Positions 1 through 64,000 of a stretch of 64,000 nt of DNA are shown here, one piece after another; within the stretch, counting starts at the first letter, position 1, and the number at the start of each line of letters is the position of its first letter. A model generated the notes under the pieces. That model saw only the letters and a list, made by a program, of their open reading frames with translations. It did no database searches and was not told the origin of the DNA. The DNA comes from Geomonas azotofigens. Lineage in GTDB: Bacteria > Desulfobacterota > Desulfuromonadia > Geobacterales > Geobacteraceae. Location: the NCBI RefSeq assembly GCF_018919395.1, contig NZ_JAHLME010000002.1, positions 62,001-126,000 of the forward strand. The letters run 5' to 3'. The position numbers and the translations under genes are program-made.

Positions 1-112
1 TGATGATGGAGTACGCGGTGACGGAAACGAAGGTGAGACCGACCACGCAGACAAGCGCCAGAAAGACTATTTGCTGCAACACGCTGAACCGGGAGATGGA
101 GGATTGCCTCAT
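1..112 (-). CDS. N-terminus of a membrane protein, cut by the window edge
   Basis: An ATG at 110-112 opens a reading frame running off the left edge, so only about 37 residues are visible. A short polar start (MRQSSISRFSVLQQ) is followed by one strongly hydrophobic stretch at about residues 15-37. That is the usual beginning of a membrane-anchored sensor kinase, chemotaxis receptor or similar signal protein. A GAGGTG ribosome site lies 5 bases upstream. A 7-bp inverted repeat at 134-149 lies just upstream. The family cannot be decided from this fragment. Confidence 0.6.
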   Translation of the reverse strand, partial: MRQSSISRFSVLQQIVFLALVCVVGLTFVSVTAYSII

Positions 113-133
113 CGCACACCTCTAAGAAGGGAT

Positions 134-149
134 GGTTGCAAATGCAACC
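134..149. promoter_or_regulatory. Short perfect palindrome upstream of the truncated membrane-protein gene
   Basis: GGTTGCA and TGCAACC flank a two-base centre. The site is 22 bases upstream of the ATG at 112 and could be an operator. There is no T-tract, so it is not a terminator. The regulator is unknown. Confidence 0.25.
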
Positions 150-238
150 CTATCAATATCGGCAGGTCCGCGTGCAGCTTGAGGGTTCAAAGGGATTTGA
201 CCGCAGCGGGTCGAATTGAAGGCGGGAGTTGGATAAAA

Positions 239-1018
239 TCAGGCGCCGTTGGCAAGATGGGTGCCACGCAGCAGCTCCCGGGTGTCCGCTTCGCCAAGCA
301 CCGCTTCAACCACGGCGTACCCTGCGACCAGCATCTCCCACAGCTTGTCGCCGCTGTGGGCGTCGGTGCCAAGACAGGAGTACAGGCCGTGCCTGAGAAA
401 CAGCAGGGCGCGTTCGCGGACCTCATAGCCGTAGTACCCGGCGAAGCTCCCCAGGTTGCCTTGGAACCTGCAGCCGAGCCGCTTCAGCTCGACGACTTCC
501 GAGTCCCCCAGGTGCTGCTCGGGCTCGATGCCAAGCACCAGGGATAGCGCGCCCCGCAAGCCGCCTCCCTTTCGGGAAGGATCGAAGGCGTGGCAGCGCT
601 CGGGATGGGCGATGAGCGGGGCGAGGCCGTAGGTGGAGAAGGTCTGCACCATGGGACGCAGCAGTTCGGGACCGGCATGGAAGGGTACTTCAACCAGCAG
701 GTAGCGCGAGTTCCCCGCCCTCAGCGCGCCCGGAAGCATACCGGGAAGGTGCTGGTCCAGGTAGTGCTCGTTGCCCGGCACCAGGCGCAGCGGTATACCC
801 TCATCATCGAGCCGCCTCTGCATGAGATCAACGGCGCGGACGACGCGTGCCGGCTCGTTCTCATAACCGCCTCGGATCAGGTGCGGGGTACAGTGTACCG
901 TGGCGAAGCCAAAGCTTGAGAGTGTGCGCGCCATGTCCAGCGACTCTCTCAAGTCGACAGCGCCATCATCAAGCGCCGGCAGCAAATGACAATGATAATC
1001 GGTGTAGTCGGAACCCAT
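239..1018 (-). CDS. CpsB/YwqE-type PHP protein tyrosine phosphatase
   Basis: This 259-residue protein has the PHP metal-site pattern of the CpsB/Wzb-like tyrosine phosphatases that control capsule and exopolysaccharide kinases. Visible motifs are DYHCHLLPALDDG (residues 7-19), TPH (44-46), GNEHYLD, IAHPERC in the middle, and LGTDAHS near the C-terminus. Together they supply the His/Asp/Glu ligands of a tri-metal site. I chose the ATG at 1018 because it directly precedes the conserved DYHCH start; a TTG at 1054 would add 12 unconserved residues. The gene ends 126 bases before the membrane-protein gene on the same strand. No capsule genes are inside the window, so its substrate kinase probably lies further left or elsewhere. 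Confidence 0.85.
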   Translation of the reverse strand: MGSDYTDYHCHLLPALDDGAVDLRESLDMARTLSSFGFATVHCTPHLIRGGYENEPARVVRAVDLMQRRLDDEGIPLRLVPGNEHYLDQHLPGMLPGALRAGNSRYLLVEVPFHAGPELLRPMVQTFSTYGLAPLIAHPERCHAFDPSRKGGGLRGALSLVLGIEPEQHLGDSEVVELKRLGCRFQGNLGSFAGYYGYEVRERALLFLRHGLYSCLGTDAHSGDKLWEMLVAGYAVVEAVLGEADTRELLRGTHLANGA

Positions 1019-1119
1019 GAAACATTCTGTAACACCTGTGAGGAGCGAAGTCAAAGAACGGAAACATTACAATACTCTTACCGTAACTCTTTTCAAGAAA
1101 GTGAATCCCTCGTCGCACC

Positions 1120-1147
1120 TTGCCATCAGCTGCGCCCCCGGTAGAAT
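1120..1147 (+). promoter_or_regulatory. Candidate sigma-70 promoter of the hydrogenase operon
   Basis: TTGCCA (1120-1125) and TAGAAT (1142-1147) are 16 bases apart. A start about 7 bases downstream would give a leader of roughly 17 bases to the GTG of hydB, just room for the AGGAGG at 1161. Confidence 0.4.
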
Positions 1148-1170
1148 TATCCTTTGTGCGAGGAGGGGCT

Positions 1171-2136
1171 GTGGAAAAGAACTTCCTGAAAATGACACGA
1201 CTGGTCCAGTTCCTGGAGACGCTGCGCCTCTTCGGCGAACTGCACGCCCCCACCATCTCCGAGAGCGGGGTATACCGGTTCTCCCCCCTGGACGACCCTG
1301 CCGAGCTGCGCCTCGACTACCACCGCACCCAGATCCCCCCCAAGAAATACCTGCTCCCCTTCAGGGAGGAGATCCTCCACAACGCGACTGGCAGCTACCG
1401 CGAGGGACACTCCGGCGCGAAAGACCTCGTCCTGTTCGGCGTTCACAGTTGCGACCTAGAAGGAATCGCCTACCTCGATCGCGTTTTCCTGGCCGACGCG
1501 GCCGACCCCGGTTACTCGGCACGCCGGTCCCGCCTCACGCTGGTCGGCGTCTCCTGTGAGCCCGACGATTTCTGCTTTTGCCCGGAAGAAAGGGAGTCCA
1601 CCGCCTGCGATCTCTTCCTGGGCGCCTCCGGGGAAGGTTTCCATCTCGCCTGTCACAGCGCCAGGGGACGGGCGGTGGTGTCGGCGGCGGATCACCTGCT
1701 GGAGCAAGGGCCGCCCCTGCCGCCGCCGCGCTTCTCCGGCCCCTGTTTCCCGCCGCAGGACCCGGAGCTGCGCTTCTCCGACCATCCGCTTTGGCAAAAG
1801 TTCGCCTCCACCTGCGTCTCTTGCGGGGCCTGTTCGGTCTGCTGTCCCACCTGCTACTGTTTCGACGTGCGCGAGTACCCCACCCTTTCCGGGGGCGCCG
1901 CGCGCATCAGGGAGTGGGACAACTGCCTGTTCGTCACCCACGGCGAGGTCGCCGGCGCCAACTTCCGGCCGGACCGTCTGGACCGGCTGCGCTTTCGCTT
2001 CCTGCACAAGTACTGCGGCTTCACGCCGCTGCAGGGAATCAGCTCCTGCGTCGGTTGCGGCCGGTGCAAGGAGGTCTGCCCGGTAGACATCGACCTGCGT
2101 GAACTCACCGTAACGCCGAAACGGGTGCAGCCATGA
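1171..2136 (+). CDS. hydB: NAD(P)-type [NiFe] hydrogenase (group 3b), beta iron-sulfur subunit
   Basis: First gene of a four-gene operon with the order of the sulfhydrogenase/group 3b enzymes (beta, gamma, delta, alpha). The 321-residue protein carries electrons between the small subunit and the flavin subunit in the cytoplasm. It has two ferredoxin-like Cys clusters, CVSCGACSVCCPTC at about 215-228 and CVGCGRCKEVCP at about 292-303, plus extra Cys around residue 130. I chose the GTG at 1171 because AGGAGG lies just upstream at 1161-1166; the longer TTG-started frame from 1120 overlaps the likely promoter. Its ATGA overlap with the next gene suggests translational coupling. The family also contains anaerobic sulfite reductase subunit A, but the neighbours decide for hydrogenase. 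Confidence 0.88.
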   Translation: MEKNFLKMTRLVQFLETLRLFGELHAPTISESGVYRFSPLDDPAELRLDYHRTQIPPKKYLLPFREEILHNATGSYREGHSGAKDLVLFGVHSCDLEGIAYLDRVFLADAADPGYSARRSRLTLVGVSCEPDDFCFCPEERESTACDLFLGASGEGFHLACHSARGRAVVSAADHLLEQGPPLPPPRFSGPCFPPQDPELRFSDHPLWQKFASTCVSCGACSVCCPTCYCFDVREYPTLSGGAARIREWDNCLFVTHGEVAGANFRPDRLDRLRFRFLHKYCGFTPLQGISSCVGCGRCKEVCPVDIDLRELTVTPKRVQP

Positions 2137-2984
2137 ACCAGCAGCCACACTCGCAACACGTCCCCTTCGCGGCACACCTGATCGAGCGCCGTGACCTTTC
2201 CGAGGACACCGCGCTGTTCCGGATCGCCCCCGATGAGGGTGCGCTCGCGCAACTCTTCTCGTTCGTTCCCGGGCAATTCGTGCAGCTCTCCGTTCCCGGC
2301 GCCGGAGAAATCCCCATTTCACCGGCGGATCTTCCCACCCCGGAAGGAACGCTGGAATTGTGCGTGCGCCGCGTGGGGCACGTGACCGAACTGCTGCACG
2401 AGCTCCAGCCTGGCGCCACGCTTGGGCTTCGCGGCCCGTTCGGCAGCGGCTTCCCGCTTAAGGAGATGGCGGGCCGCCCGGTCCTGCTCCTGGCCGGCGG
2501 GCTCGGGATCGCGCCGTTGCGCTCGCTGCTCATGCACCTTCTGCGGCAAAGGGACAGCTACGGAGACATTACCCTCATGTACGGGGCGAAGCAGCCAAGA
2601 CTCATGCTGTTCCGGGAGGAGCTCGCGGCGCTGGCCGCCGCAGGCGGGTTGCGCCTCTACCTGACCGTGGATTTCGCGCCGGAGACGCTGGACGGCGGCT
2701 ACTCCTGCGCCGTCGGGCTCTTGCCCGACCTGCTCAAGGGGTTCCGGTTCGACGCCGCCACTACCTATGCAGCGGTCTGCGGCCCCCCTCCCCTGTACCG
2801 CTGCCTGGTTGCCGACCTGGAGCGGGCCGGCGTCCACGCGGAACGGATCCTGCTCAGCCTGGAGCGCCGGATGCGTTGCGGGATCGGTCGCTGCTGCCAC
2901 TGCGCCCTGGGACAGAAACTTTGCTGCCTGGACGGCCCCGTATTCCGGGCCAGTGACCTCAAAGGGATACCGGAGGCGCTGTGA
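2133..2984 (+). CDS. hydG: NAD(P)-type [NiFe] hydrogenase (group 3b), gamma FAD/NAD(P)-binding subunit
   Basis: A 283-residue flavoprotein of the ferredoxin-NADP reductase/PyrK type. It has an N-terminal FAD-binding barrel (the VPGQFVQLSVPG motif near residues 47-58), a nucleotide-binding domain with LLLAGGLGIAPLRSL around 116-130, and a C-terminal [2Fe-2S] site with Cys in CGIGRCCHCALGQKLCC at about 249-265. It passes electrons between the hydB clusters and NAD(P)(H). The start overlaps the stop of hydB (ATGA) and its own stop overlaps the GTG of hydD, so the complex is probably made at fixed stoichiometry. NADPH preference is typical of group 3b but cannot be read from this sequence. Confidence 0.9.
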   Translation: MNQQPHSQHVPFAAHLIERRDLSEDTALFRIAPDEGALAQLFSFVPGQFVQLSVPGAGEIPISPADLPTPEGTLELCVRRVGHVTELLHELQPGATLGLRGPFGSGFPLKEMAGRPVLLLAGGLGIAPLRSLLMHLLRQRDSYGDITLMYGAKQPRLMLFREELAALAAAGGLRLYLTVDFAPETLDGGYSCAVGLLPDLLKGFRFDAATTYAAVCGPPPLYRCLVADLERAGVHAERILLSLERRMRCGIGRCCHCALGQKLCCLDGPVFRASDLKGIPEAL

Positions 2985-3739
2985 AACGTTTGAAACTCGC
3001 CATAACCGGGCTAACCGCCTGTTCCGGATGTCAGCTCACCCTGTTGAACTGCGAGGACGAGCTTCCCGAACTGCTGGAGCGCTGCGAGCTCATCTACTTT
3101 CCGCTGGCTGAAAGCGGGGACCTCGACGAGGCGAGCTTCGACGCCGCCATCGTGGAGGGGGCAGTCTCCACCCCGAAGGACCTTGAGCTCCTGTTCAAGC
3201 TGAGAAACGCCAGCAGGCTCTTGGTCGCCTACGGCACCTGCGCCCTGTTCGGCGGCGTCGCCGCCATGAACAACAGGGTCAGCGCCAGGGTCGATCTGCT
3301 GCAAAGCGTGTTCGGCACCGGCAACAAGCTGCCGGACAGCTTCCCGCCGGTGCCCTTGGGCAACTTCGTCAGCGTGGACGCGACCATCACCGGCTGCCCC
3401 CCGGAAACGTGCGACATCGTGGCGATGGTGGCCGCCCTTGCTGCCGGGACTCTGCCTCCTGCACCTTCCTACCCGGTCTGCACCGAGTGCCGCAGCCGGG
3501 AGAATCTCTGCCTGTTACTGGAAAAGGGGCAGCTCTGCCTGGGACCCGTGGTGCAGGGGGGATGCAACGCGCGCTGCCCCGCCACCGGGATCGTCTGCGA
3601 GGGGTGCCGGGGACCGGTGCGCGAGGCGAACGTGGCCCAGGAGCTGGAACTGCTCCTGGAGCGGGGCTTCGGGCGGGATGAGATCGAACGTAGAATGAGC
3701 CGTTTCAAACCGGAGTGGAATTATGGGCAGCGTAGTTGA
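2981..3739 (+). CDS. hydD: NAD(P)-type [NiFe] hydrogenase (group 3b), small (delta) subunit
   Basis: A 252-residue [NiFe]-hydrogenase small subunit without a Tat signal, so the enzyme is cytoplasmic. The proximal-cluster motif TACSGCQL (Cys14, Cys17) sits at the N-terminus. The middle Cys are in YGTCALFGG and TGCPPETCD. The C-terminal half holds many Cys (CTECRSRENLC, GGCNARCP, CEGCRGP) for the medial and distal clusters, as in the Pyrococcus delta subunit. The start is a GTG overlapping the stop of hydG; the 3' end overlaps hydA by 17 bases. Confidence 0.92.
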   Translation: MKRLKLAITGLTACSGCQLTLLNCEDELPELLERCELIYFPLAESGDLDEASFDAAIVEGAVSTPKDLELLFKLRNASRLLVAYGTCALFGGVAAMNNRVSARVDLLQSVFGTGNKLPDSFPPVPLGNFVSVDATITGCPPETCDIVAMVAALAAGTLPPAPSYPVCTECRSRENLCLLLEKGQLCLGPVVQGGCNARCPATGIVCEGCRGPVREANVAQELELLLERGFGRDEIERRMSRFKPEWNYGQRS

Positions 3740-4997
3740 GATAGCGCCTCTGACCAGGCTGGAAGGTCACGGCAGCGTCCGGGTGTTCCGGGAGGGTTGC
3801 CGGGTGGAGCGGGTCGAGCTGCACTTCGACGATTCGCCCCGGCTCTTCGAGGCGCTGCTACTGGGCAAAAGCTACGCCGAGGTGCCGGATATCGTCTGCC
3901 GCATCTGCTCGCTTTGCTCAACGGTGCACAAGGTGACCGCGCTCCTCGCGGTTGAGGACGCCTTGGGGGTCGAGGTCTCCGAGGTGACCACCCTGACCCG
4001 GGATCTCATGCTGCAGGCAGGCATGATCCAGGATCACGCGCTGCACCTGTACTGCCTGGTGCTACCAGACCTGCTCGGGGTGAGAGGGGTGGCAGAACTG
4101 GCCCAGGTGGCGCCGGACCTGCTGAAAACGGGGCTGGCGGTCAAGAAGGCGGGAAACCAGATTCTTGAAACGGTGGGAGGCCGGCTGATCCACCCCGTCA
4201 ACATCCGGTTGGGCGGCCTGGGGCGCGCCCTGGGCAAAAAGGAGTTGGTGCGGCTGAGGGACGAGCTTGCCAAGGTGCTGCCGGCGGCGCAGGAGGCTCA
4301 TCGCCTCTTCAGCACCCCCTTTCCCTTCCCCGACCTCCCCGAGCCGGAATACATCGCCCTCCAACCGGCAGACAACCCGCTGGGCGCCCAACTCCTCCGC
4401 ATGAGCGACGGCAGCTCCTTTCCGGTGCGGGACTACCGGCGCCACATCGAGGAGACGGTCGTCGGCCATTCCAACGCGAAGCTCTCCAGAGTCTTCGGCA
4501 AGCACGCCACGGTCGGCTCCCTGGCACGGTTGAACCTGGATGCCACCGGGCTTGAGGCGGGCGCCGCGGCCCTGTTCGCCGGCCATAAGCACGAACTGGC
4601 GGGCAAGGACATGCGCGGCAACAACCTGGCCCAGGCCATCGAGATGTGCCACGCGACCGAGCGGGCGTTGCGTCTGCTCGACCGCCTGATCGAGCTCGGC
4701 GCAAGGAGCGAGGCTGCTGCGGAACCATCCCCCCGCGCGGGGACGGGGTGCGCGGCCGGCGAGGCTCCCCGGGGCGTCCTCATCCATAGCTACTCGTTCG
4801 ACGGGAGAGGCATCTGCACCGGCGCCGACGTGATCACTCCCACCGCCTTGAACCAGGGCGCCCTAGCCCGGGACCTGGAGGCGCTGGCACGCGGCATGGA
4901 GGGGGAAGAGACCAGCCGCATGACCACAGCGCTGGAGCGGCTGATCCGCTGTTACGACCCCTGCATCTCCTGCTCCGTCCATGTCCTGTCACTCTAG
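3723..4997 (+). CDS. hydA: NAD(P)-type [NiFe] hydrogenase (group 3b), catalytic large (alpha) subunit
   Basis: The 424-residue catalytic subunit holding the Ni-Fe centre. The N-terminal ligand motif RICSLCSTVH (Cys62, Cys65, His69) and the C-terminal motif DPCISCSVH (Cys414, Cys417) provide the four Ni ligands. RLEGHGSV near residue 12 is the conserved L0 region. Only four residues (VLSL) follow the final His, a short cleavable tail as in Pyrococcus soluble hydrogenase; maturation would need a dedicated protease. No hyp maturation genes or protease are in the window. The operon has no obvious strong terminator; a long hairpin at 5149-5195 is the nearest candidate. Confidence 0.95.
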   Translation: MGSVVEIAPLTRLEGHGSVRVFREGCRVERVELHFDDSPRLFEALLLGKSYAEVPDIVCRICSLCSTVHKVTALLAVEDALGVEVSEVTTLTRDLMLQAGMIQDHALHLYCLVLPDLLGVRGVAELAQVAPDLLKTGLAVKKAGNQILETVGGRLIHPVNIRLGGLGRALGKKELVRLRDELAKVLPAAQEAHRLFSTPFPFPDLPEPEYIALQPADNPLGAQLLRMSDGSSFPVRDYRRHIEETVVGHSNAKLSRVFGKHATVGSLARLNLDATGLEAGAAALFAGHKHELAGKDMRGNNLAQAIEMCHATERALRLLDRLIELGARSEAAAEPSPRAGTGCAAGEAPRGVLIHSYSFDGRGICTGADVITPTALNQGALARDLEALARGMEGEETSRMTTALERLIRCYDPCISCSVHVLSL

Positions 4998-5148
4998 CAG
5001 CGCGACAGGCTATACCACGACCACACTACCTCGCAAGCCTCGCGCGCCTCTTTGTGGCAACTTTCGTTGCACCCGCCACCCTTCAGTTATCAGAAAAAGG
5101 AAGGGCAACTGTCATACCAACAATCAGGAAAAGTGGTCAGACAGGCTT

Positions 5149-5195
5149 GCGGCATAGGTCACTGAACCCCGCGAAACGGGCGAAATGACAGCCGC
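5149..5195 (+). other. Long imperfect hairpin downstream of the hydrogenase operon
   Basis: GCGGC (5149-5153) can pair with GCCGC (5191-5195). Inside, GTCA pairs with TGAC and CCCG pairs with CGGG around a CGAAA loop, with GA-rich internal loops between the stems. Only TTT follows, so it would be a weak terminator. It could also stabilise the hyd mRNA. The rest of 4998-5220 shows no gene. Confidence 0.3.
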
Positions 5196-5272
5196 TTTAC
5201 CCCGCTGACAAACGAAACAAAGTTACTATTTATCAACATGTTAGATCAGATGAAATTAATCTCATGTCCGCC

Positions 5273-5300
5273 TTGACAGTCATAAACGGGTTGCTAGACT
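5273..5300 (+). promoter_or_regulatory. Sigma-70 promoter of the 6S RNA gene
   Basis: A perfect TTGACA (5273-5278) and TAGACT (5295-5300) are 16 bases apart. The stretch at 5221-5262 is AT-rich, like an UP element. Transcription would begin near 5307, about 25 bases before the 6S closing stem. Confidence 0.7.
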
Positions 5301-5329
5301 TGGGTCATGCTTACGCATGTGAATGCGAG

Positions 5330-5514
5330 CGGCTCTGGAATACTCGTTGCGCATCCGCTTGGGTCCCTGACTACCTTTTTTTTCAAGATGTCCCTGGTTT
5401 CAGTCGTGGTGAGCAAGCCCTCAACAAGGCAGAGGGAAGCCTGAAGCGTCTTACCGGGGTATGTTGCGGCACAGGTCAGTAATCCAATCTTCCTCGTGGC
5501 GGTATTCCGGAGCA
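5330..5514 (+). ncRNA. ssrS: 6S RNA, regulator of the housekeeping RNA polymerase
   Basis: The closing stem GCTCTGGAATAC (5332-5343) pairs with GTATTCCGGAGC (5502-5513), giving a core of 182 nt, the usual 6S length. The apical part matches the 6S pattern closely: GGTGAGCAAGCCCTC at 5408-5422, then a loop, then GAGGGAAGCCTGAAGC. CCCTC pairs with GAGGG (5432-5436), and GGTGAG pairs with CTTACC (5450-5455). The GTCCCTGA near 5362 corresponds to the 5' strand of the central bubble that mimics an open promoter. 6S RNA binds sigma-70 holoenzyme and dampens transcription in stationary phase. Mature ends are uncertain: transcription probably begins near 5307 and the 5' end is trimmed. ygfA and zapA, its frequent neighbours elsewhere, are not here. 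Confidence 0.8.
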
Positions 5515-5521
5515 AATTAAA

Positions 5522-5690
5522 ATTGGCGTTAGTCGGGACAACGCTGAAAGCGACTTATCTCATCCGCCAGGCGGCTACGCTTGAAAAAGGAAAGCAGACC
5601 GGTACGTACTGCGGGGAGGCACCGACCACGCAGCACGGACGCGAAGCTTAACCGACGGATTGGTAGAAAGTGCCCCGATCTAACGCCAAT
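5522..5690 (+). ncRNA. Unidentified structured RNA in tandem with 6S RNA
   Basis: ATTGGCGTTAGTCGGG (5522-5537) pairs with CCCGATCTAACGCCAAT (5674-5690): 16 pairs with one bulged U. This encloses about 135 nt that can form further helices: CGCT/AGCG at 5542-5552, ATCCG (5562-5566) with CGGAT (5656-5660), and CCG-CTGCG (5599-5613) with CGCAG-CGG (5629-5638). It begins 8 bases after the 6S closing stem, has no promoter of its own that I can see, and is followed directly by a strong terminator, so it is probably released from the same transcript. It lacks the hallmarks of tmRNA, RNase P RNA, SRP RNA and GEMM riboswitches. No credible coding frame lies in it. Confidence 0.55.
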
Positions 5691-5697
5691 GCAGGGA

Positions 5698-5727
5698 AAA
5701 GGCCCATGGACCCCATGGGCCTTTTTT
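5698..5727 (+). terminator. Intrinsic terminator of the 6S/tandem RNA transcript
   Basis: GGCCCATGG (5701-5709) and CCATGGGCC (5713-5721) form a nine-pair hairpin with a three-base loop, followed by six T. Confidence 0.92.
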
Positions 5728-5829
5728 AGTGTCCGCGCCCCCGCTCTAGCACCGGGACGATAAAGGCGGACCGGGCGGATCAGGTTATTATCTAAGTAGT
5801 TATATTCTTGCGATAAAAAATGTCACACA

Positions 5830-5864
5830 TCTTCCACAACTTCTGTGGATAACTCTGTGGGTAA
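5830..5864. other. Cluster of three DnaA-box-like sites beside an AT-rich stretch
   Basis: A perfect reverse DnaA box, TGTGGATAA (5844-5852), is followed by TGTGGGTAA (5856-5864, 8 of 9) and preceded by a forward TCTTCCACA (5830-5838, 7 of 9). The flank at 5784-5823 is AT-rich. There is no dnaA, dnaN or other typical origin neighbour. It may be a DnaA-titrating or regulatory site rather than the origin. Otherwise 5728-6006 holds only the minus-strand terminator and a 13-bp direct repeat (5810-5822, 5945-5957). Confidence 0.35.
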
Positions 5865-5947
5865 CCACCCCCGTCATCAAAAAGACCGACGTGCCGATCA
5901 CTAATGATAGCGTTTTGCCTACTTTTTGAGCAGCTGCATTTATCGCG

Positions 5948-5978
5948 ATAAAAAATGGGCGTGACTGACGCCACGCCC
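5948..5978 (-). terminator. Intrinsic terminator reading leftward
   Basis: On the minus strand GGGCGTG and CACGCCC (5957-5963 with 5972-5978) form a hairpin followed by ATTTTTT. It would end transcription from the epimerase gene and the heat-shock remnant before it. Confidence 0.8.
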
Positions 5979-6006
5979 TTCCCCATGCCTCAACAGCCTT
6001 TCCGGA

Positions 6007-6183
6007 TCATTCGACATTGAGCTTCTTAACCCGGTCCGAGATCGCCTCAGTCTTTTTCAGCACCCGTCCCTCGAGGATGCCGTCCTTGAAGCTCGCCTTG
6101 GCGGTATCGGTGATGGTAGCGACCGGCAGGCGACAGGTCCTGATGAACGAGCCGTAGGAGCGCTCCAGCCGGCGGATACTTAC
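6007..6183 (-). pseudogene. 3' remnant of a small heat-shock protein (Hsp20) gene
   Basis: The minus-strand frame encodes about 58 residues matching the end of an alpha-crystallin domain: ERSYGSFIRTCRLP, then FKDGILEGRVLK, and the end KKLNVE before TGA at 6007-6009. A full Hsp20 is about 140-150 residues, so the N-terminal two-thirds is missing. The frame runs upstream into the last codons of the epimerase gene with no ATG, GTG or TTG that could start it and no ribosome site. It keeps the typical C-terminal pattern and a terminator behind it. I infer that a deletion joined the epimerase gene to the tail of hsp20. Confidence 0.75.
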
Positions 6184-7022
6184 CCTTTTAGGCCGGCCTC
6201 CAGGTTGGGGTAAAGGAGGGTGATCCCCAGTTCCTTCAGCATCTTGCCGCTATCGACGATACGCCCCTCGGAAAAATACGAGATCATGAGCGGGGTCATG
6301 AGCTGGCGCGCCTCGGCCATGGTCACCTGCCGGGGCCTCGGGAGCCCGAGCTTGTCGGCCGCGGCGTTGAAGTAGGCGGTCATGGTGCTGGGGTGGCCGT
6401 CGCTCACGTTGAAGACGGCGCCGTCCTTGCCGCGCTCCAGGGCCGCGAGGCAGATGCGGGAAAGGTCGTCGGCGTGGATCCTGTTGCTGGGGAGGCATTC
6501 CTCTTCCAGGAGAACCGGCTGCCCGGTGGTGAGCTGGGTGACCGGCAGGCGGTCGGCCGCGTAAATGGCGGTGACCCTCAGTACGACCACGGGAACCCCG
6601 CGCTCGCGCCCCCAGGCCTGCAGCAGGCGTTCGGCGTGCAGGCGCCTCTTGCCGCGCGCGGTCTGCGGATCGGGCACCGTCTCCTCGGTCACCACCTCGC
6701 TTCCCCCGCCGTAGACGCCGCTGGTGCTGATATAGACTACCTTGACGGGCTCGTCGCCAGGGGCGATGCTGGCGAGGAAGTTGCGCATCCTGGTATCTTC
6801 GTGGCCGCCACCCGGCGGCGGCGCGAGGTAGATGACCCCGGCGCCGCGGGTGGGGAGCCCCGCCAGCGTATCAGGCTCATCGAGATTCCCGCTGTGGTGG
6901 CGCACCCCTGCCAGCGGCGCCTCACCCCTGTTGAAGGTGTGGACATCAATCCCCCGCGCCAGCGCGAGTGCGGCTACCCGTCGGCCGACAGCACCGCATC
7001 CGACGATCAATAATGGTTGCAT
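6180..7022 (-). CDS. NAD-dependent epimerase/dehydratase-like protein (YeeZ type)
   Basis: A 280-residue Rossmann-fold protein of the atypical extended SDR group that includes E. coli YeeZ. The N-terminus LLIVGCGAVGRRVAALAL (residues 4-21) is the dinucleotide-binding loop. STSGVYGG near residue 100 replaces the usual catalytic SxnY pattern, and SNRIHADDLSRI and FNVSDGHPSTM are typical of the C-terminal half. The substrate is unknown; these proteins are usually annotated only as epimerases. GAAGGGAC about 8 bases upstream supports the ATG at 7022. Its 3' end touches the heat-shock remnant. Confidence 0.8.
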   Translation of the reverse strand: MQPLLIVGCGAVGRRVAALALARGIDVHTFNRGEAPLAGVRHHSGNLDEPDTLAGLPTRGAGVIYLAPPPGGGHEDTRMRNFLASIAPGDEPVKVVYISTSGVYGGGSEVVTEETVPDPQTARGKRRLHAERLLQAWGRERGVPVVVLRVTAIYAADRLPVTQLTTGQPVLLEEECLPSNRIHADDLSRICLAALERGKDGAVFNVSDGHPSTMTAYFNAAADKLGLPRPRQVTMAEARQLMTPLMISYFSEGRIVDSGKMLKELGITLLYPNLEAGLKG

Positions 7023-7197
7023 ATGTGGTCCCTTCTCGACATGGAGTTGCGCCGCGACAGCAGCCGCAGCCTTCCCTTTCTACCAGAAAGCCCGCCGCGA
7101 TGTCAGCAAAAAAGCCCGGCTGGCCCGCCTCCGCCTCCGCCACTATTTTGTAAATAAATTTTAATATGCTATGGTTTTGCTTTTGGCGGAGGAACCC

Positions 7198-7764
7198 ATG
7201 AGACACCGCACCGGTACCTGCGTTGCGCTGCTGCTGTTCACAGGACTTGCCTCGGGGGCGCTGATGCCCATGCCCCAGCCGGTCCACATCGAACAGGAGG
7301 AATACCTGGAGGCCGACGACTGGTTCCAGGCGGGGGTCGAGCTGAACAGCGAGGGGAACTACCGCGAGGCCACCGAGGCGTTCAGCAGGAGCGTGGCACT
7401 GGCCCCCAGCAACGCGCTGGCCTGGCTCAACCTGGGAACGACCCAGGCGCTGAGCGGCGACTACGACCGCGCCATCGTCTCGCTCAAAAAGTCGGTACTG
7501 CTGGATAATTCCCTGGCACTTGCCTATTCAAACCTTGGCGAGGTCTGTTTCAGAGCCGATCGTTACGAGGACGCGGCGGAAGCTTACGCCTCTTTGCTGA
7601 AGCTGTGGCCCGGCAATGCCAATGCGCTGTACAAGCTGGGACTGACACACCTGCTGCTCAATGAAGCGGAAAAGGCACAGGGTGAGTACCTGTCACTGAA
7701 AATCGTGGATCCGGAACTGGCGGAAAAACTACGACATGCGATAATTCAGGGTGCCGGAAAATGA
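7198..7764 (+). CDS. Secreted TPR-repeat protein
   Basis: A 188-residue protein. An N-terminal hydrophobic stretch (CVALLLFTGLASGALM, residues 8-23) looks like a signal peptide. Three to four tetratricopeptide repeats follow (EGNYREATEAFSRSVALAPS, SGDYDRAIVSLKKSVLLD, ADRYEDAAEAYASLLKLWP). TPR arrays bind partner proteins; nothing here names the partner. I chose the ATG at 7198 because GGAGGA lies 7 bases upstream. It ends 12 bases before pncB and may be cotranscribed with it. An AT-rich stretch at 7145-7175 probably holds the promoter. Confidence 0.75.
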   Translation: MRHRTGTCVALLLFTGLASGALMPMPQPVHIEQEEYLEADDWFQAGVELNSEGNYREATEAFSRSVALAPSNALAWLNLGTTQALSGDYDRAIVSLKKSVLLDNSLALAYSNLGEVCFRADRYEDAAEAYASLLKLWPGNANALYKLGLTHLLLNEAEKAQGEYLSLKIVDPELAEKLRHAIIQGAGK

Positions 7765-7776
7765 AGGGAGGGCGCC

Positions 7777-9207
7777 ATGCGTTATTCGCCGTTACTTACC
7801 GACTTGTACGAACTCACCATGCTGGCGGGATACCATGACCAGGGGATGCACGAACGACCCGCCGCCTTCGACCTCTTCTTCAGGCACAACCCCTTTCGCG
7901 GCGGTTACGCCGTCTTCGCCGGGCTCGACACCGCCCTCTCCTACCTCGAAGAGCTCTCCTTCAGCGGGGAGGAACTCGCCTACCTGGAGAACCTGAAGAT
8001 CTTCAAGCCGGCCTTTCTCTCCTACCTCTCGGACTTCCGTTTCAGTGGCGACATCACCGCGCCCCCCGAGGGAACCGTGGTCTTCGGGGGAGAACCGCTG
8101 CTCACTGTCGAGGGGGGGCTCGCCGAGGCGCAGTTCGTCGAGACGGCTCTCTTGAACATCATCAACTTCCAGACCCTGGCCGCCACCAAGGCCGCCCGCA
8201 TCAAGCTCGCGGCCGGCGACGCCACCGTGCTCGAGTTCGGGCTGCGCCGCGCACAGGGGCCTGACGGCGGGCTCTCAGGGGCGCGGGGCGCCTTCATCGG
8301 CGGGGTGCGCTCCACCAGCAACGTGCTGGCAGGGATGCGCTACGGCATCCCCGTGCGCGGCACCCACGCCCACAGCTGGATCATGGCCTTCCCCGACGAG
8401 CTCACCGCCTTCCGCACCTACGCCAACGAGTTCCCGGACAGTTGCGTCCTCCTGATCGACACCTACGACACCTTGAAATCCGGTCTTCCCAACGCGCTCA
8501 CCGTGGCAGGTGAACTCAGGGAGCGCGGCCACGACCTGGTCGGCGTCCGCATCGACTCAGGGGACCTCGCCTACCTCTCCCGCCAGGTCCGCGCCGCGTT
8601 CGACGAGGCCGGCTTCCCGGACGTCAAGATCGTCGCCTCCAACGAGCTCGACGAAAACGTGATCGAGTCGATGCGCCGGGAGGGGAGCAGGATCGACATC
8701 TACGGTGTCGGCACGCGACTGGCCACCTGCGCCGGCGAAGGTGGCGGCGCCCTGGGGGGGGTGTACAAGCTGGTGTACCTGGACGGCGAACCGAAACTCA
8801 AGCTCACCAGCGACGTAGCCAAGGCGACGCTCCCCGATCGCAAGAAGGTGCTGCGCGCCCTCGCCCCCGACGGATCCTTCATCCAGGACCTGATCGCGTT
8901 GCAGGACGAGGAGATCCTGCCGGGAGCGCTGGTCTTCGACCCGGCCAACCCGTTGCAGCACGTCCGGATTCCGGCCCAGGCGCGGCTGGTGGACATGCGG
9001 CGTCCGGTGATGAAAAGCGGCGCCAGGTGCGCCCCGGCGCCCGACCTGGATAGCAGCGCTGACCTCGCCTGCGAGCAGTTGAAGCTCCTGCCGGAAGGAT
9101 GCTTGCGCCTGGTGAACCCGCACATCTACAAGGTTTCCATAAGCTCCGGCGTCAACACGCTGCGCCTGAAGCTGATGAATCAGATCCAGGGTAAATACCG
9201 TAGCTAG
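7777..9207 (+). CDS. pncB: Nicotinate phosphoribosyltransferase
   Basis: This 476-residue enzyme joins nicotinate to PRPP, giving nicotinate mononucleotide in the Preiss-Handler NAD salvage route. The start LLTDLYELTMLAGY is the family signature. EFGLRRAQGPDGG (about residues 150-162), GTHAHSWIMAF (about 207-217) and GVRIDSGDLAYLS (about 272-284) are active-site regions. Length fits the longer bacterial class. AGGGAGG lies 7-8 bases upstream of the ATG. The next gene, pncA, makes its substrate, so the pair forms a two-step route from nicotinamide. Confidence 0.95.
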   Translation: MRYSPLLTDLYELTMLAGYHDQGMHERPAAFDLFFRHNPFRGGYAVFAGLDTALSYLEELSFSGEELAYLENLKIFKPAFLSYLSDFRFSGDITAPPEGTVVFGGEPLLTVEGGLAEAQFVETALLNIINFQTLAATKAARIKLAAGDATVLEFGLRRAQGPDGGLSGARGAFIGGVRSTSNVLAGMRYGIPVRGTHAHSWIMAFPDELTAFRTYANEFPDSCVLLIDTYDTLKSGLPNALTVAGELRERGHDLVGVRIDSGDLAYLSRQVRAAFDEAGFPDVKIVASNELDENVIESMRREGSRIDIYGVGTRLATCAGEGGGALGGVYKLVYLDGEPKLKLTSDVAKATLPDRKKVLRALAPDGSFIQDLIALQDEEILPGALVFDPANPLQHVRIPAQARLVDMRRPVMKSGARCAPAPDLDSSADLACEQLKLLPEGCLRLVNPHIYKVSISSGVNTLRLKLMNQIQGKYRS

Positions 9208-9252
9208 CGCCGGAGGCCGCGCAGCGGCTGATACCGGCAAAGGAGGCACGCG

Positions 9253-9885
9253 ATGCAACGCAGAGCCGCCCTTCTCATCGTCGACGTCCAGCTCGACTTC
9301 TGCCCCGGAGGCGCCCTGCCGGTCCCTGACGGCGACCTGGTGGTGCAACCGCTGAACCGTTACGTGGAGCTCTTCAACCAGAGAAGCGCACCCATCTTCG
9401 CGTCGCGGGACTGGCACCCTGAGCGGAGCAAGCACTTCAGGGAGCAAGGAGGGATCTGGCCGACCCACTGCGTGCAGGGAACTCCCGGGGCGGATTTCCA
9501 CCCCGGGCTCAAATTCCCGGAAGGGACCATCGTCATCTCCAAGGGGATGTCCAACTGGGACAACGGTTACTCAGCCCTGCAGGGAGTCACCGAAAACGGG
9601 ACGCCGTTCGGCATGCTGCTGCGGCGCATGGAACTGGACCGCCTCTGCGTCGGGGGGCTGGCCACCGATTACTGCGTGAAGGAGTCGGTGCTGGACGCGC
9701 TCAAAGAGGGGTTCGCGGTGACGGTGCTGACCGATGCGATACGCGGCGTGGAGGTACAGCCGGGCGACTCGGAACGCGCGCTGACAGAGATGCTGGCCGC
9801 CGGCGCCGGCCAGGCGACCTTCCCATCGGTGCGCAGCGCCTTGCAGGCCGAAGGTGAAGCGCGCCCCCCCGCCAGAACCGGATAA
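9253..9885 (+). CDS. pncA: Nicotinamidase
   Basis: A 210-residue isochorismatase-fold amidohydrolase converting nicotinamide to nicotinate and ammonia. The catalytic triad fits Asp11 (IVDVQLDF), Lys97 (VISKGM) and Cys141 (ATDYCVKES). The metal ligands fit Asp53, His55 and His61 in SRDWHPERSKH. AAAGGAGG lies 6 bases before the ATG. It follows pncB by 45 bases on the same strand and is ended by the terminator at 9933. Confidence 0.94.
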   Translation: MQRRAALLIVDVQLDFCPGGALPVPDGDLVVQPLNRYVELFNQRSAPIFASRDWHPERSKHFREQGGIWPTHCVQGTPGADFHPGLKFPEGTIVISKGMSNWDNGYSALQGVTENGTPFGMLLRRMELDRLCVGGLATDYCVKESVLDALKEGFAVTVLTDAIRGVEVQPGDSERALTEMLAAGAGQATFPSVRSALQAEGEARPPARTG

Positions 9886-9932
9886 TCACCGAGTTTTCGC
9901 GGCGATTTTTATACCTCCGCCATACAAAAATA

Positions 9933-9972
9933 TGCTCCCGGCAAAATTCAGTGCCGACGGGGCATTTTTTTT
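9933..9972 (+). terminator. Intrinsic terminator after pncA
   Basis: TGC-CC-CGGCA (from 9933) pairs with TGCCG-GG-GCA (to 9963), followed by nine T. The T-tract runs directly into the -35 box of the aroF promoter, so the end of one unit and the start of the next abut. Confidence 0.75.
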
Positions 9973-10000
9973 TGACACCGTATTGGAAACGCGCTAGATT
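9972..10000 (+). promoter_or_regulatory. Sigma-70 promoter of the DAHP synthase gene
   Basis: A perfect TTGACA (9972-9977) and TAGATT (9995-10000) are separated by the ideal 17 bases. The leader to the ATG at 10037 is about 30 bases. Confidence 0.8.
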
Positions 10001-10036
10001 ACGCCACATTAAAAACTGCTAGCGCGGGAGCCTACG

Positions 10037-11104
10037 ATGATTAAGACGAACAATCTCAAGGTAAAAAGCATCACCCCGATCATTGCACCGAGCGATCTGA
10101 GACAGGTCTTTCCGATCTCGTTGCAGTCCAGCGCCTGCGTGAGCGAAAGCCGCGCGGCCATCTCCAAGATATTGAGGGGCGAGGACAAGCGGCTCATGGT
10201 CGTGGTCGGCCCCTGCTCCATCCATGACCCGAAGGGCGCCCTGGAGTACGCCGAGAAGCTCGCCGCCCTCGCCAAGGAGGTTTCCGAGGAGCTCCTCCTG
10301 ATCATGCGCGTCTACTTCGAGAAGCCGCGCACCACCGTCGGGTGGAAAGGGCTCATCAACGATCCGGGCATGGACGGCACCCACCTCATCTCCAAGGGAC
10401 TGGGCATCGCCCGCGACCTCCTGTGCAAGGTGACCGAGATGGGGCTCCCCGTGGCGACCGAGATGCTCGATCCCATCACGCCGGAGTACCTGGCGGATCT
10501 CCTTTCCTGGGGCGCCATCGGCGCGAGAACCACCGAGTCCCAGACCCACCGCGAGATGGCCAGCGGCCTCTCCTTCCCCATCGGCTTCAAAAACGGCACC
10601 GACGGCAACCTGCAGATCGCCATCGACGCCATGAAGGCCGCGCTGCACCCGCACAGCTTTTTGGGCATCAACCGCGACGGCCTCACCTCCATTCTGCAGA
10701 CTACCGGCAACCCCGACGTGCACATGGTGCTGCGTGGCGGCAACAAGAAGCCGAACTACTCGCCCGAGGATATCGCCAAATCCGAGGAGATGCTCTCCAA
10801 GGCGGGGCTCAATCCGACCCTGATGGTGGACTGCAGCCACGGCAACTCCGAGAAGAAGTACGAGCGCCAGCCCGAGGTGCTGAAAAGCGTGGTCGACCAG
10901 ATCGTGGCCGGCAACCGTTCCATCTCCGGGGTGATGATCGAAAGCTACCTGAAGGAAGGAAACCAGCCGCTGCCGAAGAACCTCGCCGAGCTGACCTACG
11001 GCGTCTCCATCACCGACAGCTGCATCAGCTGGGAAACCACCGAGAAGGCGCTGCGCGAAGCGCACCAGAGGCTGAAGGCGTGCGGCGGGAGGAAGATCGC
11101 GTAA
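10037..11104 (+). CDS. aroF: 3-deoxy-7-phosphoheptulonate (DAHP) synthase, class I
   Basis: This 355-residue enzyme condenses phosphoenolpyruvate with erythrose 4-phosphate, the first step of the shikimate pathway. It belongs to the AroFGH class, shown by VVVGPCSIHDP (about 55-65), RVYFEKPRTTVGWKGL, GARTTESQTHREMASGL and MVDCSHGNSEKK, which hold PEP and metal ligands. An N-terminal extension before residue 30 is where feedback inhibitors bind in this class, but the controlling amino acid cannot be told from sequence. It has its own strong promoter. The trp genes lie nearby on the opposite strand. Confidence 0.95.
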   Translation: MIKTNNLKVKSITPIIAPSDLRQVFPISLQSSACVSESRAAISKILRGEDKRLMVVVGPCSIHDPKGALEYAEKLAALAKEVSEELLLIMRVYFEKPRTTVGWKGLINDPGMDGTHLISKGLGIARDLLCKVTEMGLPVATEMLDPITPEYLADLLSWGAIGARTTESQTHREMASGLSFPIGFKNGTDGNLQIAIDAMKAALHPHSFLGINRDGLTSILQTTGNPDVHMVLRGGNKKPNYSPEDIAKSEEMLSKAGLNPTLMVDCSHGNSEKKYERQPEVLKSVVDQIVAGNRSISGVMIESYLKEGNQPLPKNLAELTYGVSITDSCISWETTEKALREAHQRLKACGGRKIA

Positions 11105-11136
11105 CCCCGTAGCAGAGGACACCGAGGAAACGACGC

Positions 11137-11247
11137 TGTAGGGGCGAATAACCATTCGCCCGGCACCGGTGCCCCGAGGATGTCCTCCCGGGGATCAACC
11201 GCCATGGTGGCGCGTTTAACGGGGGCGAATGATTATTCGCCCCTACA
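11137..11247. repeat. GTAGGGGCGAAT palindromic repeat, copy 1
   Basis: The left arm at 11138-11161 is GTAGGGGCGAATAA followed by CCATTCGCCC. The right arm at 11222-11247 is GGGGCGAATGATTATTCGCC ending in CCTACA. The two arms are palindromic units in inverted order with about 60 bases between them. Three relatives occur at 25629, 47377 and 55861. The pattern resembles REP/BIME or MITE elements. Confidence 0.85.
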
Positions 11248-11264
11248 GTGGTTGTCGAACAATG

Positions 11265-11304
11265 AAAAAGGCCCCCGAGCTTGCGCCGGGGGCCTTTTCT
11301 TTTC
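11265..11304. terminator. Bidirectional intrinsic terminator between aroF and serA
   Basis: GGCCCCCG (11270-11277) pairs with CGGGGGCC (11287-11294). A T-tract follows on the plus strand, and the A-run at 11265-11269 serves the minus strand. It ends the convergent aroF and serA transcripts. Confidence 0.85.
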
Positions 11305-11322
11305 CTGCTTTTCTGTCCTGCC

Positions 11323-12921
11323 TTACTTCGCGGTGACCAGGTAGAGCGGCTTCACGAAGGTCGCCTCGGTGGCTTCCCTCACCTCTTCCACCACGCCCGC
11401 GGGAACGGCGGAGTCGAGGGAGAGGATGACCATCGCCTCGCCCTTCTTCTCGCGACGGCCGAGGTTCATGGCGGCGATGTTGATCTCGTGCTTGCCGAGG
11501 ATGGTGCCGATCTTGCCGATGATGCCCGGACGGTCGCCGTAGGCCAGAAGCAGCATGTGCTCTTCCGGACGGAAATCCATCTGGTAGTCACGCAGCTTGA
11601 CGATGCGCGGAACGCCCTCGAAGACGGTGCCGGAGATGAGACGCTTCTCGCCGGGGCCCTCGATGGTGACCGTGATCAGGTTGGAGAAGTCCTCGGACTG
11701 GGTGGACTTCACCTCTTCGATCACGATGCCCATGTTGTCGGCCACGAGCTGCGCGTTGACCATGTTCACTTCCTGCTCGACCCTGCGGTTCAAGAGGGAC
11801 GCCAGGCCGCACACGGTGATCGGGGTGCAGTCGTACTGCGCCAGGCCGCCGGTGTAGGTGAAGGTGATCTTGTTCAGGTTGGTGTCGGCCAGCTGGATGA
11901 TGAAGTCCGCCAGCACGTTCACCAGGTTTAGGTACGGACGCATCTGCCCCATGAGGGAAGCGTCGAACTTGGGGATGTTGATGGCGTTCTCGATCGGCTG
12001 CTCGTCCATGTAGCGCAGGATTTCCTTGGCCACGTCGACGGCGACGTTCACCTGCGCCTCGAAGGTGTTGGCGCCCAGGTGCGGGGTGACGACCATCTTC
12101 TCATGGCCGATCAGCTTCTTGAGGATCTCGGAGTCGGGCGGTTCCTGGCTCCAGACGTCGAAGGCGGCGCCGGCGACGCGACCGGAGTCGAGAGCTTCCA
12201 GCATCGCCTCCTCGTTGATGATGCCGCCGCGTGCCGCGTTGATGATGATGACGCCGTCCTTCATGGCGGCCAGTTCCTTCTTGCCGATCATGTTCTGGGT
12301 CTCGCTGGTGAGCGGGGTGTGGACGGTGATGATGTCGCAGTTCTTGATGATCTCGTCGAGGGTGACCAGCTTCACGCCCAGGTCATGGGCGCGCTTCTCG
12401 GCGATGTACGGGTCGCAGGCGAGGACTTCGCATTCGAAGGCCTTGAGGCGGGTGGCGACGCGGCCGCCGACCTTGCCCAGACCGATGACGCCGGCGGTCC
12501 TCCCCTTCAGCTCGAAGCCGGTGAACGGAGCGCGTTTCCAGGCGCCCCCCTTGAGGGAGCCGTTGGCCTTGGTTACATTACGGCAGAAAGAAAGCAAAAG
12601 CGCCATGGCGTGCTCGGCCGCGCTGTTGGTGTTGCCGAAGGGTGCGTTGACCACGATGACGCCCTTGGCGGAGGCGTAGTCCACGTCGACGTTGTCGACG
12701 CCGACGCCGGCACGGGCGACGAGCTTCAGGTTGGTCGCCGCGTCGAGCAGGGGCTTGTCCACGGTGGTACCGCTTCTGGTGATGATAACGTCGTAATCAC
12801 CAATGATCGAGTAAAGCTCCTCCTTCTTGAGTCCCAGCTTGATGTCCATCTGCACGCGCGGGTCGCGCTGCAAAATCGCCAGTCCTTCCTGAGCCACCTC
12901 ATCGGTTACGATAATCTTCAT
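11323..12921 (-). CDS. serA: D-3-phosphoglycerate dehydrogenase
   Basis: This 532-residue enzyme oxidises 3-phosphoglycerate to phosphohydroxypyruvate, the first step of serine synthesis. It is the long form: substrate and NAD domains (VIGLGKVGGRVATRLK near 146-161, then VTPHLGANTFEAQ with the catalytic His), an intervening domain, and a C-terminal ACT domain (from about 455, DRPGIIGKIGTILGKH) for serine feedback. I chose the ATG at 12921 because GGAGTGGCA lies just before it; the longer frame adds 14 unconserved residues. It follows trpF in the same direction. Confidence 0.95.
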   Translation of the reverse strand: MKIIVTDEVAQEGLAILQRDPRVQMDIKLGLKKEELYSIIGDYDVIITRSGTTVDKPLLDAATNLKLVARAGVGVDNVDVDYASAKGVIVVNAPFGNTNSAAEHAMALLLSFCRNVTKANGSLKGGAWKRAPFTGFELKGRTAGVIGLGKVGGRVATRLKAFECEVLACDPYIAEKRAHDLGVKLVTLDEIIKNCDIITVHTPLTSETQNMIGKKELAAMKDGVIIINAARGGIINEEAMLEALDSGRVAGAAFDVWSQEPPDSEILKKLIGHEKMVVTPHLGANTFEAQVNVAVDVAKEILRYMDEQPIENAINIPKFDASLMGQMRPYLNLVNVLADFIIQLADTNLNKITFTYTGGLAQYDCTPITVCGLASLLNRRVEQEVNMVNAQLVADNMGIVIEEVKSTQSEDFSNLITVTIEGPGEKRLISGTVFEGVPRIVKLRDYQMDFRPEEHMLLLAYGDRPGIIGKIGTILGKHEINIAAMNLGRREKKGEAMVILSLDSAVPAGVVEEVREATEATFVKPLYLVTAK

Positions 12922-13029
12922 TGCCACTCCTTTGTTTGGGTTGGAAACCGGTTCTGCGTTCAACGTTCACCGTTGTACGTATTTATTACATTCGCTTCTA
13001 AGTCTGTCGTTCCTCGTTCTTTTCCGGCA

Positions 13030-13650
13030 TCAGACCGGGTGCGGGTGCTTGGCCAACTGGATGAAGCGGCGCACCTTGTCGGGATCCTTCTTGCCGGGGG
13101 ACGCCTCGACGCCGCTGGAGACGTCCACCCCGTAGGGTCCCACCCGCAGCACCGCTTCCGCTATGTTGTCGGGGGTGAGCCCGCCGGCCAGTACGATGCG
13201 GCCCTGTTCCTTGGCGGCGACGGCGCAGTCCCAGTCGAACACCTCGCCGGTCCCCCCGTAGGCGTGGGGCGAATAGGCGTCGAGCAGGTAGGCGGAAACG
13301 TGGTACTCGGATAACGGGGTCAGGCTCTCCGGCCCGCGTACGCGGAAGGCCTTCATCACCCTGCGGTTGACCAGACGGCAGTACTCGGGGCTTTCCTCAC
13401 CGTGCAGTTGCACGATGTCGAGGCCACAGCAGTCCGCAGTGCTGTTGACCACGTTGATATCTGCGTTGACAAAAAGGCCTACCACCTGGACGAAGGGGGG
13501 GAGCTTCGCGATGATCTTCTGCGCGGCCTCCTCACCGATGAAGCGGGGGGACTTGTCGAAGAACACGAAACCCAGCGCGTCGGCACCGGCATCGACGGCC
13601 ATGAGAGCATCGTCCACGGATGTTATGCCACAAATCTTCACCTTTGTCAT
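13030..13650 (-). CDS. trpF: Phosphoribosylanthranilate isomerase
   Basis: A 206-residue TIM-barrel enzyme that carries out the Amadori rearrangement of phosphoribosylanthranilate in tryptophan synthesis. VKICGITSVDDA (residues 4-15) holds the catalytic Cys. LGFVFFDKSPR, VQLHGEE and the phosphate-binding VLAGGLTPDN and GVDVSSGVE are all present. It lies between trpB2 and serA. Confidence 0.95.
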   Translation of the reverse strand: MTKVKICGITSVDDALMAVDAGADALGFVFFDKSPRFIGEEAAQKIIAKLPPFVQVVGLFVNADINVVNSTADCCGLDIVQLHGEESPEYCRLVNRRVMKAFRVRGPESLTPLSEYHVSAYLLDAYSPHAYGGTGEVFDWDCAVAAKEQGRIVLAGGLTPDNIAEAVLRVGPYGVDVSSGVEASPGKKDPDKVRRFIQLAKHPHPV

Positions 13651-13687
13651 GCGCGTATACCCTTAGAATTACTCAACTTGCCTTCCC

Positions 13688-15043
13688 TTACAGGCTCACC
13701 TTGGGAAGCCGCTCCAGGGATTGGCGGATCAACTCCTCGGGGTACTCGAAGTCCTCGAGCCGGCCGGAGAGGTAGGCGTCGTAGGCGCCCATATCGAGTT
13801 GGCCGTGACCGGAGAGACCGAAGAGAATGGTCTTCTCCCTCCCCTCTTCCTTGGCGAACACCGCCTCGTCGATGGCGGCGCGCAAGGCGTGGGAAGACTC
13901 CGGCGCCGGGACGATCCCCTCGGTCCTGGCGAAGAGGAGCGCCCCCTCGAAGCAGGCGTTTTGCTTGTACGACTTCGCCTCGATCTCGCCGGCGTGGTAG
14001 AGCTGCGAGATGAGCGCGGACTCGCCGTGGTAACGAAGGCCACCCGCGTGAATCCCCGGCGGCATGAAGTCGTGCCCCAGGGTGTACATCTTGGTGATGG
14101 GCGCGAGTTTCGCGGTGTCGCCGTAATCGAAGGCGTACACACCCTTGGTGAGGGTCGGACAGGAGGCGGGCTCGACGGCCAGGCAGCGCACCTTCTTGCC
14201 GTTGGCGCGGTCCATCAGGAACGGGAAAGCAAGGCCCGCGAAATTGGAACCGCCGCCGCAGCAGGCGATGACCACGTCCGGGTAATCCTGGGCCAGCGCC
14301 ATCTGCTCCTTCGCCTCCAGGCCGATCACGGTCTGGTGCAGGCAGACGTGGTTCAGGACGCTCCCGAGCGCGTAGTTGGTGTCGTCATGGGTGGCGGCGT
14401 CCTCGACGGCCTCGGAGATGGCGATGCCGAGGCTCCCCAGGTTGTCCGGGTCGTGGGCCAGGATGCCGCGCCCGGCGTTGGTGAACTCGGACGGCGACGG
14501 GATCACGGTCGCGCCCCAAAGCTGCATCATGCTCTTGCGGTACGGCTTCTGCGTGCAGGAGACCTTCACCATGTAGATGGTGCACTCCAGGCCGAACATG
14601 GAGCAGGCCAGGGCCAGGGAGCTCCCCCACTGCCCGGCGCCGGTCTCGGTGGCGAGCCTGCGGATGCCGGCCTGCTTGTTGTACCAGGCCTGCGGGATGG
14701 CGCTGTTGGGCTTGTGCGAGCCCGCCGGCGAAACGCCCTCGTACTTGTAGTAGATCTTCGCCGGGGTCTGCAGCGCCTGCTCCAGCCTGTGCGCCCTGAA
14801 CAGCGGCGACGGACGCCAGATCCGGTACTTCTCGCGTACCTCGTCGGGAATGTCGATCCAGCGCTGGTTCGACATCTCCTGCTCGATGAGCGACATCGGG
14901 AAGATCGGGGTCATGTCCTCCGGGGTGACCGGCTTCAGCGTCATCGGGTTGATGACCGGCTCCAGCGGTCCCGGCATGTCGGGGATAATGTTGTACCACT
15001 GTTTCGGGATGCGGGATTCGTCAAGCAAGAACTTGGTATTCAT
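13688..15043 (-). CDS. trpB2: TrpB2-type tryptophan synthase beta chain
   Basis: This 451-residue PLP enzyme belongs to the TrpB2 (TrpB-like) branch, which is longer than TrpB1 and lacks the residues TrpB1 uses to communicate with TrpA. Lys111 in [14 protein letters not shown] is the Schiff-base lysine, and [10 protein letters not shown] near 250 binds the PLP phosphate. It joins indole to serine or, in some archaeal TrpB2, to O-phosphoserine. I chose the ATG at 15043 because AGGAG is 5 bases upstream; a GTG two codons earlier is also possible. It sits between trpC and trpF, where trpB1 and trpA often lie; no trpA is in the window. Confidence 0.9.
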
Positions 15044-15221
15044 AGCCACTCCTTTGTCAGTTGGAACATTGCATTTTAGTGGAATCTTTCGGGCAGAGAA
15101 GCAAATCCCCTGTCCACCCTTCGCAAAGGGGGGGACGCCAGTTCTAGTGCGGCGTTTGGCAGCAACATTGTCTATGGTGCCCGCATTCAGCCAAAGAACG
15201 TTTGCGGAGGGCGCGGCGCCT

Positions 15222-16022
15222 CTACCCCAGCAGTTCGGACAGCTTCGCGCCTACGTCGGGCTCGCGCATCATGGACTCGCCGATCAGGAAGGCGTGCAGC
15301 CCCTTCCCGGTGAGGCGCACGATCTCGTCCCGGGTGTTGATGCCGCTCTCGGCGACGATGATCCTGCCGGCGGGGATCTGGGCCGCCAGGCGTTCCGAGG
15401 TCGCGATGTCGACCTTGAAGGTGCGCAGGTCGCGGTTGTTGATGCCGATCATGCTGCAGTCGGTCTGCAGCGCCATCTCCAGTTCCTTCTCGTCGTGCAC
15501 CTCGAGGAGCACGTCCATGGAGAGCTCCTTGGCGAGACAGTGGAAGTCGCGCAGCTGCGGCACGTCGAGCATGGCGGCGATGAGGAGGATGGCGTCGGCG
15601 CCGGCGGCGCGGGCCTGGTAGATCTGGTAAGGATCGAAGATGAAATCCTTGCGCAAAAGCGGCAGCGAGACCTGCTCGCGGATCAGCGCCAGGTAGCTCA
15701 GGTGCCCCAGGAAGAAGTGCTCGTCGGTGAGCACCGAGAGACAGGTGGCGCCGTTGTCCTGGTAGGTGACGGCGATCTGCAGCGGATCGAAGTCGGCGCG
15801 GATCAGCCCCTTGGAGGGCGAGCCCTTTTTGACTTCCGCGATGATGGGGGTCCAGCCGGAGCCAAGGGAGTTGAGGATGGCATTCTGGAAGCCGCGGGGG
15901 GTGTCTTCGAGGTCGGCCAGGCGGTCCATGATCTCGTTGAGCGGAACCGCCCGCATGGCCTCTTCGAGCTCGCCCTGCTTGTAGTCGACAATCTTCCGGA
16001 GTACGTCGGGTACCTGGGTCAT
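15222..16022 (-). CDS. trpC: Indole-3-glycerol-phosphate synthase
   Basis: A 266-residue TIM-barrel enzyme closing the indole ring in tryptophan synthesis. [15 protein letters not shown] (about 59-73) includes the catalytic Lys. [24 protein letters not shown] and [13 protein letters not shown] are family motifs. The ATG lies 3 bases after the TAG of trpD, so the two are coupled. Confidence 0.95.
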
Positions 16023-16025
16023 CTG

Positions 16026-17084
16026 CTATTGCACCTCGTTGGTAAGCGCGACCAGCCGCTCCAGTTGCTGCAGCCCGCGTCCCGAGTCGATGGTCTCGGC
16101 GGCGAGCCTGATCCCTTCCTGGACGTCGGCCACCTTGCCGGTAGCAAGGAGGGCGAAGGCGGCGTTCAAAAGGACGATGCGGCGCTTGGCGCCGTCCTTG
16201 CCGGCCAGGATGTCACGCACGATGACGGCGTTACCCTGGGCGTCGCCGCCGTGCAGCTCGCTAAGCGGTGCGCGCTCCAGGCCGAACTGTTCCGGGGTGA
16301 CCTTGTAGACCTTGACGCCGTCGGCACTGACCTCGCCGATGGTGCTCTCGCCGGTCAGCGTCACCTCGTCCATGCCGTCACAGCCGTGCACCACGTAGCC
16401 GCGGCGGCAGCCGAGCTTTTTGAGGACCAGCGCCAGCTTCTCGACCAGTTCTTCGCGGTAGACGCCGAGCACCTGGCAGTCGGCGCTAGCGGGATTGGTG
16501 AGCGGGCCCAGGATGTTGAAGATGGTGCGGACGCCGATCTCGCGGCGGGGACCGATGGCGTGCTTCATGGCGCCGTGCAGCGCGGGGGCGAAGAGAAAGC
16601 CGATGCCGATCTCGGAGATGCACCTCTCGACGGTTTCGGGGGTAACGTCGAGGTTGACCCCCAGCGCCTCCAGCACGTCGGCGGAGCCGCAGGAGGAGGA
16701 GACGGCGCGGTTGCCGTGCTTGGCGACCTTGACGCCGCAGGCGGAAACGATGAAGGCGACGGTGGTGGAGATGTTGAAGGAGTTGGTACCGGAGCCACCG
16801 GTACCGCAGGTGTCGAGGATGGTCTCCCGGTCGAGGTTGATGTCGTCGCGGTCGATGCCGAGGACGCTCCTGCCGACCCGGATGGGCAGGGCCCGGTCGC
16901 GCATGACACGCGCGGCGCCGGTGATCTCGTCAACCGTCTCGCCTTTCATCCTGAGTGCGGTGATGAAGGACGCGATCTGGGCCGGTGTGGCCCCGCCGGA
17001 CATGATCTGGTCCATCACCTCGATCATATCCGCCTCGCTCAGGTTCTCCCGCTCCACAACACGTGCAATGGCCCTACGAATCAT
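16026..17084 (-). CDS. trpD: Anthranilate phosphoribosyltransferase
   Basis: This 352-residue enzyme adds the phosphoribosyl group of PRPP to anthranilate. [17 protein letters not shown] (about 80-96) is the PRPP loop. [21 protein letters not shown] and [12 protein letters not shown] bind anthranilate. I chose the ATG at 17084 because GGAAGGAG lies just upstream; 16 upstream codons of the open frame are unconserved and overlap a repeat. It starts the trpD-trpC pair. Confidence 0.95.
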
Positions 17085-17130
17085 AGCAGCTCCTTCCAAA
17101 CGGAATTCAAAGAGACAAAAAGGCAAAGCC

Positions 17131-17206
17131 AACCACAGAGGACTCAGAGGAGCTCAGAGGGCACAGAGTAAATTGTCAGTCCTTCTTCTCGGTGACCTCT
17201 GTGTTC
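17131..17206. repeat. CACAGAGG-type imperfect inverted repeat between trpG and trpD
   Basis: AACCACAGAGGACTCAGAG on the left (from 17131) faces CTCGGTGACCTCTGTGTTC (17188-17206), whose complement is AACACAGAGGTCACCGAG. Short CAGAGG units also repeat in tandem on the left arm. It fills the gap between the trpG stop and the trpD start. Confidence 0.6.
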
Positions 17207-17218
17207 AGGCTTCGGGTT

Positions 17219-17791
17219 TTACTGCCGGGACATCTTCAGGAAGTTGCGCAAAAGATCCATCCCCCCCTCGGTGAGGATCGACTCCGGGTGGAACTGCACC
17301 CCCCAGATGGGAAGCGAGCGATGGCGCATCCCCATGATCTCACCCTCGGCGACCCAGGCGGTGACCTCCAGCTCGGCCGGCAGCGTGTCGCGCTCCACGA
17401 TCAGGGAGTGGTAACGGGTCGCGGCGAACGGGTTGGGGAGCCCCTCGAAGAGCCCCTTGCCGTCGTGCAGGATCGGCGAGGTCTTGCCGTGCATCAGCGT
17501 GGCGCTCTTGACGATGTTGCCGCCAAAGGCATAGCCGATGGACTGGTGCCCCAGGCAGACCCCGAGGATGGGGATCTTGCCGGCGAAGTGACGCACCACC
17601 TCGACCGAGATGCCGGCCTCCTCCGGGGAACAGGGGCCGGGGGAGATCACGATGCGGTCGGGTGCGAGCGCCTCGATCTCGGCGATGGTGATCTTGTCGT
17701 TGCGGAAAACCTTGACCACCTCACCCAGCTCACCCAGGTACTGGACGATGTTGTAGGTGAAGGAGTCGTAATTGTCGATCATCAGGAGCAT
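17219..17791 (-). CDS. trpG: Anthranilate synthase glutamine amidotransferase subunit
   Basis: A 190-residue class I amidotransferase that delivers ammonia from glutamine to TrpE; it may also serve Pab[27 protein letters not shown] (nucleophile Cys79), HGKTSPI and [11 protein letters not shown] (His and Glu of the triad) are all present. I start it at the ATG at 17791; the open frame continues 72 codons upstream without conservation. The ribosome site is weak. Its partner trpE is 5 kb upstream, separated by three signalling genes. Confidence 0.93.
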
Positions 17792-18015
17792 AGCTGGGAA
17801 CCCGCTGGCATCGGGAAACAGGTCGAAAAAGCGACCGGAACCCCACCCTTTTGCTGTTAATTGGAAAGCTGGAAATATATAGGTTTTGCGGCAAAAACTC
17901 AAGAAAATCCGACAGGAAAAGCACAAAAAGGGAGGAGATGCGGAGGCCACGGTGGGCAAAAACGGCATTACCCCAGCTGCAGGGGAGGAAATATTTACCC
18001 TCCCCAAAAGAATAT

Positions 18016-18471
18016 TTACCGAGGCTGGCTCGACGGACGCCTGTTCCAGGCCAGCCAGTAGAAGCCGAGATCGCGCAGCAGGCTGCTGAAGGAGTCGAAG
18101 TCGACGGGCTTGGTGAGGTAGCTGTTGGCGTAGTGGTTATAGGCCTGGGCAAGGTCGCGCTCCGCGGCGGAGGTGGTCAGTATCACCACCGGGATCGATT
18201 TCAGCTGCTCCGACGCCTTCACCTGCTTCAGCACCTCGATACCGTCCACCTTGGGAAGCCGCAGGTCCAGGAGCACCAGGTGCGGGCGCGGGTAGGCGTC
18301 CTGATCGGCGTACCTGCCGCGGTTGTTGAGGTAGTCGAGGGCAGCCTCGCCGTCCTCGACGTGGAACAGGCGGTTGACCAGCCCGGCATCGCTCAGGTTG
18401 CGGATGGCCAGCTCGGCGTGGTCCGGGTTGTCCTCAACCAGCAGGATGCACAACGGTTCGCCTTCTATCAT
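18016..18471 (-). CDS. Single-domain response regulator, Rcp1/CheY-like
   Basis: A 151-residue receiver domain with no output domain. [14 protein letters not shown] gives the acidic pocket (residues 9-22), [12 protein letters not shown] holds the phosphorylated Asp (about 69), TTSAAERD and [11 protein letters not shown] supply the Thr and Lys. This long-loop form resembles Rcp1 partners of phytochrome-like kinases. GAAAGGAG lies before the ATG. The sensor kinase immediately upstream (18589-20460) lacks a receiver, so it is the likely phosphodonor. Confidence 0.85.
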
Positions 18472-18511
18472 ATTTCGCTCCTTTCAAGAAGATCCGAGAA
18501 CGGAAACCTTT

Positions 18512-18589
18512 AACAGGGATAACTGCGGATAAAAGGGATTGCTAAAAACACCCATCCTTCAAAGTGCCTTTATCCCCTTTATCCCTGTT
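18512..18589. repeat. AACAGGGATAAAGG-type inverted repeat
   Basis: AACAGGGATAACTGCGG (from 18512) faces CCCCTTTATCCCTGTT (to 18589). The arms are about 23 bases with few mismatches around a 30-base middle. It lies between the response regulator and the sensor kinase and could fold in the mRNA. Confidence 0.65.
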
Positions 18590-20460
18590 CAAGTCGGTTC
18601 AGGGGGGCGGGTGCCAAGGGTAAAGCAGAAAGTGCTCCCCTGCCCTACCCCGTCAGACTCGACCCACAGCTTGCCGCCATGAAATTCCACGATGCGCCGC
18701 GCCAGGGCGAGGCCGATCCCGGTCCCCTCGGAGCGCGCGTCCAGCTGGTTGAAGAGACCGAAGATGGTCTCGTGGTACTGGGCGGGGACCCCGATGCCGT
18801 TGTCACGCACCGTGAACACGACACCTGCCGCCCCCTGGCGCGCCCCGATCTCGATGCGCGGCTTCTGCTGTTCCCCCTTGTACTTGACCGCGTTCTCCAC
18901 CAGGTTCTGCAACACCTCGCCGATGCGGGGCTGATCCCCCCACACCTTGGGCAGGCCGGGCTGCAGCGCCACCTCCACCCCCGCCTGCTGGATCGGCCCC
19001 GAAAGCTGACCAAGCACTTCGTTCGCCAGCACGTTCATGTCGATCAGAGACGGCGCATTGACGATGCGGCCGATGCGGGAGAGCTCCAGGAGGTCGCTCA
19101 AAAGGGCCGACATCTTGTCGGCGGCACCCATGATGCGGCGCACGTCGCCGTCCAGCCGCTGCAGGTTGCCTCCCTCAATGTCCTTCAACACGGCGCCGGC
19201 GAATCCCTTGATGGTGATGAGCGGGCTTTTCAGGTCGTGGGAAACCGTGTAGGTGAAGCGCTCCAGTTCGGCGTTCTTCGCCTCGAGTTCGGCTTCCCGC
19301 TCCATGCGTTCGCGCACTTCCTTCTCCAACAGCAGGGCCTGCTCGCGCAGCGCTTGGTCGGCGGTCTTGCGATCGGTGATGTCGCGGTTGCTGCCGCGAA
19401 TCCCGTTCGCGGCGCCGCCCGACGTGTAGACCAGCCGGCAGACGTGAGCGATCCAGCGGATCTCGCCGTCCTTCCTGATGATGCGGAAGTCGATGGGGGT
19501 GGGGGTCCCGCAAAAGGAGTCCCGAACGTGCCGCTCGTAGCTCGCCAGGTCATCAGGATGAACGATCCGGTGCAGCAGTTCGGGGTCGGCGTAGAACTCC
19601 GCCCTGCTGTAGCCGGAAAGCTCCTGGCACGATGGGGATACGTAGCGGAACGAGTGATCGGGCCCCTGCCAGTACTCCCATCCCTCCGTGTAGTCCGCCA
19701 CCGTCCGGTAGCGCTCCTCGCGCTCCTCGATGGCACGTGCGCTGCGGCTAAGAACGCGCCCCCCGGTCCCGATCAGCCCAAGCCCCAGGAGCCAGATCAT
19801 CCCGTAGCTCACCGCCGCCCCGGTCATCACCTCGCCCATCATGGCCGAGTTCGCCTCCAGCGGCACCGATGCGCTGACCCCACCCCTGATGTCGCCGACG
19901 CGGTACCCCTGGGCGGCATGGCATTTGAGACAGGCGGCTTCGGTCACGAAAGGGCGCATCAGCCGCATGTACGGGCGTCCGCCCATCTCCTGGACCTCGC
20001 TCACCTCCTTCACCCCGGTCTCGAACTGGCGCAGGGCCTTGGCCTCCCAAGGGTCCGGCTTGTTCTCGGGGCGGATGGGATTGAGGCTCGTGATGTGACC
20101 GCGCACCAGGTTGTTCTGGCTGTCGGCCAGCTCGAACACCTGCCGGGTCATGTAGGCGGGATTCACCAGTGTCAGCGCCTTGCCCGAAGGGGTGGTGACG
20201 TCGCGCTCCTGGACGTGCGTGAGATAGGGGTTGGCCGGGCTTAGCTCGGAGGTGGGGACATACACGCCGCCATGCTTGGTGGCCCAGCGCCGATACAGGG
20301 TATCTTTCTCGTAGGTGGCGCGCGCCTCGGCCCGGGCGATGGCGACCACCGTGCGCTGCTCGTCACGGTAGAACCAGTAAAAGGAAAAGGCGATACCCGC
20401 GCTCCAAAACAACATCAGGGCCAGGGTGAAGCGACGGATCTTGTTGACCTGGGTGACCAT
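18589..20460 (-). CDS. Membrane sensor histidine kinase with a haem-binding Tll0287/DUF3365-type domain
   Basis: A 623-residue kinase. One membrane segment at about 11-30 is followed by a periplasmic DUF3365-like domain (about 35-205) containing CLKCH at 177-181, a c-type haem site. A second membrane segment lies at about 207-228, then a PAS domain (about 240-365, ending RGSNRDITDRK), a coiled coil, HisKA with VSHDLKSPL, and an ATPase domain with LVENAVKY, DNGIGVP and GTGIGLALARRIVE. Such haem domains sense redox state or gas ligands. It follows the hybrid kinase by 33 bases and precedes the single-domain regulator. Confidence 0.88.
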   Translation of the reverse strand: MVTQVNKIRRFTLALMLFWSAGIAFSFYWFYRDEQRTVVAIARAEARATYEKDTLYRRWATKHGGVYVPTSELSPANPYLTHVQERDVTTPSGKALTLVNPAYMTRQVFELADSQNNLVRGHITSLNPIRPENKPDPWEAKALRQFETGVKEVSEVQEMGGRPYMRLMRPFVTEAACLKCHAAQGYRVGDIRGGVSASVPLEANSAMMGEVMTGAAVSYGMIWLLGLGLIGTGGRVLSRSARAIEEREERYRTVADYTEGWEYWQGPDHSFRYVSPSCQELSGYSRAEFYADPELLHRIVHPDDLASYERHVRDSFCGTPTPIDFRIIRKDGEIRWIAHVCRLVYTSGGAANGIRGSNRDITDRKTADQALREQALLLEKEVRERMEREAELEAKNAELERFTYTVSHDLKSPLITIKGFAGAVLKDIEGGNLQRLDGDVRRIMGAADKMSALLSDLLELSRIGRIVNAPSLIDMNVLANEVLGQLSGPIQQAGVEVALQPGLPKVWGDQPRIGEVLQNLVENAVKYKGEQQKPRIEIGARQGAAGVVFTVRDNGIGVPAQYHETIFGLFNQLDARSEGTGIGLALARRIVEFHGGKLWVESDGVGQGSTFCFTLGTRPPEPT

Positions 20461-20493
20461 GCGGGGCTTCCTCTTGTCGCAGTCGCCGTCCGG

Positions 20494-22539
20494 CTAAGGA
20501 CGGTCCAGCATCTCCCGGACCTTTTTCAAGAGCGCCATCGGTTTCACCGGCTTCATGACCAGCTCGGCCCCCTCGTCGAGGTCGCTCCTGCTGCGGATGA
20601 TGTCGGCCGTGTAGCCGCTGGTGAACAGGATACGCGCCTTTGGCTGATACTCCCTGATGGTCTCCGCCGCTTCCTTGCCGTTCATGACCGGCATGATGAT
20701 GTCCATGAGCACCAGCTTGATATCGGGGTTCTCCTTGAACCGCTGCACCGCCTCCAGGCCGTTGGCGGCATGGATGATCTGGTAGCCGTACTGTTTCAGG
20801 ATGGAGGAAACCAGGTCGAGAACGTGCAGGTCGTCCTCCGCGACCAGTATCGTCTCGGTGCCCCGCACGTCGGTGTCGACCGCCGGCTGGCTCTTTTCGG
20901 GCTCTGAGGCGTCGATGGCGGGGAGGTAGATCCTGAAGGTGCTGCCGATGCCGGGCTCGCTGTAGACGTTCACGAATCCCTTGTGCTGCGCGATGATGCC
21001 GTAGACGATGGCGAGCCCCAGCCCGGTCCCCTTGCCCACCACCTTGGTGGTGAAGAAGGGATCGAAGATCTTCTTGCGGGTGGCCTCGTCCATCCCCTGC
21101 CCGGTATCGGAGATGGTGAGCAGGGCGTACTGCCCGGGGGTACCGAAGCCGTGGGCCTGCACAAACGCCGGGTCTATCTCGTGGCGCTCCGTCTCCACGA
21201 AGAGCCTCCCCCCCTTGGGCATTGCGTCGCGGGCATTGGCCGCCAGGTTCATCAGCACCTGCTCGATTTGCCCGCTGTCCACCACGGCCCAGAGTGCCCC
21301 CTCTGCCAACGAGGTGGTCAGGGCGATATCCTCGCCGATGATCCGCTGCAGGAACTTCTCCACCCCTTTGACGATGTCGTTCAGGTTGGCGGGAGCGGCC
21401 TTAACCTCGCCTTTGCGGCTGAAGGCGAGCAGGCTGCGGGTCAGGTTTGCGGCGCGGTCCGCGGCGGCCGAGATCTGCATGACCTTGTCCCGCGCGGGGT
21501 TCTCCGGGGGGAGGTCCAGCTTGAGCAGTTCGCAGTAGCCGCCGATCACGGTGAGGATGTTGTTGAAGTCGTGGGCCACCCCGCCGGCCAGGACACCGAC
21601 CGCTTCCAGCTTCTGCGAGTGACGCAGCTGCTCCTCGAGCTTCACCCTTTCGGTGATATCAAGGGCGATGGCTAGAAAGCGCTCGCACCCGTCCACGGTG
21701 ATCCGTTGGCAGTAGTATTCCCCCTTCAGGGTCCTGCCGTCCTTGGCGTGCAGGGTCACCACCGTCCCGGCTACGTGTCCCTCCACCTGGAGCTTGTCGA
21801 TCAAGGCCTTGCGGTCGAGCGGGCTGATCCAGCCCAGCGAGGTGGAGGTGCGTCCGAGCACCTCCTCGCGGCTGTAGCCGGAAAGTTCCACGAACTTGCG
21901 ATTCACGTCGAGGAAGACTCCCTCCTCCATGTCGGTGATCACCATGATGAGCGGCGCGCTGTCAAAGGCCTTGTGGAATTTCTCCTCGCTCAGGCGCAGG
22001 GTCTCCTGGGCGAGCTTTCGCTCCGCGATCTCGTTTTTGAGGAGTAGCGCCTGCTCCTGCAGGGCCTCCTGGGCCAGCTGCCGTTCGGCGACCTCGTGTT
22101 CGAGCCGGTGGCTTTGCAGCCTGAGGGCCTCTTCCGCACGCTTGTGCTCCAGCATGTGGTCCCATTCCCGCAAGGCCCGCTCCACGATGCGCGGCATGGC
22201 GTCGAAGACCTCCGGCATCTTCACCACGTAGTCGATGGCGCCGGATTTCATCGCCTCCACCGCCACCTGCTCGCTGCCGTGCGAGGTCATCATCACCACC
22301 GGCGCTATGTCCGCGGAGTGCGCCACCAGGTCCCCACCCTTGCCGTCGGGAAGGAGGTAATCGGTGATGACGATGTCGTAATCCCTGCTGCGGATGCGTT
22401 CCACCGCCTCCTTCACCGTGACGGCGACGGTCAGCTCGTACTGGCCGGACAGGTCGCTGAAGCCCCGCCGGATCAGCTCCGCGTGGGCGTCGTCATCCTC
22501 CACAACGAGGATCTTCTTGACTGGAGTAACGAAGGACAT
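20494..22539 (-). CDS. Cytosolic hybrid histidine kinase, REC-PAS-HisKA-HATPase-REC
   Basis: A 681-residue signalling protein without membrane segments. An N-terminal receiver ([14 protein letters not shown], phospho-Asp in [10 protein letters not shown]) covers about 1-130. A coiled coil with repeated AEEAL/AQEAL units, a PAS domain (about 205-310, [11 protein letters not shown]), HisKA with [16 protein letters not shown], and an ATPase domain with [11 protein letters not shown] and [14 protein letters not shown] follow. A C-terminal receiver ([25 protein letters not shown]) ends it. The N-terminal receiver suggests it is itself an output of another kinase. It lies next to the haem sensor kinase. 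Confidence 0.9.
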
Positions 22540-22877
22540 AGATTAAACTCCTGCATCTTCGGTCTGGCACACGGGGTGGGCCACACTGAACATCACAGTG
22601 AGAGCCTAAACAGTTAGAAGCTCGGCTCAAACAATCGATCGAGAGAAGTTTACTCAAATTTTCCCGTTAGTCTGCCCGGACATGATATTTTTGGTATTAA
22701 ATATTTTAAATTTACTCGACGGACTGTCAGCGAAACCCGCTGTGACTGCGACAAACAGGGCGAGATTGAGAAGAAGAGATGGATCAGGCAAGGTAATTAA
22801 CAGATACGGGTTGAACTGCCGGTGGTGACAGTGGCCCGGGCACCGGGCCTTGGTCGCCTCGAAACGGAACGCGAATA

Positions 22878-22906
22878 CAAAGGGGCGCCCGGAAAGGGCG
22901 CCCCCG
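22878..22906 (-). terminator. Intrinsic terminator after trpE
   Basis: On the minus strand GGGGCGCCC and GGGCGCCCC (22882-22904) form a nine-pair hairpin, followed by CTTTGTATT. The strong stop means trpE is not cotranscribed with the downstream trp genes. The rest of 22540-22877 is an AT-rich leader and promoter zone for the hybrid kinase; I see no gene in it. Confidence 0.75.
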
Positions 22907-22931
22907 CCTTGCTTCGATCGCGGCAAAAGGT

Positions 22932-24407
22932 CTAGTCGAGGCCCCGCTCGGCCATTTCGATGGCCTTGACCACGGCCTTGGCCTTGTTGACGGTCTCCAC
23001 GTACTCGGCCGCCGGGTCCGAGTCCGCGACGATGCCGGCGCCGGCCTGCAGGTGGACCTTGCCGTCCTTGATGACCAGGGTCCTGATGGCGATGGCCATG
23101 TCCATGTTCCCCGAGAACGAGAAGTAACCGACCGCGCCGCCGTAGACCTCGCGCCGCACCCCTTCCAGCTCGTCGATGATCTCCATGGCCCTCACCTTGG
23201 GCGCGCCGGACAGGGTACCCGCCGGGAAGGTGGCGCGCACCACGTCGAAGGCATCGTGCCCGGGCGCCAGTTCCCCCTGCACGTTGGAGACGATGTGCAT
23301 CACGTGCGAGTAACGCTCGATCACCATCAGCTCGGAGACCTTGACGCTGCCGATCTCGCAGACGCGCCCCAGGTCGTTTCGGCCCAGGTCGACCAGCATG
23401 ACGTGCTCGGCGCACTCCTTGGGATCGGCCAGGAGGTCCTGCGCCAGCTCCTCGTCGACAGCCGGGGTCGCGCCGCGCGGGCGGGTGCCGGCGATGGGGC
23501 GCAGTTCCACCAGTTGCCCCTCCTTGCGCACCATGACCTCCGGGGAGGCGCCGACCACCATGGTCTCGTCCAGGCGCAGGAAGAACATGTAGGGAGAAGG
23601 GTTCAGCGTCCGCAGCACGCGGTAGATGTCGAAGGGATCCACGGTGAGATCGCCGGAGAAGCGTTGGGACAGCACCACCTGGATGATGTCGCCGCTTCGT
23701 ACGTACTCCTTGGCGCGGGTCACCCACGATTCGAACTCCTCGCGCTTCACGTTGGAGGTAAGCGCCACCTTCCCAAGCGCCGGCTTTTTCTCAGTCGCGG
23801 GGAGCGGCTTCTTGAGGCGCTCGATCAGCCCCTCGACCTTCCCCACCGCCTCGGCGTAGGCCGCCTCCGGGGTGCTGCTCCCGTCCAGGTGCGCGTTGGA
23901 GACCACCTTGATCTTCTGGCTCAGGCTGTCGAAGATGACGATGGTATCGGTGATGATGAAATAGGCGTCGTAGGTGTTGATGAGGCTCGGATTCTGGTCC
24001 GGCAGGCTCTCGAAGTGGCGCACCGCGTCGTAGCCCAGGTAGCCGACCGCGCCGCCGAAGAACCTCGGGATCCCCGCCACCTCGACCGGCTGGTAGCGCG
24101 CCATGTAATCACGGACGTAGTTCAGGGGGTCGGATACCTCCATGCGGCGCACCTCGCCCCCCTCCACGATCTCGACCCAGTTGTCCTTGCCGCGGATGAC
24201 CACCGCCGGCGAGGAACCAAGGAAGGTGTAGCGCCCCCACTTCTCGCCACCCTCGATACTCTCCAGCAGGAATCCGAAGCGGCCATCATCGATCTTCTTG
24301 AATGCCCCCACCGGGGTATCCAGGTCGGCTAGGATCTCCCGGTAGACCGGGATCAGGTTGCCTTGTGCGGACAGGGTCTGGAACGTCGCGAAATCGGGGC
24401 AGTACAT
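22932..24407 (-). CDS. trpE: Anthranilate synthase component I
   Basis: This 491-residue chorismate-using enzyme makes anthranilate together with TrpG. The C-terminal half carries the chorismate-binding motifs: RPIAGTRPRGATPAVDEELA, DLGRNDLGRV, HIVSNVQGEL, FPAGTLSGAPKVRAMEII and the end AGAGIVADSDPAAEYVET. The N-terminal part (LLESIEGGEKWGRYTFLG) is where tryptophan inhibits. AAAAAGGAG precedes the ATG. It has its own promoter and terminator and stands alone, away from trpG-D-C-F. Confidence 0.95.
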   Translation of the reverse strand: MYCPDFATFQTLSAQGNLIPVYREILADLDTPVGAFKKIDDGRFGFLLESIEGGEKWGRYTFLGSSPAVVIRGKDNWVEIVEGGEVRRMEVSDPLNYVRDYMARYQPVEVAGIPRFFGGAVGYLGYDAVRHFESLPDQNPSLINTYDAYFIITDTIVIFDSLSQKIKVVSNAHLDGSSTPEAAYAEAVGKVEGLIERLKKPLPATEKKPALGKVALTSNVKREEFESWVTRAKEYVRSGDIIQVVLSQRFSGDLTVDPFDIYRVLRTLNPSPYMFFLRLDETMVVGASPEVMVRKEGQLVELRPIAGTRPRGATPAVDEELAQDLLADPKECAEHVMLVDLGRNDLGRVCEIGSVKVSELMVIERYSHVMHIVSNVQGELAPGHDAFDVVRATFPAGTLSGAPKVRAMEIIDELEGVRREVYGGAVGYFSFSGNMDMAIAIRTLVIKDGKVHLQAGAGIVADSDPAAEYVETVNKAKAVVKAIEMAERGLD

Positions 24408-24480
24408 GAGGCTCCTTTTTGGGCTTGCGAGGTGTTAGGTAGGGCTATCCCCTTGCCGGGAAACGAGTTTTGGCCCGACC

Positions 24481-24509
24481 TTAGTAACATAACGATGAAA
24501 GGGTGTCAA
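24481..24509 (-). promoter_or_regulatory. Sigma-70 promoter of trpE
   Basis: On the minus strand TTGACA (24504-24509) and TACTAA (24481-24486) are 17 bases apart. The leader of about 65 bases has no ATG and no run of Trp codons, so classical attenuation is unlikely. Confidence 0.75.
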
Positions 24510-24540
24510 GAAAGGGGGAGTCTGGTAGAATCAAGAACTA

Positions 24541-25602
24541 ATGAAAACGCCGAAGCCACTGGTCATAATAAGGGAGCGCTATTTCGCCTTCGCCTTGAAG
24601 GTGGTGGACCTCATCGTCCGCTTCAAGCGCACCACCGAGAAGATGTTCCTCTCCTGGGAAAAGTGGGTAAAGCCCGAGGGGGAGATCGCGCTGGAAAAGC
24701 TGGTCTCCCGATTCCCGCGTTACCTCACCCCCCCCTCAGGCAGCGTGCGCTGCGGCCCCGGCTGGTATCCGCTGGTGTGGGACCTCTGTACCGCCATCGA
24801 GGCCATGGAACACCTGGCCATGCCCAAGATCGGCCACTTCAAGGCGGAAGAGAGGCTCGGCGGCCTCTTCGTGAGGATCGGGTCCCGCTCGCTCATCGTG
24901 CAGGAACTGGCCAAGGACACCGAGCACAAGGCGACCGCCATCTGCTCCGAGTGCGGGGCGCCGGGCTCGCTGCAGGTGGGGCACGGCTTCGCCAAGACCC
25001 TCTGCCCGGCGCACGCCAGGAAGCGCAAGCCGCAGAAGGCGAAATCGGCTCCCATCTCGCCGGAGCTCGCCGCGGGTGAACCGCTGCTCTTGTTCCTGGA
25101 CACCGAGTTCACCGGCTTCGACTACCCGCAGCTGATCAGCATCGCGCTGGTGTCGGAGAGCGGCGAGAGCTTCTACGCCGAGCTCGCCAACGGCTGGAGC
25201 CCCGATGGGTGTTCGCCGTTCGTCCACGAGAACGTGCTGCCGCAGCTGACGGGCGGGGATTTTTTCCAGGAACGGAGCTACGCCAGGCGCAGGCTCGCCG
25301 AGTGGCTTCTCTCCTTCGCCGTACCGGTACGGGTGGTGTGCGACGCCCCGGGATTCGACTGGGTGCTCATGGTGGACCTGTTGCACGATGCCTTCCCCAA
25401 GAACCTCTACCCCGCCCCGATCCACTACTACAGCGAGAGTTTTCCCGGCCTGTTCGAGCTGTTGCAAAAGGCCCACGCCGAGGCCTACAACGAGTTCCCG
25501 CCGCACCACGCCCTGCACGACGCGGAGGCCCTGCGCGAGGCCTGGGAGGTCATGAAGGAGCACCTGCACCCCGCCATTCTCAAACAGTATCTGAAGCTTT
25601 AA
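24541..25602 (+). CDS. Two-domain DEDDh exonuclease with a Cys-rich N-terminal domain
   Basis: The C-terminal half (about 180-353) of this 353-residue protein has the DEDDh 3'-5' exonuclease pattern: LDTEFTGFD (Asp187, Glu189), CDAPGFDW (about 266-273) and HHALHDAEALREAW (about 323-336, catalytic His and Asp). It resembles the short exoribonuclease family near Rv2179c. The N-terminal half holds GWYPLVWDLCTAIE, ERLGGLFVRIG and a Cys/His set CSECG...TLCPAHA (Cys135, Cys138, Cys155, His158), a pattern I associate with phage-encoded and scattered bacterial hypothetical proteins. The basic linker KRKPQKAK joins the two. It is divergent from trpE and alone; the start region overlaps no good ribosome site. 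Substrate and role are unknown. Confidence 0.7.
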   Translation: MKTPKPLVIIRERYFAFALKVVDLIVRFKRTTEKMFLSWEKWVKPEGEIALEKLVSRFPRYLTPPSGSVRCGPGWYPLVWDLCTAIEAMEHLAMPKIGHFKAEERLGGLFVRIGSRSLIVQELAKDTEHKATAICSECGAPGSLQVGHGFAKTLCPAHARKRKPQKAKSAPISPELAAGEPLLLFLDTEFTGFDYPQLISIALVSESGESFYAELANGWSPDGCSPFVHENVLPQLTGGDFFQERSYARRRLAEWLLSFAVPVRVVCDAPGFDWVLMVDLLHDAFPKNLYPAPIHYYSESFPGLFELLQKAHAEAYNEFPPHHALHDAEALREAWEVMKEHLHPAILKQYLKL

Positions 25603-25628
25603 GACCACACATCCCGGGCGGCCTTCCT

Positions 25629-25733
25629 TGTAGGGGCGAATAATTATTCGCCCAGCGCCGGTGCCTCGAGATATTCCTAGCGCGGGGGTACACGGTGAAA
25701 CCAAAGGCGGGCGAATGATTATTCGCCCCTACA
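25629..25733. repeat. GTAGGGGCGAAT palindromic repeat, copy 2
   Basis: TGTAGGGGCGAATAATTATT followed by CGCCC (25629-25653) faces GGGCGAATGATTATTCGCCC followed by CTACA (25709-25733). Same layout as copy 1, with about 55 bases between the arms. It lies between the nuclease gene and htpG. Confidence 0.88.
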
Positions 25734-25822
25734 GTTTTCTTAGCCGCTCCCCCTTGAAATTCCCCATCTCCGTGATTATGTTCCACCGACCATTCACTAA
25801 GACCAAAGGAGACCACCCAGAC

Positions 25823-27757
25823 ATGGCCAAAACCGTCAAGAAGTTCGAGACCGAGGTCCAGCAGCTTTTGGACCTGGTGATCCACTCCCTCTACTCCAAC
25901 AAGGAAATCTTCCTCCGGGAGCTCATCTCCAACGCGTCTGACGCCATTGACAAGATAAAGTTCGAGTCCCACTCCAACATGGAACTGCTGGAAGGAAACG
26001 CGGACTGGAAGATCAAGCTGCACGCGGACAAGGAAGCCGGCACCCTCACCATCACCGACAACGGCATCGGCATGAGCATGGACGAGGTCGCCGACAACAT
26101 AGGCACCATCGCCAAATCGGGCACCAAGAACTTCGTCGCCGCCTTGAAGGAACAGAACCTCGCCGACAACCCGGAGCTGATCGGCCAGTTCGGCGTCGGC
26201 TTCTACGCCTCGTTCATGGTCGCGGACAAGGTGGTCCTCACCACGCGCCGCGCCGGCGAGAAGCAGTACGGCTGCCGCTGGGAGTCCACCGGCGACGGCT
26301 CCTACTCCATCGAGGAGTGCGAGAAGGAGACCCGCGGCACCGAGATCGTGCTGCACATGAAAGACGACATGAAGGAGTTCCTGGACGAGTGGAAGATCCG
26401 CTCCATCGTCAAGAAGTACTCCGACTACGTGCAGTACCCGGTCGTGATGGACGTCACCCGCTCAGAGCCGGTGAAAGACGCCGAGGGTAACGTCATCGAG
26501 GGTGGCGGCACCATCGACAAGACCACCGAGGAGACCCTGAACTCGATGAAGGCGATCTGGACCCGCCCGAAGAGCGAGATCACCGAGGAGGAGTACGAGG
26601 AGTTCTACAAGCACATCTCCCACGACTACGACAAGCCGCTCTCTACCATCCACTACTCCGCGGAAGGTGTCAGCGAGTTCAAGGCCATCGTCTACATCCC
26701 GTCGCACAAGCCGTTCGACCTGTTCCTGCGCGACCATAAAAAGGGCGTGCACCTCTACGTGAAGCGGGTCTACATCACCGACAACTGCGAGGCGCTCCTG
26801 CCGGACTACCTGCGCTTCATCAAGGGGGTCGTCGACTCCGCCGACCTACCGCTCAACGTATCCCGCGAGATCCTGCAGGAGGACGTGCAGATCAAGCGCA
26901 TCCAGAAGTCGCTGGTGGGCAAGATTCTCTCCACCCTCTCCGACATGAAGGAGAAGAACATCGAGGACTACCTGAAGTTCTACGGCGAGTTCGGCCCGGT
27001 GCTCAAGGAAGGGATCCACTTCGACTACGCCAACAAGGAGAAGCTGCAGGACCTGCTCCTCTTCGAAAGCTCCAAGACCGAGAAAGGGAAATTCGTCTCG
27101 CTCAAGGAGTACGTCGAGCGCATGCCCGAAGGGCAGAAGGAGATCTACTTCATCACCGGCATGTCGCGCGAGTCGGTGGAGAACTCCCCGTACATGGAGG
27201 CCCTGCGCAAGAAGGACTACGAGGTCCTCTACATGACCGACCCGGTCGACGAGTGGGTGGTGCAGGCGGTGCACGAGTACCAGGAGAAGCACCTGAAGGC
27301 GATCGACAGGGGCGACCTCGAGCTCGACACCGAGGAGGAAAAGAAAGAGAAGGAGGCTAAGAAGGAGGAGGCCAAGAAGGAGTTCGGCGGCGTCATGGAG
27401 TACATCCAGGAGACCCTTAAGGACCGCGTCAAGGAGGTCCGCCTCTCCTCCCGCCTCACCGAGAGCGCCTGCTGCCTGGTGGCCGACGAGATGGGGCTCA
27501 ACGCCAACATGGAGAAGATCCTGAAGGCGATGAACCAGGAGGTCCCGGAAGGAAAGCGGATCCTCGAGTTGAACCCCGAGCACCAGATCATGCAGGTCAT
27601 GACCGCCATGTTCGAAAAGGACAAGAACAATCCCAAGCTCGCCGACTACAGCGAGCTCCTCTTCGACCAGGCCCTGCTGACCGAGGGATCTCCGATCAAG
27701 GACCCGCTGCGCTTCACCAAGCTGGTCAGCGAACTGATGGTGGCCAGCGGTAAGTAA
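25823..27757 (+). CDS. htpG: Hsp90-family chaperone HtpG
   Basis: A 644-residue ATP-dependent chaperone. The N-terminal GHKL ATPase has [28 protein letters not shown] and [17 protein letters not shown]. The middle domain has [17 protein letters not shown]-like sequence (here [17 protein letters not shown]) and [14 protein letters not shown] charged [15 protein letters not shown] linker precedes the dimerisation domain. I chose the ATG at 25823 ([11 protein letters not shown]) because AAAGGAG lies upstream and the homologous start is here; the open frame running upstream crosses the repeat. A TTGAAA/TATGTT pair with 17-base spacing near 25755 is a possible promoter. The family normally helps proteins under stress. 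Confidence 0.95.
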
Positions 27758-27780
27758 CGCCGGATTTCAACGCTTCATGA

Positions 27781-27812
27781 GCCGGGAGAAGTCAAATTCT
27801 CCCGGCTTTTTT
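27781..27812 (+). terminator. Intrinsic terminator after htpG
   Basis: GCCGGGAGAA pairs with TTCTCCCGGC around a short AT-rich loop, followed by TTTTTT. Confidence 0.92.
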
Positions 27813-27967
27813 GTGTTTAGACTCACAAAATCAACACTTTTTGATCCGCTCATTAGTTTTTGCAATTTACAGCTTTAAAATTTTAATTTATATATTCCTA
27901 CAACGACATGGGAAGACCATGGCAGGAAATGTTCGTGCAATGCTTTGAATGCAAAAGGAGGAATCAG

Positions 27968-28453
27968 ATGAAAGGACTTTTCGCCCCAGTGGCGGCTTTA
28001 CTGCTCGTTTTGGTCTCTTCAAGCCTCGTCCTGGCCCAGGACCTCGATACCCGCTACGGTAAGATCTCCATCGTCGCTTTCGACCGTCAGGGCACCCCCA
28101 TTGAGGGCAACGGCGTGAAGGCCGACTACAAGAAGATCCAGTACCTCTTGAACGACAAGATCATCTCGGAAGAAGTCGACGAGACGGTCGGCAAACCGAT
28201 CCCCGAACTGGTCAGGGTGTTCCAGCAGGCCAAGTCGGACGCGGTGCTCGTGCTGGCGGACACCGGCGAGACCTCCGGGGTCGGCGCCATCCGCTTCATC
28301 GACGTGACCAGCGCCGGCGCGAAGCTCTCCAACGTCTTCGCCGACTGCAAGGGTGAGCCCCGCTATGCCCGCAAGGGGGACGTGATCCGCGTCCTCTTCA
28401 AGGAGGCCAAGCCGCTCAGGGTCGCCACCTACAGCAACGGCTACATCCGCTAG
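27968..28453 (+). CDS. Small secreted protein of unknown function
   Basis: A 161-residue protein with a clear signal peptide (KGLFAPVAALLLVLVSSSLV, cleavage after LAQ near residue 24). The mature part is a mixed alpha/beta chain with no motif I recognise: ISIVAFDRQGTP, an acidic middle, and a C-terminal RKGDVIRVLFKEAKP that looks like a beta sandwich edge. It contains a single Cys. AGGAGG lies 6 bases before the ATG at 27968. An AT-rich stretch (27840-27900) probably holds the promoter. It stands alone between two terminators. Confidence 0.75.
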   Translation: MKGLFAPVAALLLVLVSSSLVLAQDLDTRYGKISIVAFDRQGTPIEGNGVKADYKKIQYLLNDKIISEEVDETVGKPIPELVRVFQQAKSDAVLVLADTGETSGVGAIRFIDVTSAGAKLSNVFADCKGEPRYARKGDVIRVLFKEAKPLRVATYSNGYIR

Positions 28454-28475
28454 CCCCGGTCCTAACATAATTAAC

Positions 28476-28509
28476 AAAAAGGGGCGGCCCATACAGGGCC
28501 GCCCCTTTT
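28476..28509. terminator. Bidirectional intrinsic terminator
   Basis: GGGGCGGCCC and GGGCCGCCCC form a ten-pair hairpin around ATACA, with TTTT on the right and AAAAA on the left. It separates the convergent secreted-protein gene and hybrid-kinase gene. Confidence 0.9.
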
Positions 28510-28597
28510 GTAGTGCGTTTGAGCTCCTTGCCCCCTCCCCTTGCGGAAAGGGGGTTGGGGGTGGGGTAAGGTGCCACCGTTTCCGGATTTGCTGGCC

Positions 28598-30907
28598 TCA
28601 CCCGCTCCCCTCCCCTCCCAGCACCTCCGAGAGCTTCTTGCTCATCTCGGCCACCTTGTAAGGCTTCTGGATGAACCCGGAAAGTCCAGCTCCCGCAAGT
28701 TTTAGGCTCACCTCCTGCTCGTTGTAGCCGCTGGACATGATCACCTTGACGTCGGGCTTGAGCGCGCGCAGCGCCCGGAAGGTCTGCTCCCCGTCAAGGT
28801 TGGGCATGGTCAGGTCGAGCAGGACGCAGGCGATGTCGTCCATTCCCGCCTTGAACAGTTCCACGGCCTCGCGCCCGTCGCTGGCGAGCCGCACGTTGAA
28901 CCCCAGCGCCTTGAGCATGTCGCTCCCCAGCACCCGGATGCTTTCCTCGTCGTCCGCCAGCAGTACCGTGCCGCTGCCGCGCCAAAGCTGCTGCCGGGCA
29001 GGCGGCTCGGGTCGGTCGGCCTCCCCGGCAACGCAGGGTAGCAGGAGCCTGAAGGCGCTCCCCTTCCCCTTCTCACTATAGACCTTGATGGCCCCGTTGT
29101 GGGCGCGCACGATGCCGAGGACCGCGGCCATGCCCAGGCCGCGCCCGGTGAACTTGGTGGTGAAGAAGGGATCGAAGATCTTGGAGATCACCTCGCGGTC
29201 GATACCACACCCCGTGTCCGAAACCTCCAGCACCACGTAGCACCCCTCCGGGAGCCGGTCGTCGATCCACGATTCGGAGAGGTAGGCGCGATCGCACTCG
29301 GTGCGCCGGGTGCTGATCGAGATCACGCCCGTGCCGTCACCGATGGCCTCGGAGGCGTTGATGACGAGGTTGAGGATCACCTGGCGCAGTTGCGTGGCGT
29401 CGCCGCTGATGGCCGGCAGGTCGGGGGCGAAGTCGTAGCGCAGCAGGGCCTTCTTCGAGATGGAGACCTCGAGCATCGACGCCATTTCCCGCACCACCCG
29501 GGTCAGGTCCAGCTTCTCGATGACGAACTTACCCTTGCCGGAGTAGGCGAGCATCTGGCGCGCCAGGTCGGCCGCGCGGCTGGCAGCCTGCTCGATCTGG
29601 ACCAGGTTTTCACAGGCCGGAGAGTCGGGCGGAACGCGCAGCAACGCCAGGTCCGCGTTCCCCAGCACCACCATGAGGATGTTGTTGAAATCGTGGGCGA
29701 TGCCGCCGGCGAGGACACCCAGGCTCTCCAGCTTCTGTACGTGGAGCATCTGCCCCTCGATCAGGCGTTTCTCCTCCTCGAGCTGCTTTCGCTCGGTCAT
29801 GTCCACGGAAATAAACATCAGGTGGTGCGTCCCCTCGACTTCGAAGCGGGACAGGAACACCTCCACCTGGAGGCTACGGCCGAAGGAGGTACTGATGGCG
29901 ACCTCCTTGTTCCTGGTCTGACCGTCGGTCAGGACCAGTTCGCCCAGCTCGTAGATGCCGGTCTCCTTGAAGGAGGCGATACTGCGGAAATTCTGGCTCA
30001 GCAGCTTCTCGACGGTCCCCCCCACCATGTTGGCGATGGCCTGGTTGGCCTTGACGCAGGCGCCGCTCTCGCCGTCGTAGACGAGGATCCCGGTGGGTGA
30101 GGAATCCAGCAGCGATTCGAGCATCGCCAGAGCCCGGTCGCGTGCCTCTTCGACCGCTTTTCTCTCGGTGATGTTGTCGTACACCCCGAGGATGCCGACC
30201 ACGCTTCCGGTTTCGTCGCAGAGGGGGACCTTGGTGGTATCTACCCAGTAGCGCTCCCCGTTCGCCTGCAACTGCTGCTCGATGATGTGGCACTTGGCGC
30301 TGTTGCTGTCCATGACGCTGCGGTCGTCGCTGCGATAGGCGTCGCTCTCCTCCCGAAGCCAGGGAAGATCGTAATCGCTCTTGCCGCGGATCAGCTCGGG
30401 GCGCTCCAGACCGGCCGCCCGGGCGAAGACGACGTTGCACCCCTCGTAGACGCTGTTTCTATCCTTCCAGAAGACGAACTGCGGGATGGTATCGATGATC
30501 TGGGCCAACATGTTGCGCCCCTGGCGAAGTTCCTCCTCGACCCGCGCCCGCACCGTGAGTTCCTCTTTCAACTGCTCGTTGGCGCGGTGCAACGCCTCGG
30601 TTCTCGCGGCGACCCTGAGCTCGAGTTCCTCCTTGGCGCTGCGCAGTTCATCCTCGACCTGGCGGTGCCTCTTGTTCTTCTGCCGCACCATGCGGACCAC
30701 GACGACAGCGACCACGAGGAGCGTCAGCGTGACCGGAAGGCGCATCGACACGGGAAGCCAGCCGAGGAAAACATCGCACGGCATCAGGGCCGCGCCGTAG
30801 CAAACGATACTGTCGGGACCCGGTGCCGCCGGCCCGGCGGCACCGGGCCTGGCGCCTGCCGTGACGGGGACCGAGGGGGTCTGTGGCATGGTGTTTCGTT
30901 GTGGCAT
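28598..30907 (-). CDS. Membrane-anchored hybrid histidine kinase, PAS-PAS-HisKA-HATPase-REC
   Basis: A 769-residue kinase. After a Pro/Gly-rich start there is one membrane segment (about 50-73), a coiled coil, a PAS domain of the FWKD type (about 130-250, ending YDNITERK), a second PAS (about 255-380, ending VDMTERKQ), HisKA with [16 protein letters not shown], an ATPase domain with LVINASEAI, DTGCGIDREV and FTGRGLGMAAVLGIV, and a C-terminal receiver (VLLADDEESIRVL, phospho-Asp in VLLDLTMPNLDG, KPYKVAEM). I chose the ATG at 30907 because GGAG lies 6 bases upstream. No partner output gene is adjacent apart from the MshEN-REC protein behind it. Confidence 0.88.
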   Translation of the reverse strand: MPQRNTMPQTPSVPVTAGARPGAAGPAAPGPDSIVCYGAALMPCDVFLGWLPVSMRLPVTLTLLVVAVVVVRMVRQKNKRHRQVEDELRSAKEELELRVAARTEALHRANEQLKEELTVRARVEEELRQGRNMLAQIIDTIPQFVFWKDRNSVYEGCNVVFARAAGLERPELIRGKSDYDLPWLREESDAYRSDDRSVMDSNSAKCHIIEQQLQANGERYWVDTTKVPLCDETGSVVGILGVYDNITERKAVEEARDRALAMLESLLDSSPTGILVYDGESGACVKANQAIANMVGGTVEKLLSQNFRSIASFKETGIYELGELVLTDGQTRNKEVAISTSFGRSLQVEVFLSRFEVEGTHHLMFISVDMTERKQLEEEKRLIEGQMLHVQKLESLGVLAGGIAHDFNNILMVVLGNADLALLRVPPDSPACENLVQIEQAASRAADLARQMLAYSGKGKFVIEKLDLTRVVREMASMLEVSISKKALLRYDFAPDLPAISGDATQLRQVILNLVINASEAIGDGTGVISISTRRTECDRAYLSESWIDDRLPEGCYVVLEVSDTGCGIDREVISKIFDPFFTTKFTGRGLGMAAVLGIVRAHNGAIKVYSEKGKGSAFRLLLPCVAGEADRPEPPARQQLWRGSGTVLLADDEESIRVLGSDMLKALGFNVRLASDGREAVELFKAGMDDIACVLLDLTMPNLDGEQTFRALRALKPDVKVIMSSGYNEQEVSLKLAGAGLSGFIQKPYKVAEMSKKLSEVLGGEGSG

Positions 30908-31124
30908 TTGTTCTCCAGGTCGCCCGGAACAAGGTTCCGGAAGTTCCGGTGCGGAAGCGGGCAAGGCGTCTACGCGGCTTCCCGTCTCTATTCGGCGCGA
31001 GACGGCAAATTCATTAGCGGAAAGAGCAACTCTCCAGGGGGGCGGGATTCGGGGGAGGAGAAGCCGGCCGCTCCCGCGGTGGGAGCGTCCGGAGATCAGG
31101 TCGGCACGAGGGAACGAGGGGTGT

Positions 31125-32003
31125 TCAGGCGGTCTTGCCGTAAAGCGCGTCGCGGCTGGCGAAGGCCCGCTTCACCCGGGTGAGCAGGCCGATCTCCTTG
31201 ACCGGCTTGAGCACGAAGTCGAAGAATCCCTTCTCCAGGGCCTCCTTCTCTTCGTCGGGGGTGGCGGCGGCGGTCATGAGGATCACGGGCATGTAACGGA
31301 ACTCGGGGATGTTCTTGATGGCGAACAGGAACTCGTACCCGCCGAGCTTGGGCATGACCTTGTCGGTGATCACCAGTTTGGGCTTCAGGGTGAAGATTTT
31401 GCTGAAGGCGTCCATGCCGTCGATGGCGGTCTCCACGGCGTACCCCTGTCGGGTCAGAATCTTGGCGACCATCTCGCGGGAGAGCTGGTCGTCCTCGACC
31501 AGGAGGATCGACTTGCTGGCGGGCCCGGCGATGGTCTGCCCCAGGTAGTGCCGCGCGATGGCCCGGTTGATCTCGAGCCGCGTGGAGACGTAGAGGACCA
31601 GCTTCAGGTTGTGCTGGGCCGCGATGGCGGCGAAGAGCTGGTCGGTGGTCGGGTCGGCGACGGCAAGCCCCAGGCGCCCGTCATCGAGCTTGAGCGGGAA
31701 GATGCTGTGCTTGACCGCCATCTCCAGCGGGATCAGCTTGAGCACGTTGGGGGGATAGTTGTACTTGGCGAAATCGACGATTTTCCTGACGCGGTACTGG
31801 ATCGCCAGCGCCTCGGCAAGTTCCTCCGGGGTAACCAGGCCGATCACCTCCAGCAGCTCGCCCAGGCGGATGTTCTTGCTCTTGGCGTGGGCGATGAGAC
31901 GATCCACGGAGGACCTGGTCAGCAAGCCCCGCTCGACGAAGATCTCGCCGAGCGGTTTGCGGGTTGGTTGCGGTGCGGTCATCGGTTTGATATCTGCGGT
32001 CAT
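31125..32003 (-). CDS. MshEN (GspE N-terminal) domain fused to a response-regulator receiver
   Basis: A 292-residue protein. Residues about 15-165 form an MshEN/T2SSE N-terminal module (PLGEIFVERGLLTRSSVDRL, RLGELLEVIGLVTPEELAEA, LKLIPLEMAVKHSIFPLKLD, LGLAVADPTTDQLF), the domain that binds c-di-GMP in some type II secretion ATPases. Residues about 170-290 are a receiver (ILLVEDDQLSREM, LVITDKVMPKLGG, KPVKEIG). No ATPase is present, so it is a signalling protein, perhaps joining phosphorylation to c-di-GMP. I chose the ATG at 32003 because AGGAG lies 8 bases upstream. A 217-base gap separates it from the hybrid kinase. Confidence 0.82.
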   Translation of the reverse strand: MTADIKPMTAPQPTRKPLGEIFVERGLLTRSSVDRLIAHAKSKNIRLGELLEVIGLVTPEELAEALAIQYRVRKIVDFAKYNYPPNVLKLIPLEMAVKHSIFPLKLDDGRLGLAVADPTTDQLFAAIAAQHNLKLVLYVSTRLEINRAIARHYLGQTIAGPASKSILLVEDDQLSREMVAKILTRQGYAVETAIDGMDAFSKIFTLKPKLVITDKVMPKLGGYEFLFAIKNIPEFRYMPVILMTAAATPDEEKEALEKGFFDFVLKPVKEIGLLTRVKRAFASRDALYGKTA

Positions 32004-32199
32004 GCGAAGCTTCTCCTGCGCGCGGTGTTGCCACCGTGCCGGGCTGCTGCTTTTTGTTTCGAAAAACGGGAACTGGTACGGCCGCCGCGGGGCCACAGCC
32101 GGTCCGGAACCGGCGCGGCACGCGCGCGCGAATTTCAATAATGAAAGCGGAACCGGTGGAATGTCAATGACATTATCGGCAGGATCGGCGAAAAGATGA

Positions 32200-32847
32200 T
32201 CAAGAAATGATGATCTCGTCGGAAAGCTCGTTGCGGTCGTCTTTCCCACGCGGAAAATGCCGCTCGAGTTCGCTGCCGCAGGCCGCGATCACCTCGCAGA
32301 CCGCCTGCGCGCCGCGCCCGGCCCGCAACCCCTGCGCCAGTCGCTCGGCCAGGCTCTTCCAGTACCCCGGTGCGATCTTCTCGTTGATGCCGCGGTCGCC
32401 GACGATCCAGACCTTGCGCTCAAGAAGCGAGATGAAGATGAGGATACCGGTTTCCCCGCGGGTCCGATACAGTCCCTGCTGGTAGAACGCCACCAGCGCC
32501 CTTTCGCTCACCGCCTCGGCCAGCCGTCTGGGCCCGACGAAAGAGAGCTTGAAGCGCGGGAAGCGCCGCAGAAAGAGGAGCACCGGGAAATAGAGCAGGA
32601 ACACCACGGGGATGTAGGTCCAGATGGTGACATGGTGGGTAAGCACGGCGATCACCACGCAGACGAAGCCGGACAGAAGTAGCGCTCCCAGCGCCTCCGC
32701 CTCGCGGTAGCGGTCGCTCTCGGAAACCACCATGGTGGCGATCTCGCCGCTGGAGAGGGCCTCCGCGCGGGCCACCGCCTGCCTGATGGCCTCCTTGTCG
32801 GCCTGGCTGAAGAAGTCGTGAGCTAACGATTTGTGCGAAAGGTCCAT
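32200..32847 (-). CDS. TPM-domain membrane protein
   Basis: A 215-residue protein with a TPM (TLP18.3/Psb32/MOLO-1) domain split by membrane helices. AVARAEALSSGEIATMVV is the first conserved block. A hydrophobic stretch at about 55-90 spans the membrane. VAFYQQGLYRTRGETGILIFISLLERKVWIVGD-like sequence (ETGILIFISLLERKVWIVGD) completes the domain. It starts one base inside the stop of the larger TPM gene (TAATG). With that gene and lemA it forms a LemA/TPM cluster found in many Gram-negative bacteria; the molecular role is not established. Confidence 0.82.
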   Translation of the reverse strand: MDLSHKSLAHDFFSQADKEAIRQAVARAEALSSGEIATMVVSESDRYREAEALGALLLSGFVCVVIAVLTHHVTIWTYIPVVFLLYFPVLLFLRRFPRFKLSFVGPRRLAEAVSERALVAFYQQGLYRTRGETGILIFISLLERKVWIVGDRGINEKIAPGYWKSLAERLAQGLRAGRGAQAVCEVIAACGSELERHFPRGKDDRNELSDEIIIS

Positions 32848-33707
32848 TACCAGTCTCCCGAGGCGCCGCCACCGCCGAAGTCGCCACCACCGCCCGAGAA
32901 TCCTCCTCCACCGCCGCCGCCAAAGCCGCCTCCTCCGAAGCCCCCGAAAAAGGGGGGGCCGCCCATGAACCCGCCGCGTCCTCCGGAGGAAAAGAGGAAC
33001 GCGATGAAGAGACCGGCCAGGAAGCCGACCACCGCCAGCACTCCCAAGAGGAGCATGGACATCCCGGAAAAGGAGATGAAGGCGGCGATGGGGAGGCCGA
33101 CGGCACCGGCGACCCCGCCCAGGAAGCGCGATATTCCACCCAGGAAGACCGAGGCGACCAGGACGAAGAGGAGCAGGGTCAGTATCGGGGGAGCCCCCCT
33201 CTTGCCGTGGCGCAGGTCGGTCGACTGGGCCTGGTACTCGCCGCGCACCGTCGCCATGATGGCGTCCACGCCTCGTGAAATCCCCTGGTCGAAGTCCCCG
33301 CGCTTGAAGGCGGGGGTGATCTCGTTGCGGATGATGCGTCCCGACATGAGGTCGGTCAGTTTCCCTTCCAGGCCACGCCCCACTTCGATGCGGATCTTGC
33401 GGTCGTTTTTGACCACCAGGAGCAGCGCGCCGTTGTCCTTGCCCTTTTGCCCCAGTTGCCACTTCTCCACCACCTTGATGGCGTACTGCTCCAGCACCTC
33501 CCCCTCCAGGCTCGGGATGGTGAGGATCGCGACCTGGGTGGAATCGCTCTGCTCGAAGGCGGTAAGTTCGGATTCCAACTGCTGCGCCATTTGCGGCGAG
33601 AGCATCGAGGCGTAGTCGTTCACGTGGCTGCGCAGGGGGGGGACCTCGGCCGCGGCGCAGACTTGGACGGACAGAATCAATACCAGGATGAAAAACAGCT
33701 TTTTCAT
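32847..33707 (-). CDS. Secreted TPM-domain protein with a Gly-rich tail (YgcG type)
   Basis: A 286-residue protein. It has a signal peptide (LFFILVLILSVQVCAAAE), a TPM domain (about 25-170: VNDYASMLSPQMAQQLESEL, VAILTIPSLEGE, LGQKGKDNGALLLVV, RKIRIEVGRGLEG), two hydrophobic segments (about 180-245), and a tail of Gly and Phe repeats that ends in the SGG/FGGGGASGDW pattern typical of YgcG. I chose the ATG at 33707 (MKKLFF). It overlaps the next TPM gene by one base and follows lemA behind a hexamer repeat. Confidence 0.88.
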   Translation of the reverse strand: MKKLFFILVLILSVQVCAAAEVPPLRSHVNDYASMLSPQMAQQLESELTAFEQSDSTQVAILTIPSLEGEVLEQYAIKVVEKWQLGQKGKDNGALLLVVKNDRKIRIEVGRGLEGKLTDLMSGRIIRNEITPAFKRGDFDQGISRGVDAIMATVRGEYQAQSTDLRHGKRGAPPILTLLLFVLVASVFLGGISRFLGGVAGAVGLPIAAFISFSGMSMLLLGVLAVVGFLAGLFIAFLFSSGGRGGFMGGPPFFGGFGGGGFGGGGGGGFSGGGGDFGGGGASGDW

Positions 33708-33724
33708 GACCGCCCTCAAAGGCA

Positions 33725-33854
33725 GGTTGAGGTTAAGGTTGAGGTTGAGAAACCGTGGCCAAGACTTCTCAGCCGGCAGTCAGCATTTGCAGCTACTCAA
33801 CCTCAACCTCGCAGAACCTTTTGCAGTTACTTAACCTCAACCTCAACCTTGACC
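33725..33854. repeat. GGTTGA hexamer repeat in inverted order between lemA and the TPM gene
   Basis: GGTTGA-type units repeat at 33725-33749 and their complements (CTCAACCTCAACC, TTAACCTCAACC) at 33796-33810 and 33831-33854. The mRNA could form a long hairpin inside the lemA-TPM operon. Confidence 0.8.
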
Positions 33855-33860
33855 TGTCCC

Positions 33861-34445
33861 TTAGAACTTGATCTTGGGCGCCACCTTGGCACCCTCTTCC
33901 GCCTTGAACGGCTCCTTGCGCTGCAGGTGCAGCATCATGGAGTTGGTGAGCGAGTTGGGGAAGGTCCTGATGGTGGTGTTGAAGTCCTGCACCGCCTGGT
34001 TGTAGCGCACGCGCGCCACGTTGATCCGGTTCTCAGTCCCCTCCAGCTGGTTCTGCAGGTCCATGAAGTTCTGGTTCGCCTTCAGGTCCGGGTAGCGTTC
34101 CACCACGACCATGAGGCGGGACAGGGCGCCGCTCAACTGGGACTGGGCCTGCTGGAAGTTCTGCATGGTCTTGGGATCGTTGATGGCGTCCTTGGAAACC
34201 TGCATGGAGCCGACCTTGGCGCGGGCCTCGGTGACGGCCTTCAGGGTGTCGGCCTCATGCTTTGCGTACCCCTTGACGACTTCGACCAGGTTCGGCACCA
34301 GGTCGGCGCGGCGCTGGTAGGAAGCCTCGACGTCGCCCCAGGCGGCGAAAACGGCCTCTTCCTTGGCCTGCATGGTGTTGTAGCCGCAACCGGACAGTGC
34401 GGCGAGGGTGAACAGAGACAGTAACAATAACGACAAGCGTTTCAT
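33861..34445 (-). CDS. lemA: LemA family lipoprotein
   Basis: A 194-residue LemA protein. The N-terminus has a lipoprotein signal ([14 protein letters not shown], lipid Cys near residue 20). The conserved blocks [59 protein letters not shown] and RFNV-like [14 protein letters not shown] form the helical core. I chose the ATG at 34445, with AAGGAGGAT upstream. It leads the lemA-TPM-TPM cluster. Confidence 0.92.
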
Positions 34446-34571
34446 GATCTCATCCTCCTTGAGTGGCATGTGCAAAATAATAATCATCACTTGGGCAATT
34501 GTCACCCATTAAAGGATAAAAAGAAGGAAAAGCTGGCAGAGAGGCTGGGGAAGAACAAGCTGCGAGCGAAA

Positions 34572-34676
34572 GAAACAGTCGCAACCAAGGATACAATGAG
34601 GACATGACCTGAACACGTCCATAACGCCTCGGCCGACGCCTGGCACGGGTCTTCAGTGATCTGGACGCGACTGTTT
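34572..34676. repeat. 11-bp inverted repeat around an 84-bp centre
   Basis: GAAACAGTCGC (34572-34582) faces GCGACTGTTTC (34667-34677). The gap between lemA and the glycosidase (34446-34695) has no other feature. It could close a small RNA or be a decayed mobile unit. Confidence 0.35.
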
Positions 34677-34695
34677 CGGCATCACCTGTTCGCCT

Positions 34696-35919
34696 TTAAG
34701 AAAAGACGCGCACACCCTTGATGACTGTATGGTAAGCGAGGATATAGAGAGCGGCGTTCCACGACTGCCGGGGCATCCCCATCGGCTCCCCGGTTTGCCC
34801 CTGAAACCACTCGTTGAACTCCCACCCGTTAACCCTGCAGCTGAGTGCGACTTTCACCAGCTCGGCGCGCGCCAGCGAACGCTCTCCCAGCGCCGCCAGG
34901 AGCATGACCCAGAAGCCGCCCACGAACGGCCATGCGCCGCCGTTATGATACTGCCAGGGGAGGTTCTGGCGGTGCCGTCCCATGTACGGGCGCCAGCGCG
35001 GCGACCCGACGGCAATCGGCGCTCCCACCACCCGCACCGGGTGCGGATCGTTGGCGCGCAGCGCGGTGACGCCGGCGACCATCTTGCCGGCGTCGGAGGG
35101 AGCCCCGAGCCCGGTGAGGTAGGCGAGGATGTTGCCGAAGATGTCGATCTCCTCTCCCCAGAAGGAGAAGTTCACGTAGCTCAGCAGAAAGGGGGCGGGA
35201 CGGCAGTTGTTGCGGATGTAGTGGCGCATGAGCCGGATCCGCTTCTGGTCCGGAACGGTATTGTCTAAGGGATCGAAGAGGAGCCTGGCGAACCGCCGGG
35301 TGTCCCGGGCGGTGGGATGGTGGTAGAGCCTCTTGGCCCAGTACCAGAGGGCGTTGGTGTAGAGGACGAAGCCCGAGCGCGGCATGATGTCGGCCCAGTC
35401 GGAGCAGTCGTTTTGCTGCAGCAGGTACCACCCCTGGTGCTCCTGGCACTCGAGCCAGTTGAAGGCGCGCACCGCGTTGGCGGAGAGGCGTTCGGCCAGG
35501 CCAAGCTGAGGCGCCGCCCGGTCAAGGAAGTGGACGGCGATGAGCCACCAGAGGGTGGCGTCCACGCATCCCGCGTACCAGAAATCAACCTCGGCGAGTT
35601 CGGGCTTGACGAACTTGGGGATCTGGCCGTTACGCGCCTGGTGCCGCGCCAGGGTGAGCAGTCCGGCCTCCGCCGCCGTGAGCAGCTCGGCGTCACCGCA
35701 AAGGGCCATGCCGAGGGAGCAGATGGCGGCGTCGCGGCCGAAGATGGAGTCGTAGTTGCGTCCGGATGATTTCGGAGTTGGCGCCGAGGCGAGGATGCCG
35801 GCCGGGGTGGAGTTTTCCCGCAGGAGATCGACCGCCTCCCGGTAACACCGCTCCAGAAGGTCGGCCTGGTCACCCAGCGCCGCCGCGGTATCCCCGGCGC
35901 TCACCCGACCGGCGGTCAC
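34696..35919 (-). CDS. Glycoside hydrolase with an (alpha/alpha)6 barrel (amylo-alpha-1,6-glucosidase/GH100-like)
   Basis: A 407-residue protein with the pattern of six-hairpin glycosidases: RNYDSIFGRDAAICSLGMAL (about 53-72, FGRD as in GH63/GH100 and debranching enzymes), PKFVKPELAEVDFWYAGCVDATLWWLIAV, NDCSDWADIMPRSGFVLYTNAL and YHNGGAWPFVGGFWVMLLA. Asp in the SDWAD region is a likely catalytic acid. No signal peptide. The start is a GTG whose TGA overlap with the phosphoesterase gene couples the two. The sugar substrate is unknown; alpha-glucan or sucrose would fit the family. Confidence 0.78.
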   Translation of the reverse strand: MTAGRVSAGDTAAALGDQADLLERCYREAVDLLRENSTPAGILASAPTPKSSGRNYDSIFGRDAAICSLGMALCGDAELLTAAEAGLLTLARHQARNGQIPKFVKPELAEVDFWYAGCVDATLWWLIAVHFLDRAAPQLGLAERLSANAVRAFNWLECQEHQGWYLLQQNDCSDWADIMPRSGFVLYTNALWYWAKRLYHHPTARDTRRFARLLFDPLDNTVPDQKRIRLMRHYIRNNCRPAPFLLSYVNFSFWGEEIDIFGNILAYLTGLGAPSDAGKMVAGVTALRANDPHPVRVVGAPIAVGSPRWRPYMGRHRQNLPWQYHNGGAWPFVGGFWVMLLAALGERSLARAELVKVALSCRVNGWEFNEWFQGQTGEPMGMPRQSWNAALYILAYHTVIKGVRVFS

Positions 35920-36755
35920 GTGAGCGGCACCATCTGGAAGCTCGCCCTGCCGTTTTTCACCCTGACCACGATGATGTGGTAGACCCGCTCACCGTAACGG
36001 CTCATCCAGACCAGGGGCGCGCCGGCCCCGCCGGAGATGAACGCGGGCACGCCGCCGAACACGCTGCGGTCGTAGAGATGCGAATGCGCGAAGAACAGGC
36101 CCTGCACGGCGGGAGACGCGGCAACCAGCCGCTCCAGTTCCGCGGCCCCCTTGGTGAAGGTGTGGCCGCGCCAGCGCCTGGTTTCGGGGGGAACGTGCAT
36201 GGCGACGAAGGTGGCGCCGGGAGCCGAGGTGAGTTCCTTTGCCAGGTAGGAAAGCTCGGCGGCGGGCAGCGCATCGTCACTGTCGTCCAGCACCACCACC
36301 TTGAGCCCGAGCCTCTGGTCCTGCACGGCGAAGTGCGAGGGGCCGATCTCCCGCTCGAAGACCTGGGGGTTCTCATGGTTGCCGTGCACGACGAAGACCG
36401 GAAAGCCAGCGGCGTGCCGGTCCAGCAGGGTCAGGAAATGCCTGGTCTCCTCGTCGCCACCCTCGGTGGAATAGTCGCCGCCGTGCAGGATGAAAAGCGG
36501 CTGGAACCGGGCGGCCACCTGCAGCGCCTTCTTGAAGACGGCATCGTTGGAGCGGCTGTCACCGAGGACCACGAAGGTGTACTCTTCGGCGGAGGCCTGG
36601 CGGGCCCTGGCCTGGAAACGGGCGGTGGAGCGTTGGAAAAGGGTTTCGGCGCCGGCGGCGCAGACGAGGGACTGGGTGATGAGCAGCAGGAGGCCGAGGC
36701 GCTGCGCGAAACGCGTCGCGCCCCGGCCTTTGGGTGGGTTAGCTGTTGGCGACAT
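35916..36755 (-). CDS. Secreted calcineurin-like metallophosphoesterase
   Basis: A 279-residue protein with a signal peptide (LGLLLLITQSLVCAAGAE). The metal-site motifs are in order: VVLGDSRSN (a D-x-R variant of GDxHG), LHGGDYS, VVHGNHENP, AMHVPPE and FFAHSHLYD. The substrate is unknown. It overlaps the glycosidase by four bases at its 3' end and the small Cys-rich gene by 17 bases at its 5' end. Confidence 0.85.
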   Translation of the reverse strand: MSPTANPPKGRGATRFAQRLGLLLLITQSLVCAAGAETLFQRSTARFQARARQASAEEYTFVVLGDSRSNDAVFKKALQVAARFQPLFILHGGDYSTEGGDEETRHFLTLLDRHAAGFPVFVVHGNHENPQVFEREIGPSHFAVQDQRLGLKVVVLDDSDDALPAAELSYLAKELTSAPGATFVAMHVPPETRRWRGHTFTKGAAELERLVAASPAVQGLFFAHSHLYDRSVFGGVPAFISGGAGAPLVWMSRYGERVYHIIVVRVKNGRASFQMVPLT

Positions 36756-36909
36756 ACTGTTTGTTACTCTCGATGCACAGTTTGCAGAGCCTCTCGATAC
36801 TGGCTATCTGCCGGTCCGAGAGGCCCGTCGTGTCAGGCAGCCGGAACGATCGACAGTCACAGCAGCGGCAGAGAATCCCCAAGTCGAGTCCGAGATCATC
36901 ATCAAGCAT
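36739..36909 (-). CDS. Small Cys-rich protein
   Basis: A possible 56-residue protein starting at the ATG at 36909 with a GGGGG ribosome-like run 8 bases upstream. It is acidic at the start (LDDDLGLDLG) and has CRCCDC and CKLC, six Cys that could hold a metal or a cluster. It overlaps the secreted phosphoesterase by 17 bases. I do not know the family, and it could be spurious. Confidence 0.5.
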   Translation of the reverse strand: MLDDDLGLDLGILCRCCDCRSFRLPDTTGLSDRQIASIERLCKLCIESNKQYVANS

Positions 36910-37030
36910 GACTGAGCCCCCATGGAAACATTTACAAACACTAATGTTGCGGATGCTACCACAATTTAAGACGGCAGGCAACAAAGTTCGCAGGGGCGAT
37001 GAGATTAACCTGGACGTTTCAGAGAATGGC

Positions 37031-38428
37031 TCAGCTTCTGGCGAGCGAGCGATGCTTCTTGGCTGCCGCGCGCGTCTTGCCGGCGTCGTTCCTGGCGACC
37101 TTGCTGACCTTGCCGAAGCGGTGACCGGCGCGGGCCTGCAGGACGCGACGCCCAGGCTTCACCGAGCACTTGGCGGCGCGACGGTCGTCACGCCATTTGA
37201 GCGAGGCGACCCTGTGGCGGCGCGGTTCGTTGATGACGGCGGCGGAGGCAAGGATCACCTGCGCCTTGATCTTCTCCACCTCGGCCACGGGGGCCAACTC
37301 GCCGGCCACTCCTTTGAGGTCGGCGGCGGCGTAGGTGGAGACGTTCCTGCGCAGCTGGTTGAAGTTGTGCACGTTGCGGTAGTCGACGCGCCTGGTCAGC
37401 ATGATGACGAACACGTCCTGCTGGGGATCGATCCAGATCGAGGAACCGCTGTAGCCGGTATGGCCGAAGGAGGCGTCGGAGAAGTAGGTGCCTTTGGGCG
37501 CCGAGAACGGCGAGGCCACGTCCCACCCCAGGGCGCGTTTGATCCTGCCGTTGTTACAGGCGTAGGGGGTGGTCATCTGGGCCACCGCCTGCTCGGAAAG
37601 GATGCGGGTGCCGTCCAGGGTGCCGCGACCGAGGATGAGCCGGGCGTAGCGCGCAAGGTCGTAGGCGGAGCTGAAGAGACCGGCGTGGCCGGCCACCCCG
37701 CCCAGGCGACGAGCGTTCTCGTCCTGGACCACGCCACCCTGCGTGCCGGAGGTGGGGGCGATGTCATTGCCGTCCCGGGAAGGGAGGAAGGAGGTGTCGC
37801 GGGTCCCCAGCGGCTCGTAGATCTGCTCGCGGCAGAACTTGTCCAGCCTCTCGCCGGAAACCCGGTGCACCAGTTCCCCGAGCAGGATGAAGTTGATGTC
37901 GGCATACTCGAAGCCGGAGCCGGCGCCGCGGAAGTGCTGCGTCGCGACCTTGCGGACCAGCCCCTCCACCGAGCCCCCCTGCCCCACCATCACGTCGGAG
38001 AGCCCGGAGGTATGGGTCATCAGGTGCAGGACGGTGATGTTCCCCTTGTCGGTGCCGGCAAGCTCGGGAAACCAGCGGGAAAGCGTGTCGGTCAGGGAGA
38101 TGCGCCCCTCGTCCAGCAGCTTGACCACGGCGGGGGTCGTGGCGATCACTTTGGTGAGCGAGGCGACGTCGAAGAGGGTCCGGTCGGTGATGGCGGGGGC
38201 GCCCGCAACGGCGCTGAGCTGGCCGCGGGCGGCGGTGGCCAGGATTCCCTCGTGGTTGCCCACGACGACGACGCCGCCGGCGATGAGGTTTTCGGACATG
38301 GCCCGTTCCAAAAGGAGATCGAGGTTGGCGGTCGAGACCGCGGCGGAGGTCGCGGGGTCAACCATGGCGTGGGCTTTGACGGGAGCCAGAAGGGGGAATA
38401 CCAGGAGTATCAGGAGAATAACGCGCAC
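37031..38428 (-). CDS. Secreted serine hydrolase of the beta-lactamase (class C/AmpC-like) family
   Basis: A 465-residue protein. The SxxK motif is SLTK in FDVASLTKVIATTP (about 88), the YxN motif is EYADINF, and HTGYSGSSIWIDP takes the place of KTG. These fit the PBP4*/EstB-like serine hydrolases that act as peptidases or esterases, so real beta-lactam hydrolysis is doubtful. A signal peptide (RVILLILLVFPLLAPVKAHA) follows the GTG at 38428, which has AAAAGGAAG just before it. The last 70 residues are very basic (KKHRSLARS end) and not part of the family, perhaps an anchor to DNA, envelope or lipid. Confidence 0.8.
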   Translation of the reverse strand: MRVILLILLVFPLLAPVKAHAMVDPATSAAVSTANLDLLLERAMSENLIAGGVVVVGNHEGILATAARGQLSAVAGAPAITDRTLFDVASLTKVIATTPAVVKLLDEGRISLTDTLSRWFPELAGTDKGNITVLHLMTHTSGLSDVMVGQGGSVEGLVRKVATQHFRGAGSGFEYADINFILLGELVHRVSGERLDKFCREQIYEPLGTRDTSFLPSRDGNDIAPTSGTQGGVVQDENARRLGGVAGHAGLFSSAYDLARYARLILGRGTLDGTRILSEQAVAQMTTPYACNNGRIKRALGWDVASPFSAPKGTYFSDASFGHTGYSGSSIWIDPQQDVFVIMLTRRVDYRNVHNFNQLRRNVSTYAAADLKGVAGELAPVAEVEKIKAQVILASAAVINEPRRHRVASLKWRDDRRAAKCSVKPGRRVLQARAGHRFGKVSKVARNDAGKTRAAAKKHRSLARS

Positions 38429-38576
38429 GAGCTTCCTTTTGAGATCTGTGTCGCCACAGATTGCCAGTGAGGACTGCGGTTGATGTTCAGGTGGAGCAGC
38501 GTGGTGGTGAGGGGAGAAACGCTGGCGTCCGGTGAGCACGACAGGAGCTAGGATACAGGAGTGGCCGGATAACTTT

Positions 38577-38592
38577 TGTGACGGAGGTCACT
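38577..38592. promoter_or_regulatory. CRP-like operator upstream of the serine hydrolase gene
   Basis: TGTGA-CGGAGG-TCACT matches the TGTGA-N6-TCACA pattern with one mismatch. It is about 150 bases upstream of the GTG at 38428. A CRP/FNR-family regulator is a reasonable guess. Apart from this site and the leftward terminator, 38429-38829 shows no gene. Confidence 0.35.
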
Positions 38593-38774
38593 ATTTCGCC
38601 AGCCAAACCCTCGATCCGCCGTGAGAAATACTGAAAAGACCCAAAGCAGTCTACTGTGAGTGCGGGAAGGGATGCAAGAGATCTTTGTTCACCCCCTCCC
38701 GCCAGGTCAGGGGGAACCAGCACCGACCGGGTTCAGGGTGTGCAGCATGCTGGAGACTCTCCACGACAAAGGAT

Positions 38775-38805
38775 AAAAAAAGGCCCCGAGATTTCTCCCG
38801 GGGCC
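38775..38805 (-). terminator. Intrinsic terminator after the 12-haem cytochrome gene
   Basis: On the minus strand GGCCCCG and CGGGGCC (38782-38788 with 38799-38805) form a hairpin followed by seven T. Confidence 0.88.
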
Positions 38806-38829
38806 TTCTGGTTCAAGCGGGTGTCACGC

Positions 38830-39666
38830 TTACTTCATGCTGGGCAGGTCGTGGACGTCGAGGTGGCAGCCCAGGCAGTTGGGGAACCGGGTCAGGATCG
38901 ACTGCGGATGCGGAGCCTTGTGGCACTCGGTGCACTGCGGGATGTAACCGTGCTTCGCCTTGTGGCAGGAAGCGCAGGCCACCTTGGAGTGACGGGCCTT
39001 GGAGTTGAACAGCTTGTTGGCAACCTTGCTGTGGCAGGACGCACAGGTCTGGTTCCAGTCGGTGCCCTGGTAGGTCACCTGCTTCGGCTTGTGCACGGAG
39101 TGGCACTTGGCGCAGGCTTCGATCGGCTGGTCCTTGAAGTGCGGCTTGTGGCACATGAAGCAGGACGGCTTGAAGCCGTGCGAGGTGTGGCAGCGGTCGC
39201 AGGAGACGTTGGTGTGCTTGCTCGGGAACTTGACCAGCTCGGCCTTCTCGTCCGCGTGGCAGGTGGCGCAGGTGGTGGCGAGCCTCTGGGTCATGGCCAC
39301 CTTGCGCGGGGTGTGCGGGTTGTTGTGGCAGCTCGCGCAATCCTTGTTGGCCGGGCCGTGGATGTCGGTGTGGCAGGACGCGCACTTCGGCATCACGTCG
39401 TCATAGTTGGCCTTCTTCGGGTTGTAGGCGTGGATCACGGTGTGGCAGGCCTGGCAGTCGAAGCGGTGCTTGCCGCCGGCGCTTTTGAGCCCGTTGAACG
39501 CGCCGGTGTGGCACTGGGCACATTGCTGCGGGGTAAGCGCGGCCGGGGCCGTCGCGTACATCTCCGGCTTTTCGGGGATGTCCACGGTCGCCATCTTGGC
39601 GGCGAAGGCCGTGGAAGCGACGAGAATCAAGGTCGCGACGAGCAGCGACAGGGTACTCTTTTTCAT
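38830..39666 (-). CDS. Periplasmic 12-haem c-type cytochrome
   Basis: A 278-residue protein with a signal peptide (LLVATLILVASTAFA) and twelve CxxCH motifs: CAQCH, CQACH, CASCH twice, CATCH, CDRCH, CFMCH, CAKCH, CASCH twice, CTECH and CLGCH. Extra His residues can supply the second axial ligand. Density is one haem per 21 residues, as in the cytochromes of dissimilatory metal reducers, and no other domain fits. I chose the second ATG (39666) because its spacing to GGGAGG is better. It has a strong promoter with a CRP/FNR-like site and its own terminator. No partner gene is beside it, so its redox partner is unknown. Confidence 0.9.
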   Translation of the reverse strand: MKKSTLSLLVATLILVASTAFAAKMATVDIPEKPEMYATAPAALTPQQCAQCHTGAFNGLKSAGGKHRFDCQACHTVIHAYNPKKANYDDVMPKCASCHTDIHGPANKDCASCHNNPHTPRKVAMTQRLATTCATCHADEKAELVKFPSKHTNVSCDRCHTSHGFKPSCFMCHKPHFKDQPIEACAKCHSVHKPKQVTYQGTDWNQTCASCHSKVANKLFNSKARHSKVACASCHKAKHGYIPQCTECHKAPHPQSILTRFPNCLGCHLDVHDLPSMK

Positions 39667-39710
39667 CATTCCTCCCAAAATAACAGTGTATTCACAACAA
39701 TCGACTGGTC

Positions 39711-39740
39711 TTAATACTACCTATGACGACTGTCTGTCAA
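39711..39740 (-). promoter_or_regulatory. Sigma-70 promoter of the 12-haem cytochrome gene
   Basis: On the minus strand a perfect TTGACA (39735-39740) and TATTAA (39711-39716) are 18 bases apart. A start near 39704 gives a leader of about 38 bases. Confidence 0.7.
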
Positions 39741-39746
39741 GAGAGT

Positions 39747-39762
39747 TGTGATTAAAATCACG
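39747..39762. promoter_or_regulatory. CRP/FNR-type site at the cytochrome promoter
   Basis: TGTGA-TTAAAA-TCACG is a palindrome with GTGAT and ATCAC halves. Its centre lies about 50 bases upstream of the predicted start, a usual position for an activator. Confidence 0.5.
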
Positions 39763-39808
39763 CGGCGGAAAGACAGGATACGGCGACGGGAAGGAACAAA
39801 GAGATGCG

Positions 39809-40708
39809 CTAAAGGCGGATCAGGTCTTCGTGAGGTTCGTCCGAGGGGTTTATGTGTATCATCACGTCACCCACGTTGGTGAAATGGTCGAAGATGCGCC
39901 GTTTGACCTCGGTGGCAATGTCATGGGAGCGTTTCACGGTCATCTCCGCGGGCATGTCCAGCTTCAGGTCCACGATAAGGTACTGCCCGGAGTGGCGCGC
40001 CCTGATCTCGTGCACCTGGTCCACCCCCTCGACGGCGCTCGCTATCTGGGTGATGGCGTCCAGCAGGGACTGCTCGGGCTGGCCGTCCATGAGCTCGTGG
40101 GCGGAGGTGCGGAAGGTGTGGTAGCCGATGTGGAAGATGAAGAACGAGGTGAGACCGGCCGCGATGGGGTCCATGATCCCGACGCCGAAATAGGCGCCCC
40201 CGACGCCGATCAAGGTGGCGACCGAGGTGATGGCGTCCTTTCTGTGGTCCTTGGCGATGGCAAGGAGCGCCGGGCTCCCCAGGCTCCCCCCCACGTTCAT
40301 GGAGTAGCGGTAGAGCGTCTCCTTGGCCACGATGGTGCCGGCCGCGGCCAAAACGGCCACCAGCGCCGGGGCGGCGTAGTGCCCCTGCAGCATGGTGGTG
40401 ACGGAGCCGTAGAGAATCCAGGCGCCGGTCGCGGCGATGACCAGGGAAACGAAGATGGCGGAGAGGCTTTCCACCTTGCCGTGGCCGTAGGGGTGGTCCG
40501 AGTCGTACGGCTTGCGCCCGACCTTAAGGGCGATCAGCGTCATGCCGATGGCGATGAAGTCGCAGGCGCTCTCCACGCCGTCGGCGAAGACCGCGTCGGA
40601 GCGGCCGTAATGGCCGGCGGCGAGCTTCAAGACCATCAAGACGGCGTTGGCCCAAAAGCCGATGCGGATGACGCGGTCGGCCCGATTGAAGCGATCACTC
40701 CTCAGCAC
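39809..40708 (-). CDS. Cation diffusion facilitator (metal efflux) family protein
   Basis: A 299-residue six-helix antiporter. HYGRSDAVFADGVESACDF has the first DxxxD metal site, HPYGHGKVESLSAIF is the signature, and DHRKDAITSVATLIG has the second. The soluble C-terminal domain (about 205-299) includes DQVHEIRARHSGQYLIVDLKL-like sequence (HEIRARHSGQYLIVDLKLDM). It probably exports Zn, Co, Fe or Mn; the specificity is not readable. A GTG start (40708) overlaps the stop of recJ and GGAGGGAAC precedes it. The longer frame on the same strand is not conserved. Confidence 0.9.
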   Translation of the reverse strand: MLRSDRFNRADRVIRIGFWANAVLMVLKLAAGHYGRSDAVFADGVESACDFIAIGMTLIALKVGRKPYDSDHPYGHGKVESLSAIFVSLVIAATGAWILYGSVTTMLQGHYAAPALVAVLAAAGTIVAKETLYRYSMNVGGSLGSPALLAIAKDHRKDAITSVATLIGVGGAYFGVGIMDPIAAGLTSFFIFHIGYHTFRTSAHELMDGQPEQSLLDAITQIASAVEGVDQVHEIRARHSGQYLIVDLKLDMPAEMTVKRSHDIATEVKRRIFDHFTNVGDVMIHINPSDEPHEDLIRL

Positions 40709-42420
40709 GTTCCCTCCTGGCGCAGGTCCTTCACGGTGAGCTGCAACGAACTCCTGCCGTTCCAGACGTTGATGGCCGGCGCGAATAGAAGATCGACCCT
40801 CCCCTGCGGCAGGCCCGCCTCGGCGAGACCGAAGCCGATGGCGTCGAAGCTCTTGCCCCCCTGCCCTACCCTGAGTTTCAGGTGCCCACCCTTGAGCACG
40901 CGGCTTTCCAGCACCTCCGCCCCCTTGAGGACGAACAGGGGCTCGGGGTTCCCCATGCCGAACGGCTTCATCCGCTCCAGCTGCCGCACCAGGTCCGCGG
41001 TGATTTCCCCGGAGGAAAGCTCCAGGTCGAAGGCGAGCGTGGGCGTGAGGGCCTCGGCGTCGAGCGCCTCCTGGGCCGCCTCGTCGAAGCGCAGTGCGAA
41101 GCGCTCCAGCTCGTCCTGCGCGATGGAGAGACCGGCCGCGTGGCTGTGCCCACCGAAACGCAGCAGGAGATCGGCGCACTCCTTGATGGCGTCCAGGAGG
41201 TGGAACCGCGAGATGCTGCGCCCCGATCCCCGGCCGGTCTCCCCGTCGAAGGCGAAGAGGATCACCGGTCGGTGAAAGAGTTCCACGATGCGGGAGGCGA
41301 CGATGCCGATCACGCCGGGATGCCATTCATCAGAACCGAGCACGATGCTCTTTCTGCCGCTGCAGGCCCCCTGCTCCAGCATGGCGCGGGCCTCCTCGAA
41401 GGTGGCCCGCTCGAGCGCCTGGCGCTCGGCATTGGCATCGTCCAGTTCGCGCGCGATCTCCTTGGCGCGGCTCGGATCGCGGCAAAGCAGCAGCTCCAGC
41501 CCGAGCGCGGCGTCCTCCAGTCTGCCGGCCGCGTTGATGCGCGGCGCGAGGCGAAAACCGACCGCGCCGCAGCCGACCTCGCCGGTGACGCCTGCCACCT
41601 CCTTGAGCGCCTCGATGCCGACGCGGGTACCGGCGCCAAGCTGCTTTAAGCCGTAGCTGACCAGCACCCGGTTGATGCCCAGCAGGGGCACCACGTCCGC
41701 TATGGTGCCCAGCGCGACCAGGTCCAGGTATTCCCTGAGGTCGGGCTCGCTTCCCGGTGCGAAATGGCCGTCCGCCCGCAACCGGGCGCGCAACGCCACA
41801 ACCAGGTGGAAGGCGACCCCGACACCGGCCAGGGACTTGAAGGGAAAGGGGCAATCGGGCTGCAGCGGATTGATGACGGCGCAGGCGTCGGGAAGCTCCT
41901 CGCCCGGAGAGTGGTGGTCGGTAACGATGAGATCGATCCCGGACTCGCGGCAGAGCCTCGCCTCGGCCACCGCGGTGATGCCGCAGTCGACGGTCACCAG
42001 CACCCGGGCCCCGGCGTTGACCGCGGCGGTCACCCCCTGTGCGGAGAGCCCGTACCCCTCGGTGAGACGCTTGGGAATGTAGTGGCAGCAGTCGAGACCG
42101 ATCCTCTGGAAGAAGCTGATGAGCACCGCGCAGGAGGTGACCCCGTCCACGTCGTAATCGCCGTGCACGCAGACGCGCTCCCCGGCTTTGAGGGCACGGA
42201 CCAGCCGCTCCACGGCCTGCGTCATGCCGGCGAGGGTGGACGGGTCGTGCAGCCGGGAAAGCACCGGGTTCAGGTATCCGTCGGCGTCGTCGGGAACGCT
42301 GACGCCGCGGTGGACCAAAAGGCGCGCCAGAAGCGGCGCGACACCGGCGCGCGTCAGGCCGGCTACCGCCTCGGCATCGGCCTCCCTGGCCCGCCAGCTT
42401 CTATGGGTGACTGGTTTCAT
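40702..42420 (-). CDS. recJ: Single-stranded-DNA-specific exonuclease RecJ
   Basis: A 572-residue DHH-family 5'-3' exonuclease for recombination and mismatch repair. VCVHGDYDVDGVTSCAVL (about 84-101), LVTVDCGITAV and LIVTDHHSPGEELPDACAVINP carry the DHH-family metal ligands. RINAAGRLEDA, IVASRIVELFHRPVI and FGGHSHAAGLSI form the DHHA1 part, and an OB domain closes the protein. GGAGGAGG lies before the ATG at 42420. The cation efflux gene overlaps its end. Confidence 0.95.
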   Translation of the reverse strand: MKPVTHRSWRAREADAEAVAGLTRAGVAPLLARLLVHRGVSVPDDADGYLNPVLSRLHDPSTLAGMTQAVERLVRALKAGERVCVHGDYDVDGVTSCAVLISFFQRIGLDCCHYIPKRLTEGYGLSAQGVTAAVNAGARVLVTVDCGITAVAEARLCRESGIDLIVTDHHSPGEELPDACAVINPLQPDCPFPFKSLAGVGVAFHLVVALRARLRADGHFAPGSEPDLREYLDLVALGTIADVVPLLGINRVLVSYGLKQLGAGTRVGIEALKEVAGVTGEVGCGAVGFRLAPRINAAGRLEDAALGLELLLCRDPSRAKEIARELDDANAERQALERATFEEARAMLEQGACSGRKSIVLGSDEWHPGVIGIVASRIVELFHRPVILFAFDGETGRGSGRSISRFHLLDAIKECADLLLRFGGHSHAAGLSIAQDELERFALRFDEAAQEALDAEALTPTLAFDLELSSGEITADLVRQLERMKPFGMGNPEPLFVLKGAEVLESRVLKGGHLKLRVGQGGKSFDAIGFGLAEAGLPQGRVDLLFAPAINVWNGRSSLQLTVKDLRQEGTC

Positions 42421-42600
42421 CCCTCCTCCGGTATCGTAAAAAATCAGGGTGCAATCATAGCATAAGGAGCAGCCCCCCGCGAATCTAATGTGCTGCAAGC
42501 CAACGCCCCCTCCCTTGACGGGCCTGCGCGCCGCAGCGCTTCGGTCGGCGAAGGCGGGAAACTGCAGCCACCGTTACCTTACTTCTCCAATGAGCCAGCA

Positions 42601-42627
42601 AAAAAAAACCCGCCGAAGCGGGTTTTT
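42601..42627. terminator. Bidirectional intrinsic terminator after the sec operon
   Basis: AACCCGC and GCGGGTT form a hairpin around CGAA, with eight A on the left and TTTTT on the right. It ends the minus-strand secF-TPR transcript. Confidence 0.85.
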
Positions 42628-42647
42628 CTGTTGCTGTTGCCGTGCTG

Positions 42648-43223
42648 TTACTTCTTGAACGATGTCGGCATCTGGTTCATGCCGGCCATGTCGTTCTTGA
42701 TCTGCTGGGCCGTGGGGCTGGTCGAATCGAACTGGAGGTACTTGGTCCAGATCTCCTTGGCCTTGTCCGGCTGCTTCAGATCCTGGAGGTAGACCACACC
42801 CAGGTTGTAGAGGCTTTGCAGGTGCTTGGGGTCGATCGACTGCGCCTTCTCGAAGTTGGCGATCGCCTTGTCGTACCAGCCGATCTTCCGGTACATGATC
42901 CCCTGGTCGGTCATCACGTTGAGGTTGTTCGGATCGAGCTCCAGGGCTTTGCCGTAGGCGTTGACCGCCTTCTGGGCCTGGTCGGTATCGAAGTAGTCGT
43001 TGCCGAGCTGGATCCAGGCCTGCAGGTTCTTGGGGTCCTGCGCCACGATCTTCTCGGCCTCGACGATGCGCCGCTGGTAATCGGTCGGCGAACCGGCACC
43101 CTGCGGCACGCTCATGGCGACCTGGGGTTCCTTGTTCTGCCCGGCGATATTGAAGATCAGGTAGCCACCCAAGAGACCCACGATCAGCGCTACCACTATG
43201 GTAAGTACGTTCTCCTTGCTCAC
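42648..43223 (-). CDS. Membrane-anchored TPR protein downstream of secF
   Basis: A 191-residue protein: one N-terminal membrane helix (VLTIVVALIVGLLGGYLIFNI, residues 6-26) and three TPR units (LQAWIQLGNDYFDTDQAQ, LNVMTDQGIMYRKIGWYD, LQSLYNLGVVYLQDLKQ). The GTG start has AGGAGG before it and lies 9 bases after secF. The role is unknown; the position suggests a link with export, perhaps as a scaffold. Such genes occur next to secDF in the Geobacterales, which I infer rather than know. Confidence 0.8.
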   Translation of the reverse strand: MSKENVLTIVVALIVGLLGGYLIFNIAGQNKEPQVAMSVPQGAGSPTDYQRRIVEAEKIVAQDPKNLQAWIQLGNDYFDTDQAQKAVNAYGKALELDPNNLNVMTDQGIMYRKIGWYDKAIANFEKAQSIDPKHLQSLYNLGVVYLQDLKQPDKAKEIWTKYLQFDSTSPTAQQIKNDMAGMNQMPTSFKK

Positions 43224-43232
43224 AAAACCTCC

Positions 43233-44141
43233 TTAGGCGGCTTCGGCCTTGGTTTCGACGGCGTGCTTCTCCCACAGCGCGACGATGGGGCTCGCCACGA
43301 AGATGGAAGAGTAGGTCGCCACCACGACGCCCACGACCAGCGCGAAGGCGAAGTCGTGGATCACCTCTCCGCCGAAGAGGAACAGGGAGACCGCGGCGAG
43401 GAAGGTGGTGACCGAGGTGATGATGGTACGAGACAGGGTCTCGTTGATGCTCCTGTTGAAGATGGTGATCATCGGGTCTTTGAGGCTCTTGTGCATGTTC
43501 TCGCGGATACGGTCGAAGACGACGACGGTATCGGTGAGCGAGTAGCCGGCGATGGTGAGGACCGCGGTGATGAAGAGGATGTTGACCTCGCGGTGCATCA
43601 CGTAGAACACGGCGATCATGGCAAGCACGTCGTGCATGGTTGCCACCACCGCGCCCACGCCGAACTTGAAGTCGAAGCGCCAGGCGATGTAGAGGATGAT
43701 CCCCAGCATGGAGAGCGCCACGGCCACCAGGGTGTCCTGCTTCAGCTTCTCGCCGATGGAGGGACCGATCTCGGTGGAGCTCTCCACGGAGAAGGTGTTG
43801 CCCGGGATGCCGGCCTTGAGCGCGTCGGCGACCTGGTCGGCGGACTTGCCGGTGGACTTGTGCATCTTCACCAGCACCTGGTTACCGCCGGTGATCTCCT
43901 GCAGTTCCACCTCCTTGATGCCGGCCTTGGCGAGGGCGTCGCGGATGGACTGGCTGGTTGCCGCCTGGGCAAACTTGATCTGCATCTCGGTGCCGCCGGA
44001 GAAGTCGATACCCATGTTGGCGGTGCCGCGGGCGATGGCGATGATGCCCAGGATGCCGATGATGGCCATGATGCCGGAGGCGAGGAAGGAGATCTTCCTC
44101 ATCCCGATGAAATCTATGTTGGTCTTCTTGATAAGTTCCAT
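43233..44141 (-). CDS. secF: Protein translocase subunit SecF
   Basis: A 302-residue six-helix membrane protein. GIDFSGGTEMQIKF is the SecF signature, VAVALSMLGIILYIAWRFDFKFG and LTIAGYSLTDTVVVFDRIREN hold the proton-path Asp and Arg. It works with SecD and YajC to pull proteins across the membrane using the proton gradient. Its ATG lies 11 bases after the stop of secD. Confidence 0.96.
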   Translation of the reverse strand: MELIKKTNIDFIGMRKISFLASGIMAIIGILGIIAIARGTANMGIDFSGGTEMQIKFAQAATSQSIRDALAKAGIKEVELQEITGGNQVLVKMHKSTGKSADQVADALKAGIPGNTFSVESSTEIGPSIGEKLKQDTLVAVALSMLGIILYIAWRFDFKFGVGAVVATMHDVLAMIAVFYVMHREVNILFITAVLTIAGYSLTDTVVVFDRIRENMHKSLKDPMITIFNRSINETLSRTIITSVTTFLAAVSLFLFGGEVIHDFAFALVVGVVVATYSSIFVASPIVALWEKHAVETKAEAA

Positions 44142-44152
44142 TGGTCTCCCCC

Positions 44153-45751
44153 TTATACGCTGAGTCGCTTCACGTGGACGCGGTCGAGGAAGGCGTCAAA
44201 GAGCACCTTGGTGGCGACGAGCGACGTGAACAGGTTGATGATGATACCGAGGCTCAGCGAGACAGCGAAGCCCTTGACCGGGCCGGTGCCGAACTGGAAC
44301 AGCACCGCCGCGGTGATCAGGGCGGTCACGTGAGAGTCCATGATGGTGAGAAACGCCTTGTCGTAGCCGGCGTCGAGCGCCGCGTGCGGCGTCTTGCCCA
44401 GACGCAGCTCCTCCCTGATCCTCTCGAAGATGAGGACGTTGGAGTCGACCGACATACCGACCAAAAGAACGATAGCGGCGATGCCCGGCAGGGTCAGCGT
44501 GGCCCCCAGCGCGGAAAGCGCGCCCATCAGGAACAGGATGTTCAGCACCATACCGAGGTTGGCGACCATGCCGGAGAGCTTGTAGTACAGCGCCATGAAG
44601 CTGACGACGAGCAGGACGCCGATCAGGCCGGCCATGAGCCCCTTGTGGATGGAGTCGCGACCAAGGGAAGGACCGACGGTGACGTTCTGCAGGATCTTGA
44701 CCGGAGCGGGAAGCGAACCGGCGCGCAGCACGATGGCGAGGTCGGCGGCCTCCTTCTCGGTGAAGGAACCGGAGATCTGCGCGGAACCGCCCGAGATCCT
44801 CTCGCGGATCACCGGTGCCGAGTAGATGTTGCTGTCCAGCACGATGGCGAAGCGCTTGCCCACGTTGGCGGCGGTGACCTGGTCGAACAGGCGCGCGCCG
44901 GTGGAGTTGAACTCGATGGCTACGTAAGGCTGGTTGTACTGCGAATCGATCCTGATCTGGGCGTCGGTCAAAAGCTCGCCGGTGATGATGGCCTTCTTCT
45001 TCACGACCAGCGGGGTCTCGGAGACGGCGCCGGTCTGGGGATCGGTCCTCTTCTCGAAGAGGAGCTCGTCGTCCTCGGGAAGGGAGCCGGCGGCCGCGGT
45101 GGCCGCGTTCACGGTCTCGTCCACGAGCTTGAACTCGAGACGCGCGGTCTTGCCGATCAGCTCGATGGCGCGCTTGGGATCCTTGATGCCGGGGAGCTGC
45201 ACGACGATGTTGTTCAGACCTTCGCGCTGGATCACCGGCTCGGAGACGCCGAACTGGTCAATCCTGTTGCGGATGGTCTCAAGGGCCTGCGCCACGGCGC
45301 GGTCCTTCCTGACCTGGGCCTCTTTCTCGTTGATGCGCAGCTGCATGTTGACGAAGCCACCCTCGTCGAAGACCGGCAGGGTCTCGAGGTCGGGGTACTT
45401 CTTCTTGATCAGCGCCTGCACCTTGTCGGCGGAGCCGCGGTCATACAGGGTGAGCTGCACCTTGTCGCCGCCCAGGCGCCCGATCTTCTTGAAGCGCAGG
45501 TTCTGAGAGGTCAGGGAGTCCTCGAGGTCGGTGGCGATGAGGTCCAGGGACCCTTCCACGGCCTTTTGGGTCTCGACCTCCATGACCAGGTGGGTGCCCC
45601 CCTGCAGGTCAAGACCCAGGTGGATCTTGTCCTTGGGGAGCAGGCCGCTCCACCATTTGGGGAGCGTGTCGACCAAGGTCGGCGTCAGGTAGACGCACGA
45701 GGCAATGATGAAAATGAGGATAAGAGAGATGCGCCAGGTATAACCCTTCAT
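44153..45751 (-). CDS. secD: Protein translocase subunit SecD
   Basis: A 532-residue six-helix protein with a large periplasmic domain between helices 1 and 2. GLDLQGGTHLVMEVE (about 47-61) is the signature. QREGLNNIVVQLPGIKDPKR is the P1-head region. LPGIAAIVLLVGMSVDSNVLIFERIREE near 440 is the proton-path segment. It sits between yajC and secF as usual. Confidence 0.96.
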   Translation of the reverse strand: MKGYTWRISLILIFIIASCVYLTPTLVDTLPKWWSGLLPKDKIHLGLDLQGGTHLVMEVETQKAVEGSLDLIATDLEDSLTSQNLRFKKIGRLGGDKVQLTLYDRGSADKVQALIKKKYPDLETLPVFDEGGFVNMQLRINEKEAQVRKDRAVAQALETIRNRIDQFGVSEPVIQREGLNNIVVQLPGIKDPKRAIELIGKTARLEFKLVDETVNAATAAAGSLPEDDELLFEKRTDPQTGAVSETPLVVKKKAIITGELLTDAQIRIDSQYNQPYVAIEFNSTGARLFDQVTAANVGKRFAIVLDSNIYSAPVIRERISGGSAQISGSFTEKEAADLAIVLRAGSLPAPVKILQNVTVGPSLGRDSIHKGLMAGLIGVLLVVSFMALYYKLSGMVANLGMVLNILFLMGALSALGATLTLPGIAAIVLLVGMSVDSNVLIFERIREELRLGKTPHAALDAGYDKAFLTIMDSHVTALITAAVLFQFGTGPVKGFAVSLSLGIIINLFTSLVATKVLFDAFLDRVHVKRLSV

Positions 45752-45787
45752 GGGAAAAGCTCCTTTCGGAAAAATTCGATCAATGCA

Positions 45788-46114
45788 CTAGTCCTGCTTA
45801 ACAGACGCAATGTACCCCTTGTTGATCCTGACGTTGACACCGGGGGCGATTTCCAGGGTTACCACCTGGTCGTCCAGCGCGGTCACCTTGCCGTGCATGC
45901 CGCCGGCGGTGACGACCTGGTCGCCTTTCTTGAGCGCGTCCAAAAGCGCCCTGTGCTCCTTGGCCTTTTTCTGCTGCGGCCTGATGAGCAGAAAGTAGAA
46001 GATGGCGAACATGAACACCAGGGGGATAAGCCCCTGGAACTGCGCCATCATCCCTCCGCCCGCCGGCGCGCCGCCCTGCGCGGGAGCAGCCATTGCAAAC
46101 GCCAAACCTAACAT
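45788..46114 (-). CDS. yajC: Sec translocon accessory protein YajC
   Basis: A 108-residue single-span membrane protein. A Gly/Ala-rich start precedes a helix (FQGLIPLVFMFAIFYFLLI, about 26-44), then the signature RPQQKKAKEHRALLDALKKGDQ-like sequence and VVTAGGMHGKV. It joins the SecDF complex. secD follows after 36 bases. Confidence 0.94.
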   Translation of the reverse strand: MLGLAFAMAAPAQGGAPAGGGMMAQFQGLIPLVFMFAIFYFLLIRPQQKKAKEHRALLDALKKGDQVVTAGGMHGKVTALDDQVVTLEIAPGVNVRINKGYIASVKQD

Positions 46115-46175
46115 TTAGTTACCTCCTGGGTTGTATTTCCATCCCTTATTGACAGTGATAATTTCGGGTAATGCC

Positions 46176-47315
<1,140 letters not shown>

Positions 47316-47376
47316 TTACGTCTTTTTATGATCCTGTTACGTCGGCACGAGGCCTTCCCTGGCGCCGAGGCCGGCT

Positions 47377-47462
47377 GGGCGAATATTTATTCGCCCCTAC
47401 ACACGGCTTCTTCGCCCCTATGCACCGGGGATTCACGGTAGGGGCGAACAATCTTTCGCCCG
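47377..47462. repeat. GTAGGGGCGAAT palindromic repeat, copy 3, arms in the opposite order
   Basis: The left arm is GGGCGAATATTTATTCGCCC followed by CTAC (47377-47400), the right arm is GTAGGGGCGAACAATCTTTC followed by GCCC (47439-47462). The GTAGGGG ends face inward here and outward in the other three copies. A partial third unit (TTCGCCCCTA) lies between. Confidence 0.8.
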
Positions 47463-47478
47463 TCCACATACTTCCGTC

Positions 47479-48504
47479 TCAGCCGATGAACATCGCGTCG
47501 CCGTAGCTGAAGAACCTGAAGCGCCTTCTTACCGCTTCGGCGTAGGCCTCGGTCATCAACTCCTTCCCGGCGAAAGCGCACACTAACATAAATAGTGTCG
47601 ATTTGGGGAGATGAAAATTCGTTATCAACGCATCAACCACCCGGAACCGGTATCCGGGCAGGATGAAGATGTCCGCCTCGCGCTCCCCCGCCTCCAGCTC
47701 GCCGGAGGCGGCGGCATGCTCCAGGGCCCGCATCGACGTGGTTCCGAGCGCGATCACCCTCCCCCCGGACGCCTTGGTGCGGCGGATGGCCTCCGCGGTG
47801 TCGTGCGGGATCCGGTACAGCTCCCGGTGCATGGTGTGCTGGGACAGGTCCTCCACACGAACCGGCATGAAGGTCCCAAGCCCCACGTGCAGGGTGAGCG
47901 GCGCGATCTCCACGCCGCGACCCCGGATCTCAGCCAGGATCTCCGGGGTGAAGTGCAGTCCGGCGGTCGGGGCGGCCACGGCCCCTCTCTCGCGCGCAAA
48001 CACGGTCTGGTAGCGCTCCAGGTCCTCCCCTTCGGGGGTGCGCTTTATGTACGGGGGAAGCGGCATGCTCCCCGCCCCTTCCAGCCACGCCATGAAATCG
48101 TCGCACCCCTCGAAGCGGACCCGCCACTCGCCGGCATCCCGGGAGACGACGGTCGCCGTGACCCCGCCGGGGAGGATGATGCGGGTGCCGGCGCCGGGGG
48201 ACTTGGAGGCCTTGATCAGACAGCTCCACACCTCGTCCGCGCCGGGAACGCGGCGCACCAGGAATACCTCGACGGCGCCGCCGCTCTCCTTGTGCCCCTT
48301 GAGCCGGGCCGGGATGACGCGGGTGTCGTTCAACACCAGGAGGTCGCCGGGGCCAAACTGCGCCGCGATGGCGGCCACCGTGCTCTCGCCGATCGCGCCG
48401 GTGGCGCGCTCCAGGGTCAACAGCCGGGAGGCGTCCCTGCGGCTTGCCGGGTGCTGGGCGATCAGCTCCGGCGGGAGTTCGTAATCGAAATCGGAAAGGC
48501 GCAT
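47479..48504 (-). CDS. queA: S-adenosylmethionine:tRNA ribosyltransferase-isomerase
   Basis: This 341-residue enzyme moves the ribosyl part of SAM onto preQ1 in tRNA, the step after Tgt. [50 protein letters not shown] and [12 protein letters not shown] are family motifs. It starts one base after the end of the SpoIID-domain gene. Confidence 0.95.
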
Positions 48505-48505
48505 G

Positions 48506-49615
48506 CTATCGTCCGTACCCGCCGGAGAGCCTGACGCCGGGATAGTAGTAAGAAAGTATTTCGCGGTAGTCGAACCCTTCGTTGGCGCGCCCCTTGGCGC
48601 CCCACTGGCACAGGCCGACGCCGTGACCGGAACCGGTCCCCACCACCTGCACCTCGTCGCGGCCGCCGCGCAGCTCGAAGTTGGTGCTCTTCACGGTGCC
48701 GTACCCCAGCGCCTTCCTGAAGGCCACCGCCGGGATGACCACGCTCCCCCTGGAGCATTCGGCGACCACGTCCTGCACCCTGCCGCTTTGGTTCCTGCCG
48801 CGCACCCGCAGTTCCCTGAGTCCCGCCACCTGGAAGCCGGCGCCCCGCAGCGAGGCCTCCGCCTTTCTCATGGGGAGGTTCAGCTCCCATCTGATGGGGT
48901 TGGACTCGCCGCAGTAGCGGCAGGGAACGCCCTGGAGGTACGGGATGGAGAGCCCCCACACGTTCTTGGAGGACTCGGTGTGCCCGGCGCAGTTGGAATG
49001 GTAGAAGGCCTGGATGGTCTTGCCGTCGTAGGTAAGGACCTCTCCGGCGGTCTCCCGGACCCCGTAGGCGGCGCGGCTGTCCTCGACATCCGCCCCCTCG
49101 TAGACCTGGTCCATCACGCTCGACTCGAGCTGGTAGCTCTGGCCGCGGCGGGCCTGCATCTGGTAGACGGCGTACGAGCGCGCGATGACGGCCTGGGCCT
49201 TGATGGCCTCGATGGGCCAGGCGGAGCTGATCTCGCAGTTGATCAGGCCGACCAGGTACTCCTCGAGCGGCAGTTCGTTCACCACCAGGAGCCCCTTGTC
49301 GGCGGCGGACACCTCGACCAGGGCGCGATACCCCTTGCCGTTCACCGAGATGCGCGAGAACGCTGAGGCGACCAGCCGGTTCACGCTCTTGCCGTTAACG
49401 CTGAGCCCGCTTCCGGAGCGACGCACCTCAAGCGGCATCTCCACCCGGAGCGGTTCCCCGCGGCCGTCGGTCAGGAGCACGCCGTCGCCGTCGATCCTGA
49501 GGGTCTCGGCACCCTTGAACAGGGCCACCCGCACCATCTCCGGTCGCATCGCCGCGGCACTCCCTCCGGCGGCGAGGCAGATGATTACTATGATCAACGT
49601 CCTGAAGCAGCTCAT
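48506..49615 (-). CDS. Secreted SpoIID/LytB-domain protein
   Basis: A 369-residue protein with a signal peptide ([17 protein letters not shown]). The SpoIID/LytB domain covers about 90-330: [29 protein letters not shown]-like start ([20 protein letters not shown]), AIRSYA-like [29 protein letters not shown] and [17 protein letters not shown]. The family contains the Bacillus lytic transglycosylase SpoIID and amidase activators; in Gram-negatives it is presumed to act on peptidoglycan. I chose the ATG at 49615; GTG and TTG lie a few codons upstream. queA follows directly. Confidence 0.88.
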
Positions 49616-49732
49616 CAATTCCGTATACACATGGGTTTAACCGTCCCCGTAAAAGCCCTAGATATAAACCATGGAACCGCCCGCAAAGTCAATAATTTTG
49701 TCGTTCTAATCAGAGCCGGCTCAGCTACACAA

Positions 49733-49749
49733 TTGGCAAGCGATTTGCT
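49733..49749 (+). promoter_or_regulatory. Sigma-54 (RpoN) promoter
   Basis: TTGGCAAGCGATTTGCT matches the -24/-12 consensus with the two invariant dinucleotides GG (49735-49736) and GC (49747-49748) separated by ten bases. The start would be near 49760, leaving a leader of almost 200 bases before the ATG at 49957. Confidence 0.65.
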
Positions 49750-49759
49750 TGGTTTCTCA

Positions 49760-49956
49760 TTAAACAAGGGTCCCGGACGGCGCGATCCGGAGGGGATCCG
49801 AGACACCGGTGAAGCTAAGATGTCGAGATCAGATGGTTTGGCGGCAGCGACGCGGAGCTGAAAATCCCAAATAAGTGTTGCCAGAAGTACAAAAAAAGGC
49901 TATATCGCTGTAGGACATAGCCATTTAGCGTGATCTGCACCACCGTACGGAGCTGT
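49760..49956 (+). other. Long, probably folded 5' leader of the HD-GYP gene
   Basis: Several helices can form: CCGGA with TCCGG near 49776-49792, the GGATCC palindrome near 49793, TTTGG with CCAAA around a CAGC/GCTG hairpin at about 49838-49871, and GGCTAT (49898-49903) with ATAGCC (49917-49922). It does not match c-di-GMP (GEMM) riboswitch motifs I know. The length and folding suggest control after transcription starts. Confidence 0.35.
49890..49922 (-). terminator. Terminator-like hairpin facing the minus strand inside the leader
   Basis: On the minus strand GGCTAT (from 49922) and ATAGCC (to 49898) form a hairpin followed by TTTTTTT. No minus-strand gene precedes it, so it would stop antisense transcription of the HD-GYP gene or be only a leader hairpin on the plus strand. 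Confidence 0.45.
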
Positions 49957-52068
49957 ATGTGCAACTCCCTTAAAACCAAGATCCTCACCCTGGTCGCCGC
50001 GATACTGGTCGTCGTCATCTCCACCGTCGCCTACCACAATTACCGTCAGCAGAAGGAAATGCTGCACGAGATTGCCAACAGGAACACGTCGGTCTTGATC
50101 GAGACCATCAAGAGCTCCGTCGCCAACGCCATGCTTTCCGGCCGTTCCGACGAGGTCGCCAGCATCTTCGCCAGGATCAAATCCCGCGAGTTCGTCAAGT
50201 CCATCAGGATCGTGGACTCCGAAGGTAAAATCCTCAATTCCGCCGACCGCGACGAGATCGGCAACAGGATCCCGGCACTCGGGCGGCAGAAGCTTCCCAA
50301 CCGCAACCTTTCCCTGCTTCCGGAAGAAGGGGTCTTCCTCTCCTACGCGCGTATCTTCAACGCGCCGCAGTGCTACAAGTGCCACCCCGCCAGCAAGGAA
50401 ACCCTGGGGCTCCTGGAGATCAAGCTCTCCCTGGGGTACATGAACAGTTTCATCTCCCGTGAGCGCGAGCTCGCCATCGTCTCCGCCATCGCCCTGGTGC
50501 TACTCACCGTTGCGACCATCTTCATCTTCCTGGTGATCTACGTCGAGCGCCCGATCCGCACGCTGATGCGCTGCATGGAAAAGGTGGAGCGCGGCGAATT
50601 CGACCAGGAGATCAGCCTCACCTCCAGCCAGGAGATGCACTCGCTGGGCAACAGCTTCAACCACATGGTCGGCACCATCGCCAACCTCATGGAATCCACC
50701 GTACATCACGAGCGGGAACTGGCGCGCGCCCAGGAAAAATTGGCCCACCACCGCGAGACCCACCTGATGAACGGCCGGCTCGAGGAGCAGATCCGCGAGA
50801 TCGAGAACCTGAACGTCACCCTCGAGGAGCGCATCGAGGAGATCGAGGAGGCGAACTACAAGATCGCCGACCTGGCCGGCGAACTCGAGGACAAGAACAC
50901 CAACCTCGAGAAGGCGGTGGCGAAACTCTCCACCCTGTACCGCCTGGGGCTGGCCATCAACTCCACCATCGAGGTGGAGGACCTGTACCAGCTGGTGGTG
51001 AAGACCACCATGGACACGCTGCAGGCCCAGGTCGGCTACGTGGTCCTCTACGACGCCGAGCACGGCGAACTGCGCATCACCAACCTGGTCGGCTACCGCG
51101 ATCCCAACCCGCAGTACCTGCGCGTCCCCATGAAACCCTCCAGCGTTTCCAGCTGGGTGATCCAGAACAGCAAGCCGCTCCTCATCACCGACATCGCCCA
51201 GACCCCCGAGTTCGACCGGGTGAGCCCCCTGGGCTTCGAGAGAAGGACCCTGATCTGTGCCCCGCTCATGGTGAAGGACGAGATCATCGGCACGCTGACC
51301 GTGGTCAACAAGCAGAACAACACGGTCTACAACCACGAGGAACTGGAGCTTCTTTCCACCATCGCGGCCCAGGCCTCCATCGCCATCAAGAACGCCATGC
51401 TCTACGACGAGCAGCAAAAGACCTACCTGAACACCATCCAGGCGCTGGTCTCCGCCATCGAGGCTTCCGACAGCTACACCCGCGGCCACTCCGAGCGAGT
51501 TACCCGCTTCTCGCTGGCCCTGGCCCGCAAGCTCGAGCTTCCCGCCAACCGCCTCAAGGTGATCGAGCGGGCCGCCATCCTGCACGACATCGGCAAGATC
51601 GGCATCGACCTCTCCCTGTTGCACAAGGAGGAGACGCTCACCAACGCTGACGTCGCCGAGCTGCAGCAGCACCCCACCATCGGCATGAAAATCCTGGAGC
51701 CGATCGAGTTCCTGCACGACGTGCGCCTGTGCATCGGCCAGCACCACGAGCGCTACGACGGCAAGGGCTACCCCAACCGCCTGACCGGGCAGGAGCTGCT
51801 TTTGGAGTCCCGCATCCTGGCCATCGCGGACAGCTTCGACGCCATGACCTCGGACCGCCCCTACCGCAAGGCGCTCAAGCTCGAGGTCGCCATCCAGGAG
51901 CTCGCCGAGAACGCCGGAACCCAGTTCGACCCGGAGCTGGTCCCCATTTTCATCAAGCTCCTGAAGACGCCCAATTTCCTGCCGCAGCGCGAGGAGTACC
52001 CGGGGCTGCACGTGGTGCCCCCCCAGCCCAAGCCCGGTAGCACGCCTCACTCCTGCATTGCCCAGTAA
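49957..52068 (+). CDS. Membrane protein with haem-type periplasmic sensor, HAMP, GAF and HD-GYP (c-di-GMP phosphodiesterase)
   Basis: A 703-residue protein. Helix 1 (about 9-26) and helix 2 (about 170-195) enclose a periplasmic domain with CYKCH at 139-143, a c-type haem site. A HAMP (about 196-248), a coiled coil, a GAF domain (about 320-480) and HD-GYP (about 490-680) follow. LHDIGKIG (about 542-549) and QHHERYDGKGYP (about 594-605) give the metal and GYP motifs, so c-di-GMP hydrolysis is likely. I chose the ATG at 49957 with GGAG 5 bases upstream. The gene has a sigma-54 promoter and its own terminator. Confidence 0.9.
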   Translation: MCNSLKTKILTLVAAILVVVISTVAYHNYRQQKEMLHEIANRNTSVLIETIKSSVANAMLSGRSDEVASIFARIKSREFVKSIRIVDSEGKILNSADRDEIGNRIPALGRQKLPNRNLSLLPEEGVFLSYARIFNAPQCYKCHPASKETLGLLEIKLSLGYMNSFISRERELAIVSAIALVLLTVATIFIFLVIYVERPIRTLMRCMEKVERGEFDQEISLTSSQEMHSLGNSFNHMVGTIANLMESTVHHERELARAQEKLAHHRETHLMNGRLEEQIREIENLNVTLEERIEEIEEANYKIADLAGELEDKNTNLEKAVAKLSTLYRLGLAINSTIEVEDLYQLVVKTTMDTLQAQVGYVVLYDAEHGELRITNLVGYRDPNPQYLRVPMKPSSVSSWVIQNSKPLLITDIAQTPEFDRVSPLGFERRTLICAPLMVKDEIIGTLTVVNKQNNTVYNHEELELLSTIAAQASIAIKNAMLYDEQQKTYLNTIQALVSAIEASDSYTRGHSERVTRFSLALARKLELPANRLKVIERAAILHDIGKIGIDLSLLHKEETLTNADVAELQQHPTIGMKILEPIEFLHDVRLCIGQHHERYDGKGYPNRLTGQELLLESRILAIADSFDAMTSDRPYRKALKLEVAIQELAENAGTQFDPELVPIFIKLLKTPNFLPQREEYPGLHVVPPQPKPGSTPHSCIAQ

Positions 52069-52099
52069 TCCGAATAATGGTATAAGTTAAACCTTTGCA

Positions 52100-52132
52100 G
52101 CGCGGCCGGCAGAGCCGGTCCGCGCCCTTTTT
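52100..52132 (+). terminator. Intrinsic terminator after the HD-GYP gene
   Basis: GCGCGG-CCGGC pairs with GCCGG-CCGCGC around AGA, followed by CCTTTTT. The ABC ATPase start lies just behind it. Confidence 0.88.
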
Positions 52133-52159
52133 GTGCCCCCAGGGGCACCGGGAGCACCA

Positions 52160-53118
<959 letters not shown>

Positions 53119-53122
<4 letters not shown>

Positions 53123-54105
53123 TGCCGCTTCTGACCGCCGAAAACCTGGTTAAGCAGTACCCGGTCCGGGGTGGAATGTTCGCCGAGAAGCGGATCCTCA
53201 CCGCCGTGGCCGGCGTCGACCTCGAGCTCCACCCGGGCGAGACGCTGGGACTGGCCGGCGAGTCCGGCTGCGGCAAGTCGACGGTGGCGAGGCTTTTGAC
53301 CGGGCTCATCCCGCCCACCTCGGGGAGCATCAAGTACGAGGGGCGCGAGTTGGCGCGCATGAGCAAGGCCGAGCTGGCCCAGTACCGCAAAGAGGTGCAG
53401 ATGGTGTTCCAGGACCCCTTCTCCTCGCTGAACCCGCGCATGCGGGTCGCGGAGATCGTGGGCGAGCCCCTGGAGATCCATCGCATCGGCGACGGCGACG
53501 GGCGGCGCGACAAGGTGGCGGAGCTGCTCCGGCGGGTGGGACTCTCCCCCGAGCACATGATGCGCTTCCCGCACGAGTTCTCCGGCGGTCAGCGCCAGCG
53601 TATCGGCATCGCGCGCGCCCTGGCCGTCTCCCCGAGGCTCATCATCGCCGACGAGCCGGTGTCCGCGCTCGACCTCTCCATCCAGGCCCAGATCATCAAC
53701 CTGCTGCAGGACGTGAAAAAGGACCTGGGACTCTCCTTCCTGTTCATCACCCACGACCTCTCGGTGCTGCGACACCTGAGCGACCGGGTGGCGATCATGT
53801 ACCTTGGTCGCATCGTGGAAACCGGCAGCCGGGACCAGGTGCTGAACCGCCCCCTGCACCCCTATACGGAGGCGCTGCTCTCGGCGATCCCGAGCATCGA
53901 CCCGAAGAAGAGGACCCGGCACGTGATCGCCAAGGGGGAGCTCCCCTCGCCGGTCTCGCCCCCCAGCGGATGCCCCTTCCACCCGCGCTGCCCGTACGCC
54001 CGGCCGGTGTGCGGCGAGAAACGGCCGGAACTCCTGGAAAAAGTGCCGGGACAGCGGGCGGCCTGCCACTTCAGCGAGGAAATCTTCCTCAAGGAAGCAA
54101 AGTAA
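53119..54105 (+). CDS. Oligopeptide/dipeptide ABC transporter ATP-binding protein (OppF/DppF-like)
   Basis: A 328-residue ATPase. Walker A is GESGCGKST, the Q-loop is MVFQDPFSSLNP, the signature FSGGQRQRIGIARAL, Walker B LIIADEPVSALD and the switch FITHDLS. The C-terminal extension has CPFHPRCPYARPVC. It works as a heterodimer with the OppD-like protein in front of it, as the four-base overlap suggests. Confidence 0.92.
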
Positions 54106-54110
54106 TTCAG

Positions 54111-54139
54111 TTGACAATTGCTATTAGCATATATAGATT
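54111..54139 (+). promoter_or_regulatory. Sigma-70 promoter of the ArsR-family gene
   Basis: A perfect TTGACA (54111-54116) and TAGATT (54134-54139) are 17 bases apart. The spacer holds TGCTATTAGCA, an inverted repeat that could be the operator for self-repression. Confidence 0.7.
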
Positions 54140-54168
54140 ATCTTTAGCCCAAACCGGAGGATACCAAG

Positions 54169-54453
54169 TTGGCATTTGACAAGACCAAAGATTACGGAAA
54201 AGAAGCGGAAATGCTGAAGGTGCTCGGGCACCCGATCCGCCTGAAGATAGTGGCAGGGCTTTGCACGCAGGAGTGCAACGTGAAGCACATCTGGGAGTGC
54301 CTGGGGCTGCCGCAGGCGACCGTGTCGCAGCACCTGGCGCTGTTGAAGAACAAGGGGATCATCGAGGGGACCCGCGACGGGGTCGAGGTGCACTACGCCG
54401 TGGTGAGCCCGTTCGTGCGCAGGCTGATCGAGATTCTGGACGCGGAGTCCTAA
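54169..54453 (+). CDS. ArsR-family winged-helix regulator
   Basis: A 94-residue repressor. MLKVLGHPIRLKIVAGLCTQ, QATVSQHLALLKNKGIIEGTRDG and VHYAVVSP form the winged helix-turn-helix. Three Cys (about 32, 36 and 44) lie at the start of the HTH and could sense metals, persulfide or redox state; the pattern does not match ArsR or CzrA exactly. The start is a TTG with GGAGG 9 bases upstream. It is the last plus-strand gene before pmbA, and no target gene is adjacent. Confidence 0.85.
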   Translation: MAFDKTKDYGKEAEMLKVLGHPIRLKIVAGLCTQECNVKHIWECLGLPQATVSQHLALLKNKGIIEGTRDGVEVHYAVVSPFVRRLIEILDAES

Positions 54454-54471
54454 AAGAAGCGGCAGGTTGAG

Positions 54472-54496
54472 GGACCGCACCCGCCCGGGGCGGTCC
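54472..54496. terminator. GC-rich hairpin between convergent arsR-type and pmbA genes
   Basis: GGACCGC and GCGGTCC form a seven-pair hairpin. No T-tract follows, so it would be a poor terminator by itself. Confidence 0.3.
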
Positions 54497-55836
54497 TAGG
54501 TTCCGCTGACGTCGAGCTCGGCGATCCTCAACGAGGGGGATCCCGTCGAGCCGAAGAAACGCAGGTCGTTTCCCACCAGGTCCACCCTTCCGAACAATTC
54601 CAGCAGGTTTCCCGCCAGGGCGAGCCCCTTGACCGGGTACCTGACCTCTCCATCCTCCACGTAAAAGCCGGCAGCACCAACCGAGAAGTCACCCGAGATC
54701 GCGTTGGCGGTGTGCATCCCCATCACCTCGGTGATGAACACCCCGTTACGCACCCCCGCCAGCAGCGTCGCGAGATCCGCAGCGCCAGGCTCGACGTGGA
54801 GGTTGTGAATGCCGACCTTCGGGGCGGACTTGATGCCGGCGCGTACGGCGTTGCCCGTCGAGCGCGCGCCGAGGCGCCCGCCCCAGTAGCTGTCGTACAG
54901 GTAGCCCCGCAATACGCCCGCCACCACCAGCGGGGTGTCCCGCTGCGGCACCCCCTCGCCGTCGCAGGGGGCGCTTCCCATGCCGTCGGGGAGAAGGCCG
55001 TTGTCGCGGACCGAGACGAGGTCCGGGAAGAGCCGCTCCCCTACCCTGCCGGCCAGAAGCGACTTCCCCTTGTGCACGTTCTCGGCGAGGAAGGAGCCGG
55101 CCAGCACGTCGAGCAGGTCCGCTGCCACGCGGTTGTCCAGTACCGCCTGGCAACGCATGGTGGCAAGCGTGCGCGCGCCGAGAAGGCCGGTCGCCTTGCG
55201 CCCCGCCCCGACCGCCACCGTCGCCAGGTCGATGCCCGCGAAGGAGGGGGAGAAGGCGAAATCCCAGCCGGTCTGGGCGTCGCCGTCGGACTCCGCCACG
55301 GCCGAGACGCTGCAGCTGTTGTAGGTACCGCTGTAGGCGGCGTTGAGGCCGAGGGAATTGCGGACCAGGGAATGGTAGACCGACTCGCCGTAGCTGCATT
55401 TGCGCACCCGCTTGACCCGGGGATCGACGTCGAGCACGAGGCGCTCCAGCTCCATAACGCGGGCGACCTTGAGCGACTCGTCGACGGCGGGAAGCGAGGG
55501 ATCGAAGAGCCAGGGGGTATCGGGGTAGGAGGCGCAGGGTTCGGCGAAGGTGTGGTGTTCGTCGGGGCTTTGCATCTGGGCCGCGACCAGCGCCCCCTCC
55601 ACCATGCGTTCCAGGGAGGCGTCGTCGAGGGCGGTCGAGTAGGAGAAACCCATGCCGTGGCCGGCCAGCAGCCGCAGCGATACCCCGAAGGGTTCCGCCA
55701 CGCGGAAGGCGTCCACCGTTCCCTGTTTCACCTCTATGGCGAGGTCGCGCGAGCCGGCGACGGCGATCTCGTAGCCGTCGATCCGCCTCCCCTTGAGCAG
55801 GCGCTCAACCGCGTCCGCGTGTCGTGTCAGATCCAT
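54496..55836 (-). CDS. pmbA: TldD/PmbA-family metalloprotease subunit
   Basis: A 446-residue TldE/PmbA homologue, which with TldD forms a protease that unfolds and cleaves modified peptides or leader sequences. GMGFSYSTALDDASLERMVEGALVAAQ-like sequence, the RNSLGLNAAYSGTYNSCSVSAVAE region, and NLHVEPGAADLATLLAGVRNGVFITEVMG near the end fit. It lacks the HExxxH zinc motif, as PmbA does; TldD is not in the window. The repeat copy 4 lies just upstream. Confidence 0.88.
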   Translation of the reverse strand: MDLTRHADAVERLLKGRRIDGYEIAVAGSRDLAIEVKQGTVDAFRVAEPFGVSLRLLAGHGMGFSYSTALDDASLERMVEGALVAAQMQSPDEHHTFAEPCASYPDTPWLFDPSLPAVDESLKVARVMELERLVLDVDPRVKRVRKCSYGESVYHSLVRNSLGLNAAYSGTYNSCSVSAVAESDGDAQTGWDFAFSPSFAGIDLATVAVGAGRKATGLLGARTLATMRCQAVLDNRVAADLLDVLAGSFLAENVHKGKSLLAGRVGERLFPDLVSVRDNGLLPDGMGSAPCDGEGVPQRDTPLVVAGVLRGYLYDSYWGGRLGARSTGNAVRAGIKSAPKVGIHNLHVEPGAADLATLLAGVRNGVFITEVMGMHTANAISGDFSVGAAGFYVEDGEVRYPVKGLALAGNLLELFGRVDLVGNDLRFFGSTGSPSLRIAELDVSGT

Positions 55837-55860
55837 TGGTGCCTCGAAAATTTTGGGTGC

Positions 55861-55967
55861 TGTAGGGGCAAGTAATTACTTGCCCAACCGCCGGCGCCCC
55901 GACCGGTGCCGATGGCAAGAGAGGTGGAGGCGCCAGGAAGGGGGGCGAATGATTATTCGCCCCTACA
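55861..55967. repeat. GTAGGGGCGAAT palindromic repeat, copy 4, with a compensatory variant arm
   Basis: The left arm TGTAGGGGCAAGTAATTACT followed by TGCCC (55861-55885) changes both sides of the palindrome and keeps pairing. The right arm GGGGGCGAATGATTATTCGC followed by CCCTACA (55941-55967) has the standard form. The stop codon of the acetyltransferase gene lies inside the right arm. Confidence 0.88.
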
Positions 55968-56412
55968 GCTCCAGAATCATGGCGATCTCGTCGCAGTCGG
56001 GGAACTTGACGCACTTGATGCAGTCCCCCCAGACCTTGTGCGGCAACTCGGACTTGTCGGCGATCTTGAAGCCGAACTTGGCGAAGAAGTCGGGCTTGTA
56101 GGTGAGGCAGAAAAGCTTCTTGAGCCCCAGGGCACGCGCCTCCTCAATGCAGGCCCCCACCACCTGGCTGCCGATGCCGCGCCGCCCGACGCTCTCGGCG
56201 ACCGCGACCGAACGTACCTCGGCCAGGTCCTCCCAGACGATGTGCAGCGCGGAGGTGCCGAGCAACTGCCCGTCCTCCTCGAAAACATAGAAGTCGCGTA
56301 ACGCCTCGTACAGCTCGGAAAGCGAGCGGGAGAGCATCTCGCCGCGGCTCGCGAAGTTGGTCAAAAGTTTCTGAATGTCCTTTACGTCGCCAATCCTGGC
56401 CTTTCTGATCAT
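55963..56412 (-). CDS. ArgA-like N-acetyltransferase (GNAT fold)
   Basis: A 149-residue GNAT protein: IRKARIGDVKDIQKLL, ELYEALRDFYVFEEDGQLLGTSAL, AEVRSVAVAESVGRRGIGSQVV (acetyl-CoA loop RRGIGS) and LFCLTYKPDFFAKFGF. This short form is used as N-acetylglutamate synthase for arginine synthesis in many Deltaproteobacteria, so argA is the likely role but not proven here. It overlaps recN by four bases (ATGA). Its TAG stop is supplied by the palindromic repeat. Confidence 0.82.
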   Translation of the reverse strand: MIRKARIGDVKDIQKLLTNFASRGEMLSRSLSELYEALRDFYVFEEDGQLLGTSALHIVWEDLAEVRSVAVAESVGRRGIGSQVVGACIEEARALGLKKLFCLTYKPDFFAKFGFKIADKSELPHKVWGDCIKCVKFPDCDEIAMILEL

Positions 56413-58070
56413 CTGACTGCCTCCTGAATCAACTCCCTGGCGTGTTCCAGGGTCTTTTCGGTCACGCGCGCGCCGGAAAGCATGCGCGCCACCTCGGCCA
56501 CCCGCTCCTCCCCTTCCAGGAGTTCCACGCCGGTGGCGGTACGTCCGTCGGCGACCTTCTTCTCGACCTTCAGGTGCCGGTCGGCGAAGGCGGCCACCTG
56601 GGGCAGATGGGTGATGGCCAGCACCTGCTGCTCGCGGGCCACCCGCTTCAGCTTCTCGCCCACCAGGGCCGAGGTCGCACCGCCGATGCCGGTGTCCACC
56701 TCGTCGAAGATGAGGGTGGGAACCTCGGAATCGGGATGAAGCTGCTTCAAGGCCAGCATGAGCCTGGAGAGCTCGCCGCCGGAGGCGATCTTGGCCAGCG
56801 GCTTGGGAGGCTCGCCGGGATTCGGGGAGAAGAGGAATTCGGCACGCTCGAAGCCGTAGCTCCTCGCCTCGGCGCTCTTCTCGAAGGAGGTCTCGAAGAC
56901 GGCGTGTTTCATGGCCAACTCGGCCAGCTCGCGCTCCATCCCCTGTTTGAGCCTCTTGGCGCCGTCCTCACGCGCCGCGCTGAGCTTGGCGCCCAGAACG
57001 GCCAGTTCCCGCTCCAGTTGCGCGATGCGCGCCTGCAGTTCGCCGCGCGCCCCCTCCAGGTTTGAGAGCACCGACAGTTCCTGGTCCACCTGGCGCTGGT
57101 AGTCGAGGATCTCCTCGATACTGGCGCCGTACTTCTTCTTGAGGCGGCCGATGGCGTCGAGCCGGTCCTCGATCTCCTCCAGCCGGGCCGGGTCCGACTC
57201 GACCCTGGCGGCGTAGTCCCGCAGGGTGAGCGAGGCGTCCTCGAGCTGGGCGTAGGCGGCCTGGAGCGACTCGGTGACCGGGGCAAGCGCCGGGTCGATG
57301 CGCCCGGCGTCGGCGACCCCGGCGATGATACCGGAGAGGTTGCCGAGGATCGGCGCGTCGCCGCCGTAGAGGGCGTCGAAGGCGCCCTGGGATGCGCCCA
57401 TCAGCTTCTCGCTGTGTGCGAGCCGGGCACGCTCCTCGGCCAGTTCCTCCTCTTCACCGGGGGCGAGCTTCGCCTCGGCGATCTCGTTACTCTGGAAGGC
57501 CAGCAGGTCGAGCCTTCGGGCCGCCTCGCGCTCCCCAGCCTCGAGCGCCTGCAGCTCATGTTTCGCGGCCTGGCACTCCTCGTAGCAGGCGCCGAACGCG
57601 GCGCGCAGGGAAAGGGCGCCTGAGTACCCGTCCAGAAGAAGCAGGTGCTGCTCGGTTTTCAAAAGGCTCTGCGCGTCGTGCTGGCCGTAGATGTTGATCA
57701 GGTTGCGGCAGATCTCGGCGAGGAGCGACGTGGTGGCGAGCCCCCCGCCGATGAAGACGCGGCTCTTGCCGCCTGGAGCGACCACGCGCCGCACCAGCAG
57801 TTCACCGTCGCACTCGATTCCGGCCTCGGCGAGCGCACCCAGCAGCGCCTCGCGCCCGGAGAGGTCGAAGAGCGCCTCCACCGAGGCCTCCTTGGCGCCG
57901 GAGCGGATCAGGTCGGCGCTGCCGCGTCCACCGAGGATCAGGTTGACCGCGTCGATGATGATCGACTTCCCCGCGCCGGTCTCGCCGGTCAGGATGTTGA
58001 GCCCGGGACTGAACTCCACGTGCAGCTTGTCGATGATGGCGAGGTTGGTTATCTGCAGCTCTCTGAGCAC
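56409..58070 (-). CDS. recN: DNA repair protein RecN
   Basis: This 553-residue SMC-like ATPase acts in double-strand break repair. The N-terminus has LNILTGETGAGKSIIIDAV (Walker A); the middle is a coiled coil (about 160-370); the C-terminal half has IASGGELSRLMLALK (signature) and TLIFDEVDTGIGG (Walker B). The GTG start directly follows the TAA of nadK with no gap. Downstream it overlaps the acetyltransferase gene. Confidence 0.95.
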   Translation of the reverse strand: MLRELQITNLAIIDKLHVEFSPGLNILTGETGAGKSIIIDAVNLILGGRGSADLIRSGAKEASVEALFDLSGREALLGALAEAGIECDGELLVRRVVAPGGKSRVFIGGGLATTSLLAEICRNLINIYGQHDAQSLLKTEQHLLLLDGYSGALSLRAAFGACYEECQAAKHELQALEAGEREAARRLDLLAFQSNEIAEAKLAPGEEEELAEERARLAHSEKLMGASQGAFDALYGGDAPILGNLSGIIAGVADAGRIDPALAPVTESLQAAYAQLEDASLTLRDYAARVESDPARLEEIEDRLDAIGRLKKKYGASIEEILDYQRQVDQELSVLSNLEGARGELQARIAQLERELAVLGAKLSAAREDGAKRLKQGMERELAELAMKHAVFETSFEKSAEARSYGFERAEFLFSPNPGEPPKPLAKIASGGELSRLMLALKQLHPDSEVPTLIFDEVDTGIGGATSALVGEKLKRVAREQQVLAITHLPQVAAFADRHLKVEKKVADGRTATGVELLEGEERVAEVARMLSGARVTEKTLEHARELIQEAVR

Positions 58071-58937
58071 TTAGCGTTCACCCCATTTGAGCTTGGTGCG
58101 GAGCACCTCGAAGTAGTCCTTGCTGCGGGACTGGATCAGGCGGGTCACGTGGGGGGCCTTCCGGATCTGCACCACGTCGCCGGAGAGGAGCTTCATCCCC
58201 ACCTGCCCGTCCAGGGTGAGGAACACGGACTCGTCCGGGGCGTAGTTCAGCTTGATGGCGATCTGCGCGGCGGCGTCCACCACCAGCGGGCGGTTGGTGA
58301 GCGTGTGCGGGCAGATGGGAGTGATCGAGATGCACTCAAGCTCGGGGTGCAGGATCGGGCCGTTCGCGGAAAGCGAGTAGCCGGTCGAACCGGTCGGGGT
58401 CGATATGATCAGGCCGTCGGCCTTGAAGGTGGTCAGGTAGCGCCCAGTCACCGAGGTCTCCATGTCGATGATCCTGGCCAGGGCCCCCTTGTTGATGACC
58501 ACGTCGTTGAGCACGCGATGCAGCTCGACCACCTCGCCGGCGCGCTCGACGCTCGCCAGGAGCATCATGCGCTCGGTCACCTCGAAGTCGCCGGCCAGGC
58601 AGCGCTCCATCGACGGGTAGAGCTCGTCCAGGGTGATCTCGGTGAGAAAACCGAGGCTCCCCAGGTTGACCGCCAGGATCGGGACGTCCTGCTCGCCGAT
58701 CAGGCGGGCGGCCGCGATCAGGGTGCCATCGCCGCCGAGCACCACGACCAGGTCGGCGTCGCGCGAGATCTCGGAGCTTTCCGCACTCTCGGCGAGCGTG
58801 GTGCGCCTGAGCCTCCGGGAGAGGTGCTCCTCGACGTGGGCGGTCACACCGCGCGTCGCCAGCCACTCGATCAGCTCCTCGGCGACCCCCAGGCAGCGCG
58901 GATCGTGCACTTTCGCGAAAATGGCGATTTTTTTCAT
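58071..58937 (-). CDS. nadK: NAD kinase
   Basis: A 288-residue enzyme phosphorylating NAD to NADP. VVVLGGDGTLIAAARL (GGDG motif), VNLGSLGFLTEI, NDVVINKGALARI and TPTGSTGYSLSANGPILHPEL are the family signatures. I chose the ATG at 58937; a GTG one codon earlier is possible. nadK-recN is a common bacterial pair. Confidence 0.95.
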   Translation of the reverse strand: MKKIAIFAKVHDPRCLGVAEELIEWLATRGVTAHVEEHLSRRLRRTTLAESAESSEISRDADLVVVLGGDGTLIAAARLIGEQDVPILAVNLGSLGFLTEITLDELYPSMERCLAGDFEVTERMMLLASVERAGEVVELHRVLNDVVINKGALARIIDMETSVTGRYLTTFKADGLIISTPTGSTGYSLSANGPILHPELECISITPICPHTLTNRPLVVDAAAQIAIKLNYAPDESVFLTLDGQVGMKLLSGDVVQIRKAPHVTRLIQSRSKDYFEVLRTKLKWGER

Positions 58938-59075
58938 CACGAGCCCTTTACTTGTACTGTAATCTAGGATTTACTAGCACAGTTGGTGTATCATGTCCAA
59001 CGGAAAACTGGCGCACCCCGAGTAGTCCCGCAGAGACCTTTCCCACAATAACTACGTGCAGATGCAGGGTGACTC

Positions 59076-61571
59076 ATGACTGAAGAGCAGATCGGCATGA
59101 ACGAAGAACTTGACAAGCAAATGCTCATTATCAAGTCCTTTCTCGAACATCTCGAATACACACTGGGAAAAGATAAATACTCGGCTACCGCTTATGACAG
59201 GTTCAACGCCCTCGCCTATGCCGTCCGCGATCACCTCGTTGAGCGCTGGCTCGACACGCAGCAGGCCTACTATAACTCCGACAACAAGAGAGTCTACTAC
59301 ATGTCGATGGAGTTCCTGATGGGCCGGACCCTTTCCAACAGCCTCATCAACCTGGGGCTTTGGGAGGACTTCAAGGACGCCATCACCTCGCTTGGCAACG
59401 ACTTCGACCAGATCGTCAACGAGGAGCAGGACGCGGGACTCGGCAACGGCGGTCTCGGGCGGCTCGCCGCCTGCTTCCTCGACTCCATGGCCACCATGTC
59501 CATCCCCGCCTACGGCTACGGCATCCGCTACGAATACGGCATCTTCCGCCAGCACATCGTGGATGGCGCCCAGCTGGAGATTCCCGACAACTGGCTGCGT
59601 TACCGCAACCCTTGGGAACTGGACCGGCAGGAACACCTGCACACGGTGAAGTTCTACGGGCGAGTCATCTCCACCGTCGACCAAAACGGCAAGCTCGTGC
59701 GCGAGTGGATCGACACCGACGACGTCATGGCCATGGCCTACGACACGCCGATCCCGGGCTACCAGACCCACAGTGTCAACACGTTGAGGCTCTGGAGCGC
59801 CAAGTCCAGCCGCGAGTTCGACCTGAAGTTCTTCAACGAGGGGAACTACATCCGCGCGGTGGAAAAGAAGATGCAGTCGGAGACCATCTCCAAGGTGCTC
59901 TACCCCGCCGACAACGTGGTGGAGGGGAAGGAGCTCCGCTTCAAGCAGGAATACTTCCTCGCCTCGGCCACCGTGCACGACGTCATCTACCGCTTCAAGA
60001 AGAAGCACCAGGACATGCGGCTTCTGCCCGACAAGGTGGCCATTCAGCTGAACGACACCCACCCCACCCTCGCGATTCCCGAACTGATGCGCGTCCTCAT
60101 GGACGTGGAGGGGGTCGACTGGGAGGAGGCCTGGGACATCACCAAGAAGACCTTCGCCTACACCAACCACACCATCCTCCCCGAGGCGCTGGAGCAGTGG
60201 CCGGTCTGGTTCTTCGAGCAGATCCTGCCCAGGCACCTGCAGATCATCTACGAGATCAACGAGCGCTTCCTGAAGGAGATCCGGGAGCGGTTCCCCGACG
60301 AGCCCGAGCGCCCGGCCAGGATGTCGATCGTGGAGGAGCACTGGGAAAGAAAGATCCGCATGGCGCACCTCGCCATCGTGGGGAGCCACTCGGTGAACGG
60401 CGTCGCCGCGCTGCACACCGAGATCCTCAAGAACGAGCTGTTCCGCGACTTCTACGAGATGTATCCCGAGCGCTTCAACAACAAGACCAACGGCATCACC
60501 CAGAGGCGCTGGCTCAAGATGTCCAACCCCACGCTCTCCGCCCTGATCGACGAGTACATCGGCGGCGGCTGGACCAGGAACCTCTTCGAGCTGGAGAAGC
60601 TCTCCGCCATCGCGGGCGACCCGGAGTTCCTCGGGCGCTGGCGCCAGGTGAAAAAGAGCAACAAGGAGGGACTGTGCCGCTACATCAAGCAGCACAACGA
60701 CATCGACGTCGACCCCGACTCGCTCTTCGACGTGCAGGTGAAACGGCTGCACGAGTACAAGCGGCAGCTGTTGAACGTCCTGCACATCATCACGCTCTTC
60801 AACCGGATCAAGGACAACCCCGCCGCCCGCGTGGTGCCGCGCACCTTCATCTTCGCCGGCAAGGCGGCGCCCGCCTACGCTGCCGCCAAGCTGATCATCC
60901 GGCTCATCAACGCCGTGGCCGCGGTGGTGAACCAGGACCCGGACGTGGCGGGGCGGATCAAGGTGGTCTTCCTGGCCAACTACAGCGTGTCGCTGGCGGA
61001 GAAGATCTTCCCCGCCTCCGACCTCTCCGAGCAGATCTCGACCGCCGGCACCGAGGCTTCCGGCACCGGCAACATGAAGTTCGCCCTAAACGGCGCCCTC
61101 ACCATCGGCACCCTCGACGGCGCCAACATCGAGATCATGGAGGAGGTCGGGCGCGACAACATCTTCATCTTCGGCATGACCGCGGCCGAGGTGTCGCAGC
61201 TGCGTACGCGCGGCTACAACCCGCGGGAATACTACAACGGCAACCGGGAACTCAAGCGGGTACTGGACATGATAGCCTCCGGCTTCTTCTCCCCCTGGGC
61301 TCCCGAACTATTCACCCCGCTCACCGACTCGCTTTTGAACCTGGGCGACCACTACATGCTCCTTGCCGACTACGCATCCTATGTCGCCTGCCAGGGACAG
61401 GTCGCCGAACTGTTCAAGCAGCCCGACGAGTGGGCGCGCCGCGCGATACTCAACTGCGCCGGCATGGGCAAGTTCTCCAGCGACAGGACCATCGACCAGT
61501 ACGCCCGCGAAATCTGGGGCATCAAGCCGGTCGACATCCTCCCGGGGGCCGTGGAACTACAGAGGCATTGA
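59076..61571 (+). CDS. glgP: Glycogen/maltodextrin phosphorylase
   Basis: This 831-residue enzyme releases glucose 1-phosphate from alpha-glucans. RVYYMSMEFLMGRTLSN, DAGLGNGGLGRLAACFLDS, QLNDTHPTLAIPELMR and TNHTILPEALEQW are conserved, and EASGTGNMKFALNG near 660-673 contains the PLP lysine. Length is that of the plant/animal/E. coli class. A weak AGGGTGA lies before the ATG. rarA starts at the next base after its stop, so the two are cotranscribed. Confidence 0.96.
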   Translation: MTEEQIGMNEELDKQMLIIKSFLEHLEYTLGKDKYSATAYDRFNALAYAVRDHLVERWLDTQQAYYNSDNKRVYYMSMEFLMGRTLSNSLINLGLWEDFKDAITSLGNDFDQIVNEEQDAGLGNGGLGRLAACFLDSMATMSIPAYGYGIRYEYGIFRQHIVDGAQLEIPDNWLRYRNPWELDRQEHLHTVKFYGRVISTVDQNGKLVREWIDTDDVMAMAYDTPIPGYQTHSVNTLRLWSAKSSREFDLKFFNEGNYIRAVEKKMQSETISKVLYPADNVVEGKELRFKQEYFLASATVHDVIYRFKKKHQDMRLLPDKVAIQLNDTHPTLAIPELMRVLMDVEGVDWEEAWDITKKTFAYTNHTILPEALEQWPVWFFEQILPRHLQIIYEINERFLKEIRERFPDEPERPARMSIVEEHWERKIRMAHLAIVGSHSVNGVAALHTEILKNELFRDFYEMYPERFNNKTNGITQRRWLKMSNPTLSALIDEYIGGGWTRNLFELEKLSAIAGDPEFLGRWRQVKKSNKEGLCRYIKQHNDIDVDPDSLFDVQVKRLHEYKRQLLNVLHIITLFNRIKDNPAARVVPRTFIFAGKAAPAYAAAKLIIRLINAVAAVVNQDPDVAGRIKVVFLANYSVSLAEKIFPASDLSEQISTAGTEASGTGNMKFALNGALTIGTLDGANIEIMEEVGRDNIFIFGMTAAEVSQLRTRGYNPREYYNGNRELKRVLDMIASGFFSPWAPELFTPLTDSLLNLGDHYMLLADYASYVACQGQVAELFKQPDEWARRAILNCAGMGKFSSDRTIDQYAREIWGIKPVDILPGAVELQRH

Positions 61572-62891
61572 TTGGATCTTTTCAACGGAACTGACGAACG
61601 ATTCGCGCCGCTTGCAGAACGCATGCGGCCCCGCACCATCTCCGAGTACCTGGGACAGGGGCACCTTCTTGGCGAAGGAAAGCTCCTGAGAAGCCTGATC
61701 GAAACCGACCGGGTCACCTCTCTCATCTTCTGGGGCCCCCCGGGCTCCGGCAAGACCACCCTGGCCCGCATCATCGCGGGCGCCACCAAGAGCCACTTCA
61801 TCTTCTTCTCGGCCATCATGAGCGGCATCAAGGAGATCCGCGAGGTGGTGAAGGAAGCCGAGGACATCCTGAAGTTCCAGGGGAAGCGGACCATCCTTTT
61901 CGTGGACGAGATCCACCGCTTCAACAAGAGCCAGCAGGACGCCTTCCTCCCCTACGTCGAGCGCGGCACCTTCACCATGATCGGCGCCACGACGGAGAAT
62001 CCCTCCTTCGAGGTGATCGCGCCGCTGTTGTCGCGCTGCAAGGTGCTGGTCTTGAACCCGCTCGCCGACGAGGACATCCGGCAGATCCTGGTGAACGCCC
62101 TGACCGACTGGGAGCGTGGGCTCGGCGAGTTCGAGCTCACCGCGTCGGAGGACGCCCTCTCCTTCATGGCCGAGCAGGCCGGCGGCGACGCGCGCATCGC
62201 GCTCAACACCCTGGAGACGGCCGCCCGCCTGGCGCGGGAAGGGGACATCTCCCTGGAAACCGCCCGCGAGGCGACCCAGAAGAAGCCCCTGCTCTACGAC
62301 AAGGGTGGCGAGGAGCACTACAACGTCATCTCCGCCTTCATAAAGTCCATGCGGGGCTCCGACCCCGACGCGGCGCTCTATTGGCTCGCGCGCATGCTGG
62401 AAGCGGGCGAGGACCCGATCTTCATCCTGCGCCGCATGGTCATCTTCGCCTCCGAGGACGTGGGCAACGCCGACCCGCGCGGGCTGCAGATGGCGGTCTC
62501 CGCCCTGGAGGCCTTCCGCCTGGTCGGGATGCCGGAGGGAAGGATCATCCTGGGGCAGGCGGTCACCTACCTCGCCACCGCGCCCAAGTCCAACGCGAGC
62601 TACATGGGGATCAACGACGCCATGGCCGAGGTGAGGAAGTCGGGAGGGCTCCCGGTGCCGATGCAGATCAGGAACGCTCCGACCAAGCTCATGAAGGGGC
62701 TGGGCTACGGCAAGGGGTACCTCTACCCCCACGACTACAAGGACGGCATCGTGACACAGGGGTTCCTCCCCGAGCAGCTCTCGGGCCGGCGTTTCTACGC
62801 CCCAAAAGAGAGCGGCTACGAAAAAAGTATCCGCGAGCGCATGGCCTGGATCCGTGGGCAGCGGGAAAAGGCGAATGATCCCGAGCGTTAA
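61572..62891 (+). CDS. rarA: Replication-associated recombination protein A (MgsA/RarA)
   Basis: A 439-residue AAA+ ATPase related to clamp loaders and human WRNIP1, acting at stalled forks. GPPGSGKTTLARIIAG (Walker A, about 57-72), LFVDEIHRFNKSQQD (Walker B), IGATTENPSFEV (sensor 1) and the C-terminal GSDPDAALYWLARMLEAGEDPIFILRRM are typical. The TTG start lies directly after the TGA of glgP with AGAGG upstream. Confidence 0.94.
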   Translation: MDLFNGTDERFAPLAERMRPRTISEYLGQGHLLGEGKLLRSLIETDRVTSLIFWGPPGSGKTTLARIIAGATKSHFIFFSAIMSGIKEIREVVKEAEDILKFQGKRTILFVDEIHRFNKSQQDAFLPYVERGTFTMIGATTENPSFEVIAPLLSRCKVLVLNPLADEDIRQILVNALTDWERGLGEFELTASEDALSFMAEQAGGDARIALNTLETAARLAREGDISLETAREATQKKPLLYDKGGEEHYNVISAFIKSMRGSDPDAALYWLARMLEAGEDPIFILRRMVIFASEDVGNADPRGLQMAVSALEAFRLVGMPEGRIILGQAVTYLATAPKSNASYMGINDAMAEVRKSGGLPVPMQIRNAPTKLMKGLGYGKGYLYPHDYKDGIVTQGFLPEQLSGRRFYAPKESGYEKSIRERMAWIRGQREKANDPER

Positions 62892-62990
62892 GGCGTTGTT
62901 GAAAATGCAATACCCCATGATATATTCAAGCTTGCCTTGCGCCAGGGGCGCGGGCGGCATGGGCGGTACAACCTCCAGCGGAGTCAGAGC

Positions 62991-63950
62991 ATGAAGAAGA
63001 TCGGGATTCTCACCAGCGGCGGAGACTGCTCCGGCATGAACGCGGCGATCAGGAGCGCGACCCGCACCGCGCTCGGGCATGGCGTGCAGGTGGTCGGTTT
63101 CAGGAAGGGGTACGCGGGGCTTTTGAAGGGGGACCTGCTGGAGATGACCACGAGGGAAGTGGCCGGTATCCTGCACCGCGGCGGCACCTTCCTGCAGTCG
63201 GCCAGGAGCGAGGAGTTCCGCACCGTGCTCGGCCGGGAGAAGGCGGTGCGGCACCTGCAGGACCTCGGGGTCGAGGGGCTTGTGGTGATCGGCGGGGACG
63301 GTTCCTTGAACGGCGCGCTCGCCCTGCACCGCATGGGAGTGCCGGTAATGGGGATTCCCGCCAGCATCGACAACGACATCGCCTACACCGACATGGCCCT
63401 CGGCGTCGACACCGCCTTGAACAACATCATCTATGCGGTCGACTGCATCAAGGACACGGCCAGCTCGCACGACCGCGCCTTCGTCATCGAGGTGATGGGA
63501 AGGAACTCGGGGTACCTGGCCAGCATGAGCGCCATCGCCACCGGCGCCGAGTACGCCATCATCCCCGAGGTTGAGTGCGACATAGCCGACCTCTGCAACC
63601 AGCTCAGGAAACGCTACGAGGAGGGGCGCAGCAACGCCATCATCATCCTGGCCGAAGGGGCCGGCCGCGCCCAGAACATCGCCGACAACATCAAGGACGC
63701 CATCGGCTTCGAGACCCGCGTGACCGTCCTCGGGCACTACCAGCGCGGCGGCGCGCCCTCGGTCTTCGACCGGCTGCTGGGGAGCCGCTTCGGCCATGCC
63801 GCCGTCGAGCAGCTGCTCGCCGGGGAAAAGGGCAAGATGGTCGGGCTTTGCTGCGGCGACATCTGCTCTACCCCGCTGGAGACGGTGGTGGTCAGCGAGA
63901 AGACGCAGCAGGACCAGCTGCACGACCTCTCCATGATTTTAGGGATCTAG
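62991..63950 (+). CDS. pfkA: ATP-dependent 6-phosphofructokinase
   Basis: This 319-residue enzyme phosphorylates fructose 6-phosphate. ILTSGGDCSGMNAAIRS at the N-terminus, VVIGGDGSLNGA near 100 and GIPASIDNDIAYTDMALGVDTA near 120 are present. The Gly in GGDGS and the absence of Lys before TIDND-type sequence mark the ATP-using form rather than the pyrophosphate form. I chose the ATG at 62991 with GGAG 8 bases upstream; the longer frame is unconserved. The last 50 bases of the window show no feature. Confidence 0.95.
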   Translation: MKKIGILTSGGDCSGMNAAIRSATRTALGHGVQVVGFRKGYAGLLKGDLLEMTTREVAGILHRGGTFLQSARSEEFRTVLGREKAVRHLQDLGVEGLVVIGGDGSLNGALALHRMGVPVMGIPASIDNDIAYTDMALGVDTALNNIIYAVDCIKDTASSHDRAFVIEVMGRNSGYLASMSAIATGAEYAIIPEVECDIADLCNQLRKRYEEGRSNAIIILAEGAGRAQNIADNIKDAIGFETRVTVLGHYQRGGAPSVFDRLLGSRFGHAAVEQLLAGEKGKMVGLCCGDICSTPLETVVVSEKTQQDQLHDLSMILGI

Positions 63951-64000
63951 ACCAAGCGGGGTATCGGCCCGTGTCCATACCCCCCTCCCCCCCTGGGGAG

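Follow-up and report, generated by a model that had tools for sequence, protein, structure and literature searches.

A previously unclassified, independent family of structured RNA is present in the 64,000-nt stretch of DNA analysed here (the window). We name the window copy, which spans positions 5522-5690 of the + strand, RNA X. The independence of the family rests on its conservation, its covariation, its separate promoters and its free combination with 6S RNA. In the order to which the window belongs, sequence comparison establishes that most copies of X form the 3' half of a unit, with a divergent 6S RNA as the 5' half. We further propose that this new family of structured RNA acts in trans, by the unit mechanism described below. 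To this reading, mechanism included, we assign a probability of about 0.5; no expression, processing or binding data are available. The elements of the unit in the window are the following.

5273..5300, + strand: sigma-70-type promoter TTGACA-16-TAGACT, with TG before the second hexamer (promoter scan and position)
5307..5330, + strand: leader with a short possible hairpin, without boxA-like motif
5329..5517, + strand: divergent second 6S RNA, 6S-2 (RF00013, 48.0 bits, cut-off 46.4, model positions 1-187)
5514..5521, + strand: A-rich single-stranded linker of 8 nt, from the 6S closing stem to X (fold)
5522..5690, + strand: RNA X, new structured RNA (R2 model match plus fold and covariation)
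5522..5537, + strand: P1 closing stem, 5' strand, pairing with 5674-5690
5542..5552, + strand: P2 hairpin CGC-UGAAA-GCG (consensus fold and covariation)
5562..5566, + strand: P3 5' strand AUCCG, near-invariant, pairing with CGGAU 5656-5660
5568..5583, + strand: P4 hairpin CAGGCG...CGCUUG, then conserved AAAAAGG (alignment and covariation)
5589..5653, + strand: P5 arm of variable sequence and length; most homologues have an apical hairpin here
5656..5671, + strand: P3 3' strand, then the conserved purine-rich stretch CGGAUUGGUAGAAAGU of the joint (alignment)
5674..5690, + strand: P1 closing stem, 3' strand (fold and covariation)
5695..5727, + strand: intrinsic terminator, 15-pair hairpin with a 3-nt loop and a U-rich 3' strand

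Architecture of the unit in the window

The minimum free energy of 5522-5690 is -65 kcal/mol. Dinucleotide shuffles of the same stretch have a mean of -50.0 (sd 3.84, z -3.90), and none of 200 folds as well as the native sequence. The optimal fold closes with a 16-pair helix, formed by 5522-5537 and 5674-5690 and interrupted by a single bulged base. The consensus of the homologues is composed of P1 (16 pairs), the P2 hairpin (CGC-GAAA-GCG) and a three-way junction of P3 (AUCCG/CGGAU), P4 (CAGGCG/CGCUUG) and P5. Unpaired residues are conserved at the junction, with AAAAAGG behind P4, replaced by AAGGAGG or AAAGAGG in much of a distant class that also carries X (see below). Further conserved stretches are ACCGACGGAU around P3, followed by the purine-rich GGNANAAAG. 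A Shine-Dalgarno-like UAAGGAGG at the P4-P5 joint of some distant copies was set aside, as other members have AAAGAGG or AAAAUGG at this place.

X is unlikely to be coding, because the ORFs that cross it are short (51 and 60 aa) and because the lengths of 18 homologues, from 169 to 188 nt, differ by steps that are not multiples of three. A coding region was therefore rejected.

The predicted transcript (5307-5727) folds as separate modules: leader hairpin, 6S, 8-nt linker, X and terminator. Its start at about 5307 is inferred. The promoter scan found one promoter where 0.9 are expected in shuffles; support for the promoter comes from its position and not from the scan. Promoter-like sequences are seen by eye at the equivalent place in other loci. 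The leader hairpin is no better than chance (z only -0.59). The terminator is stable (-23.7 kcal/mol, z -4.62) and was missed by a simple terminator scan, probably with its T-run drawn into the stem. The next long ORF past X is convergent (6180-7022, - strand), so that the window offers no obvious cis target for X. Terminator-like hairpins of the minus strand are found at 5884-5978, between this ORF and the X unit.

These results agree with an earlier note on the region, made from sequence alone. It had claimed a 16-pair closing stem with one bulge, which is the optimal fold, and three inner helices, which are found as P2, P3 and P4 together with the long P5 arm. It had also placed the start of X 8 bases past the 6S core; the 6S closing stem indeed ends at 5513. 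Its claims of a strong terminator directly behind X and of no coding frame held as well.

X does not belong to a known RNA family

No Rfam 15 family covers X in a relaxed scan of the window (E<=5). Besides 6S, the only other match in the window is sot2652, on the opposite strand (5676-5759), with 13.8 bits for a cut-off of 61. Likewise, no family exceeds its gathering score on X in 20 loci scanned at E<=0.05 and in 16 loci scanned at E<=1. Sub-threshold matches overlap only the 3' end of X or the terminator: STnc390 in L079 (30.8/50 bits) and Thr_leader in L176 (31/55). Membership of a known family was thus rejected, and the absence of a match to known RNA classes, also claimed in the earlier note, held.

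6S RNA binds the sigma-70 RNA polymerase holoenzyme and templates pRNA; its architecture is a closing stem, a central bubble and a terminal stem-loop. Like 6S RNA (RF00013), X is non-coding, about 180 nt long and closed by a long stem. Unlike 6S RNA, X has the P2 hairpin and the P3-P4-P5 three-way junction within P1. In the window and in the loci scanned, matches of the RF00013 model adjoin X and never lie over it.

The literature that we searched contains no report of X; most subscription journals and supplementary files were outside its scope. The bearing passages of PMC11109978, PMC8632094 and PMC2996986 do not describe it, and the search terms are absent from PMC2825233. The motifs named in PMC11109978, for which a Geobacter genome was searched, are different ones. 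For G. bemidjiensis, PMC2996986 describes annotated sequences conserved at the nucleotide level and multicopy families, which are detailed in its supplements. An earlier unnamed listing of X, in these supplements or in a subscription paper, is not excluded.

Covariation supports the fold

A MAFFT alignment of 18 X sequences, not fitted to any structure, served as unbiased control. Double changes occur in 11/34 of its pairs, a value reached by 4/500 shuffles. Its covariation score is 0.230, compared with 0.128 for shuffles (0/500 reach the native score) and 0.04-0.09 for slid controls. For one of the five measures, further pair types, the alignment does not exceed shuffles (24 vs 24.4). Larger alignments were fitted to the model structures. 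With 83 homologues, double changes are seen in 39/48 pairs and the score is 0.350 (shuffles 0.157, slid controls 0.060-0.073). With 65 homologues that include the distant class, these values are 40/48 and 0.469 (shuffles 0.173). In the outer helix of P1, all ten pairs show changes on both sides among homologues. These analyses relied on RNAalifold and pair counts, not on R-scape, and the 83 loci of the order are not independent, since 20 come from the genus of the window (both sites counted). With these tools, the check set beforehand for the earlier note, conservation and covariation in relatives, was passed.

Distribution of X

A blastn search of 58 genomes, the window's own and relatives, found the unit in genomes of the same genus and conserved parts of X in other genera. 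A covariance model built from 18 X sequences (R1) matches 74/141 genomes of the order, in 22/29 genera (E<=0.01). The remaining 67/141 genomes give no match at this threshold; strict filters lose weak matches. An improved model, R2, was built from 83 homologues. Its sole match in the window is 5522-5690 (123.3 bits, E 5.4e-29), a copy that belongs to the training set. R2 matches 89/277 genomes of the class, 18/395 genomes drawn from the phylum (E<=0.1) and 40/63 genomes of the distant class, that of hit G467. Three of the phylum matches (L188, L189 and L190, 20-26 bits) are likely due to chance. The R2 search was confined to the phylum. A scan with an exact pattern matched 40 stretches in Geomonas, Citrifermentans, Geobacter, Geomesophilobacter, Geomobilimonas and bins; the bins are named Geobacteraceae, Desulfuromonadaceae or Deltaproteobacteria.

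The genome of the window has two X copies, that of the window and G000:C3:29205-29396. Many genomes have two copies and some have three. Such multiplicity would be expected if X, carried together with 6S, were a mobile or repeat element in decay. This explanation is all but excluded by the compensatory changes in all helices and by the conservation across classes. Moreover, blastn gave no match of X in plasmid and phage collections.

Neighbouring ORFs (open stretches in all six frames, 90 codons or longer; the 25 most common only) do not indicate a pathway: the most common one reaches just 10/44 X loci. The protein names given to them rest on a reading of the sequences alone. Ten X loci (L023, L053, L063, L069, L071, L080, L103, L104, L111 and L112) have common neighbour ORFs, which by eye we take to be a TlyA/FtsJ-type methyltransferase and a HIT-family hydrolase. 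Their site is possibly the ancestral place of the unit in the order.

In the order, X follows a divergent second 6S RNA

The 6S RNA next to X is not the main 6S of these genomes. The strongest 6S of the window's genome lies elsewhere (G000:C1:919522-919703, L214, 73.3 bits). By comparison of coordinates, the same holds for 18/19 genomes of the genus, this one included, where the strongest copy is away from X (67.7-78.6 bits) and weaker copies adjoin X (48 bits in the window's genome). The nineteenth genome, G004, has a 27-bit 6S match only.

Rfam's own 6S model gives a match at E<=0.05 in 9/20 X loci scanned, 5 of them over the cut-off. A 6S model, R3, was built from 15 divergent and 5 canonical copies. 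Ten of its 20 training sequences are 6S-2 copies at loci counted below. R3 finds 6S-2 on the 5' side of X in 66/83 loci of the order. The gap between the two RNAs is -2 to 10 nt in 64/66 tandem loci; the others have 19 nt (L082) and 192 nt (L064). In L064, a single genome, about 190 nt with inverted-repeat-like sequence (1708-1899) separate 6S-2 and X.

In a comparison of 15 loci, conservation is slightly higher for X (mean identity 70.2) than for 6S-2 (67.2), and X identity exceeds that of 6S-2 in 83/105 locus pairs. The two copies of the window's own genome reverse this trend (X 62%, 6S 67%).

X and 6S-2 are not obligate partners, because each also occurs without the other. In 17/83 loci of the order, X has no detectable 6S; rescanning 11 of these with filters off gave a best 6S score of 13.3 bits. 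Conversely, in two genomes of the same genus (G016 and G004) 6S-2 is followed, by eye, by a terminator and no X. The loci at which 6S-2 lacks X are L226, L227, L228, L229, L231 and L233. Two further loci of the genus, L095 (G015) and L108 (G008), show a promoter-like sequence and a stretch below 6S scoring upstream of X; this stretch may be a decayed 6S. Behind a third 6S of G032 lies a strongly diverged, X-like RNA (L222 624-786, +; 20.3 bits, E 1.9e-4) with a similar P1, and this stretch folds strongly (z -6.68). Its counterpart in G027 (L223 236-401, -), also behind a third 6S, has 11.9 bits and again a similar P1.

These data bear on the possibility that X is a 3' extension or extra domain of 6S-2, both forming one molecule on RNA polymerase. 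The short gaps of the tandem loci and the folding of both modules side by side are in favor of it. The loci with X and no detectable 6S, and those with 6S-2 and no X (L226, L227 and others), are against it. In most loci outside the order, X has a promoter of its own, and 6S, where found (15/33), lies 56-354 nt upstream. We thus consider an extension of 6S-2 unlikely, and X as a mere appendage of 6S was rejected. The tandem arrangement with 6S claimed in the earlier note held and is conserved in the order, with two corrections: the partner is a divergent second 6S, and X is not its appendix.

Many units of the order have a boxA-like leader

We scanned the 60 nt upstream of 6S-2 or X, together with the first 4 nt of the RNA, for the boxA-like motif TCTYTNANA. 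Of the 83 X loci of the order, 51 have it, in most cases immediately at the start of the RNA. Shuffles, which for this motif and for the promoter and T-run counts outside the order preserve base composition only, give a mean of 0.83 and a maximum of 4 (200 shuffles). The sequence at L086 and L091 is TGCTCTTTAACAATTT. Some X loci without detectable 6S have the motif as well (L077, L078, L101 and L110). The window locus lacks it, as do the nine copies of this site in the same genus that were examined (L005, L008, L009 and L012-L017); the second X copy of the window's genome has it. None of the 33 X loci examined outside the order has it. The exact boxA pattern has 8 matches in 3 genomes (2 for the backwards control), and 4/8 are leaders of 6S-2/X units. 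These counts support a boxA element, short of proof. As 16S was not found in the window's genome, the motif could not be compared with the genome's own rRNA leader.

The gammaproteobacterial boxA consensus is GYTCTTTAANA (PMC5725501). Like this antitermination signal, many leaders have NNTCTYTNANAA-type sequences a few bases upstream of 6S-2 or X; unlike the consensus, they mostly have G for A at one position. The boxA target list of PMC5725501 left out non-coding RNAs, as stated there. The boxA-like leader suggests that rrn-type antitermination may serve regulatory RNAs too; binding data are lacking.

X outside the order

The 33 X loci examined outside the order are 32 from the distant class and L179 from the window's own class. 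An extended -10 promoter, TGNTAWAAT, starts 18-38 nt before X in 28/33 of them, compared with a mean of 0.23 and a maximum of 3 in shuffles. P1 is followed in 22/33 by a run of four or more T. This is only weak support, since shuffles have a mean of 15.5 and a maximum of 20. A 6S match on the same strand is found upstream in 15/33 loci, partial in 6.

In the distant class, tRNA-Sec is frequently a neighbour. It is found over cut-off downstream of X, on the same strand and at 7-605 nt, in 26/40 genomes, and ARAGORN calls tRNA-Sec in 18/19 loci checked from these. Many loci of this class (L177-L213) show the order (6S), X, tRNA-Sec on one strand. In 3/40 genomes with X, tRNA-Sec is on another contig. 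In 10/40 no tRNA-Sec exceeds the cut-off; among them, G659 has an adjacent 44-bit match. G691 has only a 48.4-bit match of 84 nt on another contig, probably another tRNA. These tallies were made by hand from tables. G467, a single contig with a completeness rating of 100%, has X and no tRNA-Sec; X is therefore independent of selenocysteine, and an obligate link was rejected. In the window's genome, tRNA-Sec (G000:C12:37051-37144) is far from X. By coordinates, it is also far from X in ten single-contig genomes of the order (G003, G007, G009, G014, G019, G023, G028, G032, G067 and G125).

X could be a cis-acting riboswitch or attenuator, in which P1 and the U-run or terminator control a downstream gene, tRNA-Sec in the distant class. 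The complex, aptamer-like fold, the T-runs behind P1 and the downstream tRNA-Sec genes would fit. Several observations oppose it. The next long ORF of the window is convergent, and no neighbour ORF is common to more than 10/44 loci. X is kept where tRNA-Sec is missing, and tRNA-Sec is not downstream in 14/40 genomes. Many genomes have two or three copies, and the T-runs are only weakly above composition. No conserved same-strand downstream gene was found in the window or in 44 loci of the order. A cis-acting role is thus very unlikely.

The main rival to our reading makes X a stable RNA that belongs to the translation or stable-RNA regulon, binding for instance the ribosome, tRNA or a translation factor, and merely residing in stable-RNA gene neighbourhoods with 6S and tRNA-Sec. 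This remains possible. It is supported by the rRNA-type, boxA-like signal before units of the order, including X without detectable 6S, by the downstream tRNA-Sec in the distant class and by the separate promoters outside the order. Against it stand the distant-class genomes without tRNA-Sec over cut-off, including the complete G467, the distance of tRNA-Sec from X in the window's and ten other genomes of the order, and the lack of boxA-like motifs outside the order (0/33).

A possible mechanism for the 6S-2/X unit

We return to our preferred reading, that X acts in trans. We infer this from the fused unit and its terminator, from the convergent orientation of the next ORF and from the absence of a neighbour gene common to many loci. 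RNA polymerase would start at the promoter on the 5' side of 6S-2. At loci with boxA, the untranslated 400-nt transcript would be shielded from Rho by a NusB/S10 complex. The precursor would be cut in the single-stranded linker of 1-10 nt (5514..5521 is the putative processing site in the window; cleavage is inferred, without processing data), yielding 6S-2 and X in equal amounts. 6S-2 would bind the RNA polymerase holoenzyme, as 6S RNAs do. X would form a stable RNP, with a protein bound through the conserved three-way junction, and would act in the same physiological state as 6S-2. Most likely it would act on the machinery of transcription, or else on a factor for the loading or release of 6S. 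The earlier note proposed that the two RNAs are cotranscribed and processed and may have a related role; in the absence of expression data, these three points are still inferred. The interpretation given there is supported overall, and X also reaches beyond the window's order.

A bolder reading, which we consider less likely than not, is that X is an undescribed component of an RNA machine present in several classes of the phylum, a second class of transcription-apparatus RNA that is locked in the order to a specialised 6S-2. One transcript, often boxA-protected, would then give both regulators one-to-one, and polymerase and a second target would be switched together.

Comparison with known systems

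Second 6S copies are known, for example B. subtilis 6S-2 (PMC11077062), and tandem 6S genes exist in the B. cereus group (PMC7726162). Unlike this tandem of two 6S genes, the unit described here has 6S followed by a non-6S RNA, an arrangement that we did not find in the literature searched. Ms1 and CoRP are structured RNAs that bind RNA polymerase and are not 6S (PMC11077062). They are candidate models for the action of X; a relation was examined by Rfam scans alone. PMC11077062 proposes that each species has one type of abundant RNAP-associated RNA. If X binds polymerase, it would be a second type, against this proposal. The raiA-motif RNA, or ModT, is a highly conserved and complex bacterial RNA reported from Bacillota and other phyla (PMC11706538). 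X resembles it in its high conservation and complex structure; X is not tied to any family by an Rfam match.

X was perhaps overlooked because the intergenic region was already labelled 6S, an inference on our part. If our reading is true, a structured RNA conserved across classes, with many near-invariant bases, lies beside a well-studied regulatory RNA. The 6S-2/X tandem would give a direct handle on whether both act together.
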